DNA of 27,921 bases. Origin: a virus. Below the pieces are notes generated by a model. It saw only the letters and a list, made by a program, of their open reading frames with translations. It did no database searches and had not been told where the DNA came from. Below, in pieces: positions 1 through 27,921 of this stretch (positions are counted from its first letter, which is position 1; every line of letters begins with the position of its first letter). The stretch spans positions 1 through 27,921 of the IMG/VR virus record IMGVR_UViG_3300035185_000015; one strand, given 5' to 3'. The position numbers were made by a program, and so were the translations under genes.

Positions 1-227
1 GGGTCGATGTAACGGCGCTCTATGAGTGCCCGTCCTCGCATGCGTGCGGTGTAGAGAGCCTCCTTGTTCTCAGGGCGCTTGAGAGATTCGTACAGCTCCC
101 TATCGCTTGCGTCTTCAGAAGGCCCCTCTACAGGCAGCAGGGGTTTGTACGAGACAACGGAGTCCCGAAGGAACCAACCCTCACGGCCTTCGTACGTTGT
201 CCAGAGGAGGAGGGCATGAGGCGTCAC
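1..227 (-). CDS. Unknown protein, C-terminus cut off by the window edge
   Basis: An open frame of about 75 codons begins with GTG at 227 and runs off the left edge without a stop. An AAGGA ribosome binding site lies about 10 bases upstream of the GTG, and the frame begins 6 bases after the preceding stop codon, as expected for this compact gene string. The protein begins MTPHALLLWTTYEGREGWFL and continues with a charged, mainly helical-looking segment (SDRELYESLKRPENKEALY) and a basic stretch (RMRGRALIERRY). I recognise no family. Composition and spacing make it a real gene, but its length and role cannot be judged from this fragment. Confidence 0.6.
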   Translation of the reverse strand, partial: MTPHALLLWTTYEGREGWFLRDSVVSYKPLLPVEGPSEDASDRELYESLKRPENKEALYTARMRGRALIERRYID

Positions 228-233
228 AGGAAA

Positions 234-497
234 TCAGTCCTTCGGAGCAGGGCCTACGTAGCGCACGACACCCGTCGCCTGATCCACCATCACGTTGATG
301 AGGCGACCGTTCAGAGCGTTCAGAGAGGGCACGTCGAAGGCTTCGACGAACAACGCCACTGCCCCGGAGGGAATGACCACCGTTGCGTTGCGGTTGCTGT
401 CCTTCACCTGGGCACGGAACCACAAAGCGAACTTGCCGTTGCTTGGGTGACAACCACAAGATACGCCTTGAATGAGGGCTTTCTTCGAATCTTCCAT
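234..497 (-). CDS. Small unknown protein (87 aa)
   Basis: This 87-residue protein begins MEDSKKALIQGVSCGCHP at an ATG at 497. A TTG at 536 in the same frame would add 13 residues, but that TTG lies within the -35 box of a good promoter candidate, so the ATG is preferred. The N-terminus holds a C-G-C-H cluster. The rest is a mixed, beta-rich sequence (FALWFRAQVKDSNRNATVVI, then NGRLINVMVDQATGVVRYVG) suggestive of a small single-domain protein. There is no clear Shine-Dalgarno sequence before the ATG, and a transcript from the candidate promoter would have an almost absent leader. No family recognised. Confidence 0.6.
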   Translation of the reverse strand: MEDSKKALIQGVSCGCHPSNGKFALWFRAQVKDSNRNATVVIPSGAVALFVEAFDVPSLNALNGRLINVMVDQATGVVRYVGPAPKD

Positions 498-507
498 TGA
501 ATTTGGC

Positions 508-536
508 TTTCTACCATTAAGGTAGTGAATTGTCAA
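508..536 (-). promoter_or_regulatory. Sigma70-type promoter with an internal dyad
   Basis: On the minus strand a perfect -35 hexamer TTGACA (536-531) is followed by a 17-base spacer and TAGAAA (513-508, 4 of 6 matches to TATAAT). The surrounding sequence is distinctly AT-rich for this window. A dyad, CTACC-N5-GGTAG on the minus strand (525-511), occupies the spacer and reaches into the -10 box, where a bound regulator could block polymerase. It would drive the genes to the left of 497. The XRE-type protein encoded at 1075-1548 is an obvious candidate regulator, but this link is inference. Confidence 0.55.
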
Positions 537-1082
537 TCACTCCAGAAGCGCACGGAGCTGGCAGCGTGCACACGTTCCGCACGCGGGATCCTTCGGACAG
601 TCCAGACTCTTAGGTCCGAAGGCAGCTAGGATCATACTCTGCACCGTCCGTGTGTGCTCCCGAACAGCGTTCTTTTGGATGTGTTCGATCTCAAGATCGA
701 ACCACTCGCGCTCTTCTTCTGAGAACAGCCGCAGATCGTTGAACACCACGGTCTCTCCGCGGTGGACATTGAGTAAAGAACTGAAAGCGTTGATGAGTCG
801 GTAGCGATCCGAGTCACGTTCGAGTCCTCGCTTTTCCCACAGAACGTACAAGAGACGACGAACCTCCGCAGGGGATAGCTCCAAAGGAGGACTTCCGTCC
901 TTATGATGCTCCACAAGCTTCTTGTTCAGCTCGTCGAACGACGCCATGTCCTCCTCCTGAAAAGGAGGAGTGGCAAGAATCTCACGAGTTGCCTTCTCGT
1001 ACCGCTCGGCCGCAGCCCGTATCTTCGGATCCTCTTGTTCGAGCTTCGCTAGCTCCTGCCCGAGCCTGGTACTGTCAGCCAC
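537..1082 (-). CDS. Unknown helical protein with C-terminal cysteine cluster (181 aa)
   Basis: The GTG at 1082 overlaps the stop codon of the upstream HTH gene (GTGGCTGA), so it is preferred over a start further upstream. The protein is mostly charged helices, with much Glu and Lys in the first 70 residues (QELAKLEQEDPKIRAAAERY). It ends with CPKDPACGTCARC, a C-x5-C-x2-C-x2-C cluster that could hold a metal ion. Overlap with the HTH gene suggests co-translation. A promoter candidate lies directly after its stop codon, so the unit may end or restart here. I recognise no family; a small regulatory or DNA-processing accessory role is possible but unsupported. Confidence 0.65.
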   Translation of the reverse strand: MADSTRLGQELAKLEQEDPKIRAAAERYEKATREILATPPFQEEDMASFDELNKKLVEHHKDGSPPLELSPAEVRRLLYVLWEKRGLERDSDRYRLINAFSSLLNVHRGETVVFNDLRLFSEEEREWFDLEIEHIQKNAVREHTRTVQSMILAAFGPKSLDCPKDPACGTCARCQLRALLE

Positions 1083-1548
1083 CGAGTGCTTCGAGCACCT
1101 TCGCATTCGGCGCTAGCTTTCCCTGTTCGATGTGCGCGATGAGGCCCCGCTTCACGCCAGCCTTTTTGGCCAGAGCTTCTTGAGACAGCCCCATCTTCTT
1201 GCGAGTCATCTTCACGTACGCAGGGATATCCGCGGGGGTCACTTCTGGAGGAGCAGCAGCTTTCTCCAGACGTTTGGGGCCTCTCGGACCTCGCTTGACG
1301 GGAGCCTTCTTCGTTCCAGGCTTCTTCTTGGTCTTCTTCGCGACCTTCTTGTTCTTCGATCCGAGGGAAGGACCGCGACGTTTCCCAGAACCTTGAAGCC
1401 TTCCCAGCTTCTTTGCAGGAGCCCGCCGCTCTGCGGCGCTGTCCAACCCATTGACGATCAGGTCTTCGATCCAGGTCCGCATGATGTCCTGGATGTCAGA
1501 GGAGAACCTCTCGACAGCCGCATCGATCTTGCTTCGCGTATCAGTCAT
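1075..1548 (-). CDS. XRE-family helix-turn-helix DNA-binding protein with basic linker (157 aa)
   Basis: The last 44 residues form an XRE/Cro-type helix-turn-helix: MGLSQEALAKKAGVKRGLIA followed by HIEQGKLAPNAKVLEAL matches the family pattern (LSQ-ALA-KAGV-...-I---E-G----). Ahead of it lies a long linker very rich in Lys, Arg, Pro and Gly (residues about 55-100), like nucleoid-protein tails. The N-terminal 45 residues are a separate acidic, helical segment (AAVERFSSDIQDIMRTWIED) that may dimerise. Here the DNA-binding domain is at the C-terminus and truncated right after its last helix, whereas many phage repressors carry it at the N-terminus. AAGG lies 6 bases before the ATG. It probably regulates transcription of this small-gene cluster. 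Confidence 0.8.
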   Translation of the reverse strand: MTDTRSKIDAAVERFSSDIQDIMRTWIEDLIVNGLDSAAERRAPAKKLGRLQGSGKRRGPSLGSKNKKVAKKTKKKPGTKKAPVKRGPRGPKRLEKAAAPPEVTPADIPAYVKMTRKKMGLSQEALAKKAGVKRGLIAHIEQGKLAPNAKVLEALGG

Positions 1549-1557
1549 AGTTGCCTT

Positions 1558-1731
1558 CTACTCTCTCGGACAGCGCTCCAAGCACTCGTCCGGTATGCCG
1601 CACTTGTCGGTGGTGTGTTCCAGCTCAACGCACCAGGCGCACAAGCCGAAGCGAGGATCGTCGCGATCTTCTATGTGAACGAATCGACTGCTTGCGCAGC
1701 CGATCAGAAAGAACACCAGGAACCAGCGCAT
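1558..1731 (-). CDS. Small outer-membrane lipoprotein, candidate o-spanin (57 aa)
   Basis: This short frame begins with ATG at 1731, sharing one base with the stop codon of the upstream membrane-protein gene (TGATG), and ends with TAG at 1560-1558. The protein starts MRWFLVFFLIGCASSR: one positive residue, a hydrophobic stretch and a lipobox L-I-G-C, so signal peptidase II cleavage before Cys12 is predicted. The mature part is about 46 residues with six further cysteines after Cys12 and an acidic character. A short lipoprotein directly after a gene for a protein with one N-terminal membrane segment is the classic arrangement of two-component spanins, which fuse inner and outer membranes at lysis. 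It lacks the proline-rich region often seen in Rz1, and no endolysin or holin is visible nearby. Confidence 0.6.
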   Translation of the reverse strand: MRWFLVFFLIGCASSRFVHIEDRDDPRFGLCAWCVELEHTTDKCGIPDECLERCPRE

Positions 1732-2198
1732 CACTTCTTCTCCTGAGCGTCGATGCGCCGCTCCTTCTCGAACTTACGAAGCTCGTTGAGCAAGCTACGA
1801 GCATCCTGCACGGCTCCGTGCTCCTCTCGATCGCACGTAGCCATCTCGATCTCCTCCTGGATCTGGCTCGTGCAGACACACCGAGCTATCCAGTGGTTTT
1901 CGGTAACCCATGGCGTCGCATCCTCTTTTTCCTGCCGAACGAAGGACGCCAGGGGCTCCAGGTACAACCTGTGCTCCGGGTGGTCGCACGACACCTTGCG
2001 GAAGGCATCGACAACGATTGCCTGCGAACGGCACGGCTCCTTTACGTCAAGAGAATCCAACTGCCACGCATCGGCGTTCTTATTGGATGCGAGCGCTGCA
2101 TAGGCAAAACCGAGACCCACCCAGATCGTAACGAAGGTAGCAACGACGGTTCCGGTACCCAGACGGCGCATCGTCGTATTGTCGCTCGTTGAACTCAT
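1731..2198 (-). CDS. Single-pass inner-membrane protein, candidate i-spanin (155 aa)
   Basis: A hydrophobic segment at about residues 15-36 (VVATFVTIWVGLGFAYAALA) follows a short N-terminus, predicting one membrane helix with the rest outside the cytoplasm. The last 45 residues are strongly charged and helical (LLNELRKFEKERRIDAQEKK), a possible coiled coil. Five cysteines lie in the exported part, which may form disulphides. The ATG at 2198 overlaps the DUF3850 stop (ATGA), and the downstream lipoprotein gene overlaps its own stop. Topology and this pairing fit an Rz-like i-spanin, though the middle section (residues 60-110) is less helical than usual. An unrelated membrane protein remains possible. 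Confidence 0.65.
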   Translation of the reverse strand: MSSTSDNTTMRRLGTGTVVATFVTIWVGLGFAYAALASNKNADAWQLDSLDVKEPCRSQAIVVDAFRKVSCDHPEHRLYLEPLASFVRQEKEDATPWVTENHWIARCVCTSQIQEEIEMATCDREEHGAVQDARSLLNELRKFEKERRIDAQEKK

Positions 2199-2479
2199 TC
2201 ACTTCCTCTTTCGAACACGTGGATGCTCATGACGACCCAACCCTCAGCCAAACCGAGGATGGGACCCTTCATCATGTAGGTCACACGGGCACGGACATAG
2301 CGACCCGTGTAACCCGTGTCCGGATCGTACTCGCGCAAGTGGAGAACATCACCTTCGTGAAAGCCCCGATCGTTCTTTCGAACTTCGAAGAGCTTGCGTC
2401 CTGAGATCACGGTCTCGAAGAACGTCGGCCAGGCCTTCAGCTCGTGCGTCCTTGGGACGGCCACATCGTCATCGCACAT
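2195..2479 (-). CDS. DUF3850 / ASCH-like (PUA-fold) protein (94 aa)
   Basis: The core HELKAWPTFFETVISGRKLF followed by EVRKNDRGFHEGDVLHLREY and DPDTGYTGRYVRARVTYMM matches the DUF3850 pattern closely (HELK...F--V-SG-K--E-RKNDR-F--GD-L-LREYD----YTGR). DUF3850 belongs to the ASCH/PUA-like group, thought to bind RNA or modified nucleotides; its role in phages is unknown. The ATG at 2479 is chosen because AAGGA lies 8 bases upstream and the recognisable domain begins shortly after it. The length is typical of the family. It is the first gene behind a promoter candidate at 2557-2529, so it probably heads a small operon separate from the late genes. Confidence 0.88.
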   Translation of the reverse strand: MCDDDVAVPRTHELKAWPTFFETVISGRKLFEVRKNDRGFHEGDVLHLREYDPDTGYTGRYVRARVTYMMKGPILGLAEGWVVMSIHVFERGSE

Positions 2480-2528
2480 CAATCCGATCCTTCTCGAAGA
2501 TCTTCCTAGGCGGTAGCAAAGGAACCGC

Positions 2529-2557
2529 AACGTATCAGGCTTCTTCGAGATAGTCAA
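2529..2557 (-). promoter_or_regulatory. Promoter candidate with extended -10 for the DUF3850 operon
   Basis: The minus strand shows TTGACT (2557-2552, 5 of 6 matches), a 17-base spacer and TACGTT (2534-2529, 3 of 6) preceded by TGA, an extended -10 element. A start near 2522 would give a leader of about 42 bases before the DUF3850 ATG, with AAGGA well placed. It sits just after the structured element at 2573-2675, as expected for a new unit starting where the late unit ends. Confidence 0.5.
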
Positions 2558-2572
2558 CAGAAGCACGAAAAG

Positions 2573-2675
2573 CGCCGGTCAGGAAGGAGAGACCGCTGAG
2601 GGAGGGGGTTTCCAGCAAGGTCAGCGCTAGCCCTGAGGGTTCAGGCGTACGCTTAGGTCGTCTTCCTGACCGGCG
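2573..2675 (-). other. Structured intergenic element: 14-bp closing stem with internal hairpins
   Basis: CGCCGGTCAGGAAG (2573-2586) is perfectly complementary to CTTCCTGACCGGCG (2662-2675), with 75 bases between. Inside are three smaller dyads: CGCTGA/TCAGCG (2594-2599 with 2621-2626), CCTGA-N4-TCAGG (2632-2645) and the palindrome GCGTACGC (2645-2652), which shares a base with the previous one. Together they could form a multibranched fold. Read on the minus strand, the closing stem is followed by CTTTTC, so it may work as a terminator for the late unit, a processing site or a small RNA. It occupies most of the 259-base space between the co-chaperonin and DUF3850 genes, which holds no convincing protein gene. 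Confidence 0.55.
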
Positions 2676-2738
2676 ACGAAAGTCTACCCTCTTTTTGGGC
2701 TTCCCGTCTCGCCCCGTCACAGAGCAGCGAGAAAACCG

Positions 2739-3176
2739 CTACATCGAGTACTCGGACGGGGAGGTCTTGACCTCGTCGGGTCTGGGAGGTTGTACGTCAC
2801 CTGCCTGACGCTTCACCTGCTCTTCGTCGTCCTCGGGGTAGCCATGAATGTGGTTGGCGTTGATCCAACCGAAGTATGTACCGTCCGCTAACTTGCAACG
2901 CCAAGCGAATTCCAAGCGCTTGAAGATCACACGCTCGCCTACTTTGAGTCCGAGGTTCTTCGCTGCTTGGGGACCCACAGCACAGATCACAGCTTTCACG
3001 AGCTGCATGTGCGGTAGCTCCCCGAAGAAGCCCGTGAGCTTCGTGGGCAACCAGATGAGACCGCTCTCCGTCTTCTGGGGAATGCCTTCGGTTCGTACGA
3101 AGACCCAGTAGCGCAAGGGGCGGATGCGGTACTCCAGCTCGTCCCAGGTATCCTGTACGCGCTTCAGTGTGTCCAT
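2739..3176 (-). CDS. GroES/Cpn10-like co-chaperonin (145 aa)
   Basis: The sequence follows the Cpn10 plan. A first strand, RPLRYWVFVRTEG (residues 19-31), leads into a mobile-loop-like segment PQKTESGLIWLP (33-44), comparable to KTAGGIVLP, with a hydrophobic tripeptide for docking on GroEL. VKAVICAVGP (60-69) and LKVGERVIFK (77-86) follow, matching the conserved V-AVG-G and VGD-VLF elements. Residues 112-145 are an acidic, proline-containing tail absent from ordinary GroES (about 97 residues). The ATG at 3176 overlaps the J-domain stop (TAATG), with AAAGGA 7 bases upstream. Like T4 gp31 it could adapt host GroEL to fold virion proteins. It is the last gene of the long late unit. Confidence 0.8.
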   Translation of the reverse strand: MDTLKRVQDTWDELEYRIRPLRYWVFVRTEGIPQKTESGLIWLPTKLTGFFGELPHMQLVKAVICAVGPQAAKNLGLKVGERVIFKRLEFAWRCKLADGTYFGWINANHIHGYPEDDEEQVKRQAGDVQPPRPDEVKTSPSEYSM

Positions 3177-3580
3177 TAAACGATCCTTTGTCCGTTGATC
3201 CAAGCGACCGTGGATACCGTGCTGGTGAACGCAGTACCCGTATTCGATGCGCCGGAGTTCGTCGAAATAGTTACACCAGGGAAAGGCACAAAGCGAGGGC
3301 GGGGTCTCGGACGGGGAACTTGAACCTTCTCTATGTCATCCACCAGGGACGATATGCGCTTGAACAGTGCGGTTTTCGCTTCGTCCCCTCCTGTACGATC
3401 GGGGTGTAGCTCCAAAGCCAAGCGCTTGCGTTCTTTCTGAACGTGTGCCTTCAGTACGGCCAAGCGTTGACACGCGATCTGATAGGTCGGCGCCCTGCGC
3501 AAGTGCTGGATGTCCGCAGGCGAAACCCTCAAGCAATGAAAGGCTTCGATCAGCTCGGCTTGGGCAAGCACGTCACCCAC
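3176..3580 (-). CDS. J-domain (DnaJ-like) protein (134 aa)
   Basis: Residues about 35-85 carry a J-domain signature: a basic helix RKRLALELHPDRTGGDEAK with the diagnostic HPD triad at residues 59-61, then a helix III-like TALFKRISSLVDDIEK. J-domains stimulate Hsp70 (DnaK) ATPase activity through HPD. A proline-arginine linker (PRPRPRPRF, about 89-97) follows, then a Ser/Thr-rich C-terminus ending WINGQRIV that lacks the DnaJ zinc-finger and Gly/Phe regions. It starts with GTG at 3580, overlapping the upstream stop by 8 bases, and its own stop overlaps the Cpn10-like gene. Helix I and the N-terminal 30 residues are atypical, so the fold assignment rests mainly on helices II-III. Confidence 0.72.
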   Translation of the reverse strand: MGDVLAQAELIEAFHCLRVSPADIQHLRRAPTYQIACQRLAVLKAHVQKERKRLALELHPDRTGGDEAKTALFKRISSLVDDIEKVQVPRPRPRPRFVPFPGVTISTNSGASNTGTAFTSTVSTVAWINGQRIV

Positions 3581-3974
3581 TCACACGGTAGTAGGCGGAG
3601 CGATCGTTCCACTCTAAGATCTTTGGCTGCTTCGCTTCGACCGCGCGTGCGTTCAGAACGACAAGTAGATCGAGCGCCCCCAAGATCTTGTTCAACCCCT
3701 GCGGTACGTTCGAGGTAACGAGGACTCCTCGCCGCATACCATTCGGTGTTCGATCCCGAGATTCGGAGAGCGTGATGACCGCTTTTCGCGGAAGCCCCTC
3801 TACCTTCCGGAGGTTCGATAGCAAACGGTTCTCGATTGCTCGATAGGCACTGCTCGTGTTCAACAGAGCCACATGTACCAGGTGATCAGAACCAACCGCC
3901 ACCTGGATCCACGGAGTTTTCCCCTCCATGAGACCAGCGCGTGCCAACTCGTGCCGGAGGGAATCGAGTCGCAT
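3573..3974 (-). CDS. Unknown protein (133 aa)
   Basis: The ATG at 3974 shares its A with the upstream stop (TGATG), and the stop overlaps the J-domain gene's GTG by 8 bases, so the gene is translationally coupled on both sides. The protein begins with a helix (MRLDSLRHELARAGLMEGKT) and then alternates beta and alpha (WIQVAVGSDHLVHVALL; KAVITLSESRDRTP; GVLVTSNVPQGLNKIL; ALDLLVVLNARAV), suggesting a compact alpha/beta domain. No catalytic motif or known family was recognised. It sits between an unknown 171-residue gene and the chaperone pair. Confidence 0.7.
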   Translation of the reverse strand: MRLDSLRHELARAGLMEGKTPWIQVAVGSDHLVHVALLNTSSAYRAIENRLLSNLRKVEGLPRKAVITLSESRDRTPNGMRRGVLVTSNVPQGLNKILGALDLLVVLNARAVEAKQPKILEWNDRSAYYRVSG

Positions 3975-4489
3975 CAGAGATCCTTCAGGATCTCCCCGAA
4001 AGCTTTCCCTACTTTGGGAGTAAGCCGCGGAGCGTCCTTCATGAACTTCTCGACCTGATCAGGCCGAAGTTCCAACCACAGCTTCGTAGCGCGATCCATC
4101 TCGCCAAAGTACTGCAACTTCCCGTACTTTCGGAAAGCGTTCCCTTGCGCTCGAAGAGCGCGCTGAAGCTCGTCGATGGCCATCGCGTAGTCACGTTTGT
4201 AGCCTCCCATGGGCACCAACGCGCTGATGCTGAACTGATACATGTCCGAACCGGGAGCGTACTGACCCCCTACCGAGATCTGAAACCCTCCGTTGCCCGC
4301 CGAAAAGGACGAGGCCCAGAAGTCCGATCCGAAGTATCGAGCCTCCGCCCCCGACTTCTTCAGCGCATCGAAGAGAGCCTTGCCCGCCTTCTGATGCATG
4401 GCGACGAAGTCCTCCTCGTACTCGGCGGACTCCTGAAGGGTTCGATTTCCGTGCGGCCAAACATCCTCGACCAGCGCGCGCTTGGACAT
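3974..4489 (-). CDS. Unknown protein (171 aa)
   Basis: The ATG at 4489 overlaps the previous stop (TGATG) and begins MSKRALVEDVWPHGNRTLQE. An acidic helix (EYEEDFVAMHQKAGKALFDA) precedes an aromatic, glycine-rich beta segment (YFGSDFWASSFSAGNGGFQI, then SVGGQYAPGSDMYQFSIS), followed by a basic C-terminal half (AIDELQRALRAQGNAFRKYG). Sequence quality and coupling on both sides argue it is real. I do not recognise the family. The location, downstream of virion genes and before the chaperones, hints at a late function. Confidence 0.7.
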   Translation of the reverse strand: MSKRALVEDVWPHGNRTLQESAEYEEDFVAMHQKAGKALFDALKKSGAEARYFGSDFWASSFSAGNGGFQISVGGQYAPGSDMYQFSISALVPMGGYKRDYAMAIDELQRALRAQGNAFRKYGKLQYFGEMDRATKLWLELRPDQVEKFMKDAPRLTPKVGKAFGEILKDL

Positions 4490-4671
4490 CACTTCTTCCC
4501 CTTGAACGGGACCATCTTGTTGAGCTTCGCCCGACGTCGAGCACAAGGAGCGCACTCCTTCATACCCAACTTCTTGGTCACCTTCGAAACGACATCCCCG
4601 AGACCCTGGATTTGGTCACCCTCTTCCAGAATCCCGCGAACGTCCTTCTCCACCTCTTTCGGGTCGGCCAC
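4489..4671 (-). CDS. Small CxxC protein (60 aa)
   Basis: Begins with GTG at 4671 (MADPKEVEKDVRGILEEG). The central GLGDVVSKVTKKLGMK is followed by ECAPCARRRAKLNKMVPFKG, a single C-x2-C with a basic helix. Small phage proteins with the same GDV--KVTK-LG-K-C--C--RR--LN plan are, to my memory, frequent hypothetical proteins in tailed phages; no function is known to me. The stop codon overlaps the next gene's ATG (TGATG). Confidence 0.72.
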   Translation of the reverse strand: MADPKEVEKDVRGILEEGDQIQGLGDVVSKVTKKLGMKECAPCARRRAKLNKMVPFKGKK

Positions 4672-4682
4672 CTGAGCCGATC

Positions 4683-5120
4683 CTACTTTCCGAGCATCGT
4701 CGAGCCGAACTCGCCCAGACGGCGGAAGGCCACCTTCTGAGCAGCCACGGCTTCACGAACTGCGAGCTGAGCGGCCTTGAGAGCACGGCGCTGCTCGCGG
4801 TCCATTTCACCCTCCGTGACTTGGGTGAGACGCTCGTACATCTCCATGTTCGCCATGGCCAAGTCCTTGGCCTTCTCCTCGATGTCTCGGTACATGTCCC
4901 AGTGCTGCGCGGCACCGCTGCCCTGAACGTTCGGGGGGTCCTGCTCGTCGGGAGAGGGCGTGGCCAACTCCGGCTCGTCGTCTTCTGGGCTGTCCGGGTG
5001 ACGAGGGTCGTCCACGGTCTCTCCGCCCTCTCCAGGCACACCCTCGTCGAGGGACCACTGGTAGCGAGGGGAAAGCCCCATGAGGCGGCGCTGCTCCTGA
5101 AGATCGCTTGGTTCGGCCAT
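4683..5120 (-). CDS. Acidic coiled-coil-rich unknown protein (145 aa)
   Basis: The ATG at 5120 has a TAGGAG ribosome binding site 8 bases upstream, a motif shared by several genes in this window. The N-terminal half is acidic and proline-rich (GEGGETVDDPRHPDSPEDDE, then PELATPSPDEQDPPNVQGSG), probably disordered. From about residue 72 it is one long charged, alanine-rich helix (DMYRDIEEKAKDLAMANMEM, then EMDREQRRALKAAQLAVREA), likely a coiled coil. A disordered acidic region plus a helix resembles small scaffolding-type proteins, but nothing specific supports that. A well-spaced gene with good initiation signals. Confidence 0.7.
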   Translation of the reverse strand: MAEPSDLQEQRRLMGLSPRYQWSLDEGVPGEGGETVDDPRHPDSPEDDEPELATPSPDEQDPPNVQGSGAAQHWDMYRDIEEKAKDLAMANMEMYERLTQVTEGEMDREQRRALKAAQLAVREAVAAQKVAFRRLGEFGSTMLGK

Positions 5121-5136
5121 GTGGAAAACTCCTATT

Positions 5137-5439
5137 TCACTTTTGGATGTCGATGATGAGGCGGATGCGGTTCCCGAGGTTTGCCGCTTGGATCCGAAAC
5201 CGGATGTTAGCAGAGATCGAGTCTACTACATCCCGCTCGAAACCGCGAAGCTGGATACTACCCTGAATTCTCTTGGTGGCTACAGCCTCCTCCAAGTCCC
5301 CTTCTTTGGGGGCAGGATCCTCGGCATCTACCGTTTCCGAAACGGGAGGCTTATCCCGAGAAGGGCGCAAAAATCCGAGTAGTTCCTCAGCTACGGAAGA
5401 ACTGAGGTCTAATTCCACGCCACTAGATCGCCGAGTCAT
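5137..5439 (-). CDS. Unknown protein (100 aa)
   Basis: The preferred start is the ATG at 5439, with GGAG 4 bases upstream; it overlaps the end of the zeta-toxin-like gene by 17 bases. A start 15 codons earlier is possible. The sequence runs from a helical, serine-rich N-terminus (SSSVAEELLGFLRPSRDKPP) through an acidic linker (SETVDAEDPAPKEGDLEEA) to a beta-like C-terminus (NIRFRIQAANLGNRIRLIID). No recognised family. Confidence 0.6.
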   Translation of the reverse strand: MTRRSSGVELDLSSSVAEELLGFLRPSRDKPPVSETVDAEDPAPKEGDLEEAVATKRIQGSIQLRGFERDVVDSISANIRFRIQAANLGNRIRLIIDIQK

Positions 5440-6712
5440 CAGGCTCCGGTACAATGATCCCTTCGTCATCCCCGAAGCGATCATCTTGGTTTGGCGAGGG
5501 TTCCAGTTTCTTGAGCATGTCTTGGACAGTGCTCTCGGGATCCTCCGCAGGCTTCTTCGCTGCGGGACCCTCCGAGATCAAGGTGGATAGGTCTCGGGCC
5601 AGAAAGTAGTGAGCCTCCTCGGGCTTCCTCCTCCTTTTGCGCGAGCCCCCGTAGCGACGGAAGAACTCATCGGCGAACTCGGGGTCCATGGTGTGCTCCG
5701 TGTCCCCTTGACGCGCCCAAGCGATCTCCGGCTTCGCTCCATCGTTGTTGAACAAGAAGGCGCTGTCCGCCAGCTTGGACAGCTGCGAGAAATTCCGCAT
5801 CACCGTCTTGTGATTGTCCCGAATGAACTTCTCGGGGACATGGCGTCCCGACTCAGCTCCCCTTTTTTTGGCACGCGCTACCGCGTCCTCTACGTCACTC
5901 ACGACAGGCATGAGGAGCTGTACGTGATAGCCAGCGTCCTGAAGCTGACCCATCCTGTGCATGTAGGACCCCGCGTAGCGTCCCGTTCCATCGAGCACCA
6001 TGTTCTTCCGCTGCTTACGAGCGATGTCACGGAGGCGACTGGCTAGCTCACCACTCTCCTTGTGGACGTAGTTCGCTGCGTTCGCATCCCCCTTGCTCAC
6101 GAGGTCTTGGTACTCAGGAAGCATCTCCTTGATGTTGTCCGCATCGACCTTGACGAACTTCTTGTTACTGATTCCCTTCGTGAGTTGACCTTTGCCTGTA
6201 GCGGGACCGCCCATCATCATTATGGCTACAGGGGTTTTGTCCTTGGGCACTGGCTTCGTCGTCGACAGAAAGTGCTGGAAGATCTCACGATGCAGCGCCT
6301 TTCGTTCTGGCGTCCACTGACCATGCCGCTTGTACTTCTCCTCGGTACTTTGAGGCTCGTGCTTGTACTTCTTCCACTCCTTACCAGGAAGGATCGGAGC
6401 CAGCTCTCCTATGTGCGGAGGCTTGTTTGGCTTCGGCGACTTGTAGTTGGGGTACTGCTTTGCGTACTTCGCTGGAAGCTGAACGGGCTTGGGAGGTGGA
6501 GTACCTTTGACTTTCTTCGAAGAAGGCTTCTTCGCCTTCTGCTGAGGAGCCGGACCTTTGTCAGGTTTCTTCACCAGCTTCCAAACGCCGTGCTTGACCT
6601 TCTGCCAGATTCCCGTCTTCCGCTTCGACTTGGTACCAATGGGCGCACCACCGTCTCCCTCTGCTTCGTACAGAGAACGCAGATCCTCCAGAAGGGGTTC
6701 GAGGTGAGCCAT
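5423..6712 (-). CDS. Zeta-toxin-like P-loop kinase with basic N-terminal extension (429 aa)
   Basis: Residues about 155-330 match the zeta toxin / P-loop kinase plan: VAIMMMGGPATGKGQ is a Walker A loop (GxxxxGKG, without the usual Ser/Thr after Lys), followed by VKVDADNIKEMLPEYQ (the D-D--K--LPEY element of zeta proteins), MVLDGTGRY and VARAKKRGAESGRHVP (R-R--E-GR-VP, as in zeta family members). Zeta toxins phosphorylate UDP-N-acetylglucosamine; related phage domains are mostly uncharacterised. The first 150 residues are very rich in Lys and Pro, the C-terminal 90 acidic and basic by turns. Typical zeta proteins are about 270-290 residues. No epsilon-like antitoxin was recognised next to it. 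Placement among virion genes raises the possibility of a packaged effector. Confidence 0.78.
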   Translation of the reverse strand: MAHLEPLLEDLRSLYEAEGDGGAPIGTKSKRKTGIWQKVKHGVWKLVKKPDKGPAPQQKAKKPSSKKVKGTPPPKPVQLPAKYAKQYPNYKSPKPNKPPHIGELAPILPGKEWKKYKHEPQSTEEKYKRHGQWTPERKALHREIFQHFLSTTKPVPKDKTPVAIMMMGGPATGKGQLTKGISNKKFVKVDADNIKEMLPEYQDLVSKGDANAANYVHKESGELASRLRDIARKQRKNMVLDGTGRYAGSYMHRMGQLQDAGYHVQLLMPVVSDVEDAVARAKKRGAESGRHVPEKFIRDNHKTVMRNFSQLSKLADSAFLFNNDGAKPEIAWARQGDTEHTMDPEFADEFFRRYGGSRKRRRKPEEAHYFLARDLSTLISEGPAAKKPAEDPESTVQDMLKKLEPSPNQDDRFGDDEGIIVPEPDDSAI

Positions 6713-6714
6713 GC

Positions 6715-6978
6715 TCAGCTACCGCAGCCGCAATCCTCGTGCTTGCTCTGAGCCAGAGGACCCTTAGTCGCTCCGGTCTTACCGTACTTGGTACACCCCG
6801 GGTAGTCCGGGTTCTTGTTGGTGCAGTAGATTTGCCAAGCGACGCGCGCGCAGTACTCCTTGCCCTTGTTGGGAGACTTTTTGCGGCAGTCCTTGTAGTA
6901 GCGCTCGACGTCCGCAGGCTTCTCTTCTTGGATGCCGGTGACTCCTCGCGCTTCTTGGATCAAATCATTCAGGGACAT
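6715..6978 (-). CDS. Small cysteine-rich unknown protein (87 aa)
   Basis: The ATG at 6978 is chosen because a strong ribosome binding site, AAGGAGG, lies 5 bases upstream. The protein begins with a helix (MSLNDLIQEARGVTG), then carries spaced cysteines (YYKDCRKKSPNKGKEYCARV, AWQIYCTNKNPDYPGCTKYG) and ends CGCGS. The repeated 'KS-NKGK-YCARVAWQIYC' element looks like a conserved small phage protein that I cannot name. Strong initiation suggests it is made in quantity. The zeta-like gene begins two bases after its stop. Confidence 0.72.
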   Translation of the reverse strand: MSLNDLIQEARGVTGIQEEKPADVERYYKDCRKKSPNKGKEYCARVAWQIYCTNKNPDYPGCTKYGKTGATKGPLAQSKHEDCGCGS

Positions 6979-6989
6979 GGAAACCTCCT

Positions 6990-7595
6990 TCAGTCCATCG
7001 CGCAGAACTGATGGTACTCGATCTTCTCTTTCCTCATACCCATGAGCACTTGGTAGAAAGTCATGCTCTTGAGCTTGCGCTCGTTGTCTTTCACCCAGCG
7101 GTAGAACTGCGGAATGCTCCGCTTCCCTCCCTTGATCGCTGGGATGCACGTAGGCTCGTTGTTGACATCATCCTTGTCCTTCACCCGAAAGGAGCCGTAC
7201 TCCGCTTCGATGAAGACGTGATCGCCGTCGATGACGACTGGCTTGAACCCCGCAGGAGTGACGTCGACACCCCGAAGTTGCTGCTCGTCGTACTTGATGC
7301 CCTGATCCTTCCGGGCTTTGAGAGCACGCTCCATCTGAGCTGGGCTGACGTTCTTCGTAACCAGCTCTTCGAACTCATCTGCGATCTCGTTGGGGTCGAC
7401 GATGTGCTGGTAGTCCAGATCATACAACGAGTACTGCATGACCTTCTTGCCTCGCTTCCCCGCGTTCGTGAGGTCCGTGATCTGAACGCTGGAAGCGTAG
7501 CGGTGCATACGCCACTTGTCGCTCTCCGTCGTATCCCCCATTCGCAGCTCGTGCAGCTCGCGAAAGCCTGACTCGATGAGTTGTTCCAGCAGCAT
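6990..7595 (-). CDS. Unknown protein (201 aa)
   Basis: The ATG at 7595 forms TAATG with the upstream stop and has GGAGG 7 bases ahead; another ATG two codons upstream is too close to that GGAGG. The protein starts with a helix (MLLEQLIESGFRELHELRMG), then has a mixed alpha/beta body (SVQITDLTNAGKRGKKVMQY; YQHIVDPNEIADEFEELVTK), a beta-rich stretch (KPVVIDGDHVFIEAEYGSFR) and an aromatic C-terminus. No catalytic motif was found and no family recognised. Its overlap with a structural-type gene suggests a virion or assembly role. Confidence 0.7.
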   Translation of the reverse strand: MLLEQLIESGFRELHELRMGDTTESDKWRMHRYASSVQITDLTNAGKRGKKVMQYSLYDLDYQHIVDPNEIADEFEELVTKNVSPAQMERALKARKDQGIKYDEQQLRGVDVTPAGFKPVVIDGDHVFIEAEYGSFRVKDKDDVNNEPTCIPAIKGGKRSIPQFYRWVKDNERKLKSMTFYQVLMGMRKEKIEYHQFCAMD

Positions 7596-8080
7596 TACCA
7601 TGCCTCCACCTCGAAGGTTGTTCCGCCCGAGCTACGAACCGCGATCCCCGACTCGTAACGGTAGCGGTAGACCACCTCCGAGTTAGGCAGAACGCGCCCG
7701 TGGAGGTTCGTGCCGTCGAACGAGATCTCCAGGACGTTGGTGCCCCCAGTGTTCCGAACGATGATGGTGTGCGCCCAAGCCTGGGCCTTTGGAGAAGCAA
7801 CCTGCGTGTTTGGTGGATCTTCGTGAGCGAAAGGGGCCGCATCGCCGGCTTCTTCGCCGCCACCCATGGGAACACCACCAGCATCGAGGTCTCCCAGGTG
7901 AACAGGATCTGTCGAACCGGGCTTCACGAACGGCAGAGGCTTGACTTGCACAGCTCCAGCGTCGTCAACGAACAGATAACCGTTGGCATCGAAGTTCGCT
8001 GTTGCCGTCCCCTCCACAAAGAAGCGTAGGGAGCGAACACTAGAGGCGGGGCGCGGAGGCCAACCAGCAGGAAAGGGCAT
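7595..8080 (-). CDS. Probable virion structural protein (161 aa)
   Basis: The C-terminal 60 residues (ILEISFDGTNL-type strand, VLPNSEVVYRYRYESGIAVR, then GTTFEVEAW) have the look of phage decoration or tail-attachment domains, in which a beta-sandwich ends 'F-VEAW'. N-terminal residues 15-65 are also beta-rich (LRFFVEGTATANFDANGYLF). A glycine/acid-rich linker (residues about 70-92) lies between, so two small beta domains joined by a flexible link are likely. The ATG at 8080 overlaps the upstream stop (TGATG). Exact location in the particle cannot be told. Confidence 0.6.
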   Translation of the reverse strand: MPFPAGWPPRPASSVRSLRFFVEGTATANFDANGYLFVDDAGAVQVKPLPFVKPGSTDPVHLGDLDAGGVPMGGGEEAGDAAPFAHEDPPNTQVASPKAQAWAHTIIVRNTGGTNVLEISFDGTNLHGRVLPNSEVVYRYRYESGIAVRSSGGTTFEVEAW

Positions 8081-8337
8081 CAGGAATTCTCCTTGTTCAA
8101 CACTACCCGAAGAGGCTCGTGTCGCGCAGGGTCCGTGGCTGCAATGTACTTGTCGACGGCTATGTTGATCAAGCTAGCTGCGGAGACACCTCGCTTCGCA
8201 GCTTCATCGTTCAACCTCTGGAAGGTATCCAAAGGAACGGCGAGAAGCACGACCTGACCCGCAACAGCGTCAGCGATCTGCTGTGTGCTGTAGGTGTCGT
8301 ACTGCCTCTCTGGATCTACCTCTCGCGGGCGCGCCAT
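8080..8337 (-). CDS. Ribbon-helix-helix-like small protein (85 aa)
   Basis: The region VVLLAVPLDTFQRLNDEAAK followed by RGVSAASLINIAVDKYIAA has the pattern of a ribbon-helix-helix (MetJ/Arc, CopG) domain: one beta strand, then two helices with G-S-A-S-I at the turn. The first 30 residues are charged (ARPREVDPERQYDTYSTQQI). Such proteins bind DNA as dimers and often act as repressors. A DNA-binding protein inside a late virion cluster is unusual, and it may instead use the fold for protein contacts. The ATG is at 8337, and the frame overlaps the upstream gene's end by 22 bases. Confidence 0.6.
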   Translation of the reverse strand: MARPREVDPERQYDTYSTQQIADAVAGQVVLLAVPLDTFQRLNDEAAKRGVSAASLINIAVDKYIAATDPARHEPLRVVLNKENS

Positions 8338-8552
8338 TGCCGAACCTTCTTCTGAAGCTCCCTATGTTGACCAGGGAGGCGTCTCAACTTCTCAGGCACC
8401 TCCGGGGACTTGAAAGGCCATGCATGCCCCGGCGATAGCGCTCCTACCTTACCTGGTTCCGGACCCGGATACGAGTGGGCGCCGCCTACACCACCCCAAC
8501 CCCCGAAGGACATGATCTCGCGGAGGAGATCGATAGAGTCCTGCAATTTCAA
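8316..8552 (-). CDS. Small Gly/Pro-rich unknown protein (78 aa)
   Basis: A TTG at 8552 overlaps the upstream stop (TTGA), with GGAG about 4 bases ahead. An ATG at 8513 (beginning MSFGGWGGVGG) is the alternative and would give 65 residues. After a helical start (KLQDSIDLLREIM) comes a glycine-rich turn (SFGGWGGVGGAHSYPGPEPG) and a basic helix (LRRLPGQHRELQKKVRQWRA). Tight fit between neighbours and a frame open across the whole gap support it, but the composition is unusual. No family recognised. Confidence 0.5.
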   Translation of the reverse strand: MKLQDSIDLLREIMSFGGWGGVGGAHSYPGPEPGKVGALSPGHAWPFKSPEVPEKLRRLPGQHRELQKKVRQWRARER

Positions 8553-9583
8553 GGGGCTCCCCTGGGAGCGATACCACGCGCTATCTGAGTGCCCTTCATT
8601 CCATAAGCGGAGCGCTGTGTCGGGATATCAGGCGCCTGCGGCACCGCTTCCTTCCCCGACAGGAGCCACTGAAGAGCAATGCCGAAGATCGCGTCGTCCT
8701 CCGGAGTCAGCTCGTACATGCTGACCTTCGAGTAGCGCAGAGCCAGCTCGTACAGCTTCAGCAAGTCAAGGTTCTTGTACTTGCGCACCAGCTTTACTGC
8801 GGTGTCGTAGACCCGAGCAGCTTCCTTCGTTCGCCAAGGCCACGAAGGATCCCCGCGACCTATCTGAGGCATCTTGACCTTGAACTCATGAGGAACCTGC
8901 AAGTAGTAGCCCCCGTAGGGCTGCCCCGAGAATTCGAAAATCTTGCGCGCCTCTGCGACCACATGGACGTACGCCTCGAAGGTTCCCTGAATGAACCGCC
9001 AGCCCTGTTCCATCTGGTCTGAGGTAAGACCTACACGTAGGGCGTATTCCTCCCATCCGGCACGATCCCTGGAGGGGCGTCGGCCAGAAGCCGCAGTCTC
9101 CTTGGCCCACGCCCAGGCATCCCCACGAACATCTCGAACGGGAACGAATCCCGGCGTGAGGTCTTTTCCGCCCCAGGCCGGAAGCGGGTTCCAGAGACCC
9201 TCTGAAAGCCCTTCTGAGCGCTCTCCGGACCCTCGGCTCTCTGTGGTTCCGGCAGACTTGAAGAAGCCGTAGGCGGGATGCTGGGGGTAGCCAGGCCCCT
9301 TGCGCCGCCGGGGTATCCAGGGCTCCGGTTCGCCGTCCCCCTCGCGCTCCTTTTTGACCTGGGTCTGAGGTTCGGGAGCGGGCTCTTCGGGAGGAGGATC
9401 CTCTTCAGGTGGAGGTTCTTCCTTCGGAGGCTTCTCCGGGGGCTCCGCCGAGACGGGCTCCCCGAAGAACGCGAACCCAGGAGGATAGGAGCAAGCCTGC
9501 TGCGCAGCGGAGGCGGAGTATCCCAGGGATTTGCGTCGTTTGACGCAATCCTTGAAGACATCGTCCACGCCGATGAGGGCCAC
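8549..9583 (-). CDS. Unknown protein with Pro/Glu-rich linker (344 aa)
   Basis: The GTG at 9583 begins MALIGVDDVFKDCVKRRKSL; GAGG lies close upstream. Residues about 44-90 are a low-complexity Pro/Glu tract (PEKPPKEEPPPEEDPPPEEP), surely extended. The C-terminal 200 residues form an ordered, helical domain (GWRFIQGTFEAYVHVVAEAR; KLVRKYKNLDLLKLYELALR). This looks like two domains on a flexible rod. No family recognised. The position next to the 527-residue structural protein suggests a virion component or an injected protein. Confidence 0.65.
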   Translation of the reverse strand: MALIGVDDVFKDCVKRRKSLGYSASAAQQACSYPPGFAFFGEPVSAEPPEKPPKEEPPPEEDPPPEEPAPEPQTQVKKEREGDGEPEPWIPRRRKGPGYPQHPAYGFFKSAGTTESRGSGERSEGLSEGLWNPLPAWGGKDLTPGFVPVRDVRGDAWAWAKETAASGRRPSRDRAGWEEYALRVGLTSDQMEQGWRFIQGTFEAYVHVVAEARKIFEFSGQPYGGYYLQVPHEFKVKMPQIGRGDPSWPWRTKEAARVYDTAVKLVRKYKNLDLLKLYELALRYSKVSMYELTPEDDAIFGIALQWLLSGKEAVPQAPDIPTQRSAYGMKGTQIARGIAPRGAP

Positions 9584-9618
9584 GGCCTCACCCTATCACT
9601 TTCAGCTCGCTATTGGGA

Positions 9619-11202
9619 TCACGGCTCGCCGTAGACGATGCTCGTAATCACGTCGGCGCTGGAGCCCGTTCCACGGAGGAGGAACTCGAACTTCAGATCG
9701 CCGGTTGCCGGGGCGTCTCCGGGGTACACATCGTGGTTGTTGGCACCACCCGTATCGTTGTCCCCTCGCATGAGGACTCCGTTGACGAACACGTCCACGT
9801 CGTCCTGGAACGAGGTCACATGATCGAAGGCCGGGAGCTGCGCGTCGATGTTGGGAGTCATGCCAGCACCCGTGACGTTGGTGTCCGCAGAGATCGTTGC
9901 AGCGGTCACCACCGCCACACCCTTGGTTCGGTTCTCGGCCTTCTTCGCTTGAGAGATGGCGTTGAGAATGGAGACCTCACCGAAGAGAGTTTCGAACAGA
10001 TCCCACTCCGCGGTCGTATCGGAAAGCTTGATACCTGCCGTCTGCGCCCACGTAGAACCTGTCTGGTTTGCGTCGTCGAAGTACAGCTCGGCGAAGGCAC
10101 GGACCTCCATATCGCCGGCCGTTGTCTCGATCACACCGTCGTTGACCGCGACATCGATTGGACGGGTTCCTCCGGTTCCTGCCGAGATACCGGAGTTGAA
10201 GTTGTTCAGGATGGCATCGACGTCGAACGTATCGACATCGGTACCGAGAGCCACAGTTGTGGTACCGCCAGTGCTGCCTTCCGTAATACGGAAGAGCGTT
10301 GCATTGGCAAGGTCACGGATCTCCCAGTAGATGCCCGCGGCATTCAGATCGAGCGTCGAGTTCGTTGTGGTCTCGACTGCGGTCGTGCCCTGGTTGTCGT
10401 AAACGTCCTGCCGGGTCGTCGACCCCGCAGCAGGGATGTCCACGATGGCTCCACTGAGAAAGTCCGCTTCAGTGAGGTCTTCGAGGCGCACGCGCTCCCG
10501 GGAGCCGTAGTTGATGACCGCGTTCTCGATATCGGCCACCGGAACCGCTTCGAGATCGTCACCCGTGGCGTTGATGCGCACGAACGAGATTTGCACTCGG
10601 TTGGGCGTCGTGTCTGTGATGGTAAAGCCGTCCGAAGAGTTCTCGGACTGGAGCAAACCGTAAACCTGACGGTTCGAGCTGAGGATTGGATCTCTCGTGG
10701 AACCGTCCACGATGACCATGAGGTTCTTCGGGCTGATGGCCGTCGTACCTGCAACTTCAGCGAGGGAGTGCGCACCGAAGCCGCCGGAGTTGTCGGCCAC
10801 AACAGTGCCTAGCGTAGACACCGCGCCCACTGCCGCGGTCGTGTTCGACGGCAGCTCACCGGTTCCCAGAATCACCCAGTTTTGGGTCGCAGGAACGGTG
10901 ACATCGACCAACGAGTAGACGTTGCGTAGGATGCGCTTCTTCTCGACCAGGTGGAGAGCGTCATTCAGATCGTCGACACCTCGGAGTGTACCGGCTTCGA
11001 GCGTGGACGGCGCTGTCTGGACGTCGTACCAGTTACCCGCCTGGATGTCCTTCAGGTAGGACAGCATCGAGCGGATGTTGTTGAGATCGTCCTCGATGTG
11101 TGTCGGGTTCGTCTCGTAGCTCGCAAGAGACGGAGCAACCGTATCGTCGTACGTATCCGAGCGACGAATCTGGATGTCCTGGCGAATGAATGTACGGCTC
11201 AT
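9619..11202 (-). CDS. Large virion structural protein, probably tail or fibre-associated (527 aa)
   Basis: The ATG at 11202 has GGAGGA 7 bases upstream. The N-terminus holds DDLNNIRSMLSYLKDIQAGN-WYD, an element I associate with phage fibre-related structural proteins, and the C-terminus ends with VDVFVNGVLMRGDNDTGGAN, YPGDAPATGDLKFEFLL and DVITSIVY, a small beta domain also frequent at the ends of such proteins. In between are long Thr/Ala/Gly-rich beta segments with few charges. It lies directly downstream of the Baseplate_J gene, where fibre or wedge-peripheral proteins are usual. A role in the baseplate periphery or fibre is inferred. Confidence 0.7.
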   Translation of the reverse strand: MSRTFIRQDIQIRRSDTYDDTVAPSLASYETNPTHIEDDLNNIRSMLSYLKDIQAGNWYDVQTAPSTLEAGTLRGVDDLNDALHLVEKKRILRNVYSLVDVTVPATQNWVILGTGELPSNTTAAVGAVSTLGTVVADNSGGFGAHSLAEVAGTTAISPKNLMVIVDGSTRDPILSSNRQVYGLLQSENSSDGFTITDTTPNRVQISFVRINATGDDLEAVPVADIENAVINYGSRERVRLEDLTEADFLSGAIVDIPAAGSTTRQDVYDNQGTTAVETTTNSTLDLNAAGIYWEIRDLANATLFRITEGSTGGTTTVALGTDVDTFDVDAILNNFNSGISAGTGGTRPIDVAVNDGVIETTAGDMEVRAFAELYFDDANQTGSTWAQTAGIKLSDTTAEWDLFETLFGEVSILNAISQAKKAENRTKGVAVVTAATISADTNVTGAGMTPNIDAQLPAFDHVTSFQDDVDVFVNGVLMRGDNDTGGANNHDVYPGDAPATGDLKFEFLLRGTGSSADVITSIVYGEP

Positions 11203-11252
11203 CTAGGCGTCCTCCGGGAATCGATCGAAGCGTTTCCGCTACCTACGAATCT

Positions 11253-11281
11253 AACATACGGCCGAGTCACTCGGTAGCCAA
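11253..11281 (-). promoter_or_regulatory. Weak promoter candidate and dyad between structural genes
   Basis: On the minus strand TTGGCT (11281-11276) and TATGTT (11258-11253) are 17 bases apart, each 4 of 6 matches. The spacer contains the dyad CCGAG-TGA-CTCGG (11274-11262), centred on the stop codon of the Baseplate_J gene. The 64-base gap to the next gene is large for this window, and a leader of about 40 bases with GGAGGA follows. The dyad could also be an mRNA stabilising hairpin. Confidence 0.35.
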
Positions 11282-13570
11282 ACCCAGAATTCCTCGGCCT
11301 GTCTGTTCCGGTGTAACCGAGATGTCGTCCCCTGTGTTCTTCGTGATCACTTCGCTGTCCTCGATGATCAGGTTTCCCTCCGTGTCAAGCTTGTCGGTGA
11401 GGACCGTAGAGCTTCCGAAAACTTTGTACCCGGAGATCGTTACGTTGGTGAAAACCACGCCTTCTAGGGCCTTGATAGCTTCCACGAGATCCGAAACGTA
11501 GAGGTCGACACCGAAAGATCGATCGATGAGAACACCGTCGATGGCGGTCTCCGCCGCAGTGCGCGTCTGCTCCAAGGAGTAGCCCTGGGAGACTCCGATC
11601 CGTACGACGAGCACCGGGAAGATGAGGAAGTCTTCTCCAGAAACGACCCTTACCGTTTGCGTCACTTCCTTGCGTTCGGTGAGGTAGGTCTGAAGCGAAT
11701 CGACCAGACCGTTGGATGGGGCCGTGTAGAACCCGGCCGAGTCTCGAACCAGGATCGGAACGGTTACTAGATTTGCTTGGCAGTCCGCAGCCAGGATTCC
11801 ATCGACGTGGTTGTCGATGTTCGTGATGGCGACGGACACCGTCGCCGCTGCGTTGTTGGCAAGATCTGGATCCAGAGCATCCGCAACCCCCGCCAAGTCA
11901 GAGTTGAAGGTCAAGAACAGACCCGTAGAAGACGCAGGCGTACCTTCGTCATTGGTTCCGATAGTGCTAACCAAGCTCGTTACGTGGTCTCCGATGATCT
12001 TTAGGTACGTATCCGTAGCATCGAACTGGGTATCCGAAGCGTCCGAACCGATCTTATCCGTCTCGTCCTTGACGGAACTCAATGTAGCGAGCTGAGTATC
12101 GATGGCTGCACGAAGCGTCGTGACGTCGGTGTCCGCCGTCGTGAGAATGGCGACGACGTCATCGACCTGAGGTTGCGTCAAGTCTCCCGTACCGGAGGGT
12201 CCGTAGGCTTCCACCTTATCTTGAACCTGGTCCAACTTGGACGCGATCTCGAAGGTCAGACCACGGTTCCCGCGCAAACTGGTAGCCGTGGTATCTACGT
12301 TGGCGTCGATGACATCCGCGCTCGCGCCTATGTTGGCCACCGTATCGCTGATGCTTTCCGAACCAGCGTTCAGCTCGTTTAGCATGAGGAACAGGATCGA
12401 CGACGTACCGAACCCAGCCGCTACACGATCTGTATCAGAAGCCGAAGTAGCCAGGAGCGCATCTCGAATAGTTTCCACTTCCGGAGCGAGCGCATTCGAT
12501 ATGGCGTTTAGCTGAGCCTTCAAGAACAAGTCGTTGTCGGAAGAACGTGAAGAGATGGCCTGAGCCACGGCTACCCGACCAAACACAGGATCTGCGTAGG
12601 AGCCCGCCAGCGCTGTGTAGTCGTTCCTTGTGATAGCTACACGGCGGCTGTTGAACACACGCCCTGCAAATGCTTTGGCGTGAGCCAATGTCTCGGGGTC
12701 ATCCCCTCCGGAGGACTTCGCCGGATTGCTGACGCTGAGCGTGATGGTGTCGCCAGCCACAACTAGGGAGGTAGTCTCCTCTAGGATCGATTGCCGCTCG
12801 ACGTTCCCTCCTTTTCCTGAAGTGGCCACGTAGGTAACGATGATGGTGGCATTCGCTCTCGGAATATTCCCGATGACGCCATCACCGAAACGAACGGTAG
12901 GGGGGTCGTCATTGAAAGCAACCTCGAATTGATCTGTAGCTCCGAAGTCGAGGAAGTCGGTTTCCTCAAAGTCCGCACCGTCTACAGTACATGTAACAGT
13001 CCCGGCCGCGGGGTACTTGCCTTCAGGAACGCGACGAAGCTCGAACACTTGATTCGGCGTACCGTCAGACGCGAAGGTCTCGGTGACCAGAGTGCCTTCC
13101 GACACGGGCACCTGCTTGATCGTTCCCGCAGCTTGCTCCGCAGGAGTCCAAATCACTTCCTCTGTGGCTCTGTAGATGAGGTCGTTGGGGCCGTTGAATT
13201 GGAAGCCCTCCGGGATCGGTACGTTGATGGCTAACGGATCCGAAGTGATCGACACATCGAGGTCCGTAGACGATGATACGGCGCCGCCCATCTTGTAGCC
13301 GAGCTGCCTCGTCAATCGAGACACTCCGCGACGTGTACGAGCAGTGGACAGATAGACTTCTGTAGCGCGTCGATCGAGATAGAAGCTCAGCGTATCGAGG
13401 CCGAACGAGATGACGTCCAAGAGCATCATGCCCAAGGAGGCGAGTGCGAAGTCGTTGTAGTCCGCAGCGAACTTGACCTGAATCCTCGCACGCAGATCGT
13501 CTACGTGAGTGTCGAAGTCGAACCCCGCGTAACGTACACGGTTCAGGGTGCTCAAACTGATGTCGGCCAC
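11267..13570 (-). CDS. Baseplate_J-like wedge protein with large helical insertion (767 aa)
   Basis: The GTG at 13570 has TAGGAG upstream. The N-terminus (residues 1-100) has the usual helical wedge arm (ASLGMMLLDVISFGLDTLSF). Residues about 225-250 hold VRFGDGVIGNIPRANATIIV-TY, the signature of Baseplate_J proteins (P2 gpJ, Mu gp47, T4 gp6). The C-terminal domain (SLQTYLTERKEVTQTVRVVS; VLVVRIGVSQGYSLEQTRTA) also fits. These proteins form the wedges around the hub and fire the sheath. About 250 residues, roughly 348-600, are an Asp/Ala/Thr-rich helical insertion absent from short family members of 300-400 residues. Confidence 0.88.
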   Translation of the reverse strand: MADISLSTLNRVRYAGFDFDTHVDDLRARIQVKFAADYNDFALASLGMMLLDVISFGLDTLSFYLDRRATEVYLSTARTRRGVSRLTRQLGYKMGGAVSSSTDLDVSITSDPLAINVPIPEGFQFNGPNDLIYRATEEVIWTPAEQAAGTIKQVPVSEGTLVTETFASDGTPNQVFELRRVPEGKYPAAGTVTCTVDGADFEETDFLDFGATDQFEVAFNDDPPTVRFGDGVIGNIPRANATIIVTYVATSGKGGNVERQSILEETTSLVVAGDTITLSVSNPAKSSGGDDPETLAHAKAFAGRVFNSRRVAITRNDYTALAGSYADPVFGRVAVAQAISSRSSDNDLFLKAQLNAISNALAPEVETIRDALLATSASDTDRVAAGFGTSSILFLMLNELNAGSESISDTVANIGASADVIDANVDTTATSLRGNRGLTFEIASKLDQVQDKVEAYGPSGTGDLTQPQVDDVVAILTTADTDVTTLRAAIDTQLATLSSVKDETDKIGSDASDTQFDATDTYLKIIGDHVTSLVSTIGTNDEGTPASSTGLFLTFNSDLAGVADALDPDLANNAAATVSVAITNIDNHVDGILAADCQANLVTVPILVRDSAGFYTAPSNGLVDSLQTYLTERKEVTQTVRVVSGEDFLIFPVLVVRIGVSQGYSLEQTRTAAETAIDGVLIDRSFGVDLYVSDLVEAIKALEGVVFTNVTISGYKVFGSSTVLTDKLDTEGNLIIEDSEVITKNTGDDISVTPEQTGRGILGLATE

Positions 13571-13581
13571 TTGAAAAACTC

Positions 13582-13977
13582 CTACACTTGGACGGAAACC
13601 TCGTCACGCTTCTGCGTTGCCGGAACAACGTAGTGCACGGTGACGATCACAGAATCTAAATCCCTCGGGTCCCCCGACTTGTCAGACTTGACTCGCTCGA
13701 CGACGATGGCTTGTACCATCACTCGCGGTTCCAAGCGCGCAATGGAATTGCCCACGTTGGTTCGGATCTGGGCTGCCAGCAGCTGGTCGTTCGTTTCGAA
13801 CACGAAGGATCTGGCACCGGAACCGACCGTAGGACGCATCAGACGTTCGCCCGGCGAGGTCAGGATGATCTGTTTCAGACTCTCTTTGATCAAGTCGTCG
13901 TCCGTTGCCGGAGCGGGAAGCTGCACCCCCGACTTCCGGAAGGGGAACGAGATACCTGTGTAGATCGGAGTAGCCAT
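13582..13977 (-). CDS. gp25-like baseplate wedge protein (131 aa)
   Basis: The core LIKESLKQIILTSPGERLMR-PTVGSGARSFVFE is the gp25/GpW-like signature (I---L-T--GER---P--G----F-FE); this E-R pair is the most conserved part of the sheath-initiator family. N-terminal ISFPFRKS and C-terminal VIVTVHYVVPATQKRDEVSV complete the fold, and 131 residues is typical. In T4 and in contractile injection systems gp25 sits in the wedge and nucleates the sheath. The ATG at 13977 has GAGG 7 bases upstream. It lies immediately before Baseplate_J, the standard order. Confidence 0.9.
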   Translation of the reverse strand: MATPIYTGISFPFRKSGVQLPAPATDDDLIKESLKQIILTSPGERLMRPTVGSGARSFVFETNDQLLAAQIRTNVGNSIARLEPRVMVQAIVVERVKSDKSGDPRDLDSVIVTVHYVVPATQKRDEVSVQV

Positions 13978-13993
13978 TCAGAACCTCAGTGTA

Positions 13994-14362
13994 CTACGCC
14001 GCTGCGTCCAACGGACAGGCTGGGAGAGACGGAAGTGCAGGAAGAGCTGGGAAAGCGGGAAGTCCAGGAAGAGCCGGGAGCGCGGGCAGCTTCAGCGTAG
14101 GCAGTGCAATGCTGGGGAAAGGTAGGTCGATCGTCGGTATCGTCGGTAGTGTGGGGAGAGCAGGAAGCGCGGGCAGTCCAGGCAATCCCGGGAGTGCAGG
14201 AAGTTTTAGCGTGGGAAGCGAGATCGAAGGAAAGGGCAGATCGATCGTGGGTAGCGTCGGCAACGCGGGCAGAGCAGGCAATACCGGGAGCCCAGGCAAA
14301 CCGGGCAGCGCCGGCAGCTTCAACGACGGCGGGAAGGGTGGAAGAGTGCACAGCGAAGCCAT
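13994..14362 (-). CDS. (Leu-Pro-X)n triplet-repeat protein in the baseplate cluster (122 aa)
   Basis: About 35 of 122 residues are proline, mostly every third residue: LPALPGLPGLPVLPALPALP and similar. Two full 38-residue units (residues 14-51 and 52-89) are nearly identical; each ends in TIDLPFPSI-LPT, and a third unit is partial. Period-3 proline predicts a polyproline II helix with leucines on one edge, not a globular fold. The gene starts at ATG 14362, three bases after the upstream stop and without a clear ribosome binding site, so coupled translation is likely. It sits between the spike and gp25 genes. No PAAR tip gene is visible, so a spike-associated or tail-lumen role is conceivable, but the family is unknown to me. 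Confidence 0.7.
   Translation of the reverse strand: MASLCTLPPFPPSLKLPALPGLPGLPVLPALPALPTLPTIDLPFPSISLPTLKLPALPGLPGLPALPALPTLPTIPTIDLPFPSIALPTLKLPALPALPGLPAFPALPALPSLPACPLDAAA
14096..14323 (-). repeat. Two 114-bp tandem in-frame repeats encoding 38-residue Leu-Pro units
   Basis: Positions 14323-14210 and 14209-14096 on the minus strand encode two nearly identical 38-residue units, both starting LKLPALPGLPGLP and ending IDLPFPSI-LPT. A third, degenerate unit follows from 14095. The units suggest growth by tandem duplication. On the opposite strand the same triplets read as Gly-X-Y, a by-product of Pro codons. Confidence 0.8.
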
Positions 14363-14365
14363 TCA

Positions 14366-14881
14366 TCAGAGGATCGGAATGGGTGCAGGAGCAGCGGGAG
14401 GAACAGAACCGAGAACAGTGCCCCCGACGAGAGCGGGAGCAATAGCTCCCGTGATAGCCGCAGCCGCCGTCACAGGGTCTTTGACCAAAGCATTGCTTGT
14501 GAAAACAGCGGTCAACGCAGCTCCAATAGAGGCTACTCCAGGTGAAGGGGTACCGCCGGGAACGAGCACTATGGGAGCAGGTGGCGGTGTGGTGAAGATC
14601 GTTGGAGAGGAAAGAAGGAGCTGGGTCCAAAAAGCAGCGACGCCTGCCTGAACCGCAGCCGCAGCAGAAGCTGCTGTTCCCGAAGGAACAAACATCGCCA
14701 GTAGTCCTGCGTCCATGGCACTCAAGGGTCCCGAGAGTCCTCCAGAAGGAATTCCGGAGGATCCTACCACGGCTCCTTGAAACGCCGCTTCCCAAGCCGA
14801 CTTGAAAGCGGCAAGTGCAGTCGCAGCGTCCTGCTTAGGAGGCTGAAAAGCCGAGTCGAGAGAAGCAGATACGAGCGGCAC
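14366..14881 (-). CDS. Hydrophobic Ala/Pro/Gly-rich baseplate-cluster protein (171 aa)
   Basis: The GTG at 14881 shares a base with the spike gene's stop (TAGTG), and AAAGATGAAG precedes it; longer versions would overlap the spike gene extensively. The protein alternates alanine-rich helices (AATALAAFKSAWEAAFQGAV; ASAAAAVQAGVAAFWTQLLL) with Pro/Gly-rich turns (TTPPPAPIVLVPGGTPSPGV) and has few charged residues after about residue 30. This could suit the inside of the tail or contact with a membrane. Lying directly after the spike gene, it may be a spike tip, a plug or an injected protein; nothing in the sequence decides this. Confidence 0.6.
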   Translation of the reverse strand: MPLVSASLDSAFQPPKQDAATALAAFKSAWEAAFQGAVVGSSGIPSGGLSGPLSAMDAGLLAMFVPSGTAASAAAAVQAGVAAFWTQLLLSSPTIFTTPPPAPIVLVPGGTPSPGVASIGAALTAVFTSNALVKDPVTAAAAITGAIAPALVGGTVLGSVPPAAPAPIPIL

Positions 14882-15849
14882 TACTTCATCTTTACCGACT
14901 GAGATTTGATCGTCGGGGTTGGAGGAACCGCGGGAGGGCCGGAGGGTCCGGTGCCAGTCGGATGTATATGCGTCGACAGCCAAGCTAGGAGGGGTTCCCA
15001 GTTAACACCAGAGAGAACCGCCCCATCGGACAAAAAGATCCCGGCTCCCTTGAGGTTGATGTTCGGTGCGCTCAGGTTGATGTTCTTCGACGCGATGACG
15101 CTGAAGTCCCCCTTGTTGTTGAGCTGAACCGAGGTTGCTCCGCCTGAGGTCGAGTCTATGAGCGAGATTCCCTTCGCGCTCATCGTGAAGAGATTCCCCG
15201 TTCCGTCCTGAATGAGGATCTGCTTGTTCTTCCGATCGAGTGCGACCTTTGATCCGTCCGGACCGATGAGCTGTACACCGTCCTTTGTGAAGTCGAGGAC
15301 GCCGATGAGGTCTCCAGCCGCAGGGCTCTGAGCAACTTTCTGAGGATCGCTCTTCGCTGGGTCTCCGTCAGCAATCTGATGCCAGAGAATGCGAACCTGT
15401 TCCTTGCCCGGCTCGTCGTTGAACAGGATGAGGTGACCCGCACGGGATCGAAAACCTCTCTTCTGCGGAGTCTCATCGTCGGCGTAACCGAACTCCGTAG
15501 GCGGAGGAATCTTTCCATCCGACTTGGTGTACCAGCCGCCCCAATACGTCTTCGGTTTCCCCGGGTTGCCTTGATCGAAGGCTACCCGAACTACGGAGCC
15601 TTGAAGGGGAGGGTTGAACCAACCCATGCGGTCCCCGGTAACATCCGTCGCAGGGGATACCCACACAGGAAGAGCCTTCTGCGGGTCGTGTCCAACCTCT
15701 GGACACGAGATCTGAACACGCCCTCGCGTCTCGGGATCCTTGTTGTTCAAAACGAAGGCTCGGTAGTTGCCGTAGTACGTCTTGAAGGCACGTTCGATAC
15801 CGTGGTCCTTTACGACTTCCCGCAGCCGTTCGACTTCCGTGACGCTCAT
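14881..15849 (-). CDS. Baseplate spike protein, gp5/gpV/VgrG-like (322 aa)
   Basis: Residues about 23-110 form the OB-fold of phage spikes: YYGNYRAFVLNNKDPETRGR-VQISCPEVG, then LPVWVSPATD and PPLQGSVVRVAFDQGNPGKP-YWGG, matching gp5N/VgrG (G-Y-G-V--N-DP---GRV-V--P). Residues about 190-285 are the repetitive beta part (KQILIQDGTGNLFTMSAKGI; KNINLSAPNINLKGAGIFLS), a trimeric needle. The end carries THIHPTGTGPSGPP, the typical H-H-P segment after the needle. No lysozyme domain is visible. The protein pierces the outer membrane at contraction. ATG at 15849, overlapping the hub stop (ATGA). Confidence 0.9.
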   Translation of the reverse strand: MSVTEVERLREVVKDHGIERAFKTYYGNYRAFVLNNKDPETRGRVQISCPEVGHDPQKALPVWVSPATDVTGDRMGWFNPPLQGSVVRVAFDQGNPGKPKTYWGGWYTKSDGKIPPPTEFGYADDETPQKRGFRSRAGHLILFNDEPGKEQVRILWHQIADGDPAKSDPQKVAQSPAAGDLIGVLDFTKDGVQLIGPDGSKVALDRKNKQILIQDGTGNLFTMSAKGISLIDSTSGGATSVQLNNKGDFSVIASKNINLSAPNINLKGAGIFLSDGAVLSGVNWEPLLAWLSTHIHPTGTGPSGPPAVPPTPTIKSQSVKMK

Positions 15850-17225
15850 CCTGCCTCCGGTTGACGTTCAGTAGCGTCTCCTTGTTCCTCGTGCTCCTCG
15901 TTTCCTACCTGACCAGCAAGCTCTATAGCTTTTGCGGTGTTCGCTGCGGAGTTGGAACGAGCTTCGATCGTTGTAGAAAAGCCTCCTGTACCCAAGCGGT
16001 GGACAATCTTGTGGACACCGTAGTTGTAGTCCCAGACAGGACCCAAACCCTGGAAGCGGATCACTTCTCCTGGGAGTATCTCCGGAACACCGAAGGACTC
16101 GATTTCGATGGGAATCCCCAACCCGTCCGCAGAGATCTTAGCCTCTGCACGAGCACGATCCTTCTCGACATCGGTCGCTTGATCCGCTGGATAAGGGTCC
16201 TCTCCGTCCGCAGTGTCCCGGTTACCTCCTGGATTATCGCCATCTTCTTCGGGAGGGCCTCCTCCTCCTCCAGTGCGTGCTTCGGGTTGACCTCCCTCAT
16301 CATCCCCGTCCGCAGACACGAATACATTGAAAGCATCGCCAGAGGCATCGTTGACGCCCTTCAACACCATACCCCTGATGTTGTTAGGCAAGTAGACATC
16401 GTTGGTAGGACTGGAGAAGTTCAAGACCGGGAAAACACCACTCGCAGGACCTATTTTTCCTGCTTCTTCACCGTCACTCTGGGAAAATCCAGGAGGACCG
16501 CTCATCAAGACGAATTTGTAGCGGGGTCGTCCGGTGAATCGCGTATCGGCTGGGAAGATACTCAGCAACTCTCCAGTGTAGATCATGTAACACCGGGCTT
16601 CCTTCACCAAGCGCATGACGATGTGCCAATCGAAAATCCATCCCGGAGAAACGGTGATCTCCTCCTCGAACATCTTCTGAAACGCCAATGAGTCGGGAGC
16701 CCTTCGAATCTCATCGAAGTCGGGTTCGACTCCGCGTGGGTTCCGCACACTAGGTCCAGATAAGAGGGTTCGAATGATATCCTCCCGAGTACCCGTAAGC
16801 ACGGCCGCGTGCCCCTGGCGAGTAGCACTGAAACCGTAGACGCCTTCAGACACCAGATTGATCGTAGTCTCTACACCGATCTGAATGTCAGGGTTCAACA
16901 GGAGACCAACGTACGGAGGTGATAGAAAAGCTCGATTCCCCACCGTATAGCCAAACTGACACGTCAACCGCGTGTGATTGTACTCAAGAATCGGATGGTT
17001 CAGAAAAGCTACGGCAGCTGTGTGGGGAAGCACCAGGGTGGCCGTCATTCGAGCCGGGTACCCAAGACCGATCTCGATGATCAGCTCCTGCACTACCGCT
17101 AGAGAAGGCAAGCCTTCTCCGGTTGGAGCCTCGCTCGCTTTGGACCACAAGGGGATCCTGTCACCCTCTTTGGAGATCAAGGCGCAGGACATGACGGGAT
17201 TACCGAAGTCGTATTCGGCAGTCAC
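15846..17225 (-). CDS. Baseplate hub protein, gp27/gpD-like (459 aa)
   Basis: The position directly before the spike, the size and the layout fit the hub that joins tube and spike. The N-terminal half is beta-rich and tube-like (MTATLVLPHTAAVAFLNHPI; TRLTCQFGYTVGNRAFLSPP-YVGLLL). The middle carries ISPGWIFDWHIVMRLVKEAR-type sequence, and the C-terminus ends with a small beta domain (GEVIRFQGLGPVWDYNYGVH-KIVHRLGTGGFSTTIEA) as in gpD-like proteins. An acidic Gly-rich stretch, residues about 300-350 (GGGGGPPEEDGDNPGGNRDT), interrupts the structured parts and is probably a flexible surface loop. GTG at 17225, overlapping the LysM gene's stop (GTGA). Confidence 0.82.
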   Translation of the reverse strand: MTAEYDFGNPVMSCALISKEGDRIPLWSKASEAPTGEGLPSLAVVQELIIEIGLGYPARMTATLVLPHTAAVAFLNHPILEYNHTRLTCQFGYTVGNRAFLSPPYVGLLLNPDIQIGVETTINLVSEGVYGFSATRQGHAAVLTGTREDIIRTLLSGPSVRNPRGVEPDFDEIRRAPDSLAFQKMFEEEITVSPGWIFDWHIVMRLVKEARCYMIYTGELLSIFPADTRFTGRPRYKFVLMSGPPGFSQSDGEEAGKIGPASGVFPVLNFSSPTNDVYLPNNIRGMVLKGVNDASGDAFNVFVSADGDDEGGQPEARTGGGGGPPEEDGDNPGGNRDTADGEDPYPADQATDVEKDRARAEAKISADGLGIPIEIESFGVPEILPGEVIRFQGLGPVWDYNYGVHKIVHRLGTGGFSTTIEARSNSAANTAKAIELAGQVGNEEHEEQGDATERQPEAG

Positions 17226-17539
17226 CGCTTACGCACCTTCCGAAAGTAGTCGCCCTTGATGTACGTAGGAGAAGGAATCTTCAGCTTATCTCCAACGTTC
17301 AATTGAGTAGGAAAGATCTCCAGGTCGTTCGCTAGAGCAATGACGAACCATAGCTCGGGAGCCCCGTAGTACTGCACCGCCAGGGTATCGATGCGATCTA
17401 CACTGGTCACCTGGTGCAGCTTGTCGTCACCGCGTTCCTCGGGAACAGGTAGATCTTCGAAGTCCCAGAACTCATACCCGTCAACAGTAACCAGGGGGTG
17501 GAACTGGAGACGACTCTGACGACGAATACGAACAGCCAC
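17222..17539 (-). CDS. LysM-containing tail/baseplate protein, gpX/gp53-like (105 aa)
   Basis: Residues about 41-90 form a LysM-like module: HQVTSVDRIDTLAVQYYGAP-ELWFVIALAND-LEIFP-LNVGDKLKIP, matching the pattern D-ID-LA---YG----W--IA--N-----L--G--L-IP. In phages and contractile systems this small protein (P2 gpX, T4 gp53 domain) binds baseplate partners near the hub, not peptidoglycan. A basic N-terminus (RIRRQSRLQF) and C-terminus flank it. GTG at 17539 with TAGGAG upstream. The place, between tape measure and hub, is canonical. Confidence 0.9.
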   Translation of the reverse strand: MAVRIRRQSRLQFHPLVTVDGYEFWDFEDLPVPEERGDDKLHQVTSVDRIDTLAVQYYGAPELWFVIALANDLEIFPTQLNVGDKLKIPSPTYIKGDYFRKVRKR

Positions 17540-17547
17540 GATGACTC

Positions 17548-20500
17548 CTACTGCGTACCTGAGGTGCTAGTGGTGCCATCAGCCGAGCGTCGAAGACGCA
17601 ACAGGGCGTCGGCACGGCTCTGGCTTCGTTGTTTGGCCGAACCCGCCGGAGTAGAAGCCGCAGCACTCGGTTCCAACGAATTTAGCTGACTCCGAAGCAT
17701 GGAGAATTCCTGCTCCAGTACTTTGCGCATGCCGTTCTTGCTGTCCGTGTACCAACTGGGCCAATTGACCGCCTTTGCCAAACCCTGAAGCTCAGGAGGG
17801 ATCTGCATGGGCACGGTCTCGGCTTTCTCGCGAACAGCTTCCTCCGAAGCACGGGCTGCACGAGTACGAGCAGCTTCGAGGTGCTGGAAAGCCTGCTTGA
17901 TCTGAGTGAGCTGCGCGACCGTCGCGCCGATGTCCTCCGAAAGGATCGTAGTCAAGGACTGAGCGTGGTTCGCGATAGCCAAAAAGGCCGAAGCAAAGGA
18001 CTGCTGAAGCTGAGACAAGAAGTCCTTGAAGTGCTTCATCTCACTCTGGACAAACGTCTCTGTCTTCTTCTGAAGCATGTCGAAGGACTTCTGGAAGACT
18101 CCGAAGATCCCTTCGTTCATCTGCTTCAAGACAGCGATGGATCTGGAACCCATTCCGTCGATCGCGTCTACGGACATGGCCATGTCGTTCTCGATGTCAT
18201 CGTGAATCGAGTGGCGAAACAGCTTGTCCACCCAGCCGTCGATCGAGGAGAAGAGACCCGATAGAGGACCGATAGCCTCGTCTAGGCTCTCCCCAATCTT
18301 TCGGACAGAGGCTACGACAGCCTGTTTGATGTTGCTCCACAGGTTCCCGAAGAACCCCTGCGCCTTGCCCCACTCAGCCTTGATGTCGTCCCAGACCCCG
18401 AGGACGATGCCCTTCAGCTTATTGAAGGGCTCTTGCACGCCTTCCCACACGGTGTCGAATAGTCCCACGAAGAAGGTACTGGCACCTTCCCACGTAGACT
18501 TGATGCTTGCCCACACACCCGAGACCTTGGAGAGGATCCTATTGAACGTGCCTGCAATGGACTTGTAGATACCCGCCCCAATGCCTTCGAAGAAGGAAGT
18601 AGCCCGGTTCCAGGCGGATCGAATGCTCTCCCATACTCCAAGGACGATACGCTTGAGCGAGGTCCACGTCTTGGAGCCGTCCTTGAAGATGGCAGTAAAC
18701 AGCTTGGCGAAGAATTTGTAGTAGATATCCAGCGCCTTCACCAGCACCTTCTGTATCGTCTTCAGAACGGAGCGGAAAGCCTCGTAGGCACCATCGATAA
18801 ACCCGATCAAGGGGTCTAGGATATAAGCTGCGGATGGGAAGTATTGGACGATCCAATCTCGAATGCCTTTGAGGAGGCCAACGAAAACTGTTTGGATCAG
18901 ACCAATCAGCCCGATGGCTAACCCTAGGAGAGCATTGACGAGTACAGGAATCGACTTCCAAATGAAGGGGACGCCCTCAACAAATAGCGTACCGAGAGCA
19001 TCCAACAAGAAGGGGACTAGCTTCTGAACAGCATCCGAGAGAATCGGACCCAGGTCGTCGGCTATAGTGGTCAGTTTGCCCAGCAGCATCGTAAGACCGT
19101 CACGGATTACCGGCAACATGGTCATCACTAGATCGGCTATACCCGTGGCCAGTTCGCCAATCATGGGAGCGAGCATGGGAAGAGCCGCCCGCAACAACTC
19201 CATGAGGGCGTCCGCTAAGATCCCAGCACGTTCGATAAGGATTTCGCCCAGCTGCTTGACGAAGTTGACGATCTTGTCGACAGGGATCTGATTCGCTAGT
19301 TCGCCTAGCTTACCGAAGATCGTAGAGAAGACTTCTTTGAAGTCGATGCCGCCCAGAACCTCGTTGACCTTCCCTTGAGCGGATAGGAACCCCTCTAGAA
19401 GAAATCCAAGGGCTTTCTTCCCACCCTCCAAAAGGGTCGTGCCCACCTTCGACCAGTCAATGCTGTTGAAGATGTCCACGAGAGCGTTACCGATGGTCGA
19501 CAATACGGCGGGTGCGACCTCCACTAGCTTGTGAAAGGCCATCACCATGAAGTCGATGCCTTTGCGCAACGTCTTGCCCGTCTCGTTGAACGCCGTTTGG
19601 AAAGCAGTGCTCCAATCCTCCCCAGCGAGCTTCGCTTTGAAGAGGTTGATAGCAAAGAGTCCTAGGATCGAAACAACCGGACCAAGAACTGCGGTCAACC
19701 CAGGGAAGAAGAGGATCGCTCCTCCAATGAGCCCGAGCATGGGTCCGAGCTGGCGGACGATCTCCCCCAGAAGAATTCCAGCGCCTTGCATCTCCTTCGG
19801 CAAGAGACCAGCAGCACCCAGCCGGTGCACATCCCTCAACTTGTCAACGAACTGCCCTAGTGGGCCTCCATCCTTGGAGGTTTCGTCGAGGATCTTGTTG
19901 AACTTCGACGCGCTGTCCGTGAAGTCCTTGAGGAAGGTCTTGGACGCCTTTCCACTAGCGCGGAAGTGCGCAATGGCGGACTCCTTCGCAAGATCGAAAG
20001 ATTCGGCTAGGGTTCTACCTGTACTGAACCCTTCCTTACCGAGCTTGGCAACACTCTCTGTCGCCTTCTCGGTGATCTTCATCTGCCCCTTCGCTTCCTC
20101 ACTACCCTTCGCGAGGAAGTTCACGAGCACATCAGCATTGGCGATACCCGCCTTCTCCAGGCGCGCTCTGAGGAAGTTCATGACCTGATCCATGTCCGCG
20201 CCGCTCTTCTCGGCGTTCTTGACAACCTGATCCAAGCCTTCCACCAGACCGGCAGGACCCTGAGACATCAGGTCCATCGCCGAGTCGAAGTCCCCACCGA
20301 AGATGGCTAGCTCCTTCATGAAGCTCGGCAAGCCTTCACCGACACCAGCGAAGAGGTTTGCGAACTCCTTCTGAGCCCCCACCTGAGCATCGGCCAGACC
20401 CATGGAAATGGAACGAGCCTCATCCGCGGAGAGCCCGAACTTACCGAGACCCGCAGCCAGGGAAGCTGTCTGTCGAGCAAAGGCGGCGAGTTGTTTCGGG

Positions 20501-21654
20501 TCCAGCTCGCGTCCCATCAGAGCCGACTTGGTCTGGATGTTCTTGAGCATTTCCGGCAGAGACGATAGGGCTCCTCCCACGTCCCGCGTTGCCTGACCCA
20601 TAGAGGTGAAGCTAGCTACGACGCCATTGATGTCTTCGCTCGCGAGACCCAGAGACTTCATCTGCTGTAGCTGTTCGCCGAACGCCTTGGCGTTGAGGCC
20701 GGTAACCTCGGATAGCTTCGCTAGATCAGAAGCCGACTTGATGCCCACCGCTCCCATCAGTTCCGCCTGCCGGTTGAAGGCGACGATAGATTGAGTTGCT
20801 TGCTCAGCACCGATGTTCAAGCTGATCGCCATACTCGACGCTTGTGCGGAGACCTTCTTCATCTCCTTGCCGGTCAGCCCGAGGTTTACTGCTGTCTGTT
20901 TTGCGCTCTTCTCGTTGGCCACGCCCATGGCTTCTAAAGAGGTGGTCAGGTTCATACCCTCTGAACCGAGACCTCCTAGAGCACCTGAGATCTTTCCGAG
21001 AGTCCCTAGGGAGATTGCCGAGATCAAACCTTGCAGCTTATTGACTTTTAAGATCTGATTGAGCTTACGCACGACCTCCTTGATCTCTCCGAAGCCTCCA
21101 GCGATCACCTCCTGACCCTTACGTATGTCTTTCGCACGACGTCCGAAGAAGAACCCGGTCTTCTTCAAAGTATCGAACACTCCTATGTTGAAGGACTTGG
21201 ATACGCCCAAGCTGGCCTTACCCAAGTTCATCAGCGCGGTCTTTCCCGCACCTACACCCGCAACCGCCTTGTCGAGAGCGTTGGACCACTTGGCGATGTC
21301 TTCACCAGCGCCCATCCCCATCCTCTCGAACTGATCCCCCATTGCATCGAGACCCTGCCCGATGGATTGCTCCATGCTCTCACTCAACGTGAGAGCGTGA
21401 TCGCCAACGGAAGATGTCACCTGCTCCGACACCTCTTCGACGCCACGGAAGTGCTGCGCGATGATGTCGAGGGACGCATTCAATTGCATCATGGAGGTTT
21501 CGAGCTTCCCGAAACCCGCCTCGCTGACGGAACTGACGCGATTGAGACTTTCAGTGATCTGAAAGAACCCACTCGTGAGCTTCTCCTGGAACTTGACGAG
21601 TCCCTGGTCCTTCGCTCCGAAGGAGAACCCCAATCCAAGGAAATTCAGCGCCAC
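17548..21654 (-). CDS. Tail tape measure protein (1368 aa)
   Basis: The longest frame of the window, in the classical place after the chaperone and before the LysM/hub genes. It consists mainly of helices rich in Ala, Gly and Lys. N-terminal residues 1-350 have the pattern of phage tape measure core domains (GVANEKSAKQTAVNLGLTGK; VASFTSMGQATRDVGGALSS). Hydrophobic stretches at about 630-670 and 895-935 (LLGLAIGLIGLIQTVFVGLL) could be membrane segments for DNA injection. Three 40-residue repeats lie at residues 1000-1119. It sets tail length; at about 0.15 nm per residue the tail would be near 200 nm. GTG at 21654 with a weak ribosome binding site. Confidence 0.92.
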   Translation of the reverse strand: MALNFLGLGFSFGAKDQGLVKFQEKLTSGFFQITESLNRVSSVSEAGFGKLETSMMQLNASLDIIAQHFRGVEEVSEQVTSSVGDHALTLSESMEQSIGQGLDAMGDQFERMGMGAGEDIAKWSNALDKAVAGVGAGKTALMNLGKASLGVSKSFNIGVFDTLKKTGFFFGRRAKDIRKGQEVIAGGFGEIKEVVRKLNQILKVNKLQGLISAISLGTLGKISGALGGLGSEGMNLTTSLEAMGVANEKSAKQTAVNLGLTGKEMKKVSAQASSMAISLNIGAEQATQSIVAFNRQAELMGAVGIKSASDLAKLSEVTGLNAKAFGEQLQQMKSLGLASEDINGVVASFTSMGQATRDVGGALSSLPEMLKNIQTKSALMGRELDPKQLAAFARQTASLAAGLGKFGLSADEARSISMGLADAQVGAQKEFANLFAGVGEGLPSFMKELAIFGGDFDSAMDLMSQGPAGLVEGLDQVVKNAEKSGADMDQVMNFLRARLEKAGIANADVLVNFLAKGSEEAKGQMKITEKATESVAKLGKEGFSTGRTLAESFDLAKESAIAHFRASGKASKTFLKDFTDSASKFNKILDETSKDGGPLGQFVDKLRDVHRLGAAGLLPKEMQGAGILLGEIVRQLGPMLGLIGGAILFFPGLTAVLGPVVSILGLFAINLFKAKLAGEDWSTAFQTAFNETGKTLRKGIDFMVMAFHKLVEVAPAVLSTIGNALVDIFNSIDWSKVGTTLLEGGKKALGFLLEGFLSAQGKVNEVLGGIDFKEVFSTIFGKLGELANQIPVDKIVNFVKQLGEILIERAGILADALMELLRAALPMLAPMIGELATGIADLVMTMLPVIRDGLTMLLGKLTTIADDLGPILSDAVQKLVPFLLDALGTLFVEGVPFIWKSIPVLVNALLGLAIGLIGLIQTVFVGLLKGIRDWIVQYFPSAAYILDPLIGFIDGAYEAFRSVLKTIQKVLVKALDIYYKFFAKLFTAIFKDGSKTWTSLKRIVLGVWESIRSAWNRATSFFEGIGAGIYKSIAGTFNRILSKVSGVWASIKSTWEGASTFFVGLFDTVWEGVQEPFNKLKGIVLGVWDDIKAEWGKAQGFFGNLWSNIKQAVVASVRKIGESLDEAIGPLSGLFSSIDGWVDKLFRHSIHDDIENDMAMSVDAIDGMGSRSIAVLKQMNEGIFGVFQKSFDMLQKKTETFVQSEMKHFKDFLSQLQQSFASAFLAIANHAQSLTTILSEDIGATVAQLTQIKQAFQHLEAARTRAARASEEAVREKAETVPMQIPPELQGLAKAVNWPSWYTDSKNGMRKVLEQEFSMLRSQLNSLEPSAAASTPAGSAKQRSQSRADALLRLRRSADGTTSTSGTQ
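18298..18657 (-). repeat. Three 40-residue tandem repeats in the tape measure protein
   Basis: Residues 1000-1119 comprise three consecutive 40-residue units aligned on GVW-(D/E/A)-I-(K/R)--W------FF--(L/I/G), for example IVLGVWESIRSAWNRATSFF, KVSGVWASIKSTWEGASTFF and IVLGVWDDIKAEWGKAQGFF. Trp/Phe-containing repeats of this kind are known in tape measure proteins. At the DNA level they have clearly diverged. Confidence 0.8.
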
Positions 21655-21693
21655 GACGTCGTCTCGTTTCTTCCTATAGGTACGAGGGGAAGG

Positions 21694-21897
21694 TTATCGT
21701 CTCCTTCGGGACTTTGCACTAGATAGCGCGGCCTTCTGTTGGTTCTCGCGCTGTTTCTCCAGGTCGATCTTCTTGGTGATGAACCTCCGTCTGCGGGTCA
21801 TGGGGATCGACATGGCGGCTTCATAGGAGAGGCCCTTCCACATCTCCATCAAAGAGAAGATCTCTTCTTCGAGCCCTTCTGAACCGAGGATGGGAAG
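21694..21897 (-). CDS. −1 frameshift extension of the tail chaperone (67 residues after the slip)
   Basis: After slipping at T TTT TTC, translation would continue at CTT (21897-21895) through LPILGSEGLEEEIFSLMEMW-KGLSYEAAMSIPMTRRRRFI to a stop at 21694. No independent start with a good ribosome binding site serves this frame. The fused product would be 322 residues (255 + 67), against 270 without the slip. The sequence EEEIFSLMEMWKGLSYEAAM-(S)IPM-RRRFI resembles the C-terminal part of T4-baseplate/gp26-like proteins (I-LL-YWG-GF-Y-E---MPV--R), so the extension completes a family motif. It ends 39 bases before the tape measure gene. Confidence 0.75.
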   Translation of the reverse strand, partial: LPILGSEGLEEEIFSLMEMWKGLSYEAAMSIPMTRRRRFITKKIDLEKQRENQQKAALSSAKSRRRR

Positions 21898-22661
21898 AAA
21901 AAACCCGCTTGCCCCACGTCGAGATCGTGGTCGAACTCGTGTCCGCAGTTGGGACACTGCATCTCCATGGTGGTGTCCACACCGCCTTCCGCATCCTCGA
22001 AGGCATCTCGAAGAAAGTTGCGGTCTCGAAGCCCCAGCCCCTTGACAGTAGCCAGGGTAGGGGGCCCATCGTCAAGCATCTCCAACCGTGCGAGGATCGC
22101 CAGCGTCATGGCGTCGTCGGAGTTGGAAGCCTTCGACAGCTTCTCCTCGTCCCGCCCAATGAGGGGGCGAAAACGAACGACCTTTCCCGAAGGCATCTTG
22201 GCATCGAAGACGCGCTTCTTTGGATCTGCCATCTTCTTGATCTCCAGTTCGGAGAGATCGAGATTGAACAGACCACTGTACTTGCACTCTGGACACGTGT
22301 GTCTGAATGGGTACTCGTCGCCGAGCGACGTGCGCCGAATGGCAAACATGAGAAACACGCGATCCCCCACCGTAAGCTGTTCGGCAATGGTCGAGATCTG
22401 TCCACGGTCCGTAAAGGTGCCGATGCGCGTGAGACAACGAGCAACAAGCATCCCGATCTTCTTGTGATTCGGGACGGTCTTGGAGCCGAGCAGGTCTTCT
22501 TCATGACCCGTGATCTCTCGGACCTCCGCTTCCGTGTGGAGATTGCCCTCTGCATCGAGGAAGCCGCAGGGAAGCTCGAACACGCCTTGCGTGCCCTTGG
22601 GCTTGTCCACCGCAGCTTGGTGGATTGTTTCGAGTACGTGGTCGCGAGCGGGCTCGGTCAT
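21849..22661 (-). CDS. gp26-like baseplate/tail assembly protein, unshifted frame (270 aa)
   Basis: The ATG at 22661 begins MTEPARDHVLETIHQAAVDK. Two CxxC pairs at residues 123-126 (HTCPECKYSG) and 236-239 (CPNCGHEFDHD) form a likely zinc site. The region IAEQLTVGDRVFLMFAIRRT before the first pair, and RPLIGRDEEKL between the pairs, are as I recall them from T4-baseplate-type (gp26) proteins of large phages. In frame 0 it ends QKGSKKRSSL shortly after a slippery sequence; a fraction of ribosomes should shift −1 into the longer form. Position just before the tape measure gene is that of the tail assembly chaperone (lambda G/GT), which also uses a frameshift. Confidence 0.8.
   Translation of the reverse strand: MTEPARDHVLETIHQAAVDKPKGTQGVFELPCGFLDAEGNLHTEAEVREITGHEEDLLGSKTVPNHKKIGMLVARCLTRIGTFTDRGQISTIAEQLTVGDRVFLMFAIRRTSLGDEYPFRHTCPECKYSGLFNLDLSELEIKKMADPKKRVFDAKMPSGKVVRFRPLIGRDEEKLSKASNSDDAMTLAILARLEMLDDGPPTLATVKGLGLRDRNFLRDAFEDAEGGVDTTMEMQCPNCGHEFDHDLDVGQAGFFFPSSVQKGSKKRSSL
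21897..21903 (-). promoter_or_regulatory. Slippery heptamer T TTT TTC for −1 frameshifting
   Basis: In the frame of the 270-residue gene the codons read GGT TTT TTC, so the heptamer is T TTT TTC in the X XXY YYZ arrangement. Both tRNAs can re-pair at −1 (TTT TTT). The −1 frame has no stop until 21694 and encodes family-like sequence. The only downstream dyad noticed is weak (GAAG-N4-CTTC about 30 bases on), so a stimulatory structure is not evident. Confidence 0.75.
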
Positions 22662-22664
22662 GAG

Positions 22665-23081
22665 TCAGTCTTCCTGGTACCTGGGATCGATCATCTTTCG
22701 CACAGGCAAAGGGCATTCCTTCCACGGAATGTCCTCTGGCGCGTGCTGTAGGGGCTGGTTGATGCGTAGGTACTCCAGAGCGGGTTCACTGGAGCGCGCA
22801 TCGAGATCCAACGGCATCCAGTCGAGAGCGCCCTCTTGAAAGTTCGCGAGGAACTTCCGGACGTAGGCCCTTCGGTGACCTGAACTTCCCAACCAGACTT
22901 CGACGCTGGTCTCCTCCATGAGGAGCTGCATCACGGAAGGGGTCTCCTCTTTGTGTGCTACCCCGAGCCACAAGCTGCCATCGAAAGGGTCGTTGAAGAC
23001 CTTCATGGCTCCGAACCAAACGTCTCGCTGCGGCGCGTGCAGGATGAATCGGAAGCGAGAGTAGATTTCGTAGCTAACCAT
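22665..23081 (-). CDS. Unknown protein before the tail chaperone (138 aa)
   Basis: The ATG at 23081 overlaps the upstream gene by 8 bases. The sequence is beta-rich at the start (YEIYSRFRFILHAPQRDVWF), then SLWLGVAHKEETPSVMQLLM and VEVWLGSSGHRRAYVRKFLA, with several Trp residues, and a proline-containing C-terminus (HAPEDIPWKECPLPVRKMID). I know no family. Between the HNH/RHH-like protein and the chaperone, it is probably a tail-assembly or minor structural protein; that is inferred from place only. Confidence 0.65.
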   Translation of the reverse strand: MVSYEIYSRFRFILHAPQRDVWFGAMKVFNDPFDGSLWLGVAHKEETPSVMQLLMEETSVEVWLGSSGHRRAYVRKFLANFQEGALDWMPLDLDARSSEPALEYLRINQPLQHAPEDIPWKECPLPVRKMIDPRYQED

Positions 23082-23679
23082 GGTTGTCCTTTCCTCGTAC
23101 GAGCGGCTCGGCTTCCTCCTCGTACATGCGGATGAGTGCCTTCAAAGCATCGGTCACGGTGAGACCGTCCTTGTTAACCATGCCCTTGAAAACTCCGTAG
23201 ACCTCTTGATCTACCCACACGTTGATCTTCAAGTCGCTCCCATCCTCTTGCCATTGGGCGAGGTCATCGAAACGAGAAGAATCACGAACGTACTTCGACA
23301 TGAGAAACCGAATCAGGGACCCGGTACTCTTGAAACCATTCAACGCCTTCACCTTGTCGTAGAGACGACGGCTCACCCAGAAGTTCACCGGGCGCTGCGC
23401 CGATCCAGACGGGGAGCTAGAGATGACATCCGCAGCCATCTCGCATGCACGACAGAGCGTCGTACCATTGTCCATCGAGAGCTGCCCTCCAGCCTCGATA
23501 GGAACGATGGGCTTCACTCGAACCTTGTGAGTGCTACCGCAGTTGGAGCACTTGTCCTTGGCCCGTTCGAGAATCCTCTGCTCCCACAGAGCGACCTTCT
23601 GCTCGTGAGTCATGTTCTCGGGATCAAGTCCCTCCACGACCTCGGCTACGATCTTGTCGACTCCGTTGTCTCCGGGCAT
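23074..23679 (-). CDS. Degenerate HNH-type zinc module fused to two ribbon-helix-helix-like domains (201 aa)
   Basis: Residues 42-80 read DKCSNCGSTHKVRVKPIVPI followed by EAGGQLSMDNGTTLCRACE. This aligns with the HNH pattern C--CG---L-VDHIVP---GG----N---LC--CH, keeping both CxxC pairs (44/47, 76/79), but the catalytic D-H is K-P and the last His is Glu. Two ribbon-helix-helix-like segments follow: VNFWVSRRLYDKVKAL-GSLIRFLMSKYV (about 98-131) and KINVWVDQEVYGVFKG-ALKALIRMY (150-187). It therefore probably binds DNA without cutting it. The ATG at 23679 has TAGGAG 8 bases upstream, the strong local pattern. A regulator of late genes or a nucleoid-type protein is possible. Confidence 0.65.
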   Translation of the reverse strand: MPGDNGVDKIVAEVVEGLDPENMTHEQKVALWEQRILERAKDKCSNCGSTHKVRVKPIVPIEAGGQLSMDNGTTLCRACEMAADVISSSPSGSAQRPVNFWVSRRLYDKVKALNGFKSTGSLIRFLMSKYVRDSSRFDDLAQWQEDGSDLKINVWVDQEVYGVFKGMVNKDGLTVTDALKALIRMYEEEAEPLVRGKDNHG

Positions 23680-23726
23680 GGTAAAACTCCTACCTCACTA
23701 ACGAAGTAGGCACCAGATAAAAATAC

Positions 23727-23740
23727 ACCTCTTGTGAGGT
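23727..23740 (-). terminator. Small hairpin with T-run, possible terminator
   Basis: ACCTC-N4-GAGGT forms a 5-bp stem, and on the minus strand it is followed by GTATTTTTAT. It lies in the 91-base gap between divergent starts (plus-strand gene at 23771, minus-strand gene at 23679). It might stop minus-strand transcripts that cross the plus-strand gene. The stem is short, so this is tentative. I see no convincing promoter for either neighbour in this gap. Confidence 0.3.
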
Positions 23741-23770
23741 ACGTCCCGAGATCGAGGGTTCAGATCTCCA

Positions 23771-24160
23771 GTGTTTGCGTCGATCTTCGTACTCTGGCAG
23801 GTTGGAGTCGTGGGATCCCTAGCAAAAGAGATCCAGAATCTCCGACGGCTTCAAGAAGAGGGCGGAGATCCTGATGCAGACCTCCTGAGGCGGCGTATAG
23901 CCGCTTTCGCCAGGAAGGTATCCAAGGACACAGACGCCGCTCAAAGCCATGTCCAGGGGCTCTGGGGAACGCTCAACGCCCTGCTGGCGAACGAAGCCCT
24001 GATTCTGCGGACAGACCCGCAGACGCGCGCCGCTCTCGAAGCATGCATGGCCAACCTGAGCACACTCGATAACGTGATCGGGAACCTCCGGTTCAACGCA
24101 GAGACTGCCGAGCGACGCATCAAGAGGAACGGGGTTCTCGCCCCTACGTCTCGACGCTGA
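23771..24160 (+). CDS. Lone plus-strand gene: N-terminal hydrophobic helix plus helical domain (129 aa)
   Basis: A plus-strand frame fills the 464-base space between two minus-strand tail genes. It starts with GTG at 23771; an in-frame stop just upstream leaves no better start, and the ribosome binding site is poor. It begins MFASIFVLWQVGVVGSL, a hydrophobic segment long enough for a short membrane helix or anchor, followed by amphipathic helices (AKEIQNLRRLQEEGGDPDAD; AALEACMANLSTLDNVIGNL). The composition is that of real protein, unlike the opposite frame. Its last 17 bases overlap the 3' end of the converging tail gene. The family is unknown; a small membrane protein acquired later is plausible. 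Confidence 0.6.
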   Translation: MFASIFVLWQVGVVGSLAKEIQNLRRLQEEGGDPDADLLRRRIAAFARKVSKDTDAAQSHVQGLWGTLNALLANEALILRTDPQTRAALEACMANLSTLDNVIGNLRFNAETAERRIKRNGVLAPTSRR

Positions 24161-24905
24161 GCTTGTACCCGAGAGGTACACTGCGATCAGCATCGAACGA
24201 ATTGCCCAGAACGTGGTTGGTCTGGTTCGCGGCATCGGGGAAGGTCACGACGCCCACATCAGCCCTCTGTGCAATTTGAGCAAACGCAAGACCAACCGTA
24301 ACCACACGAGGGAGACCGGAAGGGAAGGAGGACTCGTACGTGACGTCACACTGAGTCATCACGCAGAGGATTTCGTCCACGTCATTCAAGTCTACAGCCG
24401 CAGCACCACCCACTCCGATACCCGAACCAGGAAGGATGAGCTTGATGCGTTGAGGCGCGATGGCGAGAGGAACACCCACCTCAGTTGGGGAACCGTAAGT
24501 GGGGTGCATGAACGAGCGAAGCCACGCGATAGCCGATCGGATGTCTACATTCCTACGTGCCTGCCCCACGTTCTTCAAGCGGTTCCCCAGGTCAGCTGAA
24601 GCGTTGGAACTCGCCAAATCCATGTCGGAAGTGAACGTCGCCGTGAAGGACACGATGCGCTCGCCAGAAGAGATCCACTGGTAGATGGGAAGGGAACCTC
24701 CAGGAATCTCACGAGCTGCCCAATTGACGGTTTTGGTATCGGAAACCGTGTCGGGCCAGTACTGAAACGCCAGAGGACCGAAGGGATCTGTTCCCGAACC
24801 GTCTGCGGCAGAACCGTCGGAGCGCAACGGAAGGATGTACGCAGTAGCGCGTCTCTCCGAGATCTTGGAGATGACGCTTCGCTGAAGCGTAGACAGACCC
24901 GCCAA
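24144..24905 (-). CDS. Probable tail-tube-associated structural protein (253 aa)
   Basis: The region FGPLAFQYWPDTVSDTKTVN-WAAREIPGGSLPIYQWISSG-ERIVSFTATFTSDMD is reminiscent of the N-terminal domain of contractile-system tube/LysM proteins (F-YNP--I-----V-W---------P--QW-G-E---SF---F). A beta strand pattern follows (RIKLILPGSGIGVGGAAAVD; ILCVMTQCDVTYESSFPSGL-PRVVTVGLAFAQI), as in such proteins. No LysM is attached; the LysM is separate at 17222-17539. The only plausible start is TTG at 24905, since a stop lies seven codons upstream, and its ribosome binding site is weak. Likely a tube-cap or adaptor at the baseplate end. Confidence 0.6.
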   Translation of the reverse strand: MAGLSTLQRSVISKISERRATAYILPLRSDGSAADGSGTDPFGPLAFQYWPDTVSDTKTVNWAAREIPGGSLPIYQWISSGERIVSFTATFTSDMDLASSNASADLGNRLKNVGQARRNVDIRSAIAWLRSFMHPTYGSPTEVGVPLAIAPQRIKLILPGSGIGVGGAAAVDLNDVDEILCVMTQCDVTYESSFPSGLPRVVTVGLAFAQIAQRADVGVVTFPDAANQTNHVLGNSFDADRSVPLGYKLSVET

Positions 24906-24928
24906 AGAGCTACCGAAGCGGGCTCAGA

Positions 24929-25444
24929 TCAGCCCTGCTTCGCCCTCCAAGCCTTGTACTCCTTGTTGTACGCCTTCTTGTAGCCCTTGTCGATCACGAT
25001 GGTTCGCTTCTTCCCTTCAGGTCCCTTGCACGCGCACTTGTAGTTGGCGCACTTGCAGTTCCAACCATCGGTCTGGGAGTTTTCCCCGCCCCGAGGACCA
25101 GGGCCGAGCTTCGACTTGTTTTTGTAGGGCCAGTGCTCCTTGCCCTTCTCCAAGAGAGCGTCGGCTTCACCGATGAGCTTGCGCATCTGCGTCACGGTCG
25201 AGTGTCCCGGCGTGGGAAGACCCGAGACTGACATGAAGTTCCCAAGAGGTACCCAACCCGCATCGAGCGAGAGCACTTCGATCTGCGTACGAAGCCTTGG
25301 GTTGGCCTGGTCGAACGTCTCCTCCCGAGGAAGGATGTGACCATCGTTCCATCCGATGGTCACTTCGGGGAGAACCCACGAAACGATCTTGCCTTCCAAA
25401 CCGTCACGGTCACGAACCGAAGAACCAGCCAGCATTCCGATCAT
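24929..25444 (-). CDS. Unknown protein with SH3-like start and C-terminal CxC motifs (171 aa)
   Basis: The ATG at 25444 (overlap ATGA) has GGAGG 7 bases upstream. Residues 10-45 (RDRDGLEGKIVSWVLPEVTI, GWNDGHILPREE) resemble a KOW/SH3-type barrel strand set (G--G-I--W---V-I-W--G-I). The C-terminal third holds WNCKCANYKCACKG, a tight cysteine cluster C-x-C-x4-C-x-C, followed by Lys/Tyr-rich sequence (KKRTIVIDKGYKKAYNKEYK). The cluster could bind zinc. No known family. It is translated together with the 174-residue upstream gene. Confidence 0.65.
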   Translation of the reverse strand: MIGMLAGSSVRDRDGLEGKIVSWVLPEVTIGWNDGHILPREETFDQANPRLRTQIEVLSLDAGWVPLGNFMSVSGLPTPGHSTVTQMRKLIGEADALLEKGKEHWPYKNKSKLGPGPRGGENSQTDGWNCKCANYKCACKGPEGKKRTIVIDKGYKKAYNKEYKAWRAKQG

Positions 25445-25965
25445 CGTCTTGCCTCCACTACACCGGCAGTCTTTGCCGGCTGCCACGTTGGCATATCCTT
25501 CTTCCCTGAGTCGCTCTCCATGAAGGAGGAACCCCAGTCCACTTCCTCAGCTCTGTAGATCTCTATGACCCGATCCGCGAAGGTCGGGTCCTTCCTAGTG
25601 ATCCACCGTACCTTGTTCGTCCTGTCCTGATTCCAAATCGTGAATAGGGTCGGGCGACCTGTTCGACCTCCCTTGATCATACCCACGTAGGAACCCATGC
25701 GGATGCCACGAAGCTGAGTCTTCTCCGCAGGGGTGTGAGGAAACTTGGTCACCAGAGCCCGGATGGAGTCAAGGACCAGAGCGTCCTCGTCCTTGTTCGG
25801 GACGACGCGGTCCTCACGCACGTGACAGGGCTGCAAAACGAACCTGGGCACGTCCAGACTGTACCACGCTCCTGAGGGCTTGAGGAGGGCACCGTCTCGA
25901 CCCCAGAAGAGTCGAACTTCCTTTAAGCAGAAAGCCGCCCACCCGCGAGGGGGACGGCTTTCCAC
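25441..25965 (-). CDS. Unknown protein (up to 174 aa, start uncertain)
   Basis: The frame is open from a GTG at 25965, with GAGG only 3 bases upstream, to the stop at 25441. The first 12 codons coincide with a strong hairpin (25930-25962), so the true start may lie downstream, for example the GTG before PRFVLQPCHVREDRVVPNKD. The body is mixed (DALVLDSIRALVTKFPHTPA; GRTGRPTLFTIWNQDRTNKV-RWITRKDPTFADRVIEIYRA) and does not match a family known to me. Coupling to the downstream gene supports expression. Confidence 0.6.
   Translation of the reverse strand: MESRPPRGWAAFCLKEVRLFWGRDGALLKPSGAWYSLDVPRFVLQPCHVREDRVVPNKDEDALVLDSIRALVTKFPHTPAEKTQLRGIRMGSYVGMIKGGRTGRPTLFTIWNQDRTNKVRWITRKDPTFADRVIEIYRAEEVDWGSSFMESDSGKKDMPTWQPAKTAGVVEARR
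25930..25962 (-). terminator. GC-rich hairpin with A/T-closing base, possible attenuator
   Basis: On the minus strand GAAAGCCGTCC pairs with GGGCGGCTTTC (11 bp, one U-G) around an 11-base loop. The A/T end of the stem (GAAAG/CTTTC) is typical of intrinsic terminators, though no long T-run follows. It lies 18 bases after the stop of the 25981-26334 gene, which has a promoter and a strong ribosome binding site, so partial termination here would raise that protein above those downstream. Confidence 0.45.
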
Positions 25966-25980
25966 AGACCTCGATCTCGA

Positions 25981-26334
25981 TCAGAGCGAGGCGACCGTGC
26001 CGATGTAGTCTTCCTCGGCGTCCTGGGTGGCCGCGAGGATGGACTCTGCGGCGATGGCGAAGGTCACCTTGCCGGCCTGGATGAGGGTCTGCCACTCCTG
26101 GGCAGGCTCCATCGGAAGCCAGGGCACCGCCTTGTGCGTGAAGTCACGCTCGCGCATCGGGAGAACCGAGGTGAGGGTGTCGCCGAGAGTCCCGATGTGC
26201 CCGAAGGGGTACGGGAGGGGATCCTTACGAGCACCACCCGTGGCCGTGCCACCGGACGTACCCGAAGATCCGAGGTCGATTTCATCGAGGGCGTTGAGGT
26301 CTCCGCCCGAGGTGTTGGTGACTGTGACGAGCAT
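25981..26334 (-). CDS. Probable abundant small virion protein (117 aa)
   Basis: The ATG at 26334 has AAGGAG 7 bases upstream, and a promoter candidate lies 33 bases before the ATG; a hairpin follows the stop. This gene thus forms its own strongly expressed segment. The sequence starts MLVTVTNTSGGDLNALDEID, then a Gly/Ser/Thr-rich stretch (LGSSGTSGGTATGGARKDPL), then PWLPMEPAQEWQTLIQAGKV and a helical C-terminus (TFAIAAESILAATQDAEEDY). The first strand looks like those of small head or tail structural proteins. Exact function not recognised. Confidence 0.6.
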   Translation of the reverse strand: MLVTVTNTSGGDLNALDEIDLGSSGTSGGTATGGARKDPLPYPFGHIGTLGDTLTSVLPMRERDFTHKAVPWLPMEPAQEWQTLIQAGKVTFAIAAESILAATQDAEEDYIGTVASL

Positions 26335-26366
26335 GGGAAGGCTCCTTGGTTGATCGAACTACTGAC

Positions 26367-26395
26367 ACCATAGGACTCGATCCCCCTTGTTTCAA
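26367..26395 (-). promoter_or_regulatory. Sigma70-type promoter for the 25981-26334 gene
   Basis: Minus strand: TTGAAA (26395-26390, 5 of 6), 17-base spacer, TATGGT (26372-26367, 4 of 6). A transcript from about 26360 would have a leader of some 25 bases with AAGGAG. The -35 hexamer overlaps the stem of a plus-strand terminator-like hairpin. Confidence 0.55.
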
Positions 26396-26405
26396 GGAGT
26401 TTTTT
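26385..26405 (+). terminator. Plus-strand hairpin with T6 tail
   Basis: CCTTG-TTT-CAAGG (26385-26397) is followed two bases later by TTTTTT (26400-26405) on the plus strand, a short intrinsic-terminator shape. It points toward the HNH-type gene, so it would end plus-strand transcripts arriving from the left rather than serve a plus-strand gene seen here. The stem is only 5 bp. Confidence 0.35.
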
Positions 26406-26414
26406 CCCTACAAT
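26387..26414 (+). promoter_or_regulatory. Weak plus-strand promoter candidate for the HNH-type gene
   Basis: TACAAT (26409-26414) is 5 of 6 matches to a -10 box. TTGTTT (26387-26392), with a 16-base spacer, is a poor -35 (3 of 6). It lies about 20 bases before the GTG at 26433 and is the only plausible plus-strand promoter seen in this gap. Confidence 0.35.
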
Positions 26415-26432
26415 GGTCGTCTACGAACGACC

Positions 26433-26732
26433 GTGAACAACAGCAAGCGCAGAGATACGCGAAGACGTTGGGCAAAAGACCTCCGAGACGATGTGATTCG
26501 TCAGTACGGAGGCCGGTGTGTTTGTTGCGGCACTCGACGAATCGAGTTCCTTCTCATGCGTCCCTCACACGGGAACGAGGAGAAGCACAAGGCCCTCAAG
26601 ATCAACACCACGCTACCGTGGTGGCTCAAGAAGAACGGCTATCCCAAGGGATACCGAGTCCTCTGCTACAACTGCGACACGTCGCTCAAGCTATATGGCT
26701 ACTGCCCTCACAAGAGCGGGGCCGTCATCTAG
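26433..26732 (+). CDS. HNH-type zinc protein with altered active site, on the plus strand (99 aa)
   Basis: The sequence DLRDDVIRQYGGRCVCCGTR, WWLKKNGYPKGYRVLCYNCD and YGYCPHKSG closely follow the phage HNH family with plan C-CCG----FL-IDHI-G-----H, W-KK--YP-GY--LC-NCN, CPH. Zinc pairs C29/C32 and C78/C81 are present. But where active members have I-D-H this one has M-R-P, and NCN has become NCD, so catalysis is doubtful. The GTG at 26433 is preferred; a TTG at 26346 would translate an apparent promoter and hairpin. On the opposite strand from its neighbours and bounded by hairpins, it looks like an inserted mobile gene. Confidence 0.75.
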   Translation: MNNSKRRDTRRRWAKDLRDDVIRQYGGRCVCCGTRRIEFLLMRPSHGNEEKHKALKINTTLPWWLKKNGYPKGYRVLCYNCDTSLKLYGYCPHKSGAVI

Positions 26733-26735
26733 CCT

Positions 26736-26755
26736 ATGCGTCCATATGGACGCAT
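26736..26755. terminator. Perfect 20-bp palindrome between convergent genes
   Basis: ATGCGTCCATATGGACGCAT is a perfect palindrome starting 4 bases after the stop of the HNH-type gene and reaching the stop of the converging minus-strand gene. As RNA it forms a hairpin in either direction, so a bidirectional terminator or 3'-end stabiliser is likely. There is no T-run on either side. It could instead mark an insertion junction or a protein binding site. Confidence 0.5.
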
Positions 26756-27162
26756 CAGTCGCCCGCAGCCGCAACCGTGACCTTCATGTCCACGGCACCC
26801 GGATTCGATGCAGTCACAGAAGTGATACCTGCGGAGCTGATGAGGAAATGCCCTTCCTTGGATACTCCGATGGGTAGGACGGCGATCTCTTCAGAGCCGC
26901 CGTTCAACTTGAGACGAACTTCCGCGGGGTCGTCCAGAGGGTCCACAGGCGCCGTACGGATGTGAAGGAACTTCACATCGGCGATCCCACACATGTCGAT
27001 GGCCTCGTCCACGGCACCCGCAGCGAGAGTTGTCGACCGAGTACCTCCCTCAGCGAGCTGGTCGTCTACGACCTCGATGTTGAGGTTACCTAGATCGTAC
27101 TGCTCGTTCGTCGGATCGGACGAGAGCCGCGTCTTGATGCTGTATCGAACACGAATGGACAT
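26755..27162 (-). CDS. Probable virion structural protein (135 aa)
   Basis: The ATG at 27162 has TAGGAG 8 bases upstream. The sequence is nearly all beta (MSIRVRYSIKTRLSSDPTNE; LNIEVVDDQLAEGGTRSTTL; VRLKLNGGSEEIAVLPIGVS; GAVDMKVTVAAAGD), with an N-D/A-rich pattern common in phage capsid-decoration and neck or tail-attachment proteins. No enzyme motif. It may be a small beta-sandwich that sits on the virion. Its 3' end meets the 20-bp palindrome. Confidence 0.6.
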   Translation of the reverse strand: MSIRVRYSIKTRLSSDPTNEQYDLGNLNIEVVDDQLAEGGTRSTTLAAGAVDEAIDMCGIADVKFLHIRTAPVDPLDDPAEVRLKLNGGSEEIAVLPIGVSKEGHFLISSAGITSVTASNPGAVDMKVTVAAAGD

Positions 27163-27172
27163 CGGTCAGCTC

Positions 27173-27367
27173 CTACGAGTCGTCACTATCTTGGATGAGC
27201 CCTGCTCGGACAGCAAGAGCCTTGAGCAACTTGTCCTTCTCCGCAGGAGTGAGAGTCTCGAAGGTCTTCGACTGTGTCGCAGACTTGCGAGCTTTCAACC
27301 GCGCAGCGGCAGCAACGCGAGCGACTTGCTTCGGATCCTCTTGCGCTTTGATTGCACTACGAGCCAT
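27173..27367 (-). CDS. Small basic helical protein (64 aa)
   Basis: Starts at ATG 27367 with TAGGA 8 bases upstream. The first half is rich in Ala, Arg and Lys (EDPKQVARVAAAARLKARKS), the second half a helical hairpin-like segment (TLTPAEKDKLLKALAVRAGL) ending in acidic residues (QDSDDS). It lies between two structural-type genes. No family recognised; small basic proteins of this sort occur in many phages without known role. Confidence 0.65.
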   Translation of the reverse strand: MARSAIKAQEDPKQVARVAAAARLKARKSATQSKTFETLTPAEKDKLLKALAVRAGLIQDSDDS

Positions 27368-27376
27368 GAGTCATTC

Positions 27377-27781
27377 CTAGCTAGAGGGAGCAGGGGCAGG
27401 AACTGGAGGAGGTAGGACGTGCCATGCTTCGACAGTAACGTCAGCAGCAACGTTCCCAGGGTCCACCACAGCACGGTACAGACGATGGATCAGTTCGTAT
27501 TCGGAGTCGTCGAACTCGTACGAGGGCGTGCTGAGTCGAACCTCGTCTACGACAATCCGAACTTCTCCAGAGCTGCGTACACGAACAACCCACCCCGTTA
27601 TCCAGACGCGCTCGGTGTCGGCTGCGATCGTATACTCCTCATCGTCGGTCAGTTGAAGATCGGAACCAGCGTACTTGAACTGTCCCTGACCGACGACGAT
27701 CTTCTCTCCTTGAATGGAGACGCTCAAGGCAAGACCAAACAGGTCTGGGTCCGCGTACTGGTTTTGAAGATCGATGGGCAT
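27377..27781 (-). CDS. Probable virion structural protein (134 aa)
   Basis: The ATG at 27781 has CGGAG 6 bases upstream. The protein is beta-rich throughout (GLALSVSIQGEKIVVGQGQF; TERVWITGWVVRVRSSGEVR; VTVEAWHVLPPP) and finishes with a Pro/Ala/Ser tail (VPAPAPSS). The sequence 'Y-IAADTERVWITGWVV' is like small beta-sandwich proteins at virion surfaces. No more specific name can be given. Confidence 0.6.
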   Translation of the reverse strand: MPIDLQNQYADPDLFGLALSVSIQGEKIVVGQGQFKYAGSDLQLTDDEEYTIAADTERVWITGWVVRVRSSGEVRIVVDEVRLSTPSYEFDDSEYELIHRLYRAVVDPGNVAADVTVEAWHVLPPPVPAPAPSS

Positions 27782-27796
27782 CGAGAACTCCGATTT

Positions 27797-27921
27797 CTAC
27801 TGCTGAGCAAAAACGAGGAAGCTGACATGAGTACCCGAAGCACCCAAGTTGACGATGGTGCCCGTGTCATCTCTTGCCGTAAGCGTGAAACCGCCCAGGG
27901 CCAACGTAGTCGGCTGAACAA
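27797..27921 (-). CDS. C-terminus of a virion-type protein, cut off by the window edge
   Basis: The final 40 residues of a frame coming from beyond the right edge, ending with TAG at 27799-27797. They read VQPTTLALGGFTLTARDDTG-TIVNLGASGTHVSFLVFAQQ, a beta-rich, low-charge sequence in keeping with a structural protein. The stop lies 15 bases ahead of the next gene's ATG. Nothing more can be said of function. Confidence 0.6.
   Translation of the reverse strand, partial: VQPTTLALGGFTLTARDDTGTIVNLGASGTHVSFLVFAQQ

Follow-up and report, generated by a model that had tools for sequence, protein, structure and literature searches.

The window analyzed here, a 27.9-kb fragment of an uncultured virus (27,921 nucleotides), encodes among its baseplate genes a small protein dominated by Leu-Pro-X triplets (LP), which raises the question of whether such a peptide is a real gene product and, if so, what it contributes to the tail. 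The original prediction placed the gene inside a baseplate cluster, between a spike-adjacent protein and gp25, and profile matches to PF04717 in the central spike protein V and to PF04965 in gp25 confirmed this setting (Table 1).

Table 1. Positions of the LP gene, its internal features and its neighbors in the window.
Feature	Position	Strand	Basis
Baseplate J/gp6-like wedge protein	11267..13570	-	phrog_219, E=5e-31
Baseplate wedge gp25	13582..13977	-	PF04965, E=2.9e-16
LP gene, three-unit Leu/Pro-rich protein, 122 aa	13994..14362	-	ORF, homologue alignment, codon-level selection
LP unit 3, residues 81-118	14009..14122	-	38-residue period
LP Cys116, C-terminal, C-P-x-D	14015..14017	-	Invariant in 10 aligned and also in 42 aligned members
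LP unit 2, residues 43-80	14123..14236	-	38-residue period
LP unit 1, residues 5-42	14237..14350	-	38-residue period
LP Cys5, N-terminal, S-x-C	14348..14350	-	Invariant in 10 aligned and also in 42 aligned members
Ala/Pro-rich orphan ORF between V and LP	14366..14881	-	Putative GTG start
Baseplate central spike V, OB domain and C-terminal HxH	14881..15849	-	PF04717, E=2.4e-11; alignment
HxH motif of V, His294-Ile-His296	14962..14970	-	Invariant in 11 V proteins, likewise in all 19 aligned
Hub, gpD/gp27-like, upstream of V	15846..17225	-	phrog_52, E=1.5e-5; conserved in relatives
Small baseplate protein	17222-17539	-	
Tape measure	17548-21654	-	

The LP protein starts with ATG and contains 35 prolines, 32 leucines and 27 Leu-Pro dipeptides. 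Proline recurs at position +3 after 24 of the 35 prolines, while 5,000 shuffles averaged 9.6 and never exceeded 17, so the predicted count of about 35 prolines, mostly with period 3, held up. The expectation of two units plus a partial third had to be revised, as the protein consists of three full 38-residue units, with 27/38 identities between units 1 and 2, 29/38 between units 2 and 3, and 23/38 between units 1 and 3. Self-identity is 0.68 at a lag of 38 residues, compared with about 0.01 at lags of 37 and 39. The two cysteines, Cys5 and Cys116, are separated by 111 residues, or 3 x 38 - 3. They thus lie three residues apart in the frame of the unit, and a bond between both would be expected to close a three-unit ring.

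A repetitive peptide of this kind could be an artefact, either a repeat arisen by chance or the antisense image of a collagen-like (GXX) gene carried by the other strand. The plus strand does contain an open frame (13989-14651) with collagen-like glycines that overlaps the LP gene, and an open scan of viral contigs for LPx5 returned mostly unrelated matches, many of which resemble, by eye, the antisense of collagen-like repeats. However, the codon pattern refutes this reading, to which we give practically no chance. Between the window and its homologue L140, substitutions in the LP frame fall 26/7/66 on the three codon positions over 112 codons, with 57 codons carrying synonymous-only changes and 20 nonsynonymous ones. 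Third positions also diverge far more than second positions in 20 other pairs of close homologues, and synonymous-only codon changes outnumber nonsynonymous ones in every pair, from 47:40 to 66:17. Since it is mainly the third positions of the minus-strand frame that diverge, coding is assigned to the (Leu-Pro-X) frame, and the LP peptide is under purifying selection. Furthermore, start, stop, cysteines and neighbors are kept in homologues at 58 to 81% identity, while antisense frames are broken by stops in several of them. That homologues might keep the opposite-strand frame instead, a case raised with the original prediction, is therefore not what we observed; the collagen-like frame on the plus strand arises as a side effect of the LPx codons. 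A collagen-like phage protein was likewise rejected, since the GXX frame is antisense and not conserved; the LP sense frame has Pro/Leu triplets and only scattered glycines, without glycine at every third residue.

We gathered loci of the same operon type in three ways, searching with V, with a DNA pattern encoding FPPxLxxPxxPxxP and with a J profile. Nine loci encode full-length LP proteins in the above identity range, all of which retain Ser3, Cys5, Cys116 and Pro117; L168 carries a far more divergent LP with the same plan. A second DNA pattern covered the C-terminal LP motif alone, without neighbor information, and its counts are lower bounds; searches not anchored on context gave at least about 50 distinct members. 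Their signature is M-[ST]-x-C-x-[FIL]-P at the N terminus, three Pro-rich units and a C-terminal P-x-C-P-[LIA]-D, and both cysteines together with a small number of prolines are invariant across 42 aligned members. The LP of the window fits this definition, having S/T-x-C, repeated Pro-rich units, C-P-x-D and a gene behind the spike, albeit with the orphan intervening.

Among the matches listed, V, gp25 or J is present at 34 of 38 LP loci and at none of the 76 other pattern matches. The commonest order, on one strand, is V, LP, zero to two genes, gp25 and J; the LP start lies 0 to 40 bp from the V stop in most loci, often overlapping it, while the separation from gp25 or J reaches about 600 bp. 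The link between LP and the spike that had been predicted is thus borne out at the gene level, and the suggested check on relatives and gene neighborhoods revealed LP homologues in related phages with the same baseplate neighbors. Among the matches listed, the four exceptions to this context are L177, L184, L229 and L255, in each of which the spike-slot gene ahead of LP shows neither a recognizable V domain nor an HxH motif. In L177, LP lies between a Mu GpP-like hub and a Baseplate_J protein, with an unrecognized gene of about 240 aa in the spike slot; L184 and L255 resemble it by inspection. These four loci, which lack a recognized HxH spike, weaken the notion that LP occurs only with HxH spikes.

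A stricter LP DNA pattern was run over 84,980 bacterial and archaeal genomes, giving 12 matches, 9 of which are members of the LP family. They belong to Lysobacter (three), Sphingomonas (two), Anaerolineae, Chloroflexi, Actinomycetota and Rhodothermaceae. The J profile, run against bacterial genomes, confirmed no LP locus where the DNA pattern succeeded. All nine loci have gp25 or J downstream of LP; V was found by profile in the fetched stretch of eight, and for the ninth (L290) in the extended contig (L303). The Anaerolineae locus also carries sheath and CIS_tube genes, which identifies it as a chromosomal contractile injection cluster. LP is a widespread and conserved protein family; many phages that have not been cultured encode it beside the spike gene, as do some bacterial injection machines. 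As side observations, V, LP, gp25 and J occur in chromosomal contractile injection clusters at L301, L302 (the Anaerolineae contig), L297 and L299, in genomes without PAAR, and the Anaerolineae cluster, with its sheath, CIS_tube and Tail_P2_I genes, has a nine-PASTA protein and an AAA ATPase nearby.

Several features of the surrounding genes vary. The orphan that intervenes between spike and LP in the window, given as an unnamed 205-aa protein, is accessory, being missing from several relatives, and belongs to no family in Pfam, PHROGs or NCBIfam. A relative of it with 60% identity occurs in L124, and L095, L133, L135, L123 and L155-L167 have positional counterparts; in several LP-less relatives (e.g., L123), an orphan-type protein is the sole gene in the slot. 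In L095, a 184-aa ORF (6673-7227) that looks by eye like a GIY-YIG homing endonuclease lies between the Ala-rich gene and LP. In L168 (4528-5949), an intein (PF14890, Intein_splicing, E=1.2e-16) that includes an HNH endonuclease (PF13392) splits the gp25 gene ahead of the conserved MRPxFG motif. In L123 (8133-8525), the J frame reaches a stop at about 8135 with similarity continuing to 8525, reflecting either a sequencing error or a real split gene.

The LP family has no relative in Pfam, PHROGs, NCBIfam or PDB sequences. Neither the window protein nor ten divergent members matched Pfam, and weak matches to phrog_31248 and phrog_6793, both of unknown function, look compositional. A tblastn search of LP proteins against named phages gave no match, an uninformative outcome with the low-complexity filter on, and the V proteins of LP loci found only remote spikes there. 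We found no description of the family in the open-access literature, the scope of our search, so the statement that no such family had been described in the baseplate locus stands within the libraries and literature searched, and LP is apparently a previously undescribed spike partner. AlphaFold2 monomers, computed for the window LP with 10 sequences and for L192 with 42 sequences, were of low confidence (pLDDT 56 and 64; pTM 0.10 and 0.17) and gave no confirmation of the suggested rod or bundle. They speak neither for nor against a role at the spike, as the same would be expected of a component that folds only on a trimeric partner.

The repeat plan of the family is predominantly three-fold. 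The unit period ranges from 32 to 42 aa across members, and the distance from the first to the last cysteine is about three periods (within about 7 residues) in 46 of 51 distinct members, of which 42 were counted by script and 4 by eye where the script had locked onto a double period. L285 and L296 consist of two units, an apparently two-unit form being that of Lysobacter Root76, and the related L191, L241 and L250 of one, so a rule of exactly three units always is rejected; members with more than three units were not seen among the 51. Assembly collapse is unlikely to explain L285 and L296, as the longest exact internal repeat is only 15 to 16 bp, and these two members not only speak against a strict three-unit rule but also count against LP as a companion of the spike.

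The original prediction also suggested that LP could stand in for a conventional tip, because no PAAR gene was visible. The latter was corroborated, as none of 36 virus records (25 with LP and 11 LP-less relatives, many of them fragments) has PAAR over the Pfam cutoff. It is absent, at the same cutoff, from eight of the nine LP-bearing bacterial genomes as well; the ninth has one PAAR, on another contig, in a 1,520-aa protein. LP itself does not match PF05488 (PAAR), PF14107 (DUF4280) or PF13665 (DUF4150 PIPY), whereas the DUF4280-like or PAAR neighbors of other spikes do. As it fails the defining sequence tests of PAAR, we do not file it there, though its role may be similar.

In LP-less bacterial relatives with the same V-gp25-J order, collected by V profile, the slot behind the spike is often held by a DUF4280-like or PAAR protein, and we compared spike and slot across 96 distinct loci. 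A C-terminal HxH spike accompanies LP at 43 of 44 loci, the exception being L217 (HGAGGH), while all 24 DUF4280/PAAR loci have a spike without HxH; no locus of the 96 combines LP with PAAR or DUF4280. Fisher's test gives P ~1e-17 for this LP/HxH split, a value that is not a true probability, given that the loci are related and that most of the V profile came from LP loci. LP is missing from about a third of the HxH spikes in this set: 21 have neither LP nor PAAR/DUF4280, one of which (L202) is really a partial LP locus, leaving 20. The motif binds iron at the spike end of P2, phi92 and R-pyocin, and the same has been deduced for Milano (PMC10811340, PMC6116203). The stand-in claim therefore did not survive as stated: LP-adjacent spikes already carry HxH, and other HxH spikes manage without LP and PAAR. 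This leads us to reject simple PAAR replacement as the whole story and to regard LP as an added partner of the HxH-type spike; spikes of this type, with which LP is paired, are considered able to do without a separate tip. As a general rule across the same 96 loci, PAAR or DUF4280 fills the next slot behind 0 of 64 HxH and 24 of 32 non-HxH V spikes.

PAAR proteins are single chains of three-fold internal design that sit on a trimeric spike. Like the PAAR tips (PF05488; T4 gp5.4, type VI secretion system [T6SS] PAAR, and Afp10/Pvc10 of extracellular contractile injection systems), LP is encoded by a small gene near spike and gp25; unlike them, it has no PAAR motif and is made up of Pro/Leu triplet units where PAAR forms a beta cone. 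DUF4280-like proteins hold exactly the LP slot in V-gp25-J relatives, but the resemblance of LP to DUF4280/DUF4150 (PIPY) is limited to prolines, and in the 96-locus set LP is found with HxH spikes, whereas PAAR/DUF4280 occurs only with spikes lacking the motif. With polyproline-II bundle proteins such as snow-flea antifreeze protein and S16-type gp38 adhesins, LP shares triplet repeats that would be expected to give extended left-handed helices; those proteins are glycine rich, however, while LP is dominated by Pro and Leu and matches no PDB sequence. The LP-adjacent V proteins share with the iron-apex spikes (P2 gpV, phi92, Mu gp45, R-pyocin PA0616 and Milano gp27) the C-terminal HxH that binds Fe in the latter (PMC10811340, PMC6116203). 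No LP-type partner of those spikes has been described in the open-access literature searched.

Considering these data, we propose that LP accompanies the trimeric central spike V as a structural component, a reading to which we give about even chances. It is favored by the V-adjacent context, the three-fold unit plan, the slot that relatives fill with DUF4280/PAAR instead, the lack of PAAR over the cutoff in the virus records and in eight of nine genomes, and purifying selection; against it stand the HxH spikes thought to be self-sufficient in P2 and Mu, the 20 HxH spikes with neither LP nor PAAR, the four loci without a detectable V domain or HxH, and the lack of a confident AlphaFold2 fold. 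In such a companion, the (LPx)n stretches would form extended polyproline-II segments, and the three units of a single chain, or three chains of one unit each, would encircle the three-fold spike or sit on it as a cap, most likely at the distal end that bears HxH. The outermost cysteines of a chain, neighbors in the unit frame, could complete the ring through a disulfide or through a metal bound by both. One LP chain might then imitate a trimer, comparable to the capping of trimeric VgrG by one PAAR chain, and one-unit members may restore the same symmetry as a homotrimer. LP could thereby make the spike more rigid or more pointed, or protect it up to the moment at which it is forced through the envelope. 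On this reading, LP is a three-fold polyproline-II companion of the spike, probably at its distal end, a location and a fold that we infer; nothing was found in support of the tube-lumen location that had also been suggested. That it serves as a polyproline-II puncturing part, a covalently closable pseudotrimer on iron-type (HxH) spikes in a widespread class of phage and bacterial contractile tails and unrelated to PAAR, is a possibility that we advance tentatively.

Three other arrangements have to be weighed against the companion of V. The repeats could build a homotrimeric rod, in which three parallel identical chains bundle in polyproline-II form, a cysteine knot securing either end, and unit number determines how long a thin extension of the spike becomes. 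Cysteines at both ends and the existence of one-, two- and three-unit members agree with this, repeat number being free to vary in a rod, but three units prevail in 46 of the 51 members despite about 30% variation in unit length, and none has four or more; we consider the rod unlikely. A collagen helix is not expected in it, as there is no glycine at every third position. It is also quite improbable, in our estimate, that LP is an assembly factor or chaperone translated together with V, delaying the folding of its C terminus and not retained in the finished particle. Dedicated T6SS spike chaperones exist (DUF2169, PMC11883445), and a low-complexity protein with no predicted fold, encoded immediately behind V in most loci and often overlapping it, could be one of them; yet the constraints on unit number and cysteines suggest a structural role, and relatives fill the slot with PAAR/DUF4280, which are particle components.

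Similarly slim chances attach to an internal hub part, with LP acting not as a tip but as extended filler among spike, hub and tape-measure end or as a linker to gp25. LP is encoded beside gp25 as well, and Pro-rich stretches in extended form can pass between subunits. Contacts rich in proline are present in the Milano baseplate (PMC10811340). The immediate neighbor in most loci is nevertheless V, with gp25 and J at the larger distances given above, and the three-fold design fits V and the hub but not the six-fold gp25.

How contractile tails get through envelopes and transport cargo is determined by the far end of the spike. To our knowledge, the tips of contractile tails are PAAR, PAAR-like or a bare iron apex. 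Lysobacter and Sphingomonas strains, such as Lysobacter sp. cf310 and Sphingomonas sp. Leaf34, which carry LP in chromosomal clusters, are culturable hosts of the family. If LP is indeed a companion of the spike, a conserved, non-PAAR, three-fold Pro-rich partner with its own slot rule would represent a new building principle; if it also serves as a polyproline-II puncturing part, LP would be the first known load-bearing polyproline part of contractile tails.
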